Assembly (NCBI RefSeq): GCF_900096765.1
Contig: NZ_LT615228.1
Span: 1,246,669 to 1,310,668, forward strand
Source of the DNA: Polynucleobacter necessarius
GTDB taxonomy: Bacteria > Pseudomonadota > Gammaproteobacteria > Burkholderiales > Burkholderiaceae
Direction of reading: 5' to 3'
DNA length: 64,000 bases
Part shown: one piece after another, positions 1-64,000 of the stretch
How the letters are laid out: the number at the start of each line of letters is the position of its first letter
How positions within the stretch are numbered: the first letter of the stretch is position 1
Program-made: the position numbers and the translations under genes
Notes under the pieces: model-generated
The model's input: only the letters and a program-made list of their open reading frames with translations
Told to the model about the DNA's origin: nothing
Databases searched by the model: none

Positions 1-38
1 GGCAGCCTTTTTATTTTTTACCGAGGAACTAAATCAAT

Positions 39-1283
39 CTAAGTCGACTGAGTCTTCATATAATTGGCGCGCATAGGACGTAATACAAAGAAGGCTAGTA
101 ATGCAGCAGTAGCATCAAGTGCAATCATGATCCCGAACACTGGAATCCAGCTATCTGCTACGCCGTGAATATAAGCTGCAATCGAGCCGCCAATAATCGA
201 GCCTACACCTTGTGCCATATAGAGGAAGCCATAGTTTGTGGTCGCATGTTTTTGACCAAAGGTATCCGTAAGAGTTGAGGGAAATAAGGAGAAAATTTCG
301 CCCCAGCCAAAAAACACAATACCTGATAACAAGACAAACATCACTGGATCTGAGCGAGTCATCACCCAGAAAAACATTGCAACGGCTTCTAAACCAAATA
401 CGATCGTCATGGTGTACTCACGGCCTAACTTATCAGAAACCCAACCAAAGAATGGGCGAGTCAAACCATTAGTGACGCGATCGATTGTTAAAGCCAATGG
501 AAGTGCGGCCATACCAAAAACTGTTGCGGCAGTAATGCCAAAGTCTTTGGCAAAGGCCCCCATTTGTGAAATCACCATCAAACCAGAGGTTGACATCATC
601 GACATCATCAAAAACATGAGCCAGAAAACTGGGGTCTTGAGCATTGTTTTTGGAGGCACTCCAGTTGCAGCAGCCTCAATTTGGCCCGCTGTTTGTACTC
701 GATCAGCATGTGGCACACGAATGCCCTGAGCAGCAAGCAAACCAACCGCGCCAATAATGTATCCAAAGACTTTCAAAGTGCCTTGAAGACCAGATTCAGC
801 CAGACTCGCTGCGATTGGGAAGGTGGTAAGTAGAGCGCCAATACCGTAACCAGCAGCAACCATACCAACTGCAAAGCCGCGATTATTTGGGAACCAGCGA
901 ACCATCAAACCAACTACACCAATATAAACAATACCGGTACCTAAGCCACCCAATACGCCGTAGGTGATGTAAAGATTGGATACCGTAGTGAGATTGGCTG
1001 ATAGAACCCAACTCAACCCCGTCAATATGGTGCCAATAGAGAGCAGTAAGCGTGGGCCAAACTTATCTACTAAATATCCCTGGAATGGGGAGAAGAAAGT
1101 TTGCAACACAATCAAAATTGAAAAGGTAACTTGTAACTCTGTTAATGTGACGCCCAACTGACCCATGATAGGCTTGGTAAATAAAGCCCAAACGTATTGC
1201 GGGCTTGATATTGACATCATGCATATAACGCCAAGGGCTAGCTGCACCCACTTGGACTTTAGAGGGTTTTTACTCTCACTCAT
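39..1283 (-). CDS. MFS transporter, oxalate/formate antiporter-like (OFA) family
   Basis: A 414-residue integral membrane protein with about twelve hydrophobic segments, the size usual for the major facilitator superfamily. Early in the first helix it has SSPQYVWALFTKPI, which resembles the start of OxlT-type (oxalate:formate antiporter) proteins, and the loop after helix 2 has the MFS-like DKFGPRLLL. Family members exchange or import small carboxylates across the inner membrane; the substrate here cannot be read from sequence. The gene stands alone, downstream of the groEL terminator and in the same direction. A 9-bp direct repeat (gacatcatc twice, about 594-611) encodes the MMSMMS stretch and may be an in-frame microduplication. 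Family confidence is good, substrate unknown. Confidence 0.85.
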   Translation of the reverse strand: MSESKNPLKSKWVQLALGVICMMSISSPQYVWALFTKPIMGQLGVTLTELQVTFSILIVLQTFFSPFQGYLVDKFGPRLLLSIGTILTGLSWVLSANLTTVSNLYITYGVLGGLGTGIVYIGVVGLMVRWFPNNRGFAVGMVAAGYGIGALLTTFPIAASLAESGLQGTLKVFGYIIGAVGLLAAQGIRVPHADRVQTAGQIEAAATGVPPKTMLKTPVFWLMFLMMSMMSTSGLMVISQMGAFAKDFGITAATVFGMAALPLALTIDRVTNGLTRPFFGWVSDKLGREYTMTIVFGLEAVAMFFWVMTRSDPVMFVLLSGIVFFGWGEIFSLFPSTLTDTFGQKHATTNYGFLYMAQGVGSIIGGSIAAYIHGVADSWIPVFGIMIALDATAALLAFFVLRPMRANYMKTQST

Positions 1284-1426
1284 TGCTCATCTCCTAATTA
1301 TTGAAACCAATTTAAGTTTGGTTTTTTTATTTTTATGGATTGACTACGGGTTTTCAGTGACAATTGCTCTAGCTTGGTGCACCATGCTTCTTTTTGAATC
1401 ATATGCATCTTTCATAAAAAGTGCGT

Positions 1427-1457
1427 AAAAAAAACGCCTGGTCTTTTGAACCAGGCG
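1427..1457 (-). terminator. Rho-independent terminator after groEL
   Basis: On the minus strand the sequence CGCCTGGT and its complement form a stem closed by a short loop and followed by a run of eight T. It lies about 40 bp after the groEL stop codon. Confidence 0.8.
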
Positions 1458-1496
1458 CTGTTACTTCTAAAGCTAGGTAGCTGTGGAATGGGCTTA

Positions 1497-3155
<1,659 letters not shown>

Positions 3156-3168
3156 TTAAATACCGAAA

Positions 3169-3459
3169 TTACTTCTGAACAACAGCCATGATGTCGTCTT
3201 CACGCATCACGATGAGCTCTTCGTTATCCACTTTTACTGTTTGGCCTGCATATTTGCCAAATAACACGCGATCGCCTATTTTGACGTCAGGTGCATTTAA
3301 TTTGCCGCTGTCATCGCGCTTGCCAGGGCCCACCGCCAAAACTTCGCCTTGATCTGGCTTTTCGGCAGCAGCATCAGGAATGATGATTCCGGAAGCAGTT
3401 TTTGATTCTTGATCCAAACGCTTGATGATTACGCGATCATGTAAAGGACGCAAATTCAT
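3169..3459 (-). CDS. groES: Co-chaperonin GroES (Hsp10)
   Basis: A 96-residue co-chaperonin of normal length that forms the heptameric lid of the GroEL cage. It begins [14 protein letters not shown] and carries the mobile-loop region [17 protein letters not shown], which contacts GroEL. It is the first gene of a groES-groEL operon. A Shine-Dalgarno-like GGAGAAG lies just before the ATG. Its promoter and CIRCE operator are about 105-160 bp upstream. Confidence 0.98.
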
Positions 3460-3563
3460 CTCTTCTCCTATGTTAGTAAGTGTTAACTAATTAATAAATT
3501 CAAATAAATACTTTGTAATCTCTCACATGAAAACTAAACCGAAACTACAACAAAAAAGGCGTT

Positions 3564-3590
3564 TTAGCACTCGCATGATGAGAGTGCTGA
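3564..3590 (-). promoter_or_regulatory. CIRCE operator (HrcA binding site)
   Basis: TTAGCACTC, nine spacer bases, GAGTGCTGA. This matches the CIRCE consensus TTAGCACTC-N9-GAGTGCTAA except for one base in the right arm. It starts directly after the -10 box, where HrcA would block transcription of groES-groEL. Confidence 0.93.
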
Positions 3591-3619
3591 TTATATAGGT
3601 CTGGTTTATGGGATTTCAA
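3590..3619 (-). promoter_or_regulatory. Sigma-70 promoter of groES-groEL
   Basis: Read on the minus strand: TTGAAA (3614-3619), an 18-bp spacer and TATAAT (3590-3595), with the CIRCE dyad abutting the -10 box. No sigma-32-like promoter was recognised, which fits control by HrcA. Confidence 0.75.
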
Positions 3620-3770
3620 GAGCAGATCACCATAAATTCTTTAAGGAATTAACCCCTGGCTATACTAAATACAGGTTAGTAGGTCATTTCCTACAAATAA
3701 ATCAGCCTTAAGCCCTTACCGCTCCAATCTGACCTGCCTAGACTGAACAGTCAACGATTGGAGATTGCTG

Positions 3771-4630
3771 ATGAGCCCGAAATCCCGGCTGTACACGCTA
3801 GTAAAAGCATGGAAGAACAAACCCTCCCAAGAAGTACGAGACGCCTGTGGCGCCCCTTGGCTTGGCTTAAGCAGCCGAGATCTAGAGGAGCATCAATCCT
3901 GGCCTAAGCGACAGGCAATTAGTCATGAACCCATATTCAACTGCAGAGGGACAAAACTGACTGGTTCTTTGTTTAAACCATTGTTAAAATGCACAGACAT
4001 GCAACTATTACGTATTACGCTTATTTACGGAGGGATTGGATTCTATCTCTTTCTATCTCTTACTGGTATCGTAGCGGCCGTCTCATATCTACGATATTGC
4101 CCATCCCCACACATATCCTGGCATCAAAAGAGTATGTCGATGCTCTGAGCGATTTAGTTTTGAACTCGCGCCTGCCGGTTGGCTTGGTGATATTGGGCAT
4201 CCAAGCCCTACCTTCGCCCGAAATTGAAGACCCTTGCCTAGAAGGTTTGTTACGAATGCGCAGGCTAGGCGCAATGTTGCATTTGATTAATTTTTCTGGA
4301 AGCCCAGAACAAATGCGGTGGGTAGAAGAAATGCACATAGAGGGCGTACATTTAGATATGACTCATTTGCGAGAGCAAAAAATCTCGCATGATTTACTCG
4401 CAAGAATAAGGTGTTCTCCATACTCACCCACAAAAATCTATGCCAGCAATATAGGTCTAGTCAAAGATTTGGAAAATGCATTGGATTGGCAAATTGATCA
4501 TTGCTATGGAGGCCTGATGATGCCCCCGCTAAGCCGCCATCAAATTCTACAAATCAATGATAGCCGCATTGCTAAAGCAATTTTTTCGCTGCACCCTCAT
4601 CAACACCCAAACGGAAACGGAGACAATTAA
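3771..4630 (+). pseudogene. Degenerate EAL-domain protein, BvgR-like, frameshifted
   Basis: The gene starts at ATG 3771 with GGAG seven bases upstream and would encode about 286 residues, close to the size of Bordetella BvgR. The 5' third (with HEPIFNCRGTKLTG) is read in one frame to 4148; the rest (from about 4061) is read in another to 4630. EAL-family landmarks remain: LGAMLHLINFSG stands where lGvxiaiDDFG is expected, KIYASNIG where vvAEGVE is expected, and CYGGLMMPPLS at the end. The catalytic Asp pair, the Glu and the Lys are all replaced, so no phosphodiesterase activity is expected even if frame is restored. Removing a 10-bp tandem duplication (4041-4060) and one base, for example from the A run at 3986-3989, gives one continuous reading frame. 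It overlaps the response-regulator start by one base (TAATG). Inactive gene versus sequencing error is unresolved. Confidence 0.7.
4041..4060. repeat. Perfect 10-bp tandem duplication
   Basis: TTCTATCTCT occurs twice without spacer inside the EAL-like gene. Deleting one copy joins an upstream frame encoding FTEGLDSIS to the downstream frame YWYRSGRLIS, giving a good match to the W-x3-G-x-L segment of EAL domains. It is therefore a likely cause of the frameshift. Confidence 0.9.
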
Positions 4631-5253
4631 TGAGAAAACGCGTGATGTTGGTAGACGACCATCCAGCCATGCTGATGGCGCTCAAAAGTATGTTGCAAGA
4701 TCAACTGTTATTTGAAATTGCAGGGCAAGCCCAAAATGGTGAGGAGTGTCTGAGGTCTATTAAGGAAGTGAATCCCAATATGGTGATTCTAGATCTAGAT
4801 ATGCCTAAAACTGATGGATTTGATGTCATCAGGAGAATTGGCTTAATGTATCCAGATATTCGTATGCTGGTACTTTCAAGTTTAGATGAAGCGGTATATG
4901 GCAGCAGGGTTCGCTCTCTAGGGGCTCATGGATTCGTTAATAAAACTGCTGGGGCCGATGTCATTCTCGCTGCTTGCGTCGCAATTTCTCAGGGATATAA
5001 CTTCTTTACCCATGGAAAAAATGGCAATAGTTCACTAACCGATAGCGACAAACTTGCCCTCATTTCCGACCGCGAGCTACAAGTCATGAAATATCTCGGC
5101 AAGGGAAACACCAATCAGCAGATATCCGACATGCCCCATATCAGCAACAAGACCGTTGCAACCTACAAGACTCGCGTATTTGACAAATTGGGGATCAATA
5201 ACATCGCTGACCTCATTTTGTTTTGCCGCATGAATAACATCATCGAGAGCTAA
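4630..5253 (+). CDS. Response regulator, NarL/FixJ family, BvgA/EvgA-like
   Basis: A 207-residue transcription factor. The N-terminal receiver domain has the acidic pair in VDDHP and a phospho-acceptor Asp at about residue 55 (LDLDMP), with the conserved Lys in NKTA. The C-terminal LuxR-type helix-turn-helix is clear: DRELQVMKYLGKGNTNQQI followed by ISNKTVATYKTRVFDKLG. Together with the hybrid kinase eight bases downstream it forms a BvgA/BvgS-like pair; phosphate would pass from the kinase Hpt domain to Asp55. The start codon overlaps the stop of the preceding EAL-like gene, suggesting translational coupling. Target genes cannot be told from the window; it is not the true Bordetella virulence regulator. 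Confidence 0.9.
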   Translation: MRKRVMLVDDHPAMLMALKSMLQDQLLFEIAGQAQNGEECLRSIKEVNPNMVILDLDMPKTDGFDVIRRIGLMYPDIRMLVLSSLDEAVYGSRVRSLGAHGFVNKTAGADVILAACVAISQGYNFFTHGKNGNSSLTDSDKLALISDRELQVMKYLGKGNTNQQISDMPHISNKTVATYKTRVFDKLGINNIADLILFCRMNNIIES

Positions 5254-5261
5254 AAACTAAT

Positions 5262-7706
5262 ATGCATCGATTCATACTTAAAGGCGTCCTTCTGATAGGT
5301 TTAATCACCCATGGATTGACACATGCAAAGACCTTTAAGCCAGAGACGCAACAATGGATCGATGCACATCCTGTAGTGAGATTTATCATCCATGAAAAGT
5401 ACGCCCCCTATCTTTTAGGCATTAAGGGAGAAGAAAGTCCGGCGGTATTTAAAGACCTCTTGCAAAAAATAACAAAATACACTGAGCAAGAATTCCAAGC
5501 GAAGTGGCGCAAAAATGATCAGGAAGGCTTTCATCAATTAGCTAATGGTCAAGTTGACTTCATCATCGATCCACCTTCATTAGAAAACGACTATCTACAG
5601 TTTGGCTCCAAGTCAGAGGCCATTTTCTGGGGCCATGATGCAGTGATCACCAAGCATTCTCAAAATGCAGGAGCAATTGCGCCAGAGAATGTCGCCTTCT
5701 TTGAAAGAGGTTTTGAAAATCCACCCTATGCTGATGATACCCACAACAGTATTTCTGAAGATCTCCACCAGCTGTTTGCAAATCTTTTAAAACATGATGT
5801 GCAGGCAATAGTCCTTCCAATGCGTTTAGCTCAACTCAGCCTCCAAACATTTAATAATCCATCCATCAAGATTGATGGACTTTATGGCCGAGAACCATTT
5901 GCCTATCGTTGGTTGATTTCTCATCAAGATGCACCACTACATGATGTAGTGGAAAGCTTCCTAAAGAATTTAGATCCTATTGAATCGCGTCAGCTATTTG
6001 CACCCGAACTTAATACTATGCAAGCAGGCAATCGACATTGGAAGACTCTGCCATTGCTCATCAGTATTGGCACGCTCTTTAGTGGATCTTTTCTATTTTG
6101 GTGGATGCGCAAAAAACAGCTGACGCAAGAAAAAATTTCAAAACAACTTCTTTGCTCAAAAGAAATTGCTGAAAAAGCAAATGCTGCGAAGTCTGAATTT
6201 TTAGCGACGATGAGCCATGAAATTCGTACTCCGATGAATGTAATCTTAGGCGTACAAGAGCTACTATTAAGCAGCCAACAACTCCCGCCACACCAAAAGT
6301 CACTCCTTAAAAGCGCACATGCATCAGCAGAATCTCTGTTGGGAATTTTGAATCAAGTGCTTGACCTCTCAAAAATTGAGGCTGGCAAGCTCACCTTAAA
6401 TCTGGAACCTTGCAGCTTAAATGCCTTGATTGATGATATTGATTCATCGTTTTCCGCAGTCGCCAAAAAACAAGGATTGGTATTACATACTTCGAAAGAT
6501 GTACGAATCGCAGAAGTGCTCATGATTGATGCATTACGGCTGAGACAAATCTTGCAAAACCTCATTAGTAATGCAATTAAGTTTACTGAATGTGGAGAGA
6601 TCTACTTCTCAATTAGTATTCTGGCTGATGATCATGCGGGTCAACTCATCGAGTTTCGTGTAATAGATACTGGCATTGGGATGGGCAAAGATGAGATTGC
6701 ATTGGCATTGCAGGCATTTGAGCAAATCCCCGGCAGAGGAGATCAGCAAAATGGCACTGGCCTGGGATTAACCATTACCAATCATCTAGTGAAGTCTATG
6801 AATAGCCAGCTTTATTTTGAAAGCGCCCCCGGATTTGGAAGCAATATCCATTTTTGCGTCGCCTTTCCACGTACCAGCATTGCAGCATCTAGGAACGCCT
6901 ACACACAAGATGAGATCAACCCGCTTAAAAAATTAAGCTCTGATAAATCCATTGCAGAAAAAAGATCACTACAGGCCCTTATAGTCGAGGATCACCCAGC
7001 AAGTCGACAGATTATTTCACTTCAACTCCAAGCACTTGGGATTGGAGTCTCTGTATGTGAGAACGCTAATACAGCCCTAAAAATGATTGAAGATAAAAAC
7101 TATGATTTATTACTAACAGATCAATCAATACCTGGCATGCAAGGATCAGAATTAGCCCAGAAAATTCGCTCTCTTGGGTTCGGCGATCTCATTATTATTG
7201 GTGTTACCGCCGATATCTATGCCCTGGAATCTCGTCATCAGTTTTTAGAAGCCGGCATGAATAGTGTTCTCATTAAGCCATTAAGTCTTATGACTTTAGA
7301 AAACGAATTGGCGCGCTATTTTTTAACTATTGGCACTGAAGACAGCGACAATTCGCCACTCGGTGAATATTCTTTTGACGCATTTTCTAATGTGCTAAGA
7401 GACAACCCCGATCACATCCTGATTATTCTTCAAGAAATTAAGCGTGTGCACGACGATGCCTTGAAGATATTGTCATCAGAAACAATTGAGGAGGATGTTT
7501 TAGCAAGCTTGATTCATAAAGTAAAAGGTGGAGCACAACTTTTAAGCGCTAGCAATTTCATTCGGGCCTGTGAAAGCCTGGAGCAGGAAAAATCCCCACA
7601 GAAAAGAATCAGAAGCTTTAAAAAGCTCCTGGAAGATCAAAACCAAATCATCGAGCAATATCACAGCCAATATTCCACACCTAAACCCCTGGAAAATAAG
7701 CGATAA
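5262..7706 (+). CDS. Hybrid sensor histidine kinase, BvgS/EvgS-like
   Basis: An 814-residue inner-membrane phosphorelay kinase. Order: signal peptide ending THAK; one periplasmic solute-binding (Venus-flytrap) domain, about residues 30-250, with WIDAHPVVRF typical of BvgS domains; one membrane helix about 262-282; HisKA with FLATMSHEIRTPMN (His319); HATPase with N-box LISNAIKFT, DTGIGM and GTGLGL; receiver domain IVEDHPASR with Asp620 in LLTDQSIPGM; Hpt domain with His752 in IHKVKGG. BvgS normally has two flytrap domains and a PAS domain; here there is one flytrap and no PAS, so it is a shorter architecture. It follows the response regulator by eight bases. Ligand unknown. The reading frame is intact. 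Confidence 0.92.
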   Translation: MHRFILKGVLLIGLITHGLTHAKTFKPETQQWIDAHPVVRFIIHEKYAPYLLGIKGEESPAVFKDLLQKITKYTEQEFQAKWRKNDQEGFHQLANGQVDFIIDPPSLENDYLQFGSKSEAIFWGHDAVITKHSQNAGAIAPENVAFFERGFENPPYADDTHNSISEDLHQLFANLLKHDVQAIVLPMRLAQLSLQTFNNPSIKIDGLYGREPFAYRWLISHQDAPLHDVVESFLKNLDPIESRQLFAPELNTMQAGNRHWKTLPLLISIGTLFSGSFLFWWMRKKQLTQEKISKQLLCSKEIAEKANAAKSEFLATMSHEIRTPMNVILGVQELLLSSQQLPPHQKSLLKSAHASAESLLGILNQVLDLSKIEAGKLTLNLEPCSLNALIDDIDSSFSAVAKKQGLVLHTSKDVRIAEVLMIDALRLRQILQNLISNAIKFTECGEIYFSISILADDHAGQLIEFRVIDTGIGMGKDEIALALQAFEQIPGRGDQQNGTGLGLTITNHLVKSMNSQLYFESAPGFGSNIHFCVAFPRTSIAASRNAYTQDEINPLKKLSSDKSIAEKRSLQALIVEDHPASRQIISLQLQALGIGVSVCENANTALKMIEDKNYDLLLTDQSIPGMQGSELAQKIRSLGFGDLIIIGVTADIYALESRHQFLEAGMNSVLIKPLSLMTLENELARYFLTIGTEDSDNSPLGEYSFDAFSNVLRDNPDHILIILQEIKRVHDDALKILSSETIEEDVLASLIHKVKGGAQLLSASNFIRACESLEQEKSPQKRIRSFKKLLEDQNQIIEQYHSQYSTPKPLENKR

Positions 7707-7733
7707 GAATCTCATAGGTTTATCCTATTGAGG

Positions 7734-9284
7734 ATGAATTACTATTTGCGATCAAAATTAGCTTTCTTAACCATTTTTTGGCTAGGCTTAAGCTTTTGGT
7801 CCCTATTAGTAATTGCTGCTGATTCTATCTATCAAAAAATTCCGCCAGCTATCAGCAACAGCTTAGAGCGCAACCAAATTCCCCAAGATGCCATCAGTAT
7901 TTCAGTGACCGAAATTGAGTCCGGGAAACTCAGAAAGCATACCGCCAAGAATATTCTCGCCTGGAGAGCTAGCGAGCCGATGAATCCCGCCTCCACAATG
8001 AAAGTTTTAACAACATTGGCCAGCTTAGATATTCTTGGTCCACAATACCGCTGGCGCACGAACGTTTATACCGATGGTGTGATCCGCCAAGGAACCCTCA
8101 AGGGCAATCTTTATCTACAAGGCTCTGGCGACCCCAAACTCATACCAGAAGAGTTTGCCAAGCTCATGAAGAGCTTGCAAGCCCTAGGCATTCAGAAAAT
8201 TGATGGTAATTTATTTTTTGACCGCAGTGCCTATGCGCCAAGTGTTATGGAACATAACACCATCGATGGCGAATCTTTGCGCGCGTACAATGTTCCACCA
8301 GATCCACTGCTTTATGCTTTCAGAACACTCTCTTTTATCAAAAACTGCTGATTTCATTGATATTAGCTACACCCCAGCACTATCCCAACTTCAGGTAGTA
8401 AATCAAATGCAGTTGGTGAATCGATCGTGCGATAACTGGAAAAGTAATATTCGGTTCAGCTTAGAACCAGAAGGTGTAACCAATACCGACCAAGCGGTGT
8501 AACCAATACCGACCAAGCGCTAACCGCTCAATTTGCCGGAACATTCTCAAATGCCTGCAAAGGAGTCAACTTCAATGTGGTTGCCATAGATGCTAACACT
8601 TTCCTAACGCAAGGCTTTGCGGCTGCTTGGGAATTAGCTGGCGGCTCATGGGCACAGGCCCCAGTTGGCAAGAACGCAACGGTACCTTTAGCATCAAGAC
8701 TACTATTGCAGTTTGAAGGAATTAATCTAGGAGATGGTGTTTTAGACATCAACAAATATTCTAATAACATCATGGCACGCCAACTACTTCTAACACTTGC
8801 ATTAGAGAAAATGGGCAAACCAGCAACTACTGCCAACGGTGAATTAGTAATTCAGAGCTGGCTCAAACAACATGGCTTGAACTTCCCAGGATTGGTCATT
8901 GAAAATGGCTCGGGACTCTCACGCAATGAGGCAATTTCTACGGATCAAATGAATCAACTATTACTAACAGCTCGCAATTTACCGTCTGCTGAAATTTTCT
9001 ATAACAGCTTGCCGATTGCTGGTGTTGATGGAACGATGCGTAATCGCCTAATGACGCAATTTCGTAAGTTTTTGCATTTAAAAAATAAACCCGAAGCACG
9101 AATTAAAACGGGATCGCTAGCAGAAGTACGTGCGATCTCTGGTTATGTCGTCAGCAAATCCGGAAAAATGTATGCCGTTAGCTCATTTATCAACCACCCC
9201 AATGCCTGGAGAGGCTTGGAGGCGCATGATCAATTACTTGAATGGCTGCTTGAAGATGGGCCAGAACCGAAACAGGCTCGCTGA
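7734..9284 (+). pseudogene. dacB: D-alanyl-D-alanine carboxypeptidase/endopeptidase (PBP4), broken
   Basis: Remnant of a periplasmic PBP4 (DacB), which trims or cleaves peptidoglycan peptides. Signal peptide at the start (FLTIFWLGLSFWSLLVIAA), then all three penicillin-binding motifs in order: STMK, SNN (KYSNNIMARQ) and KTG (RIKTGSL). The frame is broken twice. The first break is near 8325-8345, where LYAFRTLSF should run into SKTADFIDISYTPAL. The second is a perfect 23-bp tandem duplication at 8473-8518; removing one copy restores EGVTNTDQALTAQFAG. ATG 7734 is used because GAGG precedes it, although spacing is tight; a TTG at 7728 is possible. The 3' end overlaps sua5 (opposite strand) by 55 bp. 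Confidence 0.88.
8473..8518. repeat. Perfect 23-bp tandem duplication in dacB
   Basis: The 23-bp unit 8473-8495 is repeated exactly at 8496-8518. As 23 is not a multiple of three it shifts the dacB frame; one copy alone reads through in frame. Confidence 0.95.
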
Positions 9285-10318
9285 AGACGATCTCGAACAC
9301 CATCCCACTCCTCGCCAGCAGGTGGCTCAGGAAACAAAATTAAATCCCATCCTTGCTGATCTAAATCTCGTAAAGTACGGTACAGCTTACTAGCAAAACT
9401 AGTGCTATCACTTGAGACAACGAACTCTGCAGTACTCACTGATGGGCGGCCATCGTATCCTAAAGATGACTCAGCATCCCATACGGCTACTGCCACTCGA
9501 GACTTGGTATCTGGAAACTCAGTCAGGGCATCCAATACTCTTCCAGGCGCATAAAGTCGCAATGGTGTGGTCGGGGCGTAGTGCGCTTTGAGACTGCCAG
9601 ATACTCTTGGCAAAACGTCACCCTTCTGAAAATCTTCCCCAGCTTGGAATACCTTAACACCTGTTTTATCGAAAATCTCTTTCGGTGTAATAGCACCAGG
9701 GCGCAATAAAACTGCTCTATCACCAGAAGATAAATCAACAATGGTTGACTCAATGCCTACCTCACAGTCGCCACCATCTAAAACCATCAGATCCAAAATG
9801 CCTTCAAATTCATGGCGCACATCAGCTGCACTAGTGGGGGACACTTTTCCAAATCGATTGGCTGATGGGGCAACTACTCCGCCCTTGAATTTGCGAAGTA
9901 ATTCTTGGGCTAATGGATGGGCAGGTGCACGAATAGCAACAGTATCTTGTCCGCCCGTTAATTCTGGTAATACACTCTTATCCTTTTTAAACACCAAGGT
10001 CAGAGGTCCAGGCCAGAACGCATTCATTAACTGGAGAGCCTCTTCAGATAGATCCCTCACCCAAGGGGCCACAACAGGAACCCAATCTACTTGCAGCTGA
10101 TCAAATCGATCTGGTGCCGCAAGATGAACTATCAAAGGATGAGTAGCGGGTCGGCCCTTGGTAGTAAATATTTTTTTGATTGCATCAACGTTCCTAGCGT
10201 CAGCCCCTAGACCATAGACTGTCTCTGTTGGGAAAGCTACCAAACCCCCATCACGTAATGTTTGGACTGCTTCATGAATCACCTCAGTGGATTGCGATGG
10301 CTTACTATCGCTGGGCAT
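9230..10318 (-). CDS. sua5: L-threonylcarbamoyladenylate synthase (Sua5/YrdC family)
   Basis: A 362-residue enzyme making threonylcarbamoyl-AMP from threonine, bicarbonate and ATP, the first step of the t6A37 tRNA modification. The YrdC domain covers roughly residues 15-220 with GLVAFPTETVYGLGADA and KGRPATHPLIVHL; the Sua5 domain follows (YAPTTPLRLYAPG, about 245 onward), distinguishing it from short TsaC. It is the last gene of the leftward pgk-to-sua5 operon, two bases after purK. Its 3' end overlaps the broken dacB by 55 bp, slightly extending the usual C terminus. Confidence 0.93.
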   Translation of the reverse strand: MPSDSKPSQSTEVIHEAVQTLRDGGLVAFPTETVYGLGADARNVDAIKKIFTTKGRPATHPLIVHLAAPDRFDQLQVDWVPVVAPWVRDLSEEALQLMNAFWPGPLTLVFKKDKSVLPELTGGQDTVAIRAPAHPLAQELLRKFKGGVVAPSANRFGKVSPTSAADVRHEFEGILDLMVLDGGDCEVGIESTIVDLSSGDRAVLLRPGAITPKEIFDKTGVKVFQAGEDFQKGDVLPRVSGSLKAHYAPTTPLRLYAPGRVLDALTEFPDTKSRVAVAVWDAESSLGYDGRPSVSTAEFVVSSDSTSFASKLYRTLRDLDQQGWDLILFPEPPAGEEWDGVRDRLQRACFGSGPSSSSHSSN

Positions 10319-10320
10319 TG

Positions 10321-11505
10321 CTAGGGCTCGATCCCTAATTCAGTGGCAACTGCTGCACAAGTTTGACGCGCTTCATTCAGTGCTTCGCCCAAGCAATTGA
10401 TATGCCCCATTTTTCTACCGATACGCGGCGCTGATTTTCCGTAAAGATGCAGTTTTGCATCGGGATGAGCCAAGACTTTATTCCATGCAGGCTCTCTAGC
10501 ATGATCATCACTACCCTCAAACCATAAGTCGCCCAATAAATTGAGCATTGATACTGGCGCTAGTTGACGCGTGTCACCTAATGGCAGCCTTGCCATGGCT
10601 CTAACTTGCTGCTCAAATTGACTGCTCACACAAGCATCCATGGTGTAATGACCAGAATTATGTGGACGTGGTGCGATTTCATTTGCAATGATGTCACCAC
10701 TCTTTAAAACAAAGAATTCCACGCAGAGAACGCCTACGTAATCAATTTTCCGAATCAAAGCTTTCGCTGCATCAGTAATTTTTTTCTCTTGCGCCGGCTT
10801 TAAAGAGGGCGCAGGCACAGTTGAGGTATGCAAAATTCCATCGCGATGAATATTTTGCGACACTGGATAGGCAACAACAGCATCGTCATAACCTCTCACG
10901 ACAAGTGCCGAAACCTCAAAGTCCAGTTCCATACGTTTTTCTAGAACACAAGGGACTTTACCTAACTCAGCCCAAGCTGCTTGCAACTGAGTAGCAGCTA
11001 AAACTGTCATTTGACCTTTGCCGTCATAGCCCATGCGTGCAGTTTTTAAAATGCCTGGAAATAAATCGCTAGGGGTATGAGCAATATCAGCTTCATGCTC
11101 AATTACAAAATTGGGAGCTGGGCCAATATTAGTTTCAGACTTCCATGTGGCTAAGAAATTTTTCTCTGCAATTCGATTTTGCGCTAGCGATACACAACTG
11201 CTACGAGGTGCCACAAATACACCCAAAGATTCCAACTCATCCAAGGCTTGCGCTGGAACGTTTTCAAACTCGGTACTAACAGAAGCGCATAAAGATGCCA
11301 TTTCTTTTAGTGCGGAAGAGTTTGTGTAATCAGACCGAATAAATTTCTCTGCAATCGAACCAGCAGGGCTATTCGCATCCGGATCTAAAACACAAACCTT
11401 ATACCCCATTGCCTGAGCCGCTTGAGTAAACATTCTTCCCAACTGACCACCACCTAGAATTCCTAAATACGAACCCGGCAAAAGGGGTTCCATGCGATCT
11501 GCCAT
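10321..11505 (-). CDS. purK: N5-carboxyaminoimidazole ribonucleotide synthase PurK
   Basis: A 394-residue ATP-grasp enzyme that carboxylates AIR to N5-CAIR in purine synthesis. The N-terminal nucleotide-binding fold shows LGILGGGQLGRM. The ATP-grasp core has LKTARMGYDGKGQ and EFFVLKSGDIIANEIAPRPHNSGHYT. Length is normal. It follows purE by four bases, the usual pairing because PurE uses N5-CAIR at once. Confidence 0.97.
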   Translation of the reverse strand: MADRMEPLLPGSYLGILGGGQLGRMFTQAAQAMGYKVCVLDPDANSPAGSIAEKFIRSDYTNSSALKEMASLCASVSTEFENVPAQALDELESLGVFVAPRSSCVSLAQNRIAEKNFLATWKSETNIGPAPNFVIEHEADIAHTPSDLFPGILKTARMGYDGKGQMTVLAATQLQAAWAELGKVPCVLEKRMELDFEVSALVVRGYDDAVVAYPVSQNIHRDGILHTSTVPAPSLKPAQEKKITDAAKALIRKIDYVGVLCVEFFVLKSGDIIANEIAPRPHNSGHYTMDACVSSQFEQQVRAMARLPLGDTRQLAPVSMLNLLGDLWFEGSDDHAREPAWNKVLAHPDAKLHLYGKSAPRIGRKMGHINCLGEALNEARQTCAAVATELGIEP

Positions 11506-11509
11506 CGAA

Positions 11510-12004
11510 TTAATATCCCGGCAAATTCATTGAGCGCGCAGCATCAGACTGCTTTACGCGAAACTCTTCCAGACGCTTTGCTAGCTCGGCGTCATGCAAT
11601 GCCAATCCAGCAATGACATGCAGCGCTGCATTAGCCGCGCCTGCTTCGCCGATGGCAAAAGTTGCCACCGGAATGCCCTTAGGCATTTGTACGATTGAGT
11701 AGAGAGAATCCTCGCCGCGCAAATACTTGCTAGCAACCGGAACACCATAAACTGGAACGATTGTTTTGGATGCCAACATGCCGGGCAAATGTGCAGCACC
11801 GCCAGCGCCAGCAATAATCGCTTGCAAATCATTAGCAACAGCATTTTCTGCGTACTGGAACATATCATCTGGCATACGATGCGCTGAAAGCACTTTGGCT
11901 TCATGGGGAATATCAAATTGCTCGAGCATCTGGGCGGCGTGTTGCATAGTGTCCCAATCAGAATTGGAACCCATCACTATTCCGACTACTGGCTTCTTAC
12001 TCAT
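11510..12004 (-). CDS. purE: N5-CAIR mutase PurE
   Basis: A 164-residue class I PurE that moves the carboxyl group of N5-CAIR to C4 of the ring. Motifs: GIVMGSNSDWDTM at the N terminus, SAHRMPD, and GAGGAAHLPGM. Active as an octamer. It lies between purC (55 bp upstream) and purK in the leftward operon. Confidence 0.97.
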   Translation of the reverse strand: MSKKPVVGIVMGSNSDWDTMQHAAQMLEQFDIPHEAKVLSAHRMPDDMFQYAENAVANDLQAIIAGAGGAAHLPGMLASKTIVPVYGVPVASKYLRGEDSLYSIVQMPKGIPVATFAIGEAGAANAALHVIAGLALHDAELAKRLEEFRVKQSDAARSMNLPGY

Positions 12005-12059
12005 TTACCTCTCCAAATGCCCTAACTGTCTTGTGAGACTCTATTATCCCTGAGATACC

Positions 12060-12962
12060 CTAGTTAGGCGACTTCGTCAGACGACTTAAGGCTTCGCGAT
12101 ACTTTTCTGCCGTCTTTTCAATAACATCTGACGGCAATTGGGGCGCAGGAGCCGTCTTTGGCCACAATTTGCCATTTACTTGAGCCGTTTCCAACCAATC
12201 CCTGACAAATTGCTTATCGTAAGAAGGTGGGTTTGAGCCTACATAGTAGGTTTCGGCTGGCCAAAAACGCGATGAATCCGCGGTCAGGATTTCGTCCATC
12301 AAGACCAGCTGACCGACGTCATCTAAACCAAATTCAAACTTGGTATCCGCAATAATGATTCCGCGAGTAGCTGCGTATTCAGAAGCTTCTTTGTACAAAC
12401 GAATACTGACTTCACGAATTTGATTAGCTAGTTTTTCGCCAATTAATTCAATGACTTTTTCAAAAGAAATATTTTCATCGTGCTCGCCGACATCCGCTTT
12501 TGCTGCAGGAGTAAAAATTGGCTCAGGTAATTTTTGAGCATTTTCCAATCCCGTAGGCAAAGTAATACCGCAAACCTTACCTGTCTCTTTGTAGTCTTTC
12601 CAACCACTGCCAGCTAGATAACCGCGCACAACTGCTTCTACCAAAATGGGTTTCAGGCGTTTTGTTACCACTGCACGACCAACGACCTGACTGACCTCGT
12701 CTGGAGTTACCACAGTCGCTGGATCAATACCCGTCAAATGATTGGGGATGACGCTTGATAATTTTTCAAACCAAAAATTAGCCATCTGATTAAGGACAAC
12801 CCCTTTTTCAGGAATTGGTTCACCCATGACAACATCGAAAGCAGAAAGTCTATCGGTTGTAATCATCAAAAGTTTGTCATCACCAAGCGCATATACATCA
12901 CGCACCTTGCCCTTAGACAGTAGGGGTAATGACTTAATAGAGGTTGAGTACAAAGCAGGCAT
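12060..12962 (-). CDS. purC: SAICAR synthase PurC
   Basis: A 300-residue phosphoribosylaminoimidazole-succinocarboxamide synthase that joins aspartate to CAIR using ATP. Motifs: [18 protein letters not shown] at the start, [11 protein letters not shown], and [16 protein letters not shown]. The length fits the longer proteobacterial form. Start ATG is seven bases after the fba stop, so the two are probably cotranscribed. Confidence 0.97.
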
Positions 12963-12969
12963 ATTAAGT

Positions 12970-14034
12970 TTACTTAACGATCTGGGCTAACTTGCCACTC
13001 TTATAAAGCTCTGCCATGATCTCCAAAGGAATAGGCTTAATCTTGGAGGCTTGACCAGCAGATCCAAAAGCAATAAAGCGTGCCAAACATACTTTTTTAG
13101 CGGCTTCACGTGCAGGTTTTAAATAATCACGAGGATCAAACTTCCTCGGATTTTCAATAAAGTAGCGACGAATCGCACCAGTCATCGCCAAACGAATATC
13201 AGTATCAATGTTAATTTTACGAACGCCATTCTTAATGCCCTCCTGAATCTCTTCCACTGGGACACCATAGGTTTCTTTCATATCACCGCCAAACTCACGA
13301 ATTTCAGCAAGCAACTCTTGCGGAACACTTGAAGATCCGTGCATCACCAAATGGGTATTGGGAATACGTGCATGAATTTCTTTAATGCGATCAATTGCCA
13401 AAATATCGCCTGTTGGCTTTTTACTGAACTTGTATGCGCCATGGCTAGTACCAATCGCGATTGCTAATGCATCACACTGTGTTGCCTTTACAAAATCTGC
13501 CGCTTGCTCTACATCAGTGAGCAATTGCTCACGCGTCATCTTGCCGTCAGCGCCATGACCATCTTCCTTATCACCCTGCATCGTCTCCAAAGAACCGAGC
13601 ACGCCAAGCTCAGCCTCAACAGTCACCCCAATAGAGTGGGAAAACTTTACAACTTCTCTAGATACATCTACGTTGTAGTCATAGCTAGCTACAGTCTTAC
13701 CATCAGCCTCAAGAGAACCGTCCATCATGACGCTGGTAAAACCACTCTTAATTGCCGCCATACAGACAGCTGGACTTTGACCGTGATCTTGGTGCATCAC
13801 TACTGGAATGTGAGGGTAGGCCTCAACTGCAGCAGAAATTAGGTGACGCAAAAATGCTTCGCCGGCATATTTTCGAGCACCAGCGGAGGCTTGCATGATG
13901 ACTGGGGAGTCAGCCTCATTTGCTGCCTCCATAATTGCAGTCACCTGTTCTAGGTTATTGACATTAAATGCAGGTAGGCCATAGCCATTTTCTGCAGCAT
14001 GATCCAAGAGTTGTCGTAAGGATACTAAAGCCAT
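12970..14034 (-). CDS. fba: Fructose-1,6-bisphosphate aldolase, class II
   Basis: A 354-residue zinc-dependent aldolase of the class IIA/CbbA type that splits fructose 1,6-bisphosphate in glycolysis and runs backward in gluconeogenesis. Zinc-ligand region [11 protein letters not shown], the [10 protein letters not shown] segment, [11 protein letters not shown] and HGSSSVP are all present, as is the late [13 protein letters not shown]. It lies between pyk and purC in the operon. Confidence 0.97.
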
Positions 14035-14083
14035 GATGATCTCTTAATGAATGGAAAGTTAAAAGTTATAAATAATGAGCAAA

Positions 14084-15520
14084 TCACTTCACGTGAATGA
14101 TCTTAAGGGTATTGGTTCCCCCAGGCTCACCCATTGGCTCGCCCGAAGTTAACACTACCGTATTGCCTGTTTTGACGGCCCCCAACTTCTTCAGACAGGC
14201 CTCTACTTCCTGCAAAGCAGTGTCACGATCTTTGGTGTAGTCCAAGCCAATCGGCGTCACATTTCGATAGGTGCTCAGTGCACGTTGGGTGGCAATCTTT
14301 GATGTCAAAGCAAAAATAGGGACGTGAATGTTGTGGCGACTCATCCAAATTGCGGTTGACCCTGAATCTGTCAGCGCCGCAATTGCATCTGCATTTAAGT
14401 GATGCGCCGTAAATAAAGCTCCTAAAGCAATAGTTTGATCAATTCTCGTAAATGTTTGATCCAAGAAATCGGTGTCTAGTTGGACGCGGTTAGATTTCTC
14501 TGCCTCAACACAGATTTCAGCCATTGCTTTTATAGTTTGAACGGGATACATGCCCGCAGCAGACTCTGCTGAGAGCATTACCGCGTCGGTACCATCGAGC
14601 ACAGCATTGGCAACATCACTCACCTCGGCACGCGTTGGCACTGGAGCATTAATCATTGACTCCATCATTTGAGTGGCGGTAATCGTAAATTTATCTGCTT
14701 CGCGCGCCCAGGCAATCATGCGCTTTTGCAATGCTGGCACAGCAGCATTGCCAACTTCAATTGCTAGGTCGCCACGAGCAACCATAATGCCATCGCTCTC
14801 AACAATGATACTCTTAAGAGCCTCTGGCTCAATCGCTTCTGCACGCTCTACTTTAGCAATGGTTCTAACTTTTCCAACACCATATTTGGCGCTAGCAGCA
14901 TCTGCTAGTTTGCGAGCATATGCCATATCAGCGCCATCTTTTGGAAAGCTGATTGCTAAAAAATCCACGCCCATAGCAATTGCTGCATCCAAATCAGCAA
15001 TGTCTTTTTCAGTTAACGCTGGCGCTGTTAAACCACCGCCCGCTCTATTAATACCTTTGTTATTTGATAACGGACCGCCTTGCTCTACTAGCGTGTAGAT
15101 TTCTCCACCCAGAACACTCTCTACACGCAACACGACAAGGCCGTCGTTTAATAAGAGGCGATCACCAGGCTTCACATCATTTGGCAGCTCTTTGTAATCT
15201 AAGCCTACACGGGTTTGATCACCAAGCTCACAAGCAATATCCAAAATAAATTTCTCCCCTTCTTTGAGGAGAATTTTGCTGTCAGAGAATTTACCAATAC
15301 GAATTTTTGGGCCCTGCAAGTCAGCCATGATGCCCACTTCTTTACCCACTTCCGCTGAGATGCTGCGAACCAAATCATGGCGCGACTTATGGTCAGCTAC
15401 TGTGCCATGTGAAAAATTCATACGCACCACATCAACGCCTGCACGAATCATGTCGCGCAACACTTCCGGCCTCTCGGAAGCAGGCCCTAAGGTTGCAATG
15501 ATTTTGGTTGCTCTAAGCAT
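14084..15520 (-). CDS. pyk: Pyruvate kinase
   Basis: A 478-residue enzyme that makes pyruvate and ATP from phosphoenolpyruvate. The N terminus ATKIIATLGPASE, the MNFSHG motif, the catalytic Lys region TIAKVERAEAIE, GIMVARGDLAIEVG and TATQMMESM are all intact. It begins two bases after the pgk stop. Normal length. Confidence 0.97.
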   Translation of the reverse strand: MLRATKIIATLGPASERPEVLRDMIRAGVDVVRMNFSHGTVADHKSRHDLVRSISAEVGKEVGIMADLQGPKIRIGKFSDSKILLKEGEKFILDIACELGDQTRVGLDYKELPNDVKPGDRLLLNDGLVVLRVESVLGGEIYTLVEQGGPLSNNKGINRAGGGLTAPALTEKDIADLDAAIAMGVDFLAISFPKDGADMAYARKLADAASAKYGVGKVRTIAKVERAEAIEPEALKSIIVESDGIMVARGDLAIEVGNAAVPALQKRMIAWAREADKFTITATQMMESMINAPVPTRAEVSDVANAVLDGTDAVMLSAESAAGMYPVQTIKAMAEICVEAEKSNRVQLDTDFLDQTFTRIDQTIALGALFTAHHLNADAIAALTDSGSTAIWMSRHNIHVPIFALTSKIATQRALSTYRNVTPIGLDYTKDRDTALQEVEACLKKLGAVKTGNTVVLTSGEPMGEPGGTNTLKIIHVK

Positions 15521-15522
15521 AT

Positions 15523-16734
15523 TTAGTCTTTCGCTCTTTCGGCAAGCACCGCAAAGGCTGGCAAAGTTTTGCCTTCTAGGAATTCCAAGAAAGCGCCGCC
15601 GCCAGTTGAGATGTAATCTACTTGATTTTCAATACCGTACTTTGCAATAGCCGCCAAAGTATCGCCACCACCTGCAATCGAAAATGCTGGTGAGTGTGCA
15701 ATTGCGGCTGCAAGCATTTTGGTGCCTCCACCAAACTGATCAATCTCAAATACACCTAAGGGACCATTCCAAACAATTGTGCCTGCATGGGCGAGCATGA
15801 TGGACAGACGAGCTGCAGTCTTAGGCCCAATATCAAGAATCATGTCATCTTCAGCCACTTGATCGGCAGACACTCTATTTGCACGCGCCAGTGGAGAGAG
15901 CTCATTGGCAACTACAACGTCTTCAGGAATCGGAACATGAGCTCCACGCTTCTCCATGATCTCCATAATTTCTTTAGCTTCATTAACCAAATCGGGCTCT
16001 GCTAGAGACTTACCGATAGGCAATCCTTTGGCCAGCATGAAGGTATTGGCTATACCGCCACCAACAATCAGCTCATCAACCTTCTCCGAAAGAGCCTTCA
16101 AAATAGTGAGCTTAGATGAAACTTTTGAACCCGCAACAATTGCAACCAGTGGGCGTTTTGGGCTTGCCAATGCGCGGCTTAGGGCATCTAACTCAGCCGC
16201 CATAAGAGGACCTGCACATGCAATCGGTGCAAATTTAGCAATGCCATTTGTGGTTGCTTCAGCACGGTGCGCAGTACCAAAAGCATCATTTACATAAACA
16301 TCGCAAAGCGCAGCAATCTTTTTTGCAAGCTCATCGTTATTCTTTTTCTCGCCAACATTCAAACGGCAATTTTCCAGAAGAACTACTTCGCCTGGATTCA
16401 CTTCAAAGCCACCATCTACCCAATCGCTAATCAGAGGAACTTTGCGATTAAGCAATGTAGCAATACGGTCGGCGACGGGCGCCAAACTATCCTCTGGCTT
16501 AAATTCACCCTCGGTAGGACGACCCAAGTGTGATGTCACCATCACTGCCGCGCCTGCATCCAAACACATTTGCACCGCAGGCATCGACGCCCTAATGCGA
16601 GTGTCTTCAGTAATATTTCCAGCCTCATCCTGGGGGACATTGAGGTCGGCACGGATAAACACCCGCTTACCCTTCAATTGCCCAGATTGGGCTAATTCGC
16701 TTAAACGTTTAACTTTAAATAAGGATTCCGGCAT
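15523..16734 (-). CDS. pgk: Phosphoglycerate kinase
   Basis: A 403-residue glycolytic kinase transferring phosphate between 1,3-bisphosphoglycerate and ADP. Substrate site [24 protein letters not shown], and the nucleotide site [13 protein letters not shown] with [14 protein letters not shown] are present. It is the first gene of the leftward pgk-pyk-fba-purC-purE-purK-sua5 cluster and is divergent from ilvE. Confidence 0.97.
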
Positions 16735-16950
16735 GAGATTGGCTAATTTTGGTGGTTTATGAGCAATGCTCCATTCTAAATCGTCCGGTCGCCTAACCCC
16801 TAAGGATCAGTGCAACTTCCTTTAAGCCTGCTCTACAATGGAGGCTTGGACGCAACCCGAGTCAAAAGAAAAGGCCCAAAGGGTCTTGTGGTCTGGCGCC
16901 CCGATAAATCCGCTATTACACATAGCCTATAGACACAAAAAGGTAGAAAA

Positions 16951-16986
16951 AATGTCGATGTCCGACCGAATGTCGATGTCCGACCG
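16951..16986. repeat. Perfect 18-bp tandem duplication at the ilvE start
   Basis: The unit AATGTCGATGTCCGACCG occurs twice. It contains the start codon and stays in frame, so IlvE would begin MSMSDRMSMSDR. The ribosome site AGGT at about 16941 lies before the first copy only. Confidence 0.95.
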
Positions 16987-17893
16987 CGATGGCTTTATTT
17001 GGTCCGATGGGAAACTTATTCCTTGGCGCGAGGCCAATATTCATGTTCTAACCCATAGCCTGCATTACGGAATGGGTGTTTTTGAGGGTATCCGAGCTTA
17101 TAAGACACCACAGGGAACCGCAATTTTTCGCCTTCCAGAGCATGTAAAGCGTCTTTTTAACGGCACGAAAATCTTCCAAATGAGTATGCCTCACAGCCCA
17201 GAAGACATCACCAAGGGCATTATTGATGTAGTGAACAGCAATCAGCTGGAATCCTGCTACATCCGCCCAATTATCTTTATTGGCTCCCAAAAACTCGGTA
17301 TCTCTCCAAAGGGCAATAGCATCCACACTGCAATTGCAGCATGGGAATGGGGCGCTTATTTAGGCGAAGATGGTCTTAATAAGGGTATTCGCGTTAAAAC
17401 ATCCTCTTTTACCCGCCATTTTGTTAACTCATCCCTAGTGAGAGCCAAAGCATCGGGCTACTACATCAATTCTATTTTGGCCAATCAAGAAGTAACCGCC
17501 AATGGATATGATGAAGCTCTCTTGCTTGATACTGAAGGATACGTTTCTGAGGGATCTGGAGAGAATATTTTCATGGTGAGTGACGGCATCGTTTACACGC
17601 CCGATCTGGCATCTTGCTTGGACGGCATTACTCGTGATTCCATCATTGAAATTGTGAAAGATCTTGGCCTTGAGTTGCGTGAAAAACGGATTACTCGCGA
17701 TGAAATCTATTCAGCTGATGAAGCCTTTTTTACCGGTACCGCCGCTGAGGTAACTCCAATTCGCGAACTAGATGATCGTACGATTGGTGATGGTAAGCGC
17801 GGTCCCATCACCGAAAGAATTCAAAAAACTTATTTTGATGCGGTATACGGCAGAAGCGATAAGTACAAATCATGGCTCACATACGTTAAATAA
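16952..17893 (+). CDS. ilvE: Branched-chain amino acid aminotransferase
   Basis: A PLP-dependent class IV aminotransferase of about 313 residues that makes leucine, isoleucine and valine from their keto acids. Motifs: THSLHYGMGVFEGIRAY, the PLP lysine region LVRAKASGYYINS, GYVSEGSGENIF, and FFTGTAAEVTPIRE near the C terminus. Start taken at ATG 16952, after AGGT; an 18-bp in-frame duplication adds six residues (MSMSDR) at the N terminus. Three further in-frame ATGs at 16958, 16970 and 16976 make the exact start uncertain. First gene of a rightward run with the zinc-finger protein and waaF. Confidence 0.95.
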   Translation: MSMSDRMSMSDRDGFIWSDGKLIPWREANIHVLTHSLHYGMGVFEGIRAYKTPQGTAIFRLPEHVKRLFNGTKIFQMSMPHSPEDITKGIIDVVNSNQLESCYIRPIIFIGSQKLGISPKGNSIHTAIAAWEWGAYLGEDGLNKGIRVKTSSFTRHFVNSSLVRAKASGYYINSILANQEVTANGYDEALLLDTEGYVSEGSGENIFMVSDGIVYTPDLASCLDGITRDSIIEIVKDLGLELREKRITRDEIYSADEAFFTGTAAEVTPIRELDDRTIGDGKRGPITERIQKTYFDAVYGRSDKYKSWLTYVK

Positions 17894-17916
17894 TATTTAG
17901 CAACGGGAATCAAAAT

Positions 17917-18105
17917 ATGACTCAAGCTCAAGCGGTAATGGTGAATGGCAAGGATTTGCCTTTGCACTGCCCAACTAATAACACTCCTGCATGGAATTCG
18001 CATCCAAGAGTATTTTTAGATATCACTAAAACCAGGGAAGCTAAGTGTCCATACTGCGGCACTGAGTACAAACTCATTCCTGGCACAGAGCCACACGGAC
18101 ACTAA
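17917..18105 (+). CDS. CHCC-type zinc-finger domain protein
   Basis: A 62-residue protein with LHCP, HPRVFLDI and CPYCGTEY, which fits the zf-CHCC family related to the NDUFS6 subunit of mitochondrial complex I. The two CxxC/CxH-like pairs should bind one zinc ion. The bacterial role is not established. In Burkholderiales this small gene commonly stands directly after ilvE, as here (23-bp gap). Confidence 0.88.
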   Translation: MTQAQAVMVNGKDLPLHCPTNNTPAWNSHPRVFLDITKTREAKCPYCGTEYKLIPGTEPHGH

Positions 18106-18151
18106 GCCTTATCAGCACTTCCTCGCGGGGTGCTGAGTCGGGATACATTAC

Positions 18152-19207
18152 ATGCAGAGTATTCTGATTATTGCCCCTAACTGGATTGGGGATGCAGTGA
18201 TGAGCCAGCCATTACTGGCTCAACTTAAAAACCAATATCCGAATTCCAACATTGATGTTCTTGCCACCACTTGGGTTGCACCAATCTATCGAGCATACTC
18301 AGAGGTACATGAAGTCATTGAGGCCAAACTGGAGCATAAAAAACTACAATGGACTTTACGCAAACAGCTAGCCCAAAAGATTCAAAGCAAAAATTACCAA
18401 GTCTGCTTTGTATTACCCAATAGTCTTAAGTCTGCACTAATCCCCTGGCTGGCTAATATTCCCTTTCGGATTGGCTATCACGGGGAATTCCGCTATGGCC
18501 TGATTAATTTAGCTCTAGAAAATCCCAGCAAAATTAATCGCCCTCCAATGGTTGAACACTATCTTGCGCTGAGCCAAGTTTTGTCTGATGAGTTAAAAAT
18601 CCTTAGTGATTTAACTGCACCCAAACTGAACGTATCGCCCCCAGCAAACGAATCAGTTCGCGAGAAATTAGATCATGCAGGTATCGATGCTAAATCCCTT
18701 CTCGTCTTATGTCCTGGCGCCGAATATGGTCCAACAAAACGCTGGCCTGCAGAGAAATTTGCCCAATTGGCACAAGCTCTCGTCGACGAGAATTCAAAAA
18801 TGCACATTATTCTTCTTGGCAGCCAGAGTGATCATGCTATTGCCCAAGAGATTTCTCAGCGGGCAAAGCGTCCATCTGATATCCATAACTGGTGTGGCCA
18901 GACAACTCTAGATGAGGCAATTGCGCTTATAGGCAGTGCCAAAGGGGTAGTAAGTAATGACTCTGGCTTAATGCATGTAGCAGCCGCTCTTCAAACTCCA
19001 CAAGTAGCTATTTTTGGGTCAAGCGACCCAGCACATACTCCGCCCCTGTCCTCCAAAGCCAAAGTCATTTGGCTCAATCTTCCTTGCAGCCCGTGCCATA
19101 AAAAGGAATGTCCTCTTGGCCATTTGAAGTGCTTAAATAATATTCTTCCGCAACAAGTATTTGCCACACTCAATGCGGCAATAAATTCCTCTGAAAAGTT
19201 AACATGA
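18152..19207 (+). CDS. waaF: ADP-heptose:LPS heptosyltransferase II
   Basis: A 351-residue glycosyltransferase family 9 enzyme adding the second L-glycero-D-manno-heptose to the lipopolysaccharide inner core at the inner face of the membrane. Features: NWIGDAVMSQPLL at the N terminus, LCPGAEYGPTKRWPAEKFA, VVSNDSGLMHVAAALQTP and FGSSDPAHTPP. The late Cys-rich CSPCHKKECPLGHLKCL is typical for WaaF. It overlaps the next gene by four bases (ATGA). Confidence 0.95.
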   Translation: MQSILIIAPNWIGDAVMSQPLLAQLKNQYPNSNIDVLATTWVAPIYRAYSEVHEVIEAKLEHKKLQWTLRKQLAQKIQSKNYQVCFVLPNSLKSALIPWLANIPFRIGYHGEFRYGLINLALENPSKINRPPMVEHYLALSQVLSDELKILSDLTAPKLNVSPPANESVREKLDHAGIDAKSLLVLCPGAEYGPTKRWPAEKFAQLAQALVDENSKMHIILLGSQSDHAIAQEISQRAKRPSDIHNWCGQTTLDEAIALIGSAKGVVSNDSGLMHVAAALQTPQVAIFGSSDPAHTPPLSSKAKVIWLNLPCSPCHKKECPLGHLKCLNNILPQQVFATLNAAINSSEKLT

Positions 19208-19638
19208 CCAAACTTGCGAGACTCTTTCACAATGCCGATGATGTTGTTGACGCCTGGCGCGACGCCCTACGTCACCGAGATATGCAGGGTGCTTTAGATA
19301 TTTGGCTAGATGATGACTCTATCACCTGCGTCCTTCCAGAGGGCCACCGCCTCACTGGACATGCAGAAATTCGCAAAGGCCTTGAAAGGCTGCTTGCCAA
19401 ACAACCGCTATTTTTAGAGCCTATTGCATGCATCAGCCACTCAGTATTAGGTGCTGCGGTATACGATACCACCGAAGCAGTTCACTTTCGACCAGATCAA
19501 ATCGAATCTGAATTTTTTCTCAACATTACCTTAGTCCTTCTTCAAGACAGTCAGGGCTGGAGAATCGCGCATCTCCACGCCAGTCACTCCACTGAGGAAA
19601 ATTTTGATACCCCATCAACACCTCACGGCCTGCATTAA
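19204..19638 (+). CDS. NTF2/SnoaL-like fold protein
   Basis: A 144-residue soluble protein with the layout of the NTF2-like superfamily: an initial helix with ADDVVDAWRDALRHRD, a short sheet with WLDDDSITCVLPEGHRLTGH, and a last strand containing GWRIAHLHASHS. Such proteins are often orphan binding domains with no known substrate. Its ATG overlaps the waaF stop, indicating translational coupling. Confidence 0.75.
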   Translation: MTKLARLFHNADDVVDAWRDALRHRDMQGALDIWLDDDSITCVLPEGHRLTGHAEIRKGLERLLAKQPLFLEPIACISHSVLGAAVYDTTEAVHFRPDQIESEFFLNITLVLLQDSQGWRIAHLHASHSTEENFDTPSTPHGLH

Positions 19639-20265
19639 TTGAATGGACGAACAAGTCTTAGGTCCTTAATCAAATGGCCTAATGTGCCAGATTGTTTTGG
19701 CTGGCTTAGTTTAGACAGACGCGGTCAATGGCGAATGCGCGATGAATTTGCCCAAAAAAACCACCTGTCTGGCCAAGTCATTTCTCATACGATGCTAAAT
19801 GACTATATTGCTCGTAACTACCTTAGCGACCAATTGGGGCGATTCTTTTTTCAAAATGGTCCTCAGAAAGTATTTGTTAGTCTTGACTCTACCCCTTGGG
19901 TAGCCAGAATTATTCCCGACGGAAAGGGCTTCAAACTCATCACTCAGCGTCAAACACAAATGCAACCCTCAAAAGCCTTAAGTGATGAACGTGGCAATAT
20001 TTATATTGTTGGATATCTAAATCAAACGATCCTTCAAGATTCCGAAAGCCCTACATTCGTAAAAAAAGAGCTTCAAAGTATTGCACTATTACATGACCAC
20101 GATTTAGATCGTTTTTCTGAGATGGCCAAATTAGAAGAACAGGCTTGTAGCTATGGTGGCTCCTGGGAATGGCAAGGAGAAAAATTACCCTTAGACCCAA
20201 TCCATTCTGAAGAATTGGCTAAACAGTTCAAGTTTGTAAAGCAACCAGAACCAAATACACTCTAG
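19639..20265 (+). CDS. Conserved uncharacterised protein
   Basis: About 205 residues, not assigned to a named family. It contains GWLSLDRRGQWRMRDEF, FFQNGPQKVFVSLD and DDRGNIY-like ERGNIYIVG, and ends with hydrophilic sequence; no signal peptide or membrane helix is seen. The start is unclear: TTG 19639 opens the frame, but ATG 19643 would give MDEQVLGP and join it if one T were added at 19666-19667, so a single-base loss at the 5' end is possible. It closes the ilvE-waaF run and overlaps the converging protease gene by four bases. Confidence 0.6.
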   Translation: MNGRTSLRSLIKWPNVPDCFGWLSLDRRGQWRMRDEFAQKNHLSGQVISHTMLNDYIARNYLSDQLGRFFFQNGPQKVFVSLDSTPWVARIIPDGKGFKLITQRQTQMQPSKALSDERGNIYIVGYLNQTILQDSESPTFVKKELQSIALLHDHDLDRFSEMAKLEEQACSYGGSWEWQGEKLPLDPIHSEELAKQFKFVKQPEPNTL

Positions 20266-21962
20266 CTAGGCAATTTATTTTTATCTTTTAGCTCATCCTG
20301 ATATTGTCTTTGCATCTGGCGAAGTCGAGCATCGATAGTCGAACCTTGATAATAATCAGAACCTGCTGCTGCACGTGCAATTTTCATTTGCTCCAGGGCT
20401 GATGGCCATGACCCCTCCAGAGCATATTTTTCGCCTAAAGCAAAATGACGCATAGGAATATTATTTGCCTGATCGTATGCAGATGAGAGCAAACCCCACC
20501 AAATCACCTCATTTGGCTGAACTTTAGTGCGCGCCTTTAACCAAGTGATAGCATCATTAGTTTTTCCGAGTTTCAACTCTGCTTTAATCATTGATACAGC
20601 TGCCGCATAAGATTGTGGATAGGTCTTGAGTGCAGACTGAGCAATTTGCAAAGCCTCTTCGTTTTTACCTTTTGCAAGCGCTAACTCAGAAACCATCGTA
20701 TCTAATGACAAACTTTGTAACTGCCCAGAGGAATTTGCCAAATTGTATTTCTGAGCCAGGGCACGAGCTTGCTGCAAATTTGCTTCTGCTGCATCAATCT
20801 TGCCTTGCCGTTGTGCAATCAGAGCCAAACCATAAAAACCCTCCATTTGCTTTCCAATAGCAGATTGCTTGCTTAAGCTATCAAATACATTCTTTAGGTC
20901 ATATAGGCCGCTAGAGCTGCCTGCTTGCTCCATGCGAGCACGGGCCTTAATAAAATAGAACTCTGATGAAGTAGATACATGATGGGGTGAAATATTGCGC
21001 ACCCTATCTTGCATATCAGCAATTCGATCGGTTGTTAGTGGGTGGGTGCGAACATAGGTTGGAACCCCTTTATCCATGATTCCCGTGATTTTTTGTAGAC
21101 GCTGAAAAAAATCAGGCGCACCACTTACGTCATAACCACTTGCATTCAAGATTTGGAAACCAACTCGGTCGGCCTCGCTCTCAGCAGATCTCGAGTAAGA
21201 GAGCTGATTATTTACAGCCATTGCTTGACCGCCCTGCATAAGACCTGCCGCCGCTTGAGGGTTGCGAGACATTGCCAAAGCGCCGAGCGCGAACCCAGCA
21301 AGAGATAGCATCATATTGGTAGTTTGCTGATCCATTTGACGCGCCAAATGTCGCTGCAAAACGTGTCCTGTTTCATGCCCCATTACTGAGGCCACTTCTG
21401 AATCCGTTTCTGCATCAACAATCAATCCAGTATGAAATCCAATAAAACCCCCGGGCAATGCAAACGCATTAATGCTGCTATCTTTCACGGCAAAAACTTC
21501 ATAGTTATAAGCACCACTACCTTGTTCGTTCGCACCACCTAGTTGTAATTTCTTTGCAGCCTGCAATAAACGTCGCTCCATTTGATTAAGGTAGTCATAC
21601 AGCGGCAAATCATTCGAATAGTCAGCATCAGGCCTGATTTGGCGCATAATCATCTCACCATACTTACGCTCGTCTATTCGACTTAAAGAGTCGCCGCCAG
21701 GGTCACCCATATCAGGCAAAACAATATTGGGCTGCGTTTGAAATGAATTACGGTTTGGCGCGTTAGCAGGACGAGCATCCGGCGATTGCATTGCCCGGCC
21801 AATATTTTGCAGAGCCGCTGAATTACCATCAACCGACACATCCCCAGCAGCCGGTGCAGCGTAGGCAGGACTATAGCCAGACATTCCTAGCGCCAAGACC
21901 AAATGAAACGTCAAAATACGCTGAAAAACAGATGTTTTATTGGCTGACTTTATATCTTGCAT
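20262..21962 (-). CDS. M48-family metalloprotease with TPR domain (BepA/YfgC-like)
   Basis: About 566 residues from ATG 21962. An N-terminal signal peptide ([15 protein letters not shown]) is followed by an M48 peptidase domain with zinc motif HETGH ([16 protein letters not shown]) and the downstream Glu in [14 protein letters not shown]-terminal TPR region follows, roughly 330-540. Escherichia coli BepA has this layout and acts in the periplasm in outer-membrane protein and LptD quality control. The frame is open further upstream, but the signal peptide supports this start. Divergent from moaC with 23 bp between starts. Confidence 0.9.
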
Positions 21963-21985
21963 GCCTATATGGTAAAACTTATCCC

Positions 21986-22462
21986 ATGAATAAACTAACT
22001 CATTTTGACAATAGTGGCCAAGCCCACATGGTAAATGTTGGCGATAAAGCATCCACCCATCGAGTTGCAGTGGCAACCGGCAAAATTACAATGCTTCCTG
22101 AAACTTTCAAAATGGTTGAGGCTGGAAGCCATAAAAAAGGGGATGTTCTTGGAATAGCGCGAATTGCTGGCATACAGGCTTCCAAAAAAACATCAGATCT
22201 TATTCCTCTGTGCCACCCATTGGCCCTCACTCATGTGAGCCTCAACTTTGAGCTAGACCAAAAAAATAATGCCATCAGTTGCCAGGTAAAAGCTGAAACC
22301 ACAGGTCCCACAGGGGTGGAAATGGAAGCTCTAACCGCAGTTCAAGTGGCTCTCCTCACCATTTATGACATGTGCAAAGCAGTAGACCGCGGCATGGTGA
22401 TAGGTGATATCAAACTGCTTGAGAAGAGTGGCGGAAAATCAGGGGAGTGGAAATCTCAATAA
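21986..22462 (+). CDS. moaC: Cyclic pyranopterin monophosphate synthase MoaC
   Basis: A 158-residue enzyme for the second half of cyclic pyranopterin monophosphate formation, an early step in molybdenum cofactor synthesis. Motifs: [33 protein letters not shown] and [25 protein letters not shown]. The start is set at ATG 21986 ([11 protein letters not shown]) from family length. It stands alone, followed by a shared terminator. Confidence 0.96.
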
Positions 22463-22483
22463 ATGTTACTCACTATATTCAAA

Positions 22484-22501
22484 AGCCACCCGAGGGTGGC
22501 T
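22484..22501. terminator. Bidirectional terminator between moaC and the pilin gene
   Basis: AGCCACCC-GA-GGGTGGCT hairpin flanked by an A-rich side and an ATTTT side, placed between two converging genes. Confidence 0.75.
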
Positions 22502-22529
22502 ATTTTGCACTTCAATTCAACCGAAACCT

Positions 22530-23054
22530 TTATTTACTAATTCTGCACTCCGATGGCAATAGCTGCAGTAACAAATTTGTCTGAGTTGATCTACAAGACC
22601 ATCCACCAGCCCAGGTAGCACCCTCTGGTTTTGATAAATCAATGGGTCTTGGTGAATTTGCATCCGGCTCATTTGTAGGAACTAAATGCAAAGTATTTTT
22701 ACCTTCTGGAGCTACGCTGAGTTGATAATCAATTGCGATCGCTCCCGATGGCGTGATCTCTATTAGCTTGACACTCCTTGTAGGGGTAAATGTAAATGAA
22801 CCCTGAGTTGCATCATCCATCGGGACAGTGCCACGGCTAGCAAATGCCTCTGTAACAGCCAGCTTTGCACTAGACGACAAATTCATCCCTTCTACTATTC
22901 GACTGCGGGCTATGTAATCCTGGTATTGCGGAACAGCAACTGCCACCAAAATCCCGATGATTGCCACTACTACCATTACCTCAATCAAAGTAAAGCCATC
23001 CTCCCTAAAATTCTCTTGCTGTTTAGCTGACACCAAAGGGCTCATGTTTTGCAT
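22530..23054 (-). CDS. Type IV pilin (PilA-like)
   Basis: About 174 residues from ATG 23054, which has AAGGA eight bases upstream. A 20-residue leader ends in Gly before the prepilin site G/FTLIEVMVVVAII, with the Glu at mature position 5. The hydrophobic helix is followed by a globular domain. Two Cys near the C terminus (WSCRS and SECR) fit the disulfide-bonded D-region of major pilins. It would be cleaved and N-methylated by PilD and assembled in the pilus. It stands alone, so PilA versus a minor pilin is not certain. Confidence 0.87.
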   Translation of the reverse strand: MQNMSPLVSAKQQENFREDGFTLIEVMVVVAIIGILVAVAVPQYQDYIARSRIVEGMNLSSSAKLAVTEAFASRGTVPMDDATQGSFTFTPTRSVKLIEITPSGAIAIDYQLSVAPEGKNTLHLVPTNEPDANSPRPIDLSKPEGATWAGGWSCRSTQTNLLLQLLPSECRISK

Positions 23055-23159
23055 ACTCAATTCCTTCAAAATTAAATACCACATCATCCTGTCTATGCCT
23101 GGCTTTCTCAAGTCAGTCAGCAATAAAAAAGCCGGCTTTTTCTGATCTTCGCGTGTGAA

Positions 23160-23867
23160 TTAGACCTCTTTAGCAGCATTCTTTTTCTTGAGGTAGGTTC
23201 CCAACAAAATCACAATAGAAACACCGATTCCTTCAAAAATCATATGAGCATCTGACATTGCCTCTTGGATAGAGTCCTTAATAGCAGGGTCTTCGACCAA
23301 CATTCCACCAGCTAAAAGACCTAAAAGTCCAGCACCCAAGGTAATGATGATAGGAAAGCGATCCATCACTTTTAATAACATGGTGCTACCAAAAATGATC
23401 AATGGAATTGAAAGGCCAAGACCAATAATAAGCAAAATTAAACGCGTTTCTTCTGGGCCTTTTTGAGCAGCAGCAGCTACAGCAATCACATTATCTAGAC
23501 TCATTACCAAATCAGCGACCAAAATAGTACGGATAGCAGCCCAAATATTAGAGTGCCCATCCATCTCCTCTTCTTCATCACTATCAGCTAGTAACTGCAC
23601 ACCGATATACACCAAGAGAATGGCGCCAACAATTTTCAAGTACGGCAAAGACAATAACTGCACCGCAGTAACCGTCAAAATCACTCGCAAAATAATAGCG
23701 GCAGCGCTTCCCCAAAATATTGCTTTCTTTTGTTGTTCGGCAGGCAAGTTACGAGAAGCTAGAGCAATTACAACTGCGTTATCGCCAGAGAGCAAAATAT
23801 TGGCAATAATGATTGATAAAAGAGGAGCGGCCCAAAACGCAGCGTCAGAAAATGCTGAAAAATCCAT
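23160..23867 (-). CDS. TerC/YjbE-family integral membrane protein
   Basis: A 235-residue membrane protein with about seven helices. The paired Asp-containing motifs LLSGDNAVVIALASR and LVMSLDNVIAVAAAA are the signature of the TerC family. An acidic loop DSDEEEEMDGHS lies between helices. Members in other bacteria export manganese or help load metal on secreted proteins; this is family knowledge, not shown here. No manganese riboswitch was recognised upstream: only about 40 bp separates it from the sucD terminator. Confidence 0.88.
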   Translation of the reverse strand: MDFSAFSDAAFWAAPLLSIIIANILLSGDNAVVIALASRNLPAEQQKKAIFWGSAAAIILRVILTVTAVQLLSLPYLKIVGAILLVYIGVQLLADSDEEEEMDGHSNIWAAIRTILVADLVMSLDNVIAVAAAAQKGPEETRLILLIIGLGLSIPLIIFGSTMLLKVMDRFPIIITLGAGLLGLLAGGMLVEDPAIKDSIQEAMSDAHMIFEGIGVSIVILLGTYLKKKNAAKEV

Positions 23868-23905
23868 AAGATGTCTCCTACTTTTTTATTATCTTAGTAA
23901 TCAAT

Positions 23906-23935
23906 AAAAAGGCGCCACATGAGTAGCGCCTTTTT
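23906..23935 (-). terminator. Rho-independent terminator after sucD
   Basis: AAAAAGGCGC, ten-base loop, GCGCCTTTTT; eight bases after the sucD stop on the minus strand. It is symmetric enough to work in both directions. Confidence 0.85.
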
Positions 23936-23943
23936 AGATTGAA

Positions 23944-24837
23944 TTACAGCATAGCTTTTAATAAAGCAGCCATTTCGGATGGGTTCTTGGTTACTTTGAA
24001 GCCGCACTCTTCCATCACGGCAAGTTTGGCATCAGCAGTATCTGCACCACCAGAAATCAATGCACCTGCGTGACCCATACGTTTGCCAGGAGGCACAGTA
24101 ACGCCGGCGATAAAACCGACTACCGGCTTTTTCATGTTCTCTTTGCACCAGCGAGCTGCTTCAGCCTCATCTGGTCCACCAATCTCACCGATCATAATGA
24201 CGGCATCGGTTTCAGGATCTTCATTGAACATCCGCATGACATCGATATGCTTTAGACCATTAATTGGGTCACCACCGATACCAACCGCTGTAGATTGACC
24301 CAAACCAATAGCGGTCAGTTGACCAACTGCTTCATAGGTCAGCGTACCAGAACGGCTTACAACACCAATTCGGCCTTTCTTATAAATGTGGCCAGGCATG
24401 ATGCCGATCTTGATTTCGTCTGGGGTAATGATTCCGGGGCAATTAGGACCAAGCAATAGAGTTTTCTTGCCACCCTTAGCTTCTTTTGCCTTCATCTTAT
24501 TGCGCACTTCAAGCATGTCGCGCACTGGAATACCTTCAGTAATACAGATTACGAAATCCAGATCAGCCTCAACTGCCTCCCAAATGGCAGCTGCTGCACC
24601 CGGAGGCGGAACATAGATTACTGAAGTTGTGGCACCAGTTTGCTGAGCGGCTTCTTTCACTGTCGCATAAATTGGAATATTAAAAATGGATTCGCCAGCT
24701 TTTTTAGGGTTCACGCCAGCAACAAAACAGTTTTTACCGTTTGCGTATTCCTGACATTTTTCTGTATGGAACTGACCGGTCTTACCAGTAATACCTTGTG
24801 TAATGACTTTGGTGCTTTTATTAATCAAAATAGACAT
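23944..24837 (-). CDS. sucD: Succinyl-CoA synthetase alpha subunit
   Basis: A 297-residue subunit of the TCA-cycle enzyme that makes succinate and a nucleoside triphosphate from succinyl-CoA. CoA-binding fold at the start with [25 protein letters not shown], and the phospho-histidine region [10 protein letters not shown] at about residue 245. Lies 15 bp behind sucC. Confidence 0.97.
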
Positions 24838-24852
24838 GTTGAAATTCCTGAA

Positions 24853-26022
24853 TTATTTGTTTTTGGCAACAGCAGCAACTACTTTGGTAGCAGCTTCAGC
24901 CATTGAATCGGCACTAATAATTAGCAAACCTGAGTCAGCAAGAATTTTCTTGCCCAACTCTTCGTTGGTGCCCTTCATACGCACCACCAAAGGTACGGTG
25001 AGATTTACTGCTTTACATGCAGTAACAACACCATCAGCAATCACATCACAACGCATAATACCGCCGAAGATGTTGACCAAAATTGCCTCAACACTCTTGT
25101 TCTTCAACATGATCTTGAATGCTTCAGTAACCTTTTCTGCAGTAGCGCCACCACCAACGTCTAAGAAGTTAGCAGGCTCGCCACCAAACAACTTAATGGT
25201 ATCCATCGTTGCCATTGCTAAACCTGCGCCATTCACCAAACAACCGATATTTCCGTCCAAAGAGATATAAGCAAGGTCAAATTTAGAAGCTTCAATTTCT
25301 GCAGCGTCTTCTTCATCGATATCGCGGTATGCAACGATCTCTGGATGACGGAATAATGCATTTGGATCAAAGTTAAACTTAGCGTCTAAAGCCTTGATCT
25401 TGCCATTGCCTTCAAGAATTAATGGGTTAATTTCAACCAATGAAGCATCTGTATCCCAATAGGTTTTATACAGATTCTTAAACACATCGCGAGCCATCGG
25501 AATAGAGGCTTCTGGAACACCAATTCCTTTTGCCACGATGTCACAGTCTGCATCAGTCAATCCAACTAATGGATCTACAAATACTTTGATAATTTTCTCT
25601 GGGTGAGATTCAGCAACTTCCTCAATATCCATGCCGCCTTCAGATGAGGCCATGATGACATTTTTCTGTGTCGCACGATCGGTAACGATACTAAAGTAAT
25701 ACTCTTTTTTGATATCTGCGCCATCTTCAATCAAGAGGCGATTCACCTTTTGACCTTCTGGCCCTGTTTGGTGGGTCATGAGCTGCATACCCAAGATTTC
25801 AGAAGCGTATTTCTTCACTTCATCCATGCTCTTAGCCAACTTCACGCCACCGCCTTTACCGCGTCCACCAGCATGAATCTGGGCTTTGACAACCCATACT
25901 GGACCACCAAGCTTTTCAGCAGCTTTCACCGCCTCATCAACACTAAACGCAGGAATGCCATTAGGAACAGGCACATTAAATTGGCGAAGAAGTTCTTTGC
26001 CTTGGTACTCATGAATTTTCAT
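24853..26022 (-). CDS. sucC: Succinyl-CoA synthetase beta subunit
   Basis: A 389-residue ATP-grasp subunit. It begins [15 protein letters not shown], has the nucleotide-binding [12 protein letters not shown], and [19 protein letters not shown]. Ends with the CoA-ligase domain [15 protein letters not shown]. First gene of sucCD. Confidence 0.97.
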
Positions 26023-26210
26023 AATTACTCCGAAACGGTATCTTTTTTAGCAAGCGATGAGGATTAGTAAAACCGATGTCGCCACAATCTCATACTTACT
26101 CTCGATATAGCTAAATTAGCTAATTTTGAATAAATGCGAATGACTTGACCGACTCCCTAAGTCTATCATGCTGCAATGCCGCAAAACGTGTTTCCAGATC
26201 CGTAATTGCC

Positions 26211-26730
26211 CTAATCGGGGGTCTGGCCGCCGATGATTCTGGTCACCACATCCGAACTAAATCCTTTTGATGCCAAGAATCGATATTGTCTTGCACGTTC
26301 TTTTTGGTCCTCTGCTTTTTGCCCATATTTTCTGAGCCAAAGCTCGTATGCGCGCTGAAACTCAGTTTCTCTCAAGGCCCCAATCAAGCTAGCTGATTGC
26401 TTTGTATCAATGCCCGCCCTCTCTAATTCATCTTGAATTCTTCGGCTACCATAGCGCTCGCCACGTCTACGAACTAGGGCCTCTGCAAAACGCTCATTTG
26501 ATAGCCACCCCCTGGCTTCAAAATCATCTAAAACCATCTCAATTTGAAGCACCTTAGATTCTGGGCCCTGTTCTTCTTCCTCGCCTCTTAGTTTGGCCCT
26601 GCGTGTTTCGGATTCTAGTAACTTTGCCGCCAGATTCTTGCGACTATATTCTCGAAGGGACAAAAGACGCAAAGCCCGAGCTTTGAGACTCGGGCTTTGT
26701 TTGGGGTTTTTTACTGCCTAATTCTGACAT
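26211..26730 (-). pseudogene. recX: Recombination regulator RecX, 5' frameshift
   Basis: RecX binds RecA filaments and modulates strand exchange. The 153-residue stretch read from 26672 (RLLSLREYSRKNLAAKLL through VVTRIIGGQ) matches RecX, including the three-helix repeats (DDFEARGWLSNERFAEALVRRR). Upstream, ATG 26730 lies five bases after the recA stop and reads MSELGSK, but its frame is lost at a run of six A (26707-26712 on the plus strand). With five A it continues KNPKQSPSLKARALRLLSLREYS. So recX has either a one-base expansion or relies on a weak TTG at 26672. Sequencing error is possible. Confidence 0.72.
26671..26698 (-). terminator. Hairpin between recA and recX (attenuator-like)
   Basis: AAAGCCCGAG, eight-base loop, CTCGGGCTTT. 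It falls within the early recX coding region. Escherichia coli also has a partial terminator between recA and recX; the U-tract here is poor on the recA strand, so strength is uncertain. Confidence 0.6.
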
Positions 26731-26734
26731 CGAA

Positions 26735-27826
26735 CTATTCGACTTCCTCTTCCTCACTCAGCACATCTGTCACAACAGCGGAGCCAACCTTAACACCAAG
26801 TTTTTCACGAATCTTCGCTTCTATATCTTTGGCGATCTCAGGATTCTCCTTCAGGAAATCGCGCACATTGTCTTTGCCTTGACCAATACGATCACCGTTA
26901 TAGCTATACCAGGAACCAGACTTTTCCACGATATCGGCTTCAACGCCCATATCAATGATTTCGCCTTCTCTAGAAATGCCAGCGCCATACATAATGTCAA
27001 AAATAGCCTCACGGAACGGAGGGGAAACCTTGTTTTTAACCACTTTTACGCGTGTTTCATTTCCAACAACCTCGTCACCCTTTTTAATGCTGCCGATGCG
27101 GCGAATATCTAAACGCATAGAAGCATAGAACTTGAGTGCATTGCCGCCAGTAGTAGTTTCTGGGGAACCAAACATCACACCAATCTTCATACGAATCTGG
27201 TTAATAAAGATCACGGTAGTGTTGGTACGCTTAATTGCGCCAGTTAACTTACGCAAAGCTTGGCTCATCAAACGAGCCTGCAAGCCCGGCAATGAATCGC
27301 CCATATCGCCTTCAATCTCAGCTTTCGGAACCAAAGCTGCTACTGAGTCAATCACGATCAAGTCGATTGAACCAGAACGCACCAAGGCATCTGCAATTTC
27401 TAAAGCTTGCTCACCGGTATCCGGTTGAGAGATTAATAAATTATTAACATCAACACCCAAACGAGATGCGTACTGAACATCTAAAGCATGTTCAGCATCA
27501 ATAAAGGCGCAAGTGCCGCCAAGCTTTTGCATTTCCGCAATAGCGTGCAAAGTTAATGTAGTTTTACCGGATGATTCTGGGCCATAGATTTCAATTACGC
27601 GACCACGCGCAAGACCACCAACCCCCAAAGCAATATCTAGACCGAGTGAACCGCTTGATACCACTTGAATATCTTGACTAATCTCGGCATCACCCAATCG
27701 CATGATTGAGCCTTTGCCAAATTGCTTCTCAATTTGAGCTAACGCTGCCGTTAACGCCTTTTGCTTGTCTCCACTCATCCCCTCAAATTCTGAGGATGCT
27801 GACTTTTTTTTATCATCTAAGGCCAT
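26735..27826 (-). CDS. recA: Recombinase RecA
   Basis: A 363-residue recombinase that forms filaments on single-stranded DNA for homologous recombination and triggers LexA cleavage. Walker [30 protein letters not shown] and [27 protein letters not shown] are intact. The C-terminal tail is acidic (EEEEVE). It is preceded by a LexA box and followed at once by the damaged recX. Confidence 0.98.
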
Positions 27827-27905
27827 TTTTTATTCCCTTTTCGCTTTAGCTTTATATCGAGCTTTTTCCTGAAGTTTTACTTGCTGCCTGACAACTTAAT
27901 ATCTA

Positions 27906-27921
27906 CTGTATATAAAAACAG
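27906..27921 (-). promoter_or_regulatory. LexA (SOS) box upstream of recA
   Basis: CTGTATATAAAAACAG fits CTGT-N8-ACAG. It lies about 80 bp before the recA ATG and overlaps a plausible promoter on the minus strand (TTGCAA, 17 bp, TACAGT), so LexA would block polymerase. Confidence 0.88.
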
Positions 27922-28025
27922 TATTGATTGCAAGTAACTTTCAATGGAATTTACCGATTTTTTACTCAGCCTTCCTCGACTATAGGCACCCACCTAAGGT
28001 AAAAAGACAAAACCATCAAAGATGG

Positions 28026-29402
28026 CTATTTTGGTGCCAAAAAACCCTCTAAATCGCTCTTTACCTGTTGGAGCACGGGAACCCACCCCCCTAATCTTTG
28101 TTGTTGAAAAATTTTGAGCGATGGATACCAGGGGCTGTCATTCCTATTTAATAGCCAACGCCAATCAGCATTAAATGGCAAAAGTGGCCAAGTTGGCCTA
28201 TTGAGAGATGCCGATAGACGCGCAACGCTGGTGTCAACACTAATCACCAAATCCATTAATCCACATAGAGCCGCAGTGTCAGAAAAATCATCTAATCTAT
28301 TAACTCTCCAAAGTACCTTATTCGGCCAAACCGAGTTAAAACTTCTCGATCAAGTTCTCTAAGTTCATTTTGTAAGCAAATATAGTCAGGTCCAGAGGGT
28401 AAAAAAGGAAGCATCTGAGACAAAAAAATACTCTTATCGTAACCACTCTTGTATTTGCCACTAGTGCTCCAAACAAGACCGATTCTAGGCTGTGATCTCT
28501 GGTCCAACTTCATACGCCATTTTTGCTCCTTATCAACAGCAGGTGATAAATTTTTTTGGCACCCCAGGAATATTATTTAGATCAGTGTTCAGCGCCAATG
28601 GCAAGGACATCAACGGGCATTGGTAATCACACTCAGGAATTGGATCCCCCCTTGCAATCACCTTGCTCACACCCTCTAAATTTTGGAGAAGGCTCACCAA
28701 AGATGGTTGCACCTCCAAAATTACTTTAGCCCCTAATTGAGAAACTAGCCGAGTAAATCGACAGAACTGAATGGTGTCACCAAACCCCTGCTCAGCATGC
28801 AGAAGGATTGTTTTACCCTGAAGAGATTCGGCACCAAGCCACAGTTTTTGCTTTAAATTTCTGAGCCCAGCGGTTTTACTGATTTCGGAATTCTTCCAGC
28901 GCCACTCATACCCACGCCATCCCGCATGAAAATTTCCCACCTGCAGCTGACACAAAGATAAGTTCCAACTCGCCTCAGGATAACTGCCCTGGATGGCAAT
29001 CGCATTCTCGTAACTAGTAATAGCCTCCTCTAAACGTTGAAGCTCTTGTAGGGCTACTCCACGATCGTGATGTGCCTTTGCAAATTCTTGATTAATAGCA
29101 ACCGCTTTATCGTATCTAGCGATGGCCTCTTCATATTGTTGCAGCCCTTGCTGAGCGCTACCCAGGTTGTAATAACAAGGGGCCTGATTATCTTGGATTT
29201 GAAGCGCTTTTGTTATCAAGTTAATCGAATGTATAAATTGTTTTTTCTCTAGAAAGATGACGCCTAAAAGCTGCAAGGCATTAAAGTGACTTGCTTGTAA
29301 TTTCAATATCGACTCATAAATTACTTGAGCTTCCTCAAGCCTTCCCTGTTGATGCAAAGAAAAGCCCTGCTGAAACAAATGATCAATTTGATTTTCTTGC
29401 AA
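28026..29402 (-). pseudogene. TPR-repeat glycosyltransferase-like protein, broken in three
   Basis: The first part (ATG 29402) has at least four tetratricopeptide repeats, such as APCYYNLGSAQQGLQQYEEAI and AKAHHDRGVALQELQRLEEA. The C-terminal part resembles GT9/GT41-like domains found after TPRs: WLGAESLQGKTILLHAEQGF, later ISVDTSVARLSASLNRPTWP and WRWLLNRNDSPWYPS. Two frame breaks are present. The first is at a run of seven T (28551-28557), where six would give GVPKNLSPAVDKEQKW. The second is a tandem ATCTA duplication (28290-28299). Restored, it would be about 455 residues. Acceptor unknown. Confidence 0.85.
28290..28299. repeat. Perfect 5-bp tandem duplication with frameshift
   Basis: ATCTAATCTA on the plus strand. 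Removing one five-base copy joins YFGELID to DFSDTAALCGLMDLVISVD, restoring the glycosyltransferase-like frame. Confidence 0.85.
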
Positions 29403-29454
29403 CTGTGATTTTACTTAATTTGGAAATAGTTATGATGGGGTTAGTGAGCTCAAG

Positions 29455-30009
29455 TTACACATGACTCAACTGAATTTTTTTAATGTGATTGTGGGATTGA
29501 GATGAAGACCGGCCATCCCAATAGAACAATAATGGTATAACAGCTGCCCACACTACCCCGACCATAACGAATCCAATAGTTTGACCCTTAGAACCCCAAC
29601 TCCCGGCTCCCATTCGAATACCTGCCTCATATGAAAGCGGGCCACAAATAGCGCCTAAAGCCACTCCTAATAAGGTCTTGCCACGTAGCCAAGATAATGA
29701 ACCGTTAATAGTAGTTGCCACCAAAAGCCACAGCGTCCACATCCAAATGGGAGACAGGTAGCTGGAAGGCCAAGAGTCCTGAAAATTTAAATACCCCAAA
29801 TTCATAAGCATTGTGTCAGCTAAGATTCCATAAAGTAGCGCCCTAACGAGTAGATGACACGACTTTTTAGGCTCATTGAGTTGCCATATATGAAATGCGA
29901 TATAGGCCAATGTCACAGAGACTGCCCAGAAGACCTGCTTATTGGCTGCACCCAACACACAGGCAAACCAGCCCGCCTGAAAAAAGACAAAGTTCCAAAA
30001 TTTAGCCAT
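29455..30009 (-). CDS. DUF2878-like integral membrane protein
   Basis: About 184 residues from ATG 30009 (MAKFWNFVFFQAGWFACVLGAA), with five or six hydrophobic helices and a basic, polar tail. It resembles the DUF2878 family of small inner-membrane proteins of unknown function. The frame is open upstream to about 30057, but that extension would read through a perfect palindrome, so the internal ATG is preferred. It lies between the tRNA-Met 3' end and the broken TPR gene. Confidence 0.65.
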   Translation of the reverse strand: MAKFWNFVFFQAGWFACVLGAANKQVFWAVSVTLAYIAFHIWQLNEPKKSCHLLVRALLYGILADTMLMNLGYLNFQDSWPSSYLSPIWMWTLWLLVATTINGSLSWLRGKTLLGVALGAICGPLSYEAGIRMGAGSWGSKGQTIGFVMVGVVWAAVIPLLFYWDGRSSSQSHNHIKKIQLSHV

Positions 30010-30029
30010 CAGAAGGATTCTATAGAGCC

Positions 30030-30071
30030 CAAATATAAGGCTATTGCCGATCGGCAATAGCCTTATATTTG
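30030..30071. repeat. Perfect 42-bp palindrome overlapping the tRNA-Met CCA end
   Basis: Exact dyad symmetry around 30050/30051, with centre GCCGATCGGC and T/A-rich outer arms. It may serve as the tRNA terminator on the minus strand, and it lies just before the start of the DUF2878-like gene. Confidence 0.85.
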
Positions 30072-30146
30072 GTGGCGAATCAGGGATTTGAACCCCGGAC
30101 CTGCGGATTATGATTCCGTCGCTCTAACCAGCTGAGCTAATTCGCC
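30070..30146 (-). tRNA. tRNA-Met (CAT)
   Basis: A 77-nt cloverleaf with encoded CCA. Acceptor stem GGCGAAT/ATTCGCC, D-arm GCTCAGCTGGTTAGAGC, anticodon loop ATCATAA and T-loop TTCAAAT. The loop context fits elongator methionine tRNA, though a CAT anticodon could also be an isoleucine tRNA with lysidine. Anticodon-to-5'-end sequence is repeated at 41665-41732, so an element is integrated here. Confidence 0.93.
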
Positions 30147-30149
30147 GAA
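30108..30149. other. Left attachment site (attL) in tRNA-Met
   Basis: The stretch from the anticodon loop to just past the tRNA 5' end is found again at the right end of the element. At this end it is joined to the chromosomal 3' half, making an intact tRNA gene. Confidence 0.75.
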
Positions 30150-30155
30150 CTCGCT

Positions 30156-30185
30156 ATTATAAGTGATAGGAGTGGTGCTGTGCAA
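30156..30185 (-). promoter_or_regulatory. Element-borne promoter of tRNA-Met
   Basis: On the minus strand TTGCAC (30180-30185), 18 bp, TATAAT (30156-30161), ending ten bases before the tRNA 5' end. If 30108-30149 is attL, this promoter belongs to the element, not to the original chromosome. Confidence 0.6.
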
Positions 30186-30316
30186 ACTCTGTCAAATAGC
30201 TCTTTCCGTGCAGTTCTACGGTGCTAAATCCTGTTTAAGGGTGTTTAACCCTGTTCGGCTTTTCCTGCTTACGCAGAAACTGCTTTTTTTAGAGTTTGTT
30301 GTGCTTTGGTAATTTT

Positions 30317-30436
30317 TTAACGCTTTCTTTCAGCATCTAACGCTGTTCCAGCACGCTCTTTCTGCTTTTTTAATGCTTCTATGTGTGCCTGGCTGGGGTT
30401 AAGCGGCTTAATCGGTTGAATTTCACCAATCCTCAT
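30317..30436 (-). CDS. Small basic protein at the left end of the element
   Basis: A 39-residue ORF starting ATG and ending TAA: MRIGEIQPIKPLN then a charged helix HIEALKKQKERAG. It is divergent from the membrane protein at 30471. No family is recognised; the helix could bind nucleic acid, but that is a guess. The remaining sequence 30187-30316 shows no gene. Confidence 0.4.
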   Translation of the reverse strand: MRIGEIQPIKPLNPSQAHIEALKKQKERAGTALDAERKR

Positions 30437-30470
30437 ATAGTATTTAGCGAAGAATATTTAGAAAGAATTT

Positions 30471-31052
30471 ATGACAGTTGGTGTTGATTTATTACTAAAA
30501 GCTGGTTCTGTAGTCTTAACTACGGTGTTAGCCATTTTTATCAAAAAAATATTGGAAGATAAGCCTAAGCTAATAACTTACCTAATCCACGCTTCAGCAA
30601 TTCCTTTAAATTCCCAATCACCATCACCTCAACAAGCATCACAAGTCAACACTCACACTTTCGTTGTTAAAAATACGGGTAGAGTCTCAGCAAAGAATGT
30701 TCGAATTGGACACAACTATCTTCCAAATAGCTTTCAAGTATTTCCACAGATTAACTACCAAATTCTTAACAATCCCAATGGCTCAGCCGAGCTTCTGATT
30801 CCAGTACTTGTAGCTGGAGAGGAAATAGCAATCTCCTACCTTTACTTTCCACCTACGGTATATACGGACATTAATTCATATACCAAGTCAGATGAGGGAT
30901 TTGCAAAAATGGTTACAACCATACCAGTTCCACAGCCGACTAGACTAGCAAAGATAATCGTGTTGGGTTTAATGCTTGTTGGTGCATCTTCAATTGTCTA
31001 TTGGACTGCAAGCTATTTCTTTGCACCTTATCTTAGTGAGTTAATTTCATAG
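30471..31052 (+). CDS. Hypothetical two-helix membrane protein
   Basis: A 193-residue protein with a hydrophobic N-terminal segment (LLLKAGSVVLTTVLAIFI), a polar domain of about 120 residues (TFVVKNTGRVSAKNVRIGHN begins it), and a C-terminal membrane helix (IIVLGLMLVGASSIVYW). The middle part has the NTGxxxAxNV pattern seen in immunoglobulin-like or CARDB-like domains, but no family is assigned. It could be element cargo in the envelope. Its stop overlaps the 31047 gene on the other strand by six bases. Confidence 0.6.
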   Translation: MTVGVDLLLKAGSVVLTTVLAIFIKKILEDKPKLITYLIHASAIPLNSQSPSPQQASQVNTHTFVVKNTGRVSAKNVRIGHNYLPNSFQVFPQINYQILNNPNGSAELLIPVLVAGEEIAISYLYFPPTVYTDINSYTKSDEGFAKMVTTIPVPQPTRLAKIIVLGLMLVGASSIVYWTASYFFAPYLSELIS

Positions 31053-31199
31053 CCAGTGAATTTCTGTTGGCATATGCGGCACATTTGCTGAGCCGATGAT
31101 TGACTTAAACAATGCATATGCCTGTGCTTGATTTTGTGCAAACACGACGGCTTCTGTCCATAGTCCGCTTGCCTTAGCTGTTGCCTTATATCTCTTCAT
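31047..31199 (-). CDS. Small hypothetical protein downstream of integrase
   Basis: Fifty residues from ATG 31199 (MKRYKATAKASGLWTEAVVF), a short alpha/beta protein ending EIHWL. The frame is open to 31232, but that extension is the palindrome at 31213-31233, so the inner ATG is preferred. It may be cotranscribed with the integrase. Function unknown. Confidence 0.45.
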   Translation of the reverse strand: MKRYKATAKASGLWTEAVVFAQNQAQAYALFKSIIGSANVPHMPTEIHWL

Positions 31200-31212
31200 A
31201 CAAGTATTTATT

Positions 31213-31233
31213 GGTGTCGTTTTAAACGACACC
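31213..31233. repeat. Element palindrome, copy A
   Basis: Perfect 21-bp dyad with 10-bp arms and core GTCGTTTTAAACGAC. It begins seven bases after the stop of the first integrase (minus strand). Confidence 0.9.
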
Positions 31234-31239
31234 TAATGC

Positions 31240-32271
31240 TTAAATCAATACCTTCAAAATCACATCACGCTTTTGCTCAAGTGTGTAACCAACAGTTCCA
31301 TAAGTATTGAACTCACTACCCCCACTGCTATGCCCAGTAATACTTTCAGCTAGGCGTGTGGGTATGTCGTTTCTTGCTTTCATCCTGTCAATGATTGCGT
31401 GCCTAAACATATGACTCTTAAAGTCAAACTCTTTGAGTGTTTTTTTAATGATTTGAGAACAGCTTGTATTGCCATTGTCCCTTGCATAGTGCGGTACAAA
31501 CCACTCACTGTTTTTTCTTCTCGCAATCTTATAAAGCTCCTTAGCAGCATCTAGTGAAACGCCGCAAAGTGGTACAGCACGAATACTGGATTTTGTTTTT
31601 TTTCTATCACTTAACGCATTTCGTCTTATCCACAAATGCGGAATATCGTGTTCCAGCACACAATCTTCCAATCTCGCAAACAAGGGTTCTGATAAACGAA
31701 ATCCTGTATTGAGTTGAATAAGTGCCACTAACTTATGCGGTGTTGAGTTTCTTAGTAAGCACTCTTTGACTTGTTGGATTAGTTGAGTGGTAATGATTGG
31801 CATTGGACGCTTGTTCTCGCCCTCACCCCTAATCTTCAATGCTCTAAACGGACTTAGCCTGTCTAAATCTAAATGCTTAAATGCCATATTGAGCATAGCG
31901 TTTAGTGTGTTGTTATGTTTGCGAACGCTGGTTGGACTTAAACCTCGTGCAAGTTGATAGTCTCTATATTCAGTTATGTGCCAGTGCTTTAACTCATCTA
32001 AAGTTAAATCACCAAAAAAATCTCTAAAACTACGAAAGTGATAGTTAGCGTGTTTAACAAATGTGGGGCGATGCGAAGAAGTTGCTTCATTCATATAGAT
32101 TTGAAAGGCATCTGTAATCGTTGGCAATTTGCCATTCTTTTGCTTTGCCAGATGCTCGCTAATTACTTTGGCAAGAAACTCTTCTTCAAAGTTTATACCA
32201 TTAACTTTGTTGATTAAGCGTTCAATTTTGTCAAAAACGATTGGGTGGGGTTTTATTACGACAGCTCGCAT
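31240..32271 (-). CDS. Tyrosine recombinase/integrase, left
   Basis: A 343-residue site-specific recombinase. An N-terminal SAM-like core-binding domain (about 50-150) is followed by a catalytic domain with Arg in NTGFRLSEPL, HxxR in HMFRHAI, GHSSGG and the likely nucleophile Tyr in FNTYGTVGY. The family cuts and joins DNA through a Tyr linkage. It lies about 1.1 kb from the left end and may integrate or excise the element. Palindrome copies A and B flank it. Confidence 0.88.
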   Translation of the reverse strand: MRAVVIKPHPIVFDKIERLINKVNGINFEEEFLAKVISEHLAKQKNGKLPTITDAFQIYMNEATSSHRPTFVKHANYHFRSFRDFFGDLTLDELKHWHITEYRDYQLARGLSPTSVRKHNNTLNAMLNMAFKHLDLDRLSPFRALKIRGEGENKRPMPIITTQLIQQVKECLLRNSTPHKLVALIQLNTGFRLSEPLFARLEDCVLEHDIPHLWIRRNALSDRKKTKSSIRAVPLCGVSLDAAKELYKIARRKNSEWFVPHYARDNGNTSCSQIIKKTLKEFDFKSHMFRHAIIDRMKARNDIPTRLAESITGHSSGGSEFNTYGTVGYTLEQKRDVILKVLI

Positions 32272-32310
32272 AGTTTTCCTTATTTAAGTAAAGTTGGATT
32301 GCTCGGCAAC

Positions 32311-32333
32311 GGGTGTCGTTTAAAACGACACCC
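32311..32333. repeat. Element palindrome, copy B
   Basis: Perfect 23-bp dyad with 11-bp arms (outer GGG/CCC) and core GTCGTTTAAAACGAC. It lies eight bases after the stop of the DUF6641-like gene and 40 bp before the integrase start. Confidence 0.9.
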
Positions 32334-32341
32334 TTACCTAC

Positions 32342-32782
32342 CTACTTACGAAAACCTGCCTTCAAAGCACTGCTAGCTAATTCAATTTGATTATCTAGTT
32401 CTCCCGCTTCTACCGCTTGCCTAATTGTGGAGAGTGCTTTTACCAACTCGTCAGCACTTGAAACTTCCACGCTGTGCTTGCCTTTAGCCAGCTCAATGAT
32501 TTTTGTTCCGTACTTAACAGACACACAAACCTTACCAGCCTCATTCTTAAACCACCACTCTCTCAACCTTTTATTCACTTCCACGCTTTTGCGTAGTCCC
32601 GTTTCTACGTCCTTAACTGTACGAAATTTCTTTACCGTAAAGCTAGTACCGTCAATGTGACTTTTAGCAAGCTGAATTTGCTCCCAAAGTTTGTTTGATA
32701 GCTTATTGCGTCGAAATACAACTTGTGGAATATGTGCTGGCTTTTTTGCTGTTGATAATTTCAATCCATCTAATGTGCTCAT
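32342..32782 (-). CDS. DUF6641-like protein
   Basis: A 146-residue soluble protein. RRNKLSNKLWEQIQLAKSH near the start, LREWWFKNEAGKVCVSVKYG in the middle and AKGKHSVEVSSADELVKAL near the end fit my recollection of DUF6641, a family of phage and integrative elements without known function. A good ribosome site (AGGAGAG) precedes the ATG. It lies upstream of the integrase and divergent from the 32921 gene. Confidence 0.65.
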   Translation of the reverse strand: MSTLDGLKLSTAKKPAHIPQVVFRRNKLSNKLWEQIQLAKSHIDGTSFTVKKFRTVKDVETGLRKSVEVNKRLREWWFKNEAGKVCVSVKYGTKIIELAKGKHSVEVSSADELVKALSTIRQAVEAGELDNQIELASSALKAGFRK

Positions 32783-32920
32783 TTTGTTCTCTCCTATAAG
32801 TTAATGGGCACACTTAATTTATTACCAGAATTTCGGTTTGGACAACCTATATTTGCCACCATAAACCAAATAATTCACTTAAAAATAAATGGTTTTATTT
32901 GGTAACGCATAAATAAACGT

Positions 32921-33445
32921 ATGCAAATTACAGCAAATACTATTAGAGACTTTTTGGATAAACAGCAAAAGCACATAACGCACTATGTTGTAACGCATAC
33001 CTATTTCCATACGTATCACAAAGAGGATTGGGAAATTGAGCGTATGCGAGTATCTGCAATTAAAGATATGCGACACGCACGTAATTGTTTTAACAAAGAG
33101 CTTTACGGCAATGGAGCAAAAAGAAAGCCACTTACATATCAACCACTATTAATACCTACATTAGAAGGCACTAAAAACACAAGCAATCCAAAATTAACAA
33201 TTCACTACAACATTTATTTAGGCAACATACCCACAGCATTAACTACGGACGACATAAAGACGTTATGGACATACTGTTGGGTAGAAAAAGCACATCAAAA
33301 AGACAACACATACATTACAGAACCGTTAGCTAACACTCAATCACACTTATTACTTTACGGCACTAAAGAAATGCAATTTGGAAACTTAAGTTGTTGGGAC
33401 TTTGAAAACACTCAAATCCCGTATAACGCACTAAACATTGACTGA
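32921..33445 (+). CDS. Hypothetical protein, possible degenerate HUH-type replication protein
   Basis: A 174-residue protein with a basic N-terminal half. PLLIPTLEGT, LTIHYNIYLGNIP and LLLYGTKEM are arranged like motifs of rolling-circle replication or inovirus Gp2-type proteins: an H-hydrophobic-H motif and a later Tyr/Lys motif. The second His of the HUH pair is Asn here (HYN), so catalytic function is doubtful and the resemblance may be chance. The upstream intergenic region 32783-32920 is AT-rich and could hold divergent promoters. No Shine-Dalgarno is seen. Confidence 0.45.
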   Translation: MQITANTIRDFLDKQQKHITHYVVTHTYFHTYHKEDWEIERMRVSAIKDMRHARNCFNKELYGNGAKRKPLTYQPLLIPTLEGTKNTSNPKLTIHYNIYLGNIPTALTTDDIKTLWTYCWVEKAHQKDNTYITEPLANTQSHLLLYGTKEMQFGNLSCWDFENTQIPYNALNID

Positions 33446-33588
33446 AGTTGTGTTTAGGTAGTTAAACACTAAGCATTGGATGCAATGCTTAGTTATAGTT
33501 ATATGACTATTGGTTGAAATAATGAAAGTCTAACTTAAGCAATGCATCAATAGAATACTGATAGACTGTAAATAATGATAAGGAAAAT

Positions 33589-33999
33589 ATGAATAAAGAA
33601 GAGTTAAGCGTAGTCCTACACAAGCTATCTTTATTAGCTATCAGTGAAATTACAAATAGAACAGTAGATGATGCGGAGTTTGATGAAGGTTTGCTAAGTT
33701 ATGGCAGATGTAGAGTAATAACTGAACCATTACAGTTCATCTCTGTAAAGCCGCCTATGAGTGATGATGAAGGATATAGAGTTATTTTTCAGCTATCACC
33801 TAACTATCTGACACAGCACTACACCTTATGTATTAAAGGTGTGCTACCTGAACTAAAGTGGAAAGTAACATTAGGACAGAAAAGTTTAGGTGTAGTTGAG
33901 TCGTTAGCAAACAGTCAATTTGATTTTGATTTTGTATCTGCTGAAATTGAAGCAATAGATACTGAAGAGTTTTTAGAAACTATTAGAAACTTAAGTTAA
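33589..33999 (+). CDS. Hypothetical element protein
   Basis: A 136-residue acidic, soluble protein starting MNKEELSVVLHKLSLL, with FQLSPNYLTQHYTLCIKG in the middle and a Glu-rich end. An AAGGAAA ribosome site is well placed before the ATG. No family recognised, no signal peptide, no membrane segment. Confidence 0.55.
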   Translation: MNKEELSVVLHKLSLLAISEITNRTVDDAEFDEGLLSYGRCRVITEPLQFISVKPPMSDDEGYRVIFQLSPNYLTQHYTLCIKGVLPELKWKVTLGQKSLGVVESLANSQFDFDFVSAEIEAIDTEEFLETIRNLS

Positions 34000-34021
34000 A
34001 AAATTCTTTCTGAATAATTTT

Positions 34022-34381
34022 TTACTTGCGACTAATTCCTTGCACAGCAATTTGACCATTAATATCTCTTACTTCGTTCAATATTTGTTGCAGTTGTTGA
34101 TTCTGACCATCTCTATCTAAATTACCTTTATAGTCCGTAATTGCAGATTGATTGTTATCAGTTGAATATTTGATCTTCGCCTGCACCTCTCTTTCAACAG
34201 CGATCCAGTCAATTTCGTTATTAGGCAAATCTCTTAAAATACCTTGCTCCTGTAATTTACTGATGAGTCGCCTTTCTTCATACCTATCAAAAAATAGTTT
34301 TCCTAAAATTACTAAAATTAGTACTGCTGGAATCGCATAAACGAATTTTCTTTTTATGCTCATATTCATATTGTTTCCCAT
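34022..34381 (-). CDS. Hypothetical membrane-anchored protein
   Basis: A 119-residue protein with one N-terminal membrane helix (FVYAIPAVLILVILGKLFF) and a hydrophilic remainder exposed outside the membrane. It begins two bases after the stop of the lipoprotein gene upstream, so the two are probably cotranscribed and may act together. No family recognised. Confidence 0.55.
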   Translation of the reverse strand: MGNNMNMSIKRKFVYAIPAVLILVILGKLFFDRYEERRLISKLQEQGILRDLPNNEIDWIAVEREVQAKIKYSTDNNQSAITDYKGNLDRDGQNQQLQQILNEVRDINGQIAVQGISRK

Positions 34382-34383
34382 CT

Positions 34384-34819
34384 TTAATCCAAGTTAACTG
34401 GTGATGCGTATATGTAGTCAAACACTTTCACTCCATCAGCCCTAATTGCGGTAGCCAGCTCCTGTTCAGTTCGCCCTGCCATACATCCCCATTGACCTTG
34501 CCACATATATTGATTGACACCTTTACCAGCATCTTCACTAAAAAAGATACATCTAATTGCGCCAATATGAATACCACTTATCTCATCGCCTACTTCAATC
34601 GTTTTTAGAGAATTCAATTCTGTAACTTTTGTTGACTGTGTAACTAAAAGTTCTTGTGTTTTACCAATGTACTTTACAGTGGTATAGGGGCTTAACGTAA
34701 TAGACTTAACCCATTTATCCTGCTGCTCTGGCAATTTAATTTTTTTTTGAAGTTGATTTTCCACAACTAATTAGAGTAAGCAATACCAAAAACATTGCGA
34801 ATACTTTTATTCCGTTCAT
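34384..34819 (-). pseudogene. Putative lipoprotein split at an A9 run
   Basis: ATG 34819 encodes a lipoprotein signal (MNGIKVFAMFLVLLTLISC) with lipobox LISC, then stops after 27 residues. The following domain (KLPEQQDKWVKSITLSPYTT to YASPVNLD) is open in the next frame. The frames meet at nine A residues (34740-34748, T on the plus strand); eight would give a continuous lipoprotein of about 143 residues. This may be a lesion, a sequencing indel or a phase-variable run. Domain unknown; it has two Cys (RCIF and WGCM). Confidence 0.6.
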
Positions 34820-35217
34820 TCAATTAGCCTTTTTATAAATTGGTATCAATGCTTATAAGAATATTAACCGCAATACCGGAATATTAGACATTCAAAACCA
34901 CGCTACAAGCACTCAAAACATTACAGCTAATAGCAATACAGCAGAGAGGTGCTTAAACAGCGTATAGACGCTATACGCAAGTCTGCCCAATTCTGTGGGA
35001 GATAGACGACAAATTCCATAAATAAAACAATGTAATGAAATGCACAAAAGATTACATTTCACGATTACATTTCACCCGAAAAAATACACATCTCATTGAT
35101 TTATGGAAGGATTTTCATTTGATGCACAACTTGCACTACGAGGTAGGAAAAAATAAACAAAGAAAACATACTTTAGACATAGCAAAACTTTGGTTAGGTA
35201 AAAAAAAGGAGAAAACT
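34820..35217. other. Intergenic region with a 13-bp tandem repeat
   Basis: About 400 bp without a convincing gene. It holds a perfect 13-bp tandem repeat (GATTACATTTCAC, 35050-35075), A/T-rich stretches and a hyphenated dyad near 34954-34974 (GCGTATAGACGCTATACGC). The integrase frame is open from 35035, but lack of homology and a strong ribosome site at 35207 argue against coding here. Confidence 0.5.
35050..35075. repeat. Perfect 13-bp tandem repeat
   Basis: GATTACATTTCAC twice without spacer, 143 bp upstream of the middle integrase. Confidence 0.9.
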
Positions 35218-35802
35218 ATGTCTAAGCAAGCGAAAACACTAAATCAAGCTGAATTACGCAGAGTGCTTGATTACATCGCAACCCGAAAGCACGCACTAAG
35301 AAATAGAGCAATGCTTTTGATTACCCATTTAGCGGGGTTAAGGTGCGGAGAAGTATCTGCTCTTCGCTATAAGGATGTAGTGGATGCTGAAGGCAAAGTA
35401 AGGCATGAAATTCGGTTGACTGGGGAACAAACAAAGGGTGGTACGGCAAGAACTGTATTTATTAGCGAACGACTACGCAAAGAGTTGAAGCAGTACGTTA
35501 CGTTCTTTCGACTATGCAAACTAGAGGATTCAAACGTAAAGTTTTTCTATAGTCAAAAACGGGATAGTGACGGCTTCACTGCAAACACCTGTGCCCAGTA
35601 CTTTCACTACCTATACAAGAAAGCTGGCATTGATGGTGCAAGCAGTCACAGCGGCAGACGCTCATTTGCCACCGCAATCGCTTCGAAGGGTGTCGGCATA
35701 AAGGTTCTACAGAAGCTATTGGGGCACAAAAATATTCAAACTACCAGTGTTTATATCTACGCAAGTGACGATATGCTCCGCAAAGCTGTAGAGCTCGCAT
35801 AA
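35218..35802 (+). CDS. Small tyrosine recombinase, middle
   Basis: A 194-residue recombinase from ATG 35218, chosen because AGGAG lies seven bases upstream. It has almost only the catalytic domain: Arg in HLAGLRCGEVSALRYKD, HxxR in HSGRRSFATAI, His in LLGHKNIQTT and nucleophile Tyr in SVYIYAS. Length is far below phage integrases and closer to minimal XerC-like enzymes lacking the core-binding domain. It converges with the AAA+ ATPase across a shared terminator. Its substrate is unknown; the dispersed palindromes or another site could be targets. Confidence 0.85.
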   Translation: MSKQAKTLNQAELRRVLDYIATRKHALRNRAMLLITHLAGLRCGEVSALRYKDVVDAEGKVRHEIRLTGEQTKGGTARTVFISERLRKELKQYVTFFRLCKLEDSNVKFFYSQKRDSDGFTANTCAQYFHYLYKKAGIDGASSHSGRRSFATAIASKGVGIKVLQKLLGHKNIQTTSVYIYASDDMLRKAVELA

Positions 35803-35804
35803 AA

Positions 35805-35825
35805 AAGCCCGCTATAAGCGGGCTT
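35805..35825. terminator. Bidirectional terminator between integrase and ATPase
   Basis: AAGCCCGCT-ATA-AGCGGGCTT, a 9-bp stem with three-base loop and A-rich flank, between two converging genes. Confidence 0.8.
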
Positions 35826-35836
35826 AATCTACTGCT

Positions 35837-35851
35837 GTTGTTTAAAACGAC
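35837..35851. repeat. Element palindrome, copy C (imperfect)
   Basis: GTTGTTTAAAACGAC; one mismatch to the core. It lies three bases after the stop of the AAA+ ATPase (minus strand). Confidence 0.7.
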
Positions 35852-35854
35852 TGT

Positions 35855-36553
35855 CTACGCGGCTAGTTTTAGTGGCATTCCATTTTTCCTGTAATGACGC
35901 ACTACCAACTGTCTTGCCGCAAGCATAATTTCACGTGCACTTCCATTGCACATTTCAATAATTCTCAATGCGTCAGTATCTGTCACGTGCGTTACCCCAT
36001 AGTCACAAAGCACTTGCTTAAACTTATCCAACCAAGCTGTAGCGGGAGCCGCATTAAATTCAATGCGTATGCACCTATCTTGCACCCCACGCTCTACTGC
36101 ACTTAGCTTATTAGTTGTAAGAATGAACACATTTTGAAAGCTAGCAATATTCATTGCCGCTTTTAGCGAATCCATTGCCTCTATTCGCAAGTTATCTACC
36201 TCGTCTAATACATAGTAGTTATAGCGATTACAGTAAGGTATAAGTATTGCCTTGTGCTTAATACTTTCAATAATTTTTGCACCGTTATCACCACCTTGTG
36301 AAATATTCACGTAAGTAGCAAAGTTTGCCTGCTCATTGCCAAATGAAAACTCGAACAAATCGGGTAATAGCTTTGCTAATGCTGACTTCCCTGTGCCATT
36401 TACCCCATAAAGCAATATGCCATTCTTACCGCTCGCAGGGAAACCCAATGCTCCACTTACACAGTCTTTAATTACCTCCCTTGCATCTTGTGAATGAAAC
36501 ACAATGTCGTTAATCGTACGTGGTGTATAGCGTTCGTCAAAATCTTTAAACAT
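35855..36553 (-). CDS. AAA+ ATPase, clamp-loader/RuvB-like
   Basis: About 232 residues from ATG 36553, which has AGGAGA five bases upstream. Walker A is LLYGVNGTGKSALAK, Walker B YYVLDEVDNL, sensor 1 FILTTNK, and an arginine-rich RGVQDRCIRIEF follows. The C-terminal helical lid (NGSAREIMLAARQLVV) is like that of RFC/DnaX small subunits. The start RYTPRTINDIVFH also recalls clamp loaders. A role in element replication or maintenance is plausible but inferred. The upstream gene on the same strand is separated by a terminator. Confidence 0.78.
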   Translation of the reverse strand: MFKDFDERYTPRTINDIVFHSQDAREVIKDCVSGALGFPASGKNGILLYGVNGTGKSALAKLLPDLFEFSFGNEQANFATYVNISQGGDNGAKIIESIKHKAILIPYCNRYNYYVLDEVDNLRIEAMDSLKAAMNIASFQNVFILTTNKLSAVERGVQDRCIRIEFNAAPATAWLDKFKQVLCDYGVTHVTDTDALRIIEMCNGSAREIMLAARQLVVRHYRKNGMPLKLAA

Positions 36554-36581
36554 AAATCTCTCCTTTTTAGACAAAAAAAAA

Positions 36582-36605
36582 GGGCACAGCGTAATAGCTG
36601 TGCCC
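36582..36605 (-). terminator. Rho-independent terminator upstream of the ATPase
   Basis: GGGCACAGC hairpin followed by nine T on the minus strand. It ends the 37408-36620 gene, 15 bp after its stop. Confidence 0.85.
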
Positions 36606-36619
36606 GAAATGATTACTAC

Positions 36620-37408
36620 TTAAGCGGCGTCTTTAATAGACTGAGATAGTTGTGCGTCATTACTAGCTTTAGTACGCTCTTCTGCTTTCGACTTAATACT
36701 GTCTTTGTTAGCAGAGTAATACGCTGATAACGCTGTATTAATAGCCGTTTCGCTATACGTAACTGCATTTGCTACTAACTCACCGCTTGCCTGCTGTGTA
36801 GCAACAATAACTACCTGCTGCCCAACTTTTCCGCTATCAAGCTGTTTAGCTAACGCTTCCCCGCTTACTTTTGCCAATGACTGCTCTACGACAGTATTTT
36901 TAGCAAGCTCAGCTTTAGCTTTAGTACTTAACGCATTACCTTTAGCTAAGCGTATTTCTTGCACCCCACCCCTGCTTTCAATAAAACCAGCAATTTGTGC
37001 TTCAGTCTTATTTTCAGCAAGTGCCGCACGTAAAACAATGCTGTAAGTGCTTGTACGACGTCTATCAGCACCAAACACACACTTAACAATTTTTGTCAGC
37101 GTATGTGAAGACTTAGCAAACACATAACCTTTTAAGTTAATGTACGTTAGTAAATCTTCACGCATTTGTTTTGCTTTTTCATTGTCTTCCGACATTGAAA
37201 TATACGTACCGTAGCAACGTGCTAACAACTTATACAACTGCTCATTACTTGTACGAGCTACTGTGTTTTCTCACGCTTCTCTATCAAGCACTAACTGCTC
37301 AATGAAGGAAAACTTATAACTATTACTTTTGTTGCTACTGTCGTTTAAAACGACAGTAGTGTTATCAGCAGTAGTTTTAACAGGGTTATTTAACATTTTT
37401 TCGAACAT
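36620..37408 (-). pseudogene. Hypothetical element protein with one in-frame TGA
   Basis: ATG 37408 opens a frame of 262 sense codons, interrupted once by TGA at 37271-37273 (codon 46), between LDREA and ENTVARTSNEQ. The downstream part contains LYKLLARCYGTYISMSED and is helix-rich; the tail is Ala/Lys-rich (SKAEERTKASNDAQ). A Trp at the stop position would fit the helical context (REAWENTV), suggesting TGG to TGA. Palindrome copy D lies in the 5' coding part. It neighbours the AAA+ ATPase on the same strand. No family recognised. Confidence 0.55.
37335..37359. repeat. Element palindrome, copy D
   Basis: Perfect 25-bp dyad with 12-bp arms (outer CTACT/AGTAG) and core GTCGTTTAAAACGAC, located about 50 bp inside the 5' end of the 37408 gene. 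Confidence 0.9.
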
Positions 37409-37545
37409 TGCAAACTCACTTTCTTATTAAGATAAAAATAAGATGTGTTAATAAAATATCAACCTCATCCATAACGTCTATTTTACTTTTTATCGTTTTT
37501 TTGAGATACTACAAAGCAATTAAATGCAATTTGCTTGTTAATAAA

Positions 37546-38286
37546 ATGACTACAACACCCGTTCATTTCCTTGCTCCTTATCCGCTATTTGGCAAAAAGC
37601 AAAAACCACTCTCCATTGCCTACCAACAACGAAGTCCGTTTTACTGGTGGTGGGAATATTTACGACGCAATAGCGACTACTTAAAGTGTTGCGAAACGAA
37701 TGGTGCCGGCAAGCTAGCAAAACTTTATAAAGAATTTGGAGACGTACGAAACGACGACTTTAAGAAATGGTGAAGTGAAGGCAATAGAGGTGCTTATTTG
37801 TTTGGTGAAAAACGTAGTGCTCTGATTCCAAAAGAACTCAATAGCAAATCGGAATGGGAAGAAGATTGGGATTATCAAAACGTAATGGTTGTGGCATTAC
37901 CACTAACAATGGGCAAAAGGGAATTGCAAAGTAGATTCGCCAAACTACTTAACAAAAGACACACAGCTAAAAGAGGCAGAACTGCTAAAAAATTAGGTAA
38001 GAGTACCGCTAGATTTCCACTCAACCGCAACTACACAATTGAAAGTCTACAAAAGGCATTGGATGTCTATGACTGTTACACGAGGCTAGTTCAGTTGAAT
38101 GGCAAAGCTAAGTTGTGGGAAGTAGGGGTTGAGTTGAGACTTGTTAGAACCGCTATGCCAACTACAGGTGATATAAAGCAAGATATAGCTATTAAACGAA
38201 ATGTAATGGCGGCTACCGTCAAACGCTATCTCAAGCAAGCTGAAACCATCATTGCCAATACTTCGCTAGGTATCTTCCCCAGCTAA
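37546..38286 (+). pseudogene. Hypothetical element protein with one in-frame TGA
   Basis: About 246 codons from ATG 37546, interrupted by TGA at 37771-37773 between DDFKKW and SEGNRGAYLFGEK; the frame continues unchanged to TAA 38286. The N-terminal part has PFYWWWEYLRRNSDY and LAKLYKEFGDVRNDDF. I recall similar element proteins with a second Trp at the stop position (KxWWxEGxRGAxLF), so TGG to TGA is likely. The C-terminal part is basic with ITERS-like helices (NRNYTIESLQKALDVYD, VMAATVKRYLKQAE), perhaps DNA-binding. Function unknown. A stem of GCTAACCA (38282-38302) overlaps the stop. Confidence 0.55.
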
Positions 38287-38361
38287 CCAATGGCTGGTTA
38301 GCAGTCTGTTTATGTTAGTTTTGATGTAAAAGAAACACTTAAACTTTGAATGGAAATTGTT

Positions 38362-38815
38362 ATGGCAAGAGCACCTTTTAATGGCAAGCAAATGGTTGAA
38401 GCGGCAGAAGCTGGAGAGCTAACACCCACCCAAGTTCGACAAGCACTGAAAAGAGCAACTGAACTTGGTTTACATAGCTAGAAAGCTAACGGAATACTTA
38501 GTACAAGCTAATGAATTTGCTGATGATGGTGCTCCTAAAGAACTTAGAGAGCGTGTAGCTAAAGGAATTAGCTTGCCTAAAGGTTTGGGCTACCACCCAA
38601 ACCGCACCGAGCAAAAGCTAAGAAGACGAGGGGTTGTAATTACTCTTAACGATATTGCAGTAAATATGGAAATTAGCGACAACTTTAGAAGAATGATGTC
38701 TGCTGGTTACATAGACTACACAACAGAAGCTATTGTTAGAGATTTTCCAAAGTTCTTTAGCGAAGATGCAGTAAATGCTTCTTTAGAAAAATTAAAGAAA
38801 TATAAAAAAGATTGA
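38362..38815 (+). pseudogene. Hypothetical element protein, frameshifted
   Basis: ATG 38362 reads MARAPFNGKQMVEAAEAGELTPTQVRQALKRATE and is lost near 38464. The next frame continues LVYIARKLTEYLVQANEF to YKKD, TGA at 38813-38815. Removing one base in GAACTTGG joins the halves into about 150 residues. The first half resembles a short helix-turn-helix-like region; the second is helical and charged. No family recognised. Palindrome copy E follows eight bases after the stop. Confidence 0.5.
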
Positions 38816-38823
38816 TTGAGAGC

Positions 38824-38846
38824 AGGTGTCGTTTAAAACGACACCT
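38824..38846. repeat. Element palindrome, copy E
   Basis: Perfect 23-bp dyad with 11-bp arms (outer AGG/CCT) and core GTCGTTTAAAACGAC. Confidence 0.9.
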
Positions 38847-38882
38847 AAACTTCCTTTTATAGACAAACACTCAAATAAAGTG

Positions 38883-39023
38883 CTAATTTTCCTGCAACCC
38901 AGCAATGGGCTGATTAATTGCATTAGATTTTTGAAGGGTCTCAACTTTGTCACCTTTCCACATTGGAAATGTTAAGGCTTCTTGTGGCTTCCCACCGCTA
39001 GCAATAAACAGAACACACAGCAA
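38883..39023 (-). pseudogene. Possible remnant of a small lipoprotein
   Basis: A 46-residue open stretch, LLCVLFIASGGKPQEALTFP to AGLQEN, follows the secreted-protein gene on the same strand. The hydrophobic start followed by small residues looks like a lipoprotein signal whose lipobox Cys is missing. It lacks an ATG in frame. Otherwise 38847-39078 shows no gene. Confidence 0.3.
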
Positions 39024-39078
39024 TAATTCTCAACACGAAAAACAAAAAGACATAATTGAAATTTAAACTAATGAACCT

Positions 39079-39686
39079 TTATTGAATACCTTTAGAGTCT
39101 ATTTGCTGAGCTTCTAAGAAGAGGTTTTTACTAATGACGCTATACAACTTGTCATAAGGCTCTGCACTTTCTACATCTGATTTATTTGCCCCTTTGCCTC
39201 TTTGAGAAAAATCATTATGGACTAATGATATTCGCACTAAAACACTTTTCTTTTCTTTTAATAGCCTTAGACTTACTTGCGCCATATCAGTACAGGGCAT
39301 TGAATAGCTACTTGAGGCAAACACATTTCCGTTTGTTACTGTAGAACAATTTTGAGTAGTTTTACTAAATGTACCTTTGGTTTGATCATACATAGATCCA
39401 TCCCACTTTAAGTCCATAAATGCATCTTGAATCACATCTGATACTTTTTGTTAAATCGGTTGTCTTAAATTCTCTTGACTGTATCTGCCTGAGCTCGGAA
39501 GCAGACATTTTTGGAATTACCGCATCATCGCTTTGCACCGTCTGTTCGACAGTCTGTTTTTTGGGTGGCGCTACCAGCCACCCCCATTATCCCTTGCAAA
39601 AGAGAGCCAATTATTTCAGCTTGGGCGTAAACGTAAACATTAGTTACAGCAAAGCAAAAGAAGAGCGTCGCAAATATTTTATACAT
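39079..39686 (-). pseudogene. Secreted element protein with two +1 frameshifts
   Basis: ATG 39686, behind AAGGA, gives a signal peptide (MYKIFATLFFCFAVTNVYVYA). The frame is lost at a run of six A (39557-39562) and again at five A (39445-39449). With one base fewer at each, it reads on through QTVEQTVQSDDAVIPKMS, SREFKTTDLTK and VSDVIQDAFMDLKWDG to the C terminus, about 200 residues. The last part contains four Cys in all and ends DSKGIQ. No family recognised. It lies 13 bp after the BamE-like lipoprotein gene; the two probably form one operon. Confidence 0.6.
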
Positions 39687-39699
39687 ATTAAATATCCTT

Positions 39700-40109
39700 T
39701 TAAAAACTTGATGAATGCGTCGCAAATTCACGCACATGCTTTTTATCGTTAAATTTAATGACAAGTGTCAAAGTTCTTGATGATCTAACAACTACAGCCT
39801 GACTGGAGTTTGCAACCGCCTCTGTTTCTTGAGATATTTTGTCGTATACCCAAGTTTCTCTTCCACCACTATCAGTGGTAATTATGTTGGGTGAACCAAG
39901 TTTAGAAATAATTTCATCTCCACTAGCGCCTTTTTTTTAACTGTTGCTTGAACTGCCCCAAGCGTTAGTTTATTAGCTTCAGCACTGCGTGAATAGATAT
40001 TTGGTTGAGGTACATAAGCCTGCTGTACATTCTGATAAGGGGCACAGCCGCAGAGGGTAATAGGTACGAGAAAAAAAAGTAAAGTTTGATTTTTGGTGAA
40101 TTTATTCAT
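39700..40109 (-). pseudogene. BamE/SmpA-like lipoprotein, frameshifted
   Basis: ATG 40109 encodes a lipoprotein signal (LLFFLVPITLCGC) followed by PYQNVQQAYVPQPN. The frame breaks at eight A (39931-39938). With nine A it continues KGASGDEIISKLGSPN, RETWVYDKIS and LTLVIKFNDKKHVREF, which has the shape of the BamE/SmpA-OmlA fold: a helix-glycine-proline turn and a three-stranded sheet with a Trp-Val-Tyr strand. This is one of only two clear contractions among the homopolymer lesions. Restored length about 136 residues; outer-membrane location expected. Confidence 0.62.
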
Positions 40110-40214
40110 AATTTTGAAAAGATTCTGATATCTATAATCTATTTTGACTCATAATAACCCAAATAAAGAGTGACTGGAAACCACATTAACCCCAATCACA
40201 ACAAACATTTTGGC

Positions 40215-40231
40215 AGTCGTTTTAAATGACT
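40215..40231. repeat. Element palindrome, copy F (imperfect)
   Basis: AGTCGTTTTAAATGACT; one G-T mismatch in the arms. It ends 17 bp after the stop of the right integrase (minus strand). Confidence 0.65.
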
Positions 40232-40248
40232 ACATATACATATAAACC

Positions 40249-41457
40249 CTAAGCCAACTTCTCAGCCGCCATCATTGCCGTTAGCTTGCTGTAGTGCCGT
40301 TCTATCATTACTACGCTAGTTCCCATTTGCTTCGCTAATGTGTGTATGTCTATACCTTTTGTTAATGCTTGCGTAGCGTAGGTATGTCGCAAGCTGTATA
40401 GCGTTCTGTTTTGCCCCGCACTATTTTTTAATAAACCGCTCTTTTTCATTAAGTGCCGAAAGATGTTCTCCAATAAATATGGCATTTGTCCATCGGGCAT
40501 CACAAACACCTTTCTGTCCAGTTTTGCTTGTATGAGCTCATCCAAACTCACATATGGGAGCTGTTGCCACTTGTATAACCCCGTCAAAACGTCTAAAACG
40601 TCGTTTTTAGCAATTAGATACCTTGCTCCCGTCTTCCCACTCACCCATATGCGTAAAAAGCGTTTAGAACCGCTGTAATGCCACTGTAAGTGCTTCCAAC
40701 GCAGTGGCATAGACTCTGTGCTGTGCCGTATACCCGTATTAGCTAAAAACTTCACATAGGCACTACACAGAATGCGGGGCTCTCCGCTATGCCTATGATG
40801 AACATCCTTGTGCCAAATCGGCATATACGCATACAGCTGTTCCAACTCTTCTTGCGTGAATGCGGGACGGGGTTCGCTTTTTGCTCCACGTATGTTTAGT
40901 GTCGGCACTAACTTATTTCGCACATACCCATATTGTTTTGCTAACTCCACTACCCTGTTGTATGCCAGTGCGTGATGCTTCTTTGTAATTGCTTTTGGTT
41001 CTTTGCCCATCTCCGCAATTCGCCACGCTTCAAAATCTGCGACAAGTTCATTTGTGATTTCTTCAACGGGATATTTGCCGAAGAATGGAATGAGATATTT
41101 TTCCCAAATAAACAAATAGTCTTTGTATGTGCGTGCCCCACGCTGACTTGTTGCTACTCCAAGCAATAATTTAATTTCTTCATTTGCTAATTGCTTAAAT
41201 GTTTTTGTTCGTAGTGCTATGTTGTTTTCAATTTTGATTTTGACAACTTCAAACAACATCATTGCCTGCTTCTTTGCCTCCATTAAATCGTCTGTGCCTG
41301 TGCTAGCACTATGCCAGTCACCATTGCTTAGCTTAAAGCGGCATTGCCACTGTGCCGACTGCGGACGCTTATAGGCATTGAGTTTGCCGTCTAGTAGCTT
41401 GATTTGCTTGGGTTGTGGGGTTGGGGCACTTGCGAAGAATTGTTGAAGTAGCGACAT
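40249..41457 (-). CDS. Tyrosine recombinase/integrase, right
   Basis: About 402 residues from ATG 41457. An arm-binding N-terminal part (QWQCRFKLSNGDWHSASTG), a core-binding domain (about 90-200) and a catalytic domain with Arg in FLANTGIRHSTE, LRHTYATQAL and Tyr in MIERHYSKLT. Two usual His positions look replaced: Tyr before SLRH, and MGTS in place of the GH motif. It lies 200 bp from the right att site and reads leftward away from it, the typical place for the integrase of a tRNA-targeted element. Confidence 0.87.
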   Translation of the reverse strand: MSLLQQFFASAPTPQPKQIKLLDGKLNAYKRPQSAQWQCRFKLSNGDWHSASTGTDDLMEAKKQAMMLFEVVKIKIENNIALRTKTFKQLANEEIKLLLGVATSQRGARTYKDYLFIWEKYLIPFFGKYPVEEITNELVADFEAWRIAEMGKEPKAITKKHHALAYNRVVELAKQYGYVRNKLVPTLNIRGAKSEPRPAFTQEELEQLYAYMPIWHKDVHHRHSGEPRILCSAYVKFLANTGIRHSTESMPLRWKHLQWHYSGSKRFLRIWVSGKTGARYLIAKNDVLDVLTGLYKWQQLPYVSLDELIQAKLDRKVFVMPDGQMPYLLENIFRHLMKKSGLLKNSAGQNRTLYSLRHTYATQALTKGIDIHTLAKQMGTSVVMIERHYSKLTAMMAAEKLA

Positions 41458-41664
41458 ACGCACTAGTGTGCTGTCGTCTTGTATTTTCTGCGACGATTAG
41501 TTTTTTATCGTAGTCAAAATCTCACACGATATTCTGCCAACGCAGACGTTTGCGTGTTAGTATTTTTTCAATGCCAGTGTTTGTGGTGCGGTGCGAACAG
41601 GAGATTTTGCGTATGCTTAACGAAACGTTTTACAACTGAACTGTTTCATAACTCAATTTCTTCG

Positions 41665-41732
41665 TTATGATTCCGTCGCTCTAACCAGCTGACTCTAACC
41701 AGCTGAGCTAATAGCTGAGCTAATTCGCCGAA
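41665..41732. other. Right attachment site (attR), tRNA-Met 5'-half copy with internal duplications
   Basis: Repeats the anticodon-to-5'-end part of tRNA-Met. It carries two nested perfect duplications: 14 bp (41679-41706) and 12 bp (41701-41724). Without them it matches the left copy over about 42 bp. Confidence 0.8.
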
Positions 41733-41741
41733 AAACATAGC

Positions 41742-41770
41742 ATTTTAACTTATTTGCTTAAAGTCTTCAA
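41742..41770 (-). promoter_or_regulatory. Orphaned original tRNA-Met promoter
   Basis: On the minus strand TTGAAG (41765-41770), 17 bp, TAAAAT (41742-41747), directed at the truncated tRNA copy. It fits the pre-integration promoter. The stretch 41771-41978 shows no gene. Confidence 0.5.
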
Positions 41771-41978
41771 TTTATTGGTCTCTTCGAGCATTTCCCCCAA
41801 GGACCAGTAAAGAATCGGCTCATTTGTATGGAAGCGGTGGGGAAAGCAATAAGATCCCCTCAGAACACGGAGAGTCTAACCTATCCTCACTTAACGGAGA
41901 TCATAAATTTTTCACAAAACTTTAGTAGCATTTACGTCCTCAAATAGCGTAATTAAAAGGCACAAGGAGACATGCGCC

Positions 41979-42413
41979 ATGTTTAAAAAAACAAAGAAAA
42001 AAGATTTAGGTAAGTCGATTCAAGATTTTGAATCAATATTAGGAGAAACGATTAGAGTTGACGGAAACTTGGTCATTGCAAAAAGCATACGCATTGATGG
42101 CTGCTTAAATGGCAATACTCTGCAAAAAGAAGGTTCGGAAGCAACAATTGCTATTGCACCAAGCGCTCAAATCGTTGGGGATATTCGAGCTCAACACATT
42201 ATTGTGGCAGGATCAGTTAAAGGCAATATATTTTCATCTGGGAAAATAGAGTTGCTCGCTCAAGCAAAAATTGAGGGTGACATCACCTATGACAACATAG
42301 GCATTGAGGTTGGCGCTAATGTTACAGGCAAGTTGTTACAAATTTCCTCGTTAAAAGTAGCTAATGAGACTGGGCTACTTTTGTCTCAAGTAAAACAAAA
42401 GATTGCAAATTAA
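41979..42413 (+). CDS. Bactofilin
   Basis: A 144-residue cytoskeletal protein of the bactofilin family (DUF583). A short charged tail (MFKKTKKKDLG) is followed by the repeating beta-helix core: ETIRVDGNLVIAKSIRIDG, AQIVGDIRAQHIIVAGSVKGNI and IEGDITYDNIGIEVGANVTG, with the usual six-residue turn periodicity. It polymerises without nucleotide at the membrane. It lies three bases before an M23 peptidase gene, a pairing seen in many bacteria and linked to local cell-wall growth. Confidence 0.93.
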   Translation: MFKKTKKKDLGKSIQDFESILGETIRVDGNLVIAKSIRIDGCLNGNTLQKEGSEATIAIAPSAQIVGDIRAQHIIVAGSVKGNIFSSGKIELLAQAKIEGDITYDNIGIEVGANVTGKLLQISSLKVANETGLLLSQVKQKIAN

Positions 42414-42416
42414 GCC

Positions 42417-43346
42417 ATGCAAATAATTTGGGTGTCCAGCCCTGTTGGACACATCCGCAAGATCAATTTGTCCTACCGACATCTCTTGATTGGCTCTTGC
42501 TTGCTTGTCTTCGCATTAATACTCGCGGGGGCAGGCTTGCAGTACTTCGGATTTCGTATGGCGATTGAATACGATCCTCAATTAGCCAAGCAACTCGGTA
42601 ACTTACATTCGCCCGTTGAGATAGAAAATCTAAATGCGGTTTATCAATTAAAGTTATTAGAATTGAACGAACGCATCGTTGAAAATAATCAAAAGCTACG
42701 TCAACTTGAGGTTCTTTCCCAAAAACTCGAACAACTTGCAACTCCATCCGCACTCAAAGGCCTTGGTCCAAAACAAAATTCAATAGGTGGAAAATTTATC
42801 CCCTTGAATTTAGTTGATGCAGAGAGCAATCCACGCCCGCTAAAACTGTTTTCGAACATATCAACCTTGATGCATTTACAAGATGAGCGTACCAATGCTT
42901 TGATTGCCCAAAACTCTAATTTCCTTGAATGGCTTGAATCCAAGCCCACTGGTATCCCAATTCAAAATTCATCCAGTATTTCCAGTGACTATGGCCCTCG
43001 AATTGATCCCTTTAATCAAAGAGAAAGCTTTCATTCGGGCCTAGATTTTCAATCACCCAATGGCACGCCTATTACAGTGACAGCGAATGGGCGCGTACTG
43101 AAGGCTAATTGGGATTCAAATTATGGAAAGCTATTAATCATCGACCATGGTGATGGCTACCTTTCTCGGTATGCCCACGCTCAGGATATTTATGTTCATG
43201 AAGGCGACATTGTCAAACGTAACCAGGTTGTAGCAACTGTAGGCACCAGCGGAAGATCAACCGGACCGCACTTACATTATGAGATAGTAAAAAATGGAGA
43301 GGTCATCAATCCCAAAGAGATGTTAATAGGCCTAAGCAATCGCTAG
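42417..43346 (+). CDS. M23-family peptidoglycan endopeptidase
   Basis: A 309-residue inner-membrane protein: short cytosolic part, one membrane helix (LLIGSCLLVFALILAGAG), coiled-coil (about 80-115), then an M23 domain. Zinc ligands lie in FHSGLDFQSP and HLHYEIV; GTSGRSTGPHLH is the family hallmark. It would cut peptide cross-links in the periplasm, guided by the bactofilin encoded just upstream. Confidence 0.93.
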   Translation: MQIIWVSSPVGHIRKINLSYRHLLIGSCLLVFALILAGAGLQYFGFRMAIEYDPQLAKQLGNLHSPVEIENLNAVYQLKLLELNERIVENNQKLRQLEVLSQKLEQLATPSALKGLGPKQNSIGGKFIPLNLVDAESNPRPLKLFSNISTLMHLQDERTNALIAQNSNFLEWLESKPTGIPIQNSSSISSDYGPRIDPFNQRESFHSGLDFQSPNGTPITVTANGRVLKANWDSNYGKLLIIDHGDGYLSRYAHAQDIYVHEGDIVKRNQVVATVGTSGRSTGPHLHYEIVKNGEVINPKEMLIGLSNR

Positions 43347-43469
43347 ATTCCAATTGTTAGCATTTGAGATCGCAAACTTTTATTGGGATCAAAACAACTT
43401 CGGCACTACCATTTTTAATATGAGAGGACTGATGCATTCAGCTATAAATTGAGGGATTTTTCCAGCACC

Positions 43470-44462
43470 TCACACGCCTTCGTTGGTCTCTATAGAATTT
43501 TTGGCTCGCAAAAATCGAGGTATAAAGTGATCAACTACTTTTCGTCCCAATCTCTCATTTTTTAATGTCATTGGCGCAGGCTCTAAATTCCTAATAATGC
43601 CAGCTAAATTTGGTCTTATGATCTGATTTTGCGAATCACTTACACCAAGATTACCGACCTCACAATGCGAAATCTTGGTAGGCATTTTGAGAGCGCAATA
43701 TTTCTCATAGACAAAGTTTCCGAATTCGCAAAAGTTCATAGCAATACCCTCATTTTGCGAATCACTTACACCAAGATTACCGACCTCACAATGCGAAATC
43801 TTGGTAGGCATTTTGAGAGCGCAATATTTCTCATAGACAAAGTTTCCGAATTCGCAAAAGTTCATAGCAATACCCTCATCCTCTGCTTCACAGAGAAAAT
43901 GATTGCAGTAATACTGGTCGATATCTCTTATTTTTTGCACTGGTGGACTGACTAAACAATTGCTATTAGCAGATACAAAAGGGAATATCCCCGTAATATC
44001 TTGACCAGGATCAATTCTGCTTGGCGCCATCACTATGATCTGGTTTCTTTTACGGACAAGCGCAAGGTTTCTTTGCAGATACTCCAAAACAAAAATTTCG
44101 GAACTTGCCATTTCTACTCGACTCGTCGAACTTGGGACGACGATCATATCGAACTCCAGCAAAAACTGAGGAGGCAAGTTGTAGGACCAGGTTAAATCCG
44201 CAATCACTATTTCGGCAATTTTCGAGCAATCTCTCAATGTCGCTTTAGCCTCAAGCAAAACCAAGCCAGGATTATTTTGGCTTTGTATATTTGCACAATG
44301 AACCATCACCCCAATATTTGATGCTTTACTTAACCAATTTGATGAGGAACGCTGTCTATCGAAATCGATAAAGGCTGTTTCAATATCATTCTTTAACTTA
44401 AAGAATGCTGCTAGATTGGCAGAAATCGTGCTTTTTCCAACACCACCTTTTTGATTGGTCAC
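43470..44462 (-). CDS. ParA/MinD-like ATPase with internal 126-bp duplication
   Basis: About 330 residues. It starts TNQKGGVGKSTISANLA, the deviant Walker A of ParA proteins, with DFDRQRSSSNW as the A' motif and VIADLTW as Walker B. A 42-residue block (EGIAMNFCEFGNF to GVSDSQN) is repeated exactly, in frame, from a 126-bp tandem DNA duplication. GTG 44462 opens the frame; ATG 44481 would read MTPFK and join it if the T4 at 44466-44469 were T3. No ParB gene is next to it. Plausible as an orphan ParA; the duplicated part may spoil folding. Confidence 0.75.
   Translation of the reverse strand: MTNQKGGVGKSTISANLAAFFKLKNDIETAFIDFDRQRSSSNWLSKASNIGVMVHCANIQSQNNPGLVLLEAKATLRDCSKIAEIVIADLTWSYNLPPQFLLEFDMIVVPSSTSRVEMASSEIFVLEYLQRNLALVRKRNQIIVMAPSRIDPGQDITGIFPFVSANSNCLVSPPVQKIRDIDQYYCNHFLCEAEDEGIAMNFCEFGNFVYEKYCALKMPTKISHCEVGNLGVSDSQNEGIAMNFCEFGNFVYEKYCALKMPTKISHCEVGNLGVSDSQNQIIRPNLAGIIRNLEPAPMTLKNERLGRKVVDHFIPRFLRAKNSIETNEGV
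43626..43877. repeat. Perfect 126-bp tandem duplication
   Basis: 43626-43751 is repeated exactly at 43752-43877, inside the ParA-like gene. The unit is a multiple of three, so the frame survives. Confidence 0.97.
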
Positions 44463-44713
44463 TAATTTTAAATGGCGTCATGAAAAAGCGTCGCCTCTAT
44501 TCATAGTTGATTGATGTTCTGCAATAAACGAGAAAAGATAGTGATTAATTGTTGCAATTTGATGTATTTACTTAAATTGCCATATGAAAATGGCATGGTT
44601 GCTGAATAAAAACCAGGTACTATTCTCCGGGTTATTATTGCAGTGCAATAGGATGGTGAATAGATGGGGGGATCAGTCTCGTCAACGATTGAGATCACAC
44701 ATGGGATAGTGGA

Positions 44714-45279
44714 TTAATTGCAGCCAAATGACTCTGCAAACTTCGTTTGCGCTGCTCTTTGCGCCATCAACTCAAATCTGCCGCGAATACTATTTCTTAC
44801 AAAATACTCAATTACCATTGACGGGATGATCGAGTGCGGCTCAACAATAGCTTCATATTTAAACAGCGTCTTATCTTTTACCTCACCAAGTCGCCAATTT
44901 CCGCGGTACTGCTTATTATCGCCATTGATCTGTTCAAAAGTCACTAATTTATTTGGGGTCTCCGTATATTCCACCAATGATTTCATTTCAACAGGAAAAA
45001 AAGTATCTGCTCTCTGATAACTCTCTGGACTCGAACTTTATTACGAATTCTTGATACTACTTTTGACTCAACGATTCCCGGAATATTCTTGGCGCCCTCA
45101 TAATCAGTAATGAAAGCATAGGCAGCACAAATATCGATAGGCGCCTGATAGCTTGCCAAAATCTTAAAATGACCATCCTCGGAAATCACGCTAACTTGCA
45201 CATCATATGGATTTGCATTTTCCTGAGCATAACTAAGCGTTGCTCCAAAAGATAAGAGTAGATAAATAATCCATTTCAT
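44714..45279 (-). pseudogene. SRPBCC-fold (START/cyclase-like) secreted protein, frameshifted
   Basis: ATG 45279 gives a signal peptide (MKWIIYLLLSFGATLSYA) and the first half of an SRPBCC domain (CAAYAFITDYEGAKNIPGIV). The second half (KSLVEYTETPNKLVTFEQI to GRFELMAQRAAQ) is in another frame. They meet at seven A on the plus strand (44996-45002); eight would read REQILFFPVEMKSLVEY without a break, about 188 residues. Family members bind lipids, quinones or other hydrophobic molecules. This is one of two apparent homopolymer contractions; a real lesion and sequencing error are both possible. Confidence 0.72.
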
Positions 45280-45583
45280 GGATACATTCTAAAATTTATA
45301 TGAAATTATTGCTTTGATAGACATTTTCTAGTTAGCAAAATTATGGGGTAGCCTTTATGTTTATGAGAAGAAGGCCGGCATTAGAACCTATCATGAATAA
45401 TCTCGCATGAATTAAAGAAAAAATCATACTGACTCAATTTAGGGGGTCTTCAAATTTATCCAAAGATGATATTTCAACCAATGATCTCATGTTGCGCTGC
45501 CTTTTATGTCCTACACTTACTAGAGACCCCCCAATCACGAAAATGATTAATTCAATCTTTGTCCCAAAATTTAAAGCGAAAGC
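45280..45583. other. Intergenic region without recognised gene
   Basis: About 300 AT-rich bases between the SRPBCC remnant and the repeat-protein gene. I see no coding frame, RNA gene or clear promoter. Confidence 0.5.
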
Positions 45584-45904
45584 ATGAAGACACTTAGCAA
45601 AATACTGACGCTCTTATCTTTTATCGGGTTCACCCTAGCCTTCAATACTCGTGCAGCCCAAATTTTTATCACTAATTACCCTTCTGAGGCCAATGCCAAG
45701 GTATTTGTGACTAAATATCGATCAGAGGCCAATTGTATTGTTTATGAAACTCAATACGCCAGCGATAACGAGCCGGGTGTTTGGTTTTATACAAAATATA
45801 AGAGCGATGCTCGCGCAGTCATTAGCTATACCCAATACAAATCTGAAGCCGACCTCATTGTCTACTACACCCAATACAAGAGCGAAGCACGCTGTCGCTA
45901 CTAA
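45584..45904 (+). CDS. Secreted tandem-repeat protein (DUF6150-like)
   Basis: A 106-residue protein: signal peptide (LLSFIGFTLAFNTRAAQ) followed by about six units of 13-17 residues of the pattern hhhTxYxSEAxxxV, for example VFVTKYRSEANCIV, AVISYTQYKSEADLIV and YYTQYKSEARCRY. This is the DUF6150 pattern as I recall it; each unit is probably one beta strand plus turn. Two Cys occur late. Function unknown. ORF is intact and stands alone. Confidence 0.75.
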   Translation: MKTLSKILTLLSFIGFTLAFNTRAAQIFITNYPSEANAKVFVTKYRSEANCIVYETQYASDNEPGVWFYTKYKSDARAVISYTQYKSEADLIVYYTQYKSEARCRY

Positions 45905-45930
45905 TATTGCCCAAACCGAAGCCCCAATCT

Positions 45931-46542
45931 ATGAGACTACTTTCCATCAACGCAGGCAAAGTGATGCCCTTATTTGGCAATCATCATCCAGATTACAAGT
46001 CGGTTGCATCAGCAATTCATAAAAAATGGATTAGCAATCTACAGAATCCTGTGCCGATTGAAATTCATTCACTAGGTATTAAAGAAGATGAGCAAGCAGA
46101 CTTGAGTGTTCACGGCGGAATGGAAAAGGCGATTTATGTATATCCAGTTGAACACTATGCCTTTTGGAATGAACTCCTCACTCGCGAAACCAAAAAACCA
46201 ACCGCTCTTGAATTTGGCGCCATGGGAGAAAACTTCACTATTGAAGGCTTGCTTGAAACAGAGGTCTATGTTGGAGACAGAATTTTTATTGGTGATCTTG
46301 AATTTTCGGTAGTCAAACTACGTGAACCTTGTTTTAAATTCAACGCTGCAGTTGGCTACAAGGGTGCCAGTAAGGCCATGCTGCAATCGGGTTATAGCGG
46401 TTGGTATTTGCGCGTACTTAAGACCGGTAAATTAACTGCAGGGGCTGCGATGACTCTGGTACCAGGCCCTCGGGATATCTCCATCGCCCAACAAAATAAA
46501 CAATTACTGGGCAGTCGCAACCAAAAAGATTTATGGGAATAA
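45931..46542 (+). CDS. MOSC-domain protein (YiiM-like)
   Basis: About 203 residues from ATG 45931 (MRLLSINAGKV); the frame opens at 45907. Key features are LGIKEDEQADLSVHGGMEKAIYVYP, GAMGENFTIEGLLE and the C-terminal REPCFKFN, holding the Cys expected to bind the molybdenum cofactor. YiiM-type proteins reduce N-hydroxylated compounds with Moco; activity here is inferred from family. A moaC gene in the window is consistent with Moco synthesis. Confidence 0.9.
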   Translation: MRLLSINAGKVMPLFGNHHPDYKSVASAIHKKWISNLQNPVPIEIHSLGIKEDEQADLSVHGGMEKAIYVYPVEHYAFWNELLTRETKKPTALEFGAMGENFTIEGLLETEVYVGDRIFIGDLEFSVVKLREPCFKFNAAVGYKGASKAMLQSGYSGWYLRVLKTGKLTAGAAMTLVPGPRDISIAQQNKQLLGSRNQKDLWE

Positions 46543-46543
46543 A

Positions 46544-46569
46544 AAACCCGATCATTTCTGATCGGGTTT
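46544..46569. terminator. Bidirectional terminator between MOSC and MHS genes
   Basis: AAACCCGATCA-TTTC-TGATCGGGTTT, an 11-bp stem between converging genes. Confidence 0.88.
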
Positions 46570-46595
46570 GCAATTGTTAACACTAATTAGATGCA

Positions 46596-48260
46596 TTAGT
46601 CACGTGCATAAATATCCACATCTTTAGTCTCACGTACGAACAATGTACCAATTACCAATGTCATTGCTGCAATGATGATCGGATACCAGAGGCCGTAATA
46701 AATATTGCCGTTTTGCGCAACCAAAGCAAAGGAAATTGTTGGTAGTAAACCACCGAACCAACCATTACCAATGTGATATGGCAAAGACATAGAAGTGTAG
46801 CGAATACGTGTTGGGAACATCTCAACCAACATAGCAGCAATTGGGCCATAAACCATGGTTACCAATATTACTAGGTATACCAGCAAGAGCAATACAGCTA
46901 CATAGTTAATCTGCGCTGGATCTGCTTTAGCTGGGTAGCCTTCTTTGTTCAAAGCTTCACGAATCGCTTTCTTAAACTCGGCATCTTTTGCTTCAGCAGG
47001 ATCAATACCCTTAGAAGTGTAGCCAGGAATCTCGATATCACCGATCTTCACAACTGCGGTAGAGCCAGGAGCTCCAGGGATAGTGCTGTAACTAGCAGAG
47101 TTTGAAGCCATCACTTGTTTTGCAATATCGCAAGAACTAGTGAATTTAGCAGTACCTGTTGGATTGAACTGGAATGTACATTCTGTTGGATCAACAGTAA
47201 TGGTTGCAGGTGCAGTTGCCATTGCCTTTTCTAACGCTGGGTTAGCAAAGTGAGTCAAGGCATTGAAAACGGAAACAGGAGTGTTAGGGATATAAGTAAT
47301 TACAGCCAATAACAAACCGCCCATAATGATGACCTTACGGCCAATCTTATCTGACAAGCTACCAAATACTACAAAGAATGGTGTACCGATAACCAAAGAA
47401 GCGGCAATCAATAAGTTTGCGGTCTTTGGGTCTACCTTTAATACTTGAGTCAAGTAGAACAAAGCGTAGAACTGACCTGTGTACCATACTACCGCTTGAC
47501 CCGCTACCAGACCAAACAATGCCAAGATCACAATTTTCAAGCTTTTCCATTGGCCGAATGACTCGCCCAAAGGTGACTTCGATAATTTACCTTCTTCTTT
47601 CATCTTCTTGAAAGCTGGTGACTCATTCATGGATAAACGAATCCATACTGAGATCGCCAATAATGCGATAGATACAATGAAAGGAACACGCCAACCCCAA
47701 ACATCAAAGTCTGGGCCTGTGAATTCACGTGTAAACAAAATCACGAGCAGGGACAAAAACAAACCGAGAGTAGCTGTTGTTTGAATCCAAGCAGTATACG
47801 CACCGCGACGGCCATGAGGAGCATGCTCAGCAACATAGGTTGCAGCTCCACCGTACTCACCACCCAACGCCAAACCTTGGAGCATACGCAAAGCAATCAA
47901 GATCAAAGGGGCTGCAACACCAATCGTGGCATAGTTCGGCAAAATACCGACGATGAAGGTTGCGCCGCCCATCAACAAGATGGTGACCAAGAAGGTGTAT
48001 TTACGACCAATCAAATCGCCGAGGCGACCAAAAACCAATGCACCAAATGGACGCACAATAAAACCAGCAGCAAAAGCAAGTAGAGCGAAAATGAAGGCAG
48101 AACCAGCATCTAGGCCAGAGAAGAATTGCTTAGCAATAATCGCTGCAAGTGAACCGTATAAATAAAAGTCGTACCACTCAAAAACCGTACCTAAAGAGGA
48201 GGCAAAAATAACTTTGCGCTCTTCAGCGGTCATTGGGGCTGCTTTTGAAGATGTAGACAT
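46596..48260 (-). CDS. MFS transporter, metabolite:H+ symporter (MHS) family
   Basis: A 554-residue transporter with twelve predicted helices. MHS signatures: SSLGTVFEWYDFYLYG in helix 1, GRLGDLIGRKYTF after helix 2, and LALGGEYGGAATYVAEHAP. Family members take up proline, betaine, shikimate or ketoglutarate with protons. It is longer than most because of a polar insertion of about 100 residues (about 330-430) containing two Cys (TECTF and SSCD), probably periplasmic. It stands alone; substrate unknown. Confidence 0.88.
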   Translation of the reverse strand: MSTSSKAAPMTAEERKVIFASSLGTVFEWYDFYLYGSLAAIIAKQFFSGLDAGSAFIFALLAFAAGFIVRPFGALVFGRLGDLIGRKYTFLVTILLMGGATFIVGILPNYATIGVAAPLILIALRMLQGLALGGEYGGAATYVAEHAPHGRRGAYTAWIQTTATLGLFLSLLVILFTREFTGPDFDVWGWRVPFIVSIALLAISVWIRLSMNESPAFKKMKEEGKLSKSPLGESFGQWKSLKIVILALFGLVAGQAVVWYTGQFYALFYLTQVLKVDPKTANLLIAASLVIGTPFFVVFGSLSDKIGRKVIIMGGLLLAVITYIPNTPVSVFNALTHFANPALEKAMATAPATITVDPTECTFQFNPTGTAKFTSSCDIAKQVMASNSASYSTIPGAPGSTAVVKIGDIEIPGYTSKGIDPAEAKDAEFKKAIREALNKEGYPAKADPAQINYVAVLLLLVYLVILVTMVYGPIAAMLVEMFPTRIRYTSMSLPYHIGNGWFGGLLPTISFALVAQNGNIYYGLWYPIIIAAMTLVIGTLFVRETKDVDIYARD

Positions 48261-48344
48261 CAGTAGCTCCTAACTATTTTTATTGATATAAAAAAACAAC
48301 TGGTTGATTATGCTTTCAAAAAAATCAAAGAAATCTAATACGTA

Positions 48345-48380
48345 GGGTAATTCCTCATCATATTTGATGAGGAATTACCC
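48345..48380. repeat. Perfect inverted repeat, 16-bp arms and 4-base loop
   Basis: GGGTAATTCCTCATCA-TATT-complement. It lies 85 bp before the MHS transporter start and 90 bp before the ggt start. No T-tract follows, so an operator or other structured site is as likely as a terminator. Confidence 0.85.
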
Positions 48381-48470
48381 GATTTATTGGCAATTGAATG
48401 TAAGAAAGCAACAAAAGTTCGCCTGAGGTCTAATAACAAAAACCACAATTTTTTTATAGGGACAATTTAT

Positions 48471-50068
48471 ATGCAACCAAAATGGGGAATCAGAGGAATG
48501 GCGGTTGCGCCACATTCACTCGCATCCGAATCTGCACTAGCTATTAAGAGAAGGCGGTAATGCCATAGAGGCCATGATTGCAGCAGCTGCAACAATTGCC
48601 GTCGTGTACCCCCACATGAACTCGATTGGTGGTGACTCTTTCTGGGTCGTCCATGCACCCAGAAAAGCCATGGGCGGTATTGATGCGTGCGGATCAGCCG
48701 CAGGTCTTGCTACCAAACAATGGTATTCAGAGCATGGTATTACTAAAACAATCCCCTTCCGTGGCCCAGTTGCTGCCAATACCGTTGCCGGAACGATCTC
48801 CGGCTGGGGTGCAGCACTACAGCTTTCCAAACAAGGACTTGGCGGCAAGATTCCTTTATCTCGCTTGTTAGCAGATGCGATCCGTTACGCAGAAGCAGGC
48901 GTTCCAGTCACATTAAGCCAATCTAACCTCACTGCAAAAAAAACGTGAGGAGCTCAGCCCGATTCCTGGTTTTGCAAAAACATTTTTAGTGAATGGAGAG
49001 GCCCCTGCGGTTGGAAGTATTTTTAAGCAAGAACGTCTTGCAAAAACTTTGCGCCAAATTGCCAGCAGGGGAACTGATGATTTTTATCGTGGTGACCTGG
49101 CTAATTTACTGGGCAAAGAGCTTGCAGATATTGGCAGCCCCTTGCGACTTGCTGATCTTCAGCGTCATCGCGCCAAACTTATTGATCCGCTTGAACTCAA
49201 ACATAGCATTGGTAATGTCTACAACATGATTCCACCGACTCAAGATGTAGTCTCATTAATGATCATCGGGATACTGGATCAACTAAACCTTAAGCGTTTC
49301 AAAGTAGATAGCACTGAATATGTTCATCACTGTGTCGAGGCAACCAAACAAGCATTTAAGATTCGAGATCAATATGTTACCGACCCCGCATACATGACTA
49401 AGAATGCACAATCATTCTTATCACCAGCATTCTTAAAGCAGTTGGCTAAAAATATTGATCCCAATAAGGCTTTACCTTGGGGGCAAGGCAAAGGTCCGGC
49501 CGACACTATCTGGATGGGTGTCATTGATGAAGATGGCAACTGCGTATCCTTCATCCAAAGTATTTATCATGAGTTTGGCGCCGGTATTGTGTTGCCAAAG
49601 TCTGGTGCGAACTGGCAGAACCGTGGCTGCAGCTTCTCCCTCGACCCGTCCACCCTCAACCATCTTGAGCCTTACCGCAAACCATTCCACACACTAAACC
49701 CAGCCATGGCCCTCTTCTAAGATGGCCGCTCAATGGTATATGGAACCATAGGTGGTGATGGTCAACCACAAACACAATGCGCAGTATTCACTCGTACCGC
49801 TACATATGGATTAGATCCTCAAGATGCAATTAGTCGTCCACGCTGGTTGCTTGGTCGAACTTGGGGCCAAACGAGTGACAGCTTGAAACTAGAAAGTCGC
49901 TTCAGCCCTTGGGTTGCCAAAGAGCTTCATGCCATGGGCCACGAAATCGAAATGCTAGATGCTTTTGATGAGACGGTTGGTCATGCGGGCTGCATTATTC
50001 GCGAACCTTCAGGAACCCTACGTGGTGACTGGGATCCTCGAAGCGACGGAGCGATTAGCGCGTTTTAG
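48471..50068 (+). pseudogene. ggt: Gamma-glutamyltransferase family protein, broken
   Basis: ATG 48471 follows AGGGA. The remnant covers a whole family member of about 530 residues: GNAIEAMIAAAATIAVVYPH, NTVAGTISGWGAAL, then the likely nucleophile Thr in DTIWMGVIDEDG, the small-subunit start. Three lesions: a frameshift near 48530-48535, where AL-A-LREGGNA is expected; a +1 in an A run (48936-48943, A8 where A7 reads AKKREELSP); and an in-frame TAA at 49718-49720 between AMALF and DGRSMVYG. The family splits gamma-glutamyl bonds, usually of glutathione, in the periplasm, but no signal peptide is evident here. The 3' end overlaps the TRIC gene by 14 bp. Confidence 0.9.
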
Positions 50069-50684
50069 TAATAAACATTTTGGGTACGCGCAGATCCCAA
50101 TGAATGGCGGCTGCGCGCAATCCAAATATTCCGAGCATGCAAATTACCGATCCCTCAATGGCATACTGAGGGATAAATTTCAAAATCAAAACATAGGCAC
50201 AGCAACCTACCGTTACTGGAATTGCATACAGTTCGTGGGACATGATAAGCGTTTTTCTGCCAGCCAAAATATCGCGTATTAAGCCACCACCTATCGCAGT
50301 GATCACACCCAGAATCACTGGTGCAACTGGCAACCCAAAACCCATCCCCCATGCCTTATCAGCACCTTGAATCGCAAAGAGCGCCGCACCAAAGCCGTCG
50401 ATATATAACATCCAGCGATAAATTTGTGGCTGCGTAAAAAAGGATTCCGCCACGAAGGTCAAAATACTAGCACCTAAAGCTAACCAAACATAGAGTTGGT
50501 TCTCAGACCAAAAAATCGGAGCCTCCAAAATAATGTCACGAATAGTGCCGCCGCCAATAGCAGTAATCAAACCAAGAACTATGACACCAAAAATATCTAC
50601 GCCACAATCCGCTATTGCCAACACACCAGTCACCGCAAAGGCTATGGTCGCAATTACTCCAATCCAAAATTGAATCTGTTCCAT
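50055..50684 (-). CDS. TRIC-like cation channel (UPF0126/YicG family)
   Basis: A 209-residue membrane protein with seven helices in two related halves. Each half carries the glycine-rich signature: LITAIGGGTIRDIIL and VITAIGGGLIRDILAG. Bacterial TRIC proteins are trimeric potassium-permeable channels. The gene stands alone and its 3' end overlaps that of the ggt pseudogene. Confidence 0.9.
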   Translation of the reverse strand: MEQIQFWIGVIATIAFAVTGVLAIADCGVDIFGVIVLGLITAIGGGTIRDIILEAPIFWSENQLYVWLALGASILTFVAESFFTQPQIYRWMLYIDGFGAALFAIQGADKAWGMGFGLPVAPVILGVITAIGGGLIRDILAGRKTLIMSHELYAIPVTVGCCAYVLILKFIPQYAIEGSVICMLGIFGLRAAAIHWDLRVPKMFITKTR

Positions 50685-50773
50685 ATTGAGCAGTCTAAAA
50701 CACTTTAATACCCTGAACCACTTTTTTCCAGCATCAATATACTGTTAACAATCATTGATTTGAAAGGGGTTAC

Positions 50774-51472
50774 ATGAATTTAACGGAACGACCAAAGCTC
50801 TATAGCTTCTGGCGCAGCTCTGCAGCATTTCGTGTTCGTATCGCCTTAAATTTGAAAGGAGTGGATTACGAGATCATCCCAATTCACCTCAGTAAAAATG
50901 GTGGAGATCAATTTAGTGAAGCCTATGTCAACAAAAATCCTAATCGTTTGGTACCGGTATTTGATGATGGGAAAACGTGCCTCCATCAATCGCTAGCGAT
51001 TATTGAATATCTTGAAGAAACTCAAGCAAGCCCGGACTTATTACCCAAATCCCCTGCTGAACGAGCTTGGGTTCGTGCAATTGCAATGGATATTTGTAGC
51101 GATATCCATCCCATTAATAATCTGAGAGTTCTACGCTATCTCATCAAAGAATTAGAAGTAGAAGTGGGCAGCCAAGCTAAAGATGATTGGTATCAACATT
51201 GGATTACCTTGGGTCTGTCCAGTCTTGAAAAACAAATTGGTGTCCATCAAAAACTAGGACGCTTTAGCTTTGGTGATGAGCCCGGCTTAATTGAAGTTTG
51301 TTTAGTGCCCCAATTATTTAATGCGCTAGCTAGCAAGATGGATCTAAAACCCTATCCTACACTTGTACGTATACTTCGCGAGTGCATGAATCTTCCAGCA
51401 TTTATCAATGCCTCTTGGGAAAATCAAATTGATGCGGAAGGATTAAACCCCGTTATTCCACCACAGGAATAA
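50774..51472 (+). CDS. maiA: Maleylacetoacetate isomerase / zeta-class glutathione transferase
   Basis: A 232-residue protein with a thioredoxin-like N-terminal half and helical C-terminal half. The zeta signature is YSFWRSSAAFRVRIALNLKG, with SSAAFR replacing the usual SSCSxR, so the Cys is absent. The cis-Pro region NPNRLVPVFDDG and ALAIIEYLEE-like LAIIEYLEE are present. It would isomerise maleylacetoacetate in tyrosine breakdown or related compounds. An AAAGGGG ribosome site precedes ATG 50774. Its 3' end overlaps the AEC transporter by 30 bp. Confidence 0.85.
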   Translation: MNLTERPKLYSFWRSSAAFRVRIALNLKGVDYEIIPIHLSKNGGDQFSEAYVNKNPNRLVPVFDDGKTCLHQSLAIIEYLEETQASPDLLPKSPAERAWVRAIAMDICSDIHPINNLRVLRYLIKELEVEVGSQAKDDWYQHWITLGLSSLEKQIGVHQKLGRFSFGDEPGLIEVCLVPQLFNALASKMDLKPYPTLVRILRECMNLPAFINASWENQIDAEGLNPVIPPQE

Positions 51473-52372
51473 TGACAGCGTTAGCAAAGAACCCATGGTC
51501 GTAATCAATACAACTCGAGAAATCACCCCGCCATCAGCCTTGTAATACTGAGCCAACATAAATGGCCCCGTACCTGTTGGTAGAGCGCTCAAAATGATGA
51601 TCGCCTGTATCCACAATTTATGTAAACCTAAAATCCAATCCGCAATAATCCAAGCAATCATTGGCTGAATAATTAACTTAGCAAAACTAATGCCCCAAGC
51701 TTGTGCTGGTGAAGCTTTACTTTTTTGCATCAGAAATAGTCCGATCGATACCAATGCGCATGGAGTAGCGGCGGCTGCTAAAAACGAAATGACTTGAGAA
51801 ACAGGGCCAAACAACTGGAGATTTGTTGAAGACCAGAAAAGACCCGCAACCGGCGCAATCAACAAAGGATTGCTGCAAAGTGACCTCACAACACTGAAAA
51901 AAATTTCGTGCGATTTTTTGTGAGACAGAATACCTACTTCAATCAATACGGTAGCCAAAGCAAACATCACAAACACAATAAAGGTAGAAATGATTGCTGG
52001 TGCCAAGCCATCTTGACCTAAAGCTAAGACACGCAATGGAATGCCCATATAGCCTGTATTTGAATAGGAAGCACTTAAGCCATGAAAACTAGCAAGCGCC
52101 AAGTCTTTGTTACGCCACCAGCCAATACTGAAAACTAAAACAAATACGATGAGGCAACTCAAAAAGAAAGCTGCAATAAAGCCTGGTTTCCATAACGTTT
52201 GCCAGCCGCTATTGGCTGCAAAATTAAAAAGTTGGGCAGGTAGCGCCAACCAAACAACAAAACGATTAATTTCTACCGATGCACTCTCGCCTAATTTGCC
52301 TGCGCGCCCACAAACATACCCAATCAGTATGAGAGCAAATACCGGCAGAACTACATTAAATACGTAGAGCAA
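51443..52372 (-). CDS. AEC (auxin efflux carrier) family transporter
   Basis: A 309-residue membrane protein with ten hydrophobic segments in two five-helix halves. NVVLPVFALILIGYVCG, SYSNTGYMGIPL and LPTGTGPFMLAQYY are characteristic of bacterial AEC permeases. Related proteins carry malate or other carboxylates; substrate here is unknown. It runs opposite to maiA. Confidence 0.88.
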   Translation of the reverse strand: MLYVFNVVLPVFALILIGYVCGRAGKLGESASVEINRFVVWLALPAQLFNFAANSGWQTLWKPGFIAAFFLSCLIVFVLVFSIGWWRNKDLALASFHGLSASYSNTGYMGIPLRVLALGQDGLAPAIISTFIVFVMFALATVLIEVGILSHKKSHEIFFSVVRSLCSNPLLIAPVAGLFWSSTNLQLFGPVSQVISFLAAAATPCALVSIGLFLMQKSKASPAQAWGISFAKLIIQPMIAWIIADWILGLHKLWIQAIIILSALPTGTGPFMLAQYYKADGGVISRVVLITTMGSLLTLSLFLWWNNGV

Positions 52373-52396
52373 GTGAAATTATTTTGGATAAATTAG

Positions 52397-52921
52397 TTAG
52401 GCGATTTTTTTGAGCGTCTTGATATAGCGTTGCGCATTTTTAACATAGCGACCCGCTATCTCGCCAATGCCTGCTATCTGCTGTGAACTTAGCACCTTTA
52501 CTGCCTTCGCTGGTGAGCCAATAATCATTGACCCATCTGGAAATTCTTTACCTTCAGTAACTAGTGCGCCTGCACCAACTAGGCAATGCTTGCCAATTTT
52601 GGCGCCATTCAATATCACCGCGCCAATACCAATCAAGCTACCATCTCCAATCTGACAACCATGAAGCATTACCTGATGGCCAACAGTGACATTCTTACCA
52701 ATGACGAGGGGATAACCTGGATCAGTATGCAAAACAGAAGCGTCTTGCACATTGCTTCCTTGACCTATTTGAATGAGATCGTTATCGCCGCGAATGACAA
52801 CCTTGGGCCACACGTTTGCGTCCTGATGTAACTCAACTTTGCCAATTACTTCTGCGCTCTCGGCAACCCAAACGCCCTGTGCAATCTGAGGGGTGATTCC
52901 GTCTAGTTCAAATATAGCCAT
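52397..52921 (-). CDS. Gamma carbonic anhydrase-like protein
   Basis: A 174-residue left-handed beta-helix protein of the gamma carbonic anhydrase/PaaY/YrdA group. Hexapeptide turns are evident ([23 protein letters not shown]). The metal His pattern is present: [21 protein letters not shown]. The C terminus is a helix. Many such proteins bind zinc or iron; activity varies. Confidence 0.88.
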
Positions 52922-52973
52922 GACTCATTATAGGTAGGTATGGGCAGGAGTCAGGCTATATGAAATGAAGTCT

Positions 52974-54176
52974 TTACCAATTAGGTTCACGATCAGGGCT
53001 AGAAGAAATACGATGCACGCTCAAATCAGCACCTTCATACTCCTCTTCCTGGGACATGCGTATACCTAAAACTGCTTTCAGGGTGCCATAGACAGCAAAG
53101 CCACCTACAAGAGCAATACCCACCCCTAAGGCACTACCGATTAGTTGACCAGTAAACGTGACCCCACCAATTCCGCCGAATACTTTGCTACCAAAAATTC
53201 CGGCAGCTAAACCACCCCAGAGTCCACACAAACCATGCAACGGCCAAACACCAAGAACATCATCAATCTTCCAGCGATTTTGTACCATGGTAAACATATA
53301 GACAAACAATCCACCAGCAACCAGACCTATAAATAAGGCGCCAATGGGATGCATTAAGTCTGAGCCTGCACATACCGCCACCAAGCCTGCAAGCGGGCCG
53401 TTGTAGACAAACCCTGGATCATTGCGACCAATAATCCAGGCAGCCAAAGTGCCGCCCACCATCGCCATCAATGAGTTCAGGGCAACTAGACCACTAATTT
53501 TGTCAATTGTCTGAGCGCTCATCACATTAAAACCAAACCAACCTACTGCCAAAATCCAGGCGCCCAAAGCTAAGAAGGGAATGCTTGAAGGTGGGTGTGC
53601 GGATATTTGACCTTCTTTGGTATAGCGACCTTGGCGAGCTCCCAGCAATATAACTGCCGGTAATGCAATCCAGCCACCAACGGCATGCACTACAACCGAA
53701 CCTGCGAAATCATGGAACTCTTCTCCAGTCATACCCTTGATCCATGCCTGAATACCATAATGCTGATTCCAGGCAATGCCTTCGAAGAAGGGGTATACGA
53801 AACCAACCAAGACAAAAGTGGCGATTAACTGTGGATTAAACTTAGCGCGCTCTGCGATACCCCCAGAAATAATGGCAGGAATAGCAGCAGCAAAGGTTAG
53901 CAAGAAGAAAAACTTCACTAACTCATAGCCATTTTTCTGCGCTAACAATTCGGCTCCTGAAAAAAAGTTGACCCCATAGGCAATGCTGTAACCAATAAAG
54001 AAATAAGCGATGGTCGAAATTGAAAAGTCCACCAAGATCTTTACAAGGGCATTGACTTGATTTTTCTTACGAACAGTGCCGAGCTCCAAAAAGGCAAAGC
54101 CAGCATGCATTGCTAGGACCATAATGGCGCCAAGCAAAATAAAAAGTGCGTCACCACCAGATTTCAAGATTTCCAT
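52974..54176 (-). CDS. amt: Ammonium transporter
   Basis: About 400 residues from ATG 54176, with AAGGGG upstream; the frame opens at 54245. Eleven membrane helices with DFAGSVVVHAVGG, the AGFAFLELGTVRKKN signature and LHGLCGLWGG hold the twin-histidine pore (His in VVHAVGG and PLHGLCG). It carries NH4+/NH3. No glnK (PII) gene is adjacent, unlike the common arrangement. Confidence 0.94.
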   Translation of the reverse strand: MEILKSGGDALFILLGAIMVLAMHAGFAFLELGTVRKKNQVNALVKILVDFSISTIAYFFIGYSIAYGVNFFSGAELLAQKNGYELVKFFFLLTFAAAIPAIISGGIAERAKFNPQLIATFVLVGFVYPFFEGIAWNQHYGIQAWIKGMTGEEFHDFAGSVVVHAVGGWIALPAVILLGARQGRYTKEGQISAHPPSSIPFLALGAWILAVGWFGFNVMSAQTIDKISGLVALNSLMAMVGGTLAAWIIGRNDPGFVYNGPLAGLVAVCAGSDLMHPIGALFIGLVAGGLFVYMFTMVQNRWKIDDVLGVWPLHGLCGLWGGLAAGIFGSKVFGGIGGVTFTGQLIGSALGVGIALVGGFAVYGTLKAVLGIRMSQEEEYEGADLSVHRISSSPDREPNW

Positions 54177-54294
54177 ACCATTTTCCCCTTCTATTTTTTG
54201 CATCATTATGGGGAATAAATAAACTGCATTTGGTGCATTTTGCACTTAATTAGTGCAATAAATTATCCAGTATATGGTTTATGATGGATTTACA

Positions 54295-54338
54295 CACACT
54301 CAAGGGAGAATCCATGCACACTCAAGGGAGAATCCATG
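54295..54338. repeat. Perfect 22-bp tandem duplication of ribosome site and start codon
   Basis: The unit CACACTCAAGGGAGAATCCATG occurs twice; described by positions 54295-54316 and 54317-54338. Each copy has GGGAG plus ATG. The first ATG (54314) is out of frame with the gene that starts at 54336. Confidence 0.95.
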
Positions 54339-54698
54339 AAAAAAGTCCTCGTAGTTTTAGCCGCTCTGACAACGTTTTCCGGCCTGACTATGGCACAACC
54401 AACTGCCACTATTAAGGTTCTGAGCACCCAAGAACTAGTTAACACCTGCAAGCTTCCTGCCAGCCCTGAATCTAGGAGTTTTTGTATTGGGTATACCACT
54501 GCAATCTACGACACCTATTTAGCAACTCGTCATCCACAACGTGCCAAGCCATTCATTTGCGTGAAACAACCAGCCCCATCACGCGATGAGGTGATTGCTG
54601 ATTTTGTTAAGTTTGGACAGGAAGACCAACAAGTTGCTGAAAAACCAGCAGCTGGAGTTTTCTTGGGCTTCCTAGCGGCACCGCTTTCCTTGGGCTAG
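54336..54698 (+). CDS. Rap1a/Tai-like small secreted protein
   Basis: A 120-residue protein with signal peptide (MKKVLVVLAALTTFSGLTMA). NTCKLPASPESRSFCIGYTTAIYDTYL and PFICVKQPAPSRDEVIADFVKF resemble the Rap1a/Tai immunity-protein fold with its conserved Cys. The tail PAAGVFLGFLAAPLSLG may be shifted: with one C less at 54681-54682 it would read LAARFPWARK, nearer to the family end. A 22-bp duplication upstream doubles the ribosome site and ATG. Family assignment is moderately sure; an immunity role is not implied, because no type VI genes are nearby. Confidence 0.65.
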   Translation: MKKVLVVLAALTTFSGLTMAQPTATIKVLSTQELVNTCKLPASPESRSFCIGYTTAIYDTYLATRHPQRAKPFICVKQPAPSRDEVIADFVKFGQEDQQVAEKPAAGVFLGFLAAPLSLG

Positions 54699-54752
54699 AA
54701 AATAATTCAAACAACTCAGTCAATTCAACATACATTTAAAGGACCCGTTGAT

Positions 54753-54983
54753 ATGAAAAAAATTATCGCGATTACAGCAGCCACTCTTGCAATTGCTGGT
54801 TGTTCAAATATGAGCAATACCGAACAGCGCACATTATCCGGAGCTTCAATTGGTGCCGTTGCAGGTGGTGTAGGTGCAGCTATTTTCCATGGCAACCCAC
54901 TTTGGGGTGCCGTTGGTGGCGCAGCCGTTGGCGCTGCTTCTGGATACGTATATGACGCTTACAAAAAAACAGCAAGCATCTGA
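54753..54983 (+). CDS. Glycine-zipper lipoprotein, C terminus frameshifted
   Basis: A 76-residue outer-membrane lipoprotein. Signal IAITAATLAIAGC with lipobox IAGC, then a glycine zipper (GASIGAVAGGVGAAIF and AVGGAAVGAASGYVYD), as in OsmB/SlyB-like proteins. The frame ends early at a run of seven A (54963-54969); with six it would go on QQASEYNSGYNAGKANKP to a TGA at 55039-55041, giving about 95 residues. The present product keeps the zipper, so partial function is possible. Confidence 0.78.
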   Translation: MKKIIAITAATLAIAGCSNMSNTEQRTLSGASIGAVAGGVGAAIFHGNPLWGAVGGAAVGAASGYVYDAYKKTASI

Positions 54984-55072
54984 ATACAACTCTGGCTACA
55001 ACGCAGGCAAAGCCAACAAGCCAGCTAACGCTCCAAACTGATAGTAATAACCAGTTTTCGGCTTTCAAAACT

Positions 55073-55102
55073 ACCCAGCTTGAATTAATTTACAAGCTGG
55101 GT
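55073..55102. terminator. Terminator between the lipoprotein and OsmC genes
   Basis: ACCCAGCTTG, ten-base loop, CAAGCTGGGT, then TTTTATTT. It lies between converging genes and overlaps the osmC-like stop region. Confidence 0.85.
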
Positions 55103-55474
55103 TTTTATTTGAATCTCACCCATTAGCGCCTTGTGTATTGGGCACTTATTCGCAATCTCGATGAGACGATCCTTTTCTTGTGCAGTTAAATTGCCATAAA
55201 GCTCAATATCTCGTTGAAAAATTTCCACATCATTAAGTCGCTCAATATTCACAGTTACTACAGCATTTTCTAGATTCATTGCCTTACGTCCTGCATACAT
55301 CTTTAGGGTCATACTCGTACAGGCCGCCAAAGCTGCGCCAAGGTATTCATGAGGGGTAGGACCAGTATCTGCTCCGCCATTAGAAACATAAGCATCGGCT
55401 AAAAAATGTAGATCGCCTACAGACAGTTTTTGCTGTAGAGCACCCTCTCCAAATTGCGATTGAACTTTTCTCAT
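55085..55474 (-). CDS. OsmC-family protein
   Basis: A 129-residue protein of the OsmC/Ohr family. GPTPHEYLGAALAACTSMTLKMYA contains the first catalytic Cys region; the second Cys is in NKCPIHKAL. Members reduce organic hydroperoxides, but this subgroup (YhfA-like) is less well characterised. It is 30 bp behind the rhodanese gene, likely one operon. Confidence 0.88.
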   Translation of the reverse strand: MRKVQSQFGEGALQQKLSVGDLHFLADAYVSNGGADTGPTPHEYLGAALAACTSMTLKMYAGRKAMNLENAVVTVNIERLNDVEIFQRDIELYGNLTAQEKDRLIEIANKCPIHKALMGEIQIKTQLVN

Positions 55475-55504
55475 CCCATCTCCAAAACAATTTCAATTTC
55501 TTAT

Positions 55505-55906
55505 TTACTTACTCAATTTTTCTAACGTAGGCAAATTCGCTTTTTTCCATGCGCTAAATCCACCCTCAAGATGACAGACATAGGGCACCCCCATGTTTTG
55601 CAAAGTTTGTACAGCCAGAGCTGAACGCCAAGCAGAAGCACAGTACAAAATTAAACGCTTACTCTCGCCAAATATTGACTTGAAATAGGGGCTTTCAGGG
55701 TCAACCCAAAACTCTAGCATCCCCCTTGGCGCATGAAAGGCATTCGGAATGAGACCTTCGCGCTCCAGCTCTCGCACATCACGAATATCTACAAAGACTA
55801 CATTGGGGTCAGACAAAAAGTTTTGAGCCCTCTCCAGAGGGATGGTTTCAATTTCCGCCATAGCCCTATCAATTAACGCCTGGTACCCAATCTTCAATTT
55901 CATCAA
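55505..55906 (-). CDS. Rhodanese-domain protein
   Basis: A 133-residue single-domain sulfurtransferase. VFVDIRDVRELEREGLIPNA and the active loop YCASAWRSALAV, with the Cys near residue 93, identify the family. It lies upstream of the OsmC-like gene on the same strand. Substrate unknown. Confidence 0.9.
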   Translation of the reverse strand: MMKLKIGYQALIDRAMAEIETIPLERAQNFLSDPNVVFVDIRDVRELEREGLIPNAFHAPRGMLEFWVDPESPYFKSIFGESKRLILYCASAWRSALAVQTLQNMGVPYVCHLEGGFSAWKKANLPTLEKLSK

Positions 55907-55961
55907 AATCCCCTAAACTAACAATGCCTCAAATGACAACATGACCTGATACCATTTAGCT

Positions 55962-57224
55962 ATGAACTTTAACTCTATTGAGCTTGGCGCGAGCATCATT
56001 TTTGCAACTGCAGTCTTGCATACATTTTGCACGGGCTACTTTGAATCGCTTGCTAAAAAATCCCCCAGACATGCTGGACTTTTACATCTTTTAGGCGAAG
56101 TCGAAATCGTCTTTGGATTTTGGGCAGCAATCCTCATTATCTTTATGTCTCTGAGCGATAGCCTAGACTTTGCAAAGTCTTTTTTAGAGAAACTCAACTT
56201 CACAGAACCCCTATTTGTATTTGCCATCATGATTGTTGCGGGTAGCAAGCCAATCTTGTACTTTGCAACTCAAATACTGCATGTTCTTGCTAAATGTTTG
56301 CAAATCATTTTGCAAACCCGTAGTACACCAACCCTGTACTTTCTAACCCTTGGGGTCACGCCTTTATTGGGTTCGCTAATAACCGAGCCGGCAGCGATGA
56401 CCTTGGCGGCCTTTTTATTGCGTGACTTGGTATATCGTCACCCTTGCTCTAAGGCATTACTGTTCGGAACTCTTGGGGTGTTGTTTGTAAATATCTCGAT
56501 TGGTGGCACTCTGACGAATTTTGCTGCGCCACCCGTACTCATGGTTGCCTCTACTTGGGATTGGAGTTCGGCGTATATGTTTGCCAACTTTGGTATCGAG
56601 TCTTGTATTGCCATCTTTATTAATGCCATTGGGGCAACCTTGTTATTCCAACGCCAACTTGTTGAGCCAAGCACATCAAGCCATGCAACAAAAATTCCAC
56701 TGGCAGTCATTTCAATACATCTGCTCTTTTTGTTTGGGGTAGTGTTTTTTGCGCATGATCCAATTATTTTTATTTGGTTGCTATTATTTTTTATCGGCTA
56801 TACAACGGCTTATCCCAAATATCAAAACCCTTTAATTCTAAAAGAAGCACTGTTGGTTGGTTTTTTCCTCGGCGGCTTGGTCGTATTAGGCGCCCTACAA
56901 GGATGGTGGCTGCAACCCATCTTGGAAATGATGAGTCCAACTGCTGTGTTTTACGGCAGCCTTGCGCTGACTGCGTTCACTGATAATGCCGCATTAACCT
57001 ATTTGGGATCGCTAGTCACTGGTACATCACTCGAATTCAAATTAGCATTGGTTGGGGGCGCAGTAGCGGGAGGCGGCCTCACTGTTATTGCCAACGCACC
57101 AAATCCAGCGGGTATCGCGATCTTGCGCCAACATTTCCCAGGTGGGGCAGTTTCTGCAATGTATTTACTCATTGCAGCTTTACCACCTACCCTGGTTGCT
57201 ATTGCAGCTTATCGCTTTCTATGA
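55962..57224 (+). CDS. Putative Na+/H+ antiporter
   Basis: A 420-residue membrane protein with about eleven helices. HLLGEVEIVFGFWAAILI, LGVTPLLGSLITEPAAMTLAAF, SIGGTLTNFAAPPVLMVAS and FTDNAALTYLGSL are features of the NhaD/ion-transporter superfamily, with repeated re-entrant TEP/TDN elements. Usually annotated as a putative Na+/H+ antiporter; ion specificity not shown. Confidence 0.82.
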   Translation: MNFNSIELGASIIFATAVLHTFCTGYFESLAKKSPRHAGLLHLLGEVEIVFGFWAAILIIFMSLSDSLDFAKSFLEKLNFTEPLFVFAIMIVAGSKPILYFATQILHVLAKCLQIILQTRSTPTLYFLTLGVTPLLGSLITEPAAMTLAAFLLRDLVYRHPCSKALLFGTLGVLFVNISIGGTLTNFAAPPVLMVASTWDWSSAYMFANFGIESCIAIFINAIGATLLFQRQLVEPSTSSHATKIPLAVISIHLLFLFGVVFFAHDPIIFIWLLLFFIGYTTAYPKYQNPLILKEALLVGFFLGGLVVLGALQGWWLQPILEMMSPTAVFYGSLALTAFTDNAALTYLGSLVTGTSLEFKLALVGGAVAGGGLTVIANAPNPAGIAILRQHFPGGAVSAMYLLIAALPPTLVAIAAYRFL

Positions 57225-57291
57225 GCTGCCCAATTGCTTTCTGGAGGTAAAATCTGAGCTTCGCCCCCAGTTATAAACCTGAGAACGGCAT

Positions 57292-58638
57292 ATGAAAAAG
57301 CTCTACATCAAAACCTTTGGCTGTCAAATGAACGAGTATGACTCGGGGAAAATGGCAGATCTCCTCCATGCTGATGAAGGCATGGTCATGACTGATAAAC
57401 CGGAAGATGCGGATCTTGTTTTGCTGAACACCTGTTCGATTCGCGAAAAAGCAGAAGACAAAGTATTTTCAGATCTTGGCCGCCTACGTGAACTCAAGAA
57501 AATAAAACCAGATCTACTCATTGGCGTCGGTGGTTGTGTAGCCAGTCAAGAAGGCCAACAAATTGTGAATCGCGCGCCTTATGTCGATGTCGTCTTTGGC
57601 CCTCAAACTTTGCATCGCTTGACGGATCTGCTTGCACAACGTCGTAAAACAGGGATTTCGCAAGTAGATATTTCTTTTCCAGAAATTGAAAAATTTGATC
57701 ACCTGCCGGCTTCACGACAAACTCGTGGCTCAGCATACGTATCAATCATGGAAGGCTGTTCAAAATATTGCAGCTACTGCGTCGTTCCCTATACGCGAGG
57801 AGAAGAGGTATCCAGGCCGTTTGATGACGTTCTGACTGAAGTAGCTGGCCTGGCTAGTAAAGGCGTAAAAGAAATAGTTTTGCTTGGCCAAAACGTTAAC
57901 GCTTATTTGGGCAAAATGGGCAGTACTGAAGAGCTGGCTGACTTCGCACTCCTCATTGAATATATCGCCGATATTCCTGGTGTAGAGCGTATTCGCTTCA
58001 CTACCAGTCACCCCAAAGAATTCACACAACGGCTGATTGATGTTTACGCTAAGGTTCCCAAACTGGTTAGCCATCTTCACCTGCCAGTTCAACACGGCTC
58101 CGATTCTGTGTTATCAGCAATGAAGCGTGGCTACACTGCATTGGAATACAAAAGCATCATTCGCAAAATGCGCGTGGTTCGTCCAGACCTCACCTTATCG
58201 AGTGATTTTATTGTGGGCTTTCCTGGCGAGACTGATGCCGATTTTGAGAAGCTGTTGAAGATGGTTCGTGAGCTGCAATTTGATAATAGTTTTTGCTTTA
58301 TCTTTAGTCCACGCCCCGGTACACCTGCAGACAATCTTCAGGATGACACTCCGTATGAAGTGAAGTTAAAGCGCCTGCAAACTCTACTAGCTTTAGTCGA
58401 GGGGCAGGCTTCAGAAATTAGTCGACAAATGTTGGGCAAAACAGAAAAGGTTTTGGTCGAGGGCCTAGCGAAGGACGGGATTAATTTACAAGGTAGATCC
58501 GAAAATAATCGCGTCATTCACTTCACAGCACCATCAGAGGTAATCGAATCTTTGATAGGGAATATGGTTGATATTCGCATCACTGAAGCACTCAACTACA
58601 CCCTCAGAGGAGAAATAGTGGTAAGTCATGTCCACTGA
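57292..58638 (+). CDS. miaB: tRNA-2-methylthio-N6-dimethylallyladenosine synthase MiaB
   Basis: A 448-residue radical-SAM methylthiotransferase that adds a methylthio group to i6A37 in tRNA. N-terminal domain [15 protein letters not shown] with [14 protein letters not shown] and [11 protein letters not shown] supply three Cys for one cluster. The radical-SAM motif is [18 protein letters not shown]. The TRAM domain lies at the end. First gene of miaB-ybeY-corC-lnt; its 3' end overlaps ybeY by eleven bases. Confidence 0.97.
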
Positions 58639-59092
58639 TACCAAACTTACAATTCAGCTTCAATATGCCAGCCCTAGTATTGAGAGCTCAATCCTAGCGA
58701 CTGCTTCTACCGCTTTAATCAAGAAATGGGTTAAGTCTTGCACTCAAAGTGCGGGGACAATAACCTTGCGTTTCGTGAACGCTGCCGAAGGAAAAAAACT
58801 CAACGGTGCTTTTCGCAATAAGGACTATGCCACCAATGTTCTAACCTTCCCTTATAAGCATTCTCAGAATTTAATTGAGGCGGATATTATTTTTTGCCTG
58901 CCAGTCATTCAAAAAGAGGCGAAAGAACAAGGAAAGCAACTTAAAGCTCACCTAGCTCATTTGATTGTGCATGGCTGCCTTCATGCCCAGGGCTACGATC
59001 ATGAGAACAGTAAAGATGCCCTCAAGATGGAATCACTCGAAACAACACTCCTGCAAAAATTGGGCTTTTCTGATCCCTATTTAGCCCAGTAA
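58628..59092 (+). CDS. ybeY: Endoribonuclease YbeY
   Basis: A 154-residue metal-dependent RNase for 16S rRNA 3' maturation and ribosome quality control. The zinc motif H-x3-H-x5-H is [15 protein letters not shown]; the folding motif TNVLTFPYK precedes it. It overlaps miaB and lies 38 bp before corC. Confidence 0.96.
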
Positions 59093-59130
59093 TTTCTAGC
59101 CTGACATATTTTTTACGCTATTCTTGCGCT

Positions 59131-59970
59131 ATGCCTGACCCCAATAAATCGCTACTAGACCGTTTAACGGATTTCTTATCGCCACAGCCAACCAGCCCAA
59201 GCGAACGCCGTCTAGAACTTATAGAAACACTGCGCGAAGCACAGACTGAGGGATTGATTGATGCAGATGCACTCTCCATGATTGAGGGTGTCTTTCAAGT
59301 TGGTCAATTATGCGCACGAGATATATTGGTTCCACGTGCTCAAATTGACTGGATCGATATCTCTCTGCCACTCTCAGAAATAGTGAAGACGGTTATAGAG
59401 GCTGCTCACTCTCGCTTTCCTGTTTTTGAAGGAACTCGTGACAACGTGATTGGCATCCTGTTGGCAAAAGATTTATTGCGTCACTCAACTGAAAAAGATT
59501 TTCAGGTACGTGACTGGTTACGCCCAGCAGTCTTTATTCCAGAATCTAAACGTCTAAGTGTCTTGTTGCGTGACTTTAAAGATAATCGCAATCATTTGGC
59601 CGTAGTCGTGGATGAATACAGCGGTGTTGCAGGCATCATCACCATTGAAGATGTTCTAGAGCAAATCGTTGGCGATATTGAAGATGAGCACGATATTGAC
59701 GAAGAGGCGGATAACATCATCTCCTTGGATAATGGCGATATCCGCGTTAAGGGAATCACCGAATTAGACCAATTCAACGCAAGGCTTGGAACTCATTTTG
59801 CAGTCGAGGACATTGAGACAGTTGCAGGCTTAGTCATTCAACATCTTGGCCGTGTTCCAAAAATGGGCGAGCTTATTCAGATCGATGGAATTGAATTTGA
59901 AGTGCAGCGTGCAGACCCCCGGCAAATTCATATTTTGCTTGCGCGCCAGATACCCAAAAGTAGCGACTAA
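59131..59970 (+). CDS. corC: CorC/HlyC-family CBS-domain protein
   Basis: A 279-residue cytosolic protein. Two CBS domains (about 65-185: DILVPRAQIDWIDI, HSRFPVFEGTRDNVIGILLAKD, HLAVVVDEYSGVAGIITIEDVLEQIVGDIEDEHD) are followed by the CorC_HlyC domain (about 200-275). No membrane part. The E. coli homologue YbeX/CorC has been tied to magnesium and ribosome homeostasis. It lies directly before lnt, as in E. coli. Confidence 0.95.
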   Translation: MPDPNKSLLDRLTDFLSPQPTSPSERRLELIETLREAQTEGLIDADALSMIEGVFQVGQLCARDILVPRAQIDWIDISLPLSEIVKTVIEAAHSRFPVFEGTRDNVIGILLAKDLLRHSTEKDFQVRDWLRPAVFIPESKRLSVLLRDFKDNRNHLAVVVDEYSGVAGIITIEDVLEQIVGDIEDEHDIDEEADNIISLDNGDIRVKGITELDQFNARLGTHFAVEDIETVAGLVIQHLGRVPKMGELIQIDGIEFEVQRADPRQIHILLARQIPKSSD

Positions 59971-59978
59971 GGCTGCAC

Positions 59979-61505
59979 TTGGTCAATTTGCATTTCTTTA
60001 AAAGTAGTCGTCCGCTTATGTTGGTTGCCCTCTTGCTATTAGGGGCAGCCTTAGCTGGCGCCGCAGAATTACCTTATGGTGGCTGGATCCAAATTCCCAT
60101 CTTAGCTCTAGTATGGTGGTGCCTAGATACCTCAAAAGCAATATCTTTCAAAAACTCTTTTTTGTTGGGTTGGATTTTTGGACTTGGTTATTTCATTATC
60201 GGCCTTTGGTGGCTCTATATCAGCCTGCACGACATCGGGGGAATGAATAGCGCGCTATCGTGTGTTGCTGTTTTTCTTTTATCTTCTTACGTTGCTCTTT
60301 ATTTTTCAGCTGCCAGCTTATCGATTCGTCTTTTCAGAAGCTCGGCCTTTTCTGGAGTGCTGCTTGCCTCAAGTTGGGTAGTTTTTGAATACCTACGTGG
60401 TGAAATTTTTACCGGCTTCCCCTGGATGGGTTTTGCAGAGTCACAAGTAAATGGTCCCTTTGCGGCAATTGCCCCTTATCTAGGCGGTCTTGGTTGTACT
60501 TTCTTTGCTGTACTCGCTGCTTGGCTACTGTTTTGCATAAAAAAAGAATCGGCAAAAAATGCGGTGGGTCTTTTGTTTGTCTTGGCAATTCCTCTGCTAG
60601 CTGGTCAATCGAGCTTTACCAAACCCACCGGGGAGCCACTATCAGTCCAACTCATTCAGGGTAATTTTGCCCAAAGCCTCATCCTTAGACCGGAAGGGAT
60701 TGTTCAGCAAATTGACTTCTATAACAGAGCTATTACAAGCTCAAATGCTGAACTCACAATCGCCCCTGAAACTGCTTTTCCTTGGCCAGAATCTAGCTTA
60801 CCTCCAGATCTATTTTTAGGTTTGCAAAAGTTTACGGATACAGGCAACGGAAATCTTCTTTTTGGAACAATTGGCAGAGATCCTTATGGAGAAAATGGTC
60901 GTGAGTTTTCTAATCGAGCCCTAGGAATTTCGCCAAAGACTCAGCGTTATGAATACGATAAAAACCATTTAGTACCCTTTGGCGAATTTATTCCCCCAGG
61001 ATTTCATTGGTTTGTAAGCACCTTTAGTGTGCCGTTGAGTGATTTTGCAAGGGGTGGAAATAATCAAGCCAACTTCACCATCATTAGAAGAGACCAAGCC
61101 CCACTCTATGCTGCCATCACAATCTGCTATGAGGATGTTTTTGGTGGAGAACTTGCAAGTCGTATCAGACGCAATCAAGAACCTACCAACCTGCTCATTA
61201 ACATCACGAACTTGGCCTGGTTTGGCCAATCACAAGCACCAGCCCAACAATTACGACTCTCTCAGCTGCGCTCACTTGAAACCGGCCTACCAGCATTGCG
61301 CGCTACAAATACCGGCATTACCTCCGTACTAGGGCATGACGGTAAGGTGCTAGCAGTCCTACCAGGCTTTACCCAGGCCATCTTAAGCACACAGGTGCAG
61401 GCATATACCGGGAAGACGCCTTATGTAAGCTGGGGCAATTTACCCATTTTGAGCCTTTCCTGTCTACTTCTGATTTGGGGTTTAATTCGGCAAAGGCGTT
61501 TTTAG
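59979..61505 (+). CDS. lnt: Apolipoprotein N-acyltransferase
   Basis: A 508-residue inner-membrane enzyme that N-acylates the lipoprotein Cys, the last step of maturation. About seven N-terminal helices are followed by a periplasmic nitrilase-like domain. The catalytic triad is visible: Glu in IAPETAFPWP, Lys in YDKNHLVPFGEF and Cys in ITICYEDVFG. GTG or ATG starts are near 59979; GUG-type start (LVNLHFF) is likely, as the frame begins with a non-ATG codon. It serves the lipoproteins encoded elsewhere in the window. Confidence 0.95.
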   Translation: MVNLHFFKSSRPLMLVALLLLGAALAGAAELPYGGWIQIPILALVWWCLDTSKAISFKNSFLLGWIFGLGYFIIGLWWLYISLHDIGGMNSALSCVAVFLLSSYVALYFSAASLSIRLFRSSAFSGVLLASSWVVFEYLRGEIFTGFPWMGFAESQVNGPFAAIAPYLGGLGCTFFAVLAAWLLFCIKKESAKNAVGLLFVLAIPLLAGQSSFTKPTGEPLSVQLIQGNFAQSLILRPEGIVQQIDFYNRAITSSNAELTIAPETAFPWPESSLPPDLFLGLQKFTDTGNGNLLFGTIGRDPYGENGREFSNRALGISPKTQRYEYDKNHLVPFGEFIPPGFHWFVSTFSVPLSDFARGGNNQANFTIIRRDQAPLYAAITICYEDVFGGELASRIRRNQEPTNLLINITNLAWFGQSQAPAQQLRLSQLRSLETGLPALRATNTGITSVLGHDGKVLAVLPGFTQAILSTQVQAYTGKTPYVSWGNLPILSLSCLLLIWGLIRQRRF

Positions 61506-61564
61506 TCATTTTTGACTCTGCAGTACCCTAGCCATGTAAAATCAATGGCTTAGCCAGGTTAATC

Positions 61565-62449
61565 ATGCTTACTTTTCAGCAAATCATTCTCAAACTCCAA
61601 GATTATTGGGACCTACAAGGTTGTGCCCTATTGCAACCCATTGACCTCGAAGTGGGGGCAGGTACATCCCATACCGCTACTTTCTTGCGCGCTATTGGTC
61701 CAGAACCTTGGAAAGCCGCCTACGTTCAACCTTCACGCAGACCAAAAGATGGTCGTTATGGCGAGAATCCGAATCGCTTGCAGCACTACTATCAATATCA
61801 GGTAGTTCTTAAGCCAGCCCCTGAAAATATTCTCGAACTGTACCTAGGCTCACTTGCTGCACTTGGTCTTGATCTCAAAGAAAACGATATTCGCTTTGTA
61901 GAGGATGACTGGGAAAACCCAACCCTCGGAGCCTGGGGCTTAGGTTGGGAAGTTTGGCTCAATGGCATGGAAGTTACTCAATTTACTTATTTCCAACAAG
62001 TGGGTGGATTAGATTGCAAGCCTGTTTTAGGAGAAATCACCTACGGCATTGAGCGTCTCGCAATGTATATTCAGAACTGCTCAAATGTCTACGACTTAGT
62101 TTGGGCTGAGGGTATTTCTTATGGTGACGTTTATCACCAAAATGAGGTTGAGCAATCTTGCTACAACTTTGAACATTCAAATACAGATTTATTATTTGCT
62201 AACTTTACAAACTTTGAAAGTGAAGCAAAACGCTTAATGGAAGTGCCGCTGGCCCTACCAGCCTATGAGATGGTTCTCAAAGCTGCACATACCTTTAATT
62301 TATTGGATGCTCGAGGCGCCATTTCTGTTACTGAACGCGCTGCATACATCGGCCGTATTCGGAATCTATCTCGCGCAGTTGCTCAAGCCTATTTTGAATC
62401 CAGAGAAAAGCTGGGATTCCCAATGTGCCAACGCCACACTAAAGCGTAA
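61565..62449 (+). CDS. glyQ: Glycyl-tRNA synthetase alpha subunit
   Basis: A 294-residue catalytic subunit of the bacterial tetrameric glycyl-tRNA synthetase. [20 protein letters not shown], the motif 1-3 regions [18 protein letters not shown] and [20 protein letters not shown] are intact. Followed six bases later by glyS. Confidence 0.98.
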
Positions 62450-62455
62450 GTCATT

Positions 62456-64000
62456 ATGAGTAAAGTTAATTCAAACACCCAATCAGCTAATTTACTGATT
62501 GAAGTATTTACCGAAGAGCTCCCACCCAAATCATTACGTCGCCTGGGTGAAGCTTTTAGTGAGGGAATTTTTAATCATCTTAAATCTGCCAATCTCACCA
62601 CGGACGCATCGGTAGTTACAAGCTTTGCTACACCTCGTCGTTTAGCTGTTCAGATCAGTAATGTAATCAATCAAGCACAAGACTATCCAGTACGAGAAAA
62701 ATTACTTCCAACTAGCATTGCTTATGATGCCCATGGCAAAGTCACAGCACCACTACTGAAGAAATTGGCTGCTTTAGGACATGAGGGAATCGACCTTTCT
62801 ACTCTCGATAAAGCTGGCGAAGGCAAAAATGAAGCGCTCTATTTGAATATTGTCGCCAAGGGCGCCTTATTAGAGCAAACCGCTCAAACAGCTCTGGAGC
62901 AAACTCTGAGCAAGCTTCCCATTGCTAAAATGATGCACTATCAAGTGCTACAAAATAATGGTGAATTAGCCGATGTTCAATTTGCACGTCCAGCACACCG
63001 AATCATCGCACTTCATGGCGATAAGGTTCTAAATATTCACAGCCTTGGCATTTGGGCCAGCAATCAAACTGAAGGACACCGCTTCTTAGCACCAGGTGCC
63101 ATCACGATTAGCAGTGCTGATCAGTATGAAAATGATCTGCAAAATAAGGCCAAAATTATCCCTAGCTTTAGCAAGCGTCGCGCCCAAATCGAATCCGAGC
63201 TTTTGAAAGCGGCGGGTGAGGATACTGTTTTGATGCCCGATAGTTTATTGGATGAAGTGACTGCATTAGTTGAATGGCCCACTATTTACGAGTGTCACTT
63301 TGATCAAGAGTTTTTAGAAGTTCCCCAGGAATGCTTAATTCTGACGATGCAAACTAATCAAAAATATTTTGCATTAACAGATCAGCAAGGAAAACTACGC
63401 AATCGTTTTTTGATTGTTTCAAATATTGAAACTACTAAACCTCATGCCATTATTTCTGGCAATGAACGTGTTGTTCGTCCGCGTCTTTCTGATGCTCGCT
63501 TTTTCTTTCAGCAAGACCAAAAGCGTCCACTTGCCTCACGCCTCAGCGATCTTGGAAAAGTGGTGTATCACAATCAATTAGGCAATCAACTCGATCGCAC
63601 AAAACGGGTTCAAGGAATTGCTATAGGCATCGCTCAACAACTTCAGGCTGATGAAAAACTGGCAAGCCGTGCTGCTGAATTAGCAAAAATCGATTTACTC
63701 ACCGATATGGTTGGTGAATTCCCGGAACTGCAAGGCATTATGGGTCGTTACTATGCCACTCATGATGGCGAGAACCCAGAAGTCGCTGCCGCCTGTAGTG
63801 AACATTACATGCCTAGATTTGCTGGTGATACCTTACCAATCACCCAAACTGGCACAATTCTTGCAATCGCGGACAAGCTAGAGACACTAGTTGGGATCTG
63901 GGGTGTCGGTCTTGCGCCGACAGGGGATAAGGATCCTTATGCATTGCGTCGTCATGCACTAGGAATCTGCCGCCTTCTCCTGGAAAAAAATCTTCAATTA
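62456..64000 (+). CDS. glyS: Glycyl-tRNA synthetase beta subunit (partial)
   Basis: The frame opens at ATG 62456 and is unbroken to the end of the window: 515 codons of the roughly 690-710 of the family. [39 protein letters not shown] and the HD-like [19 protein letters not shown] region are present, as is [19 protein letters not shown]. The beta subunit binds tRNA. The C terminus lies outside the window. Confidence 0.97.

Follow-up and report, generated by a model that had tools for sequence, protein, structure and literature searches.

Palindromic tags dispersed along a tRNA-Met integrative element of Polynucleobacter are lineage-specific and go with the p247-p260-AAA gene block

Short palindromes recur every 1-2 kb along a family of freshwater mobile elements, and the sequence of these tags is specific to the element lineage. 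The tag class goes with a block of three genes (p247, p260 and an AAA ATPase) and not with the tyrosine recombinase IntA, the short tyrosine recombinase or the DUF6641 protein of the same elements. The motif repeated in the 64,000-nucleotide stretch of P. necessarius DNA analysed here (the window) may, in what we judge to be an evenly balanced call, represent class A of a set of sequence-specific palindromic sites that would be class-specific for a putative p260-AAA system of one integrative-element family and its cassettes. The match between tag type and an uncharacterised pair of these genes, read from sequence, points to a putative private system by which mobile DNA is addressed or controlled.

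The element is bordered on the left by a tRNA-Met gene (30070..30146, minus strand), and partial repeats of the 5' half of this tRNA lie on its right side at about 41665-41732. Between them are genes for a 343-aa tyrosine recombinase (31240..32271, minus), the DUF6641 protein (32342..32782, minus), the short tyrosine recombinase (35035..35802, plus; conserved part about 190 aa), the AAA ATPase (35855..36574, minus), which resembles clamp loaders (RFC small subunit/T4 gp44) and lies downstream of p260, p260 itself (36620..37400, minus; about 260 aa), p247 (37408..38286, plus), which is divergent from p260, and the 404-aa IntA (40249..41463, minus). An in-frame TGA interrupts p260 here, with intact copies in relatives, and p247, which is in two pieces here (37408-37773 and 37798-38286), is intact in the related loci L271 and L272. 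Defence-system and NCBIfam scans returned general ATPase and recombinase matches only.

All six copies of the motif were confirmed at the positions originally given, four of them exact and two with one mismatch; all are class A, and none is assigned a strand. Tag 1 (31216..31230, exact; 17-bp form 31215-31231) lies 9 bp past the stop of the 343-aa recombinase, and tag 2 (32315..32329, exact) lies 12 bp past the DUF6641 stop and 43 bp upstream of the 343-aa recombinase. Tag 3 (35837..35851, one mismatch) sits where the short recombinase and AAA ATPase genes converge, between their stops, and tag 4 (37340..37354, exact) sits in the interrupted p260 gene, within the 5' part of its coding sequence. 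Tag 5 (38828..38842, exact) and tag 6 (40216..40230, one mismatch, 18 bp past the IntA stop) form the left and right borders of a 1.4-kb segment (38843..40215, unstranded) that is absent from L271 and L272. As originally described, five of the six copies have a stop codon 3-18 bp away and three follow tyrosine-recombinase genes; the copy at 37340 is non-intergenic, in a gene that is intact in relatives. With up to three mismatches allowed, the window gave 13 strand-wise matches, 12 of which were the six sites, against 1.32 expected, a number reached in none of 100 shuffles of the window. The confinement originally noted also held, as all six copies lie within the 11.5-kb tRNA-Met element, the rest of the 1,825,583-bp genome contained no further copy at up to one mismatch, and two-mismatch matches outside the element occurred at three places in the whole genome. 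Equal density along the chromosome, proposed beforehand as a refutation, was not seen in this whole-genome scan, an outcome that favours the finding.

Conservation extends over a 17-bp palindrome, TGTCGTTTWAAACGACA. The claim that outer arms differ between copies but stay complementary stood for the four exact copies in the window and did not extend to 260 sites in related loci. Extra arm pairs averaged 2.83 over the six window copies compared with 1.34 (sd 0.50) for shuffled partners, whereas covariation in homologous elements, named beforehand as a test, was at chance beyond 17 bp at the 260 sites, where complementarity, counted outward starting at the second position beyond the core, was 0.33, 0.31 and 0.27 versus 0.32, 0.30 and 0.27 for shuffled partners. 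In the orthologous copies of L271 and L272 the outer pairs were not all kept, e.g., at 37340 and 38828. Island loci totalling 1.06 Mb contained 234 perfect NNNN-TTTWAAA-NNNN palindromes, with GTCG arms in 165 and GTCC arms in 65. Because the arms are of fixed sequence and outer pairing is at chance, the selection on symmetry originally proposed is upheld as selection on a sequence-specific symmetric site and not on pairing as such. Since arm covariation outside the 17 bp is not general, the reading of the motif as an RNA hairpin at mRNA 3' ends (terminator or stabiliser) is left without support and appears very improbable: four of the six window copies did fold better than shuffles (z -4.4 to -7.0) and several copies lie directly past stops, but the two degenerate copies folded no better than shuffles (z -0.1 and -1.6), the motif shows fixed sequence instead of free covariation, some copies sit within reading frames, and an Rfam gathering-score scan of 29900-41900 matched tRNA only.

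Within the genus, 122 of the 186 genomes carried the 15-bp core, and the 17-mer was present in none of 337 sampled genomes from 24 other genera of the family. By hand tally the short recombinase is only loosely linked to the motif, being present in 75 of 122 genomes with the motif and 20 of 64 without it. A phage motif was considered and set aside, as IMG/VR gave 63 matches, one place each, which is about chance level by our own estimate. In the open-access journal literature searched, neither the core written out nor any mention of DUF6641 was found, and the motifs described in the available part of a Polynucleobacter paper (PMC8632094) differ from the tags.

Other palindromes are dispersed along related elements, where they often occupy matching positions, either 0-40 bp past the stop of a core gene or close to the start of p260; in each labelled element one tag class recurs. 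Class A is found in the window, L271, L272, L123 and others, class B in L285 and L338-L340, class C in L275, L276 and L291-L293, and class D in L323, L325 and L379; further classes exist, and the labels are hand-set patterns chosen after the loci were inspected, two of which overlap and both fit L323. The places of tags 1-5 have exact copies in both L271 and L272 (flank identity 68-96% where alignable), including tag 3, which has one mismatch in the window, and tag 4. In L279 the place orthologous to tag 2 holds a class-C palindrome and the short recombinase is followed by an AGCGT-type (F) palindrome, and L275, L276 and L278 have class C past IntA. The class of the element was matched by tags up to 150 bp past the stops of IntA (14/14) and the short recombinase (8/8), and by those up to 120 bp past the stops of AAA (8/8) and DUF6641 (12/14), an agreement that is partly circular because the same tags help define the class. 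In a scan of 20 loci, 3-5 copies of a palindrome were found in eight, not all of them convincing, versus at most two copies of any palindrome in six shuffles per locus; a recurrent palindrome was absent from 12. Independent changes of tag class were few.

The genes of the element differed in how closely they followed the tag class. Among protein pairs at least 80% identical, class was discordant in 14 of 42 for IntA, 30 of 92 for the short recombinase and 45 of 93 for DUF6641, and in none of 26 for p260, 19 for AAA and 13 for p247. The IntA proteins of L272 (class A) and L276 (class C), for example, are 98.5% identical, yet the stop is followed by an A tag in one and a C tag in the other. By the rule used, 24 of 67 p260 loci had no assigned tag class. 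Because p260, AAA and p247 are linked, covariation only partly separates them. As the reader of the tag p247 is disfavoured: the absence of discordance in 13 pairs still allows it, but class A includes p247 proteins without BLAST similarity to one another, and L131 has class-B tags and a class-B p260, yet its p247 is closest to a class-D one. With fixed patterns, 19 of 44 full-length p260 genes had the class palindrome close to their predicted start, at +45/+54 in class A (seven genes), +48 in class B (five), +71 in class I (one), +77 to +86 in class C (three, plus +155 in L275, where the predicted start is earlier) and -46 and -92 for the AGCGT type (two); L334, L337, L292 and L279 were near-misses. 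Class A and class B palindromes fall in identical alignment columns in the N-terminal part of p260, a region otherwise poorly conserved. We found no recognisable DNA-binding domain in p260 and could relate it to no PDB or Pfam family, and two models of its fold (29 and 80 sequences; pLDDT 75 and 80) gave no confident match in PDB or BFVD.

Non-autonomous cassettes beside the elements share these tags, which also form junctions between modules. At L271 and L272 a single tag joins the flanks (X-tag-Y), whereas the window has X-tag-segment-tag-Y. Homologous half-flanks had different partners at the tag in 744 of 868 pairs, compared with 25-34% at points 250 bp from it and 2-11% at a distance of 400-600 bp, and in 71 of 159 pairs with homology of at least 330 bp; 44 of 70 half-flank families had two or more partners, and one cargo half-flank had three (L108/L116/L135, L107/L187 and L174). 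Both the layout and the partner switching would fit a site-specific recombination site at which a tyrosine recombinase swaps modules, with the 7-bp centre TTTWAAA between TGTCG arms. We nevertheless regard this as improbable, and the original suggestion of a recombinase target is disfavoured because the tag class tracks neither IntA nor the short recombinase; moreover, class-C centres vary between sites within one element, and the reading frames of p260, AAA or IntA contain 16 of the 51 A tags found in element spans. At tags 91% of matches were broken, at untagged intergenic midpoints near tags 71% and at random points 35%, so gene borders of these islands are mosaic anyway, and since BLAST alignments stop at a shared tag wherever the true junction falls, the case for tags as exact recombination breakpoints is weakened. 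The centre base was considered as a guide to the side of crossover: of the long pairs, 47 of the 71 that were switched and 79 of the 88 that were colinear had the same base.

A mobilisation or maintenance tag, read by p260-AAA for replication, partition or transfer so that helpers of matching class would move cassettes in trans, is a rather unlikely alternative with several observations on its side. Cassette arrays with no integrase in the examined stretch bear tags together with tRNA-3'-end repeats; exact tags occur in arrays of genomes in which p260 was not found, e.g., G008, G009, G010, G014, G017 and G020 (loci chosen for exact copies); and the AAA protein resembles clamp loaders. Cassette tags also come in mixed-class sets, as outside elements 38 of 149 A tags had a B tag no more than 130 bp away, versus 56 of 3600 random points, and 12 of 149 had a G tag nearby, versus 11 of 3600; inside elements 2 of 51 had a B tag nearby. 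Against it, an origin or transfer function needs one or few sites and does not require dispersal at gene ends, and the scanned proteins included no recognised relaxase, packaging or replication protein, the clamp-loader-like AAA aside.

The preferred reading, that of palindromic sites for a p260-AAA system, concerns an element family comprising IntA, DUF6641, the short recombinase, p247, p260 and AAA, in which tags mark the elements and adjoining non-autonomous cassettes. The tag would be bound by p260 as a symmetric dimer, probably together with the AAA ATPase. Less surely, binding might exert element-wide control, with autoregulation at p260 and stoperator-like roadblock or silencing at gene ends, and a tag-bearing cassette might thereby join the control regime of the element. 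Weighing against this reading are the 24 p260 loci left without a class, the 12 scanned loci without a recurrent palindrome, the lack of a recognisable DNA-binding domain in p260, and the tagged arrays in genomes in which p260 was not found. In these terms, the earlier suggestions of an operator of an element regulator and of cassette boundaries each fit parts of the evidence. More tentatively, the tags could form a class-coded address system, in which a lineage-specific palindrome, spread over the whole element, is read by a co-evolving p260-AAA pair and cassettes gather several classes for use or control by several helpers. The tags would offer a natural set of matched reader-site pairs, with about ten classes in one freshwater genus, in which the proteins are a clamp-loader-like ATPase and a family that is as yet uncharacterised. 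If true, this would help explain how helper elements recognise tRNA-bound cassette arrays in small aquatic genomes, and element-cassette compatibility could be tested from sequence alone.

Integrons hold cassette arrays in which attC, a short symmetric site, lies at cassette borders. The arrays described here likewise combine gene cassettes, a short symmetric border site and nearby tyrosine recombinases, but the three recombinases of the window fall below the cut-off of the NCBIfam integron-integrase models, the palindrome is of fixed sequence, gene orientation is mixed and tRNA-3'-end repeats occur in the arrays. Partner switching, as recombination between sites would give, is seen at tags and also at untagged borders. 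Compared on these features only, the elements resemble tycheposons and other tRNA-bordered aquatic islands in having a tRNA border (tRNA-Met or other), a tyrosine recombinase and cargo. The available text on a freshwater Methylophilaceae island with tRNA-end repeats describes no class-specific dispersed tags and does not contain 'palindrom' (PMC10872708). SPBRE of Bacillus phage SPbeta, a 15-bp repeated intergenic element, is read by the element-encoded master regulator MrpR, according to the available part of its description (PMC10516654), and the tags are similarly short repeats in intergenic regions of one element, with a putative element-encoded reader. MrpR has a tyrosine-recombinase fold, whereas the class discordance of IntA and the short recombinase speaks against these two as readers, and the 343-aa recombinase was found in only 8 of 121 loci. 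The stoperators of mycobacteriophages L5/Bxb1 (cluster A) are, in the available parts of the source texts, asymmetric, orientation-dependent 13-mers bound by a monomeric repressor, whereas the tags are palindromes; the stoperator repressor blocks transcription, whereas such repression by p260, with its lack of recognised PDB or Pfam relation, is putative. The same texts describe many dispersed sites in short intergenic spaces, a consensus that varies with the repressor and a site near the repressor gene (PMC6550527, PMC9283540), and like these stoperators the tags are dispersed, have a lineage-specific consensus, as shown here, and include a site near p260.

All six motif copies of the original prediction were found at their positions in the window sequence, and the motif was, as proposed, confined to the element, with no further copy at ≤1 mismatch in the whole genome. 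Shuffles of the window gave a mean of 1.32 matches at ≤3 mismatches, and 13 matches were reached in 0 of 100 shuffles. The element's left border is a tRNA-Met gene, and its right border carries partial tandem repeats of the 5' half of this tRNA (41665-41732). Its gene content includes three tyrosine recombinases, a DUF6641 protein and an AAA ATPase of clamp-loader-like type (AAA). An ARAGORN call of tRNA-Gly at 37536-37630, within a remnant of the core element gene p247, is probably false since it is absent from the Rfam matches. Outside the element, the protein of a ParA-like gene (43470-44462) contains a ~40-residue direct repeat, a tandem duplication.

The motif is part of a wider phenomenon: across the genus, elements bear palindromic tags of their own, and these tags are linked to a pair of uncharacterised genes. 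An exact match to the motif's 15-bp core occurred in 122 of the 186 Polynucleobacter genomes (maximum 19 per genome), compared with ≤2 per genome for the core pattern read backwards, and copies were often grouped within 10-25 kb in the genomes whose positions were listed. The 17-mer was present in 40 of 398 sampled family genomes, all Polynucleobacter (40 of 61 from that genus), and in 0 of 337 sampled genomes from 24 other genera. Named genomes yielded at least 119 stretches with the motif; among the matches listed, 40 of 80 loci were titled Polynucleobacter, the remainder being beta-proteobacterial bins or single matches in unrelated taxa. A viral collection gave 63 matches, never in more than one place each.

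The palindrome of the window's motif (class A) is 17 bp long (260 sites). T/A occupies position ±8 in 89% of arms, and the centre base is A (127), T (133) or C (1; n = 261). Complementarity outward of 17 bp equalled that of shuffled partners at these 260 sites; thus the earlier argument from arm covariation beyond the core is not general. Outside elements, 38 and 12 of 149 A tags had a second (GTCCTTTWAAAGGAC) or third (GTCGCTTAAATCGAC) palindrome, respectively, within 130 bp. Other dispersed palindromes occur in elements with related gene sets: class C in 19 of 186 genomes (six copies within 7.5 kb in genome G182) and class B at 7-9 copies per 20-kb locus in L285 and L338-L340. Scans for recurrent inverted repeats yielded further classes. 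Three AGCGTC-type palindromes lie in L362, which comes from a different family within the order. Locus L375, spanning two matches to the 404-aa recombinase IntA, holds two sets, GTCGGTTWAACCGAC and GTCGGGTNNAACCGAC, of four copies each.

In related elements, tags lie 0-40 bp 3' of the stops of IntA, the short tyrosine recombinase, AAA and DUF6641. Where present, the post-stop tag matched the element class in 14/14, 8/8, 8/8 and 12/14 genes, respectively, with some circularity in the test, since these tags also contribute to the class definition; 14, 23, 20 and 18 genes, respectively, had none. In L275 and L279, the two DUF6641 exceptions, the tag after the gene belongs to a different class, and both DUF6641 and the adjacent 343-aa recombinase gene share DNA homology with the class-A window. 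At the position equivalent to window tag 3 (between the convergent short-recombinase and AAA stops of the window), L279 carries an AGCGT-type palindrome, and at that of tag 2 (after DUF6641) a C palindrome. Among 51 A tags within element spans, 19 followed a core-gene stop by ≤60 bp, 16 fell in stop-to-stop frames of IntA, AAA or p260 (a ~260-aa protein), and 16 elsewhere. In 19 of 44 p260 genes, a class palindrome stood close to the predicted start. At L337:8628, GTCTTTTTAAAAGAC occupies the p260 position held by a B palindrome in close relatives, possibly a class change in progress.

Tag class followed p260, AAA and p247. At ≥80% identity, class-discordant pairs numbered 0/26, 0/19 and 0/13 for these genes, compared with 14/42 for IntA, 30/92 for the short recombinase and 45/93 for DUF6641, which were near-identical across differing classes in many pairs. 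A fixed rule assigned a class to 43 of 67 p260 loci, leaving 24 without one. First-round 1-nearest-neighbour agreement with hand-set labels was 26/35 (IntA), 33/38 (short), 25/36 (DUF6641), 30/36 (p247), 35/37 (p260) and 28/29 (AAA); with automatic labels and relatives >90% identical excluded, it was 12/25, 13/34, 13/27, 27/37, 31/40 and 25/33 in the same order; the maxima under permutation were 14-16. Around p260, both divergent p247 upstream and AAA downstream were present in 40 of the 67 loci, one of these in 23 and neither in 4.

Many clusters form cassette arrays adjoining a tRNA-Phe gene, whose 3' end is present in repeated copies followed by cargo genes, the tag lying ~45-230 bp from such a copy in L102 and L108. 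As a less likely alternative, tags might mark exchange boundaries: tag half-flanks group into families with differing partners. The cleanest junction is in the window, where tags 5 and 6 enclose a 1.4-kb segment; L271 and L272 lack it and have one tag instead. Within elements, 21 of 74 pairs were switched at A tags vs 3 of 94 at two control offsets. Breaks were seen in 91% of matches at tags and 35% at random points; however, 71% of matches were also broken at untagged gene borders near tags, which counts against a special tag role in exchange. An IntA match lay beside the array in G011, G015 and G022, and an IntA fragment with a stop in G009; the fetched stretches of G008, G010, G014, G017 and G020 had no integrase-family match. 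Islands including L106, L107 and L140 also contain terminator-like AAAACC...GGTTTT inverted repeats, up to nine per fetched locus.

A symmetric, sequence-specific site, fixed in place and changing in sequence with p260-AAA, is the trace expected from a reader protein and its operators. p260 would be the putative DNA-binding reader, AAA may help it bind, and silencing is the candidate outcome at tags. p260 is an uncharacterised protein family: 390 relatives were found at E 0.001 among 7998 candidates scored, none of the 120 listed had a functional name, and a fold search gave no confident match. The window carries broken copies of both p260 and p247, and 2 of its 6 tags have a mismatch; mismatches affect 0/5 tags in L271 and 0/6 in L272, where p260 is intact. 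Relaxed selection on the window tags may be reflected here, in numbers too small for proof. Among the published descriptions consulted, the systems nearest to these dispersed tags are the mycobacteriophage stoperators (PMC6550527, PMC9283540) and the SPBRE sites of Bacillus phage SPbeta (PMC10516654).
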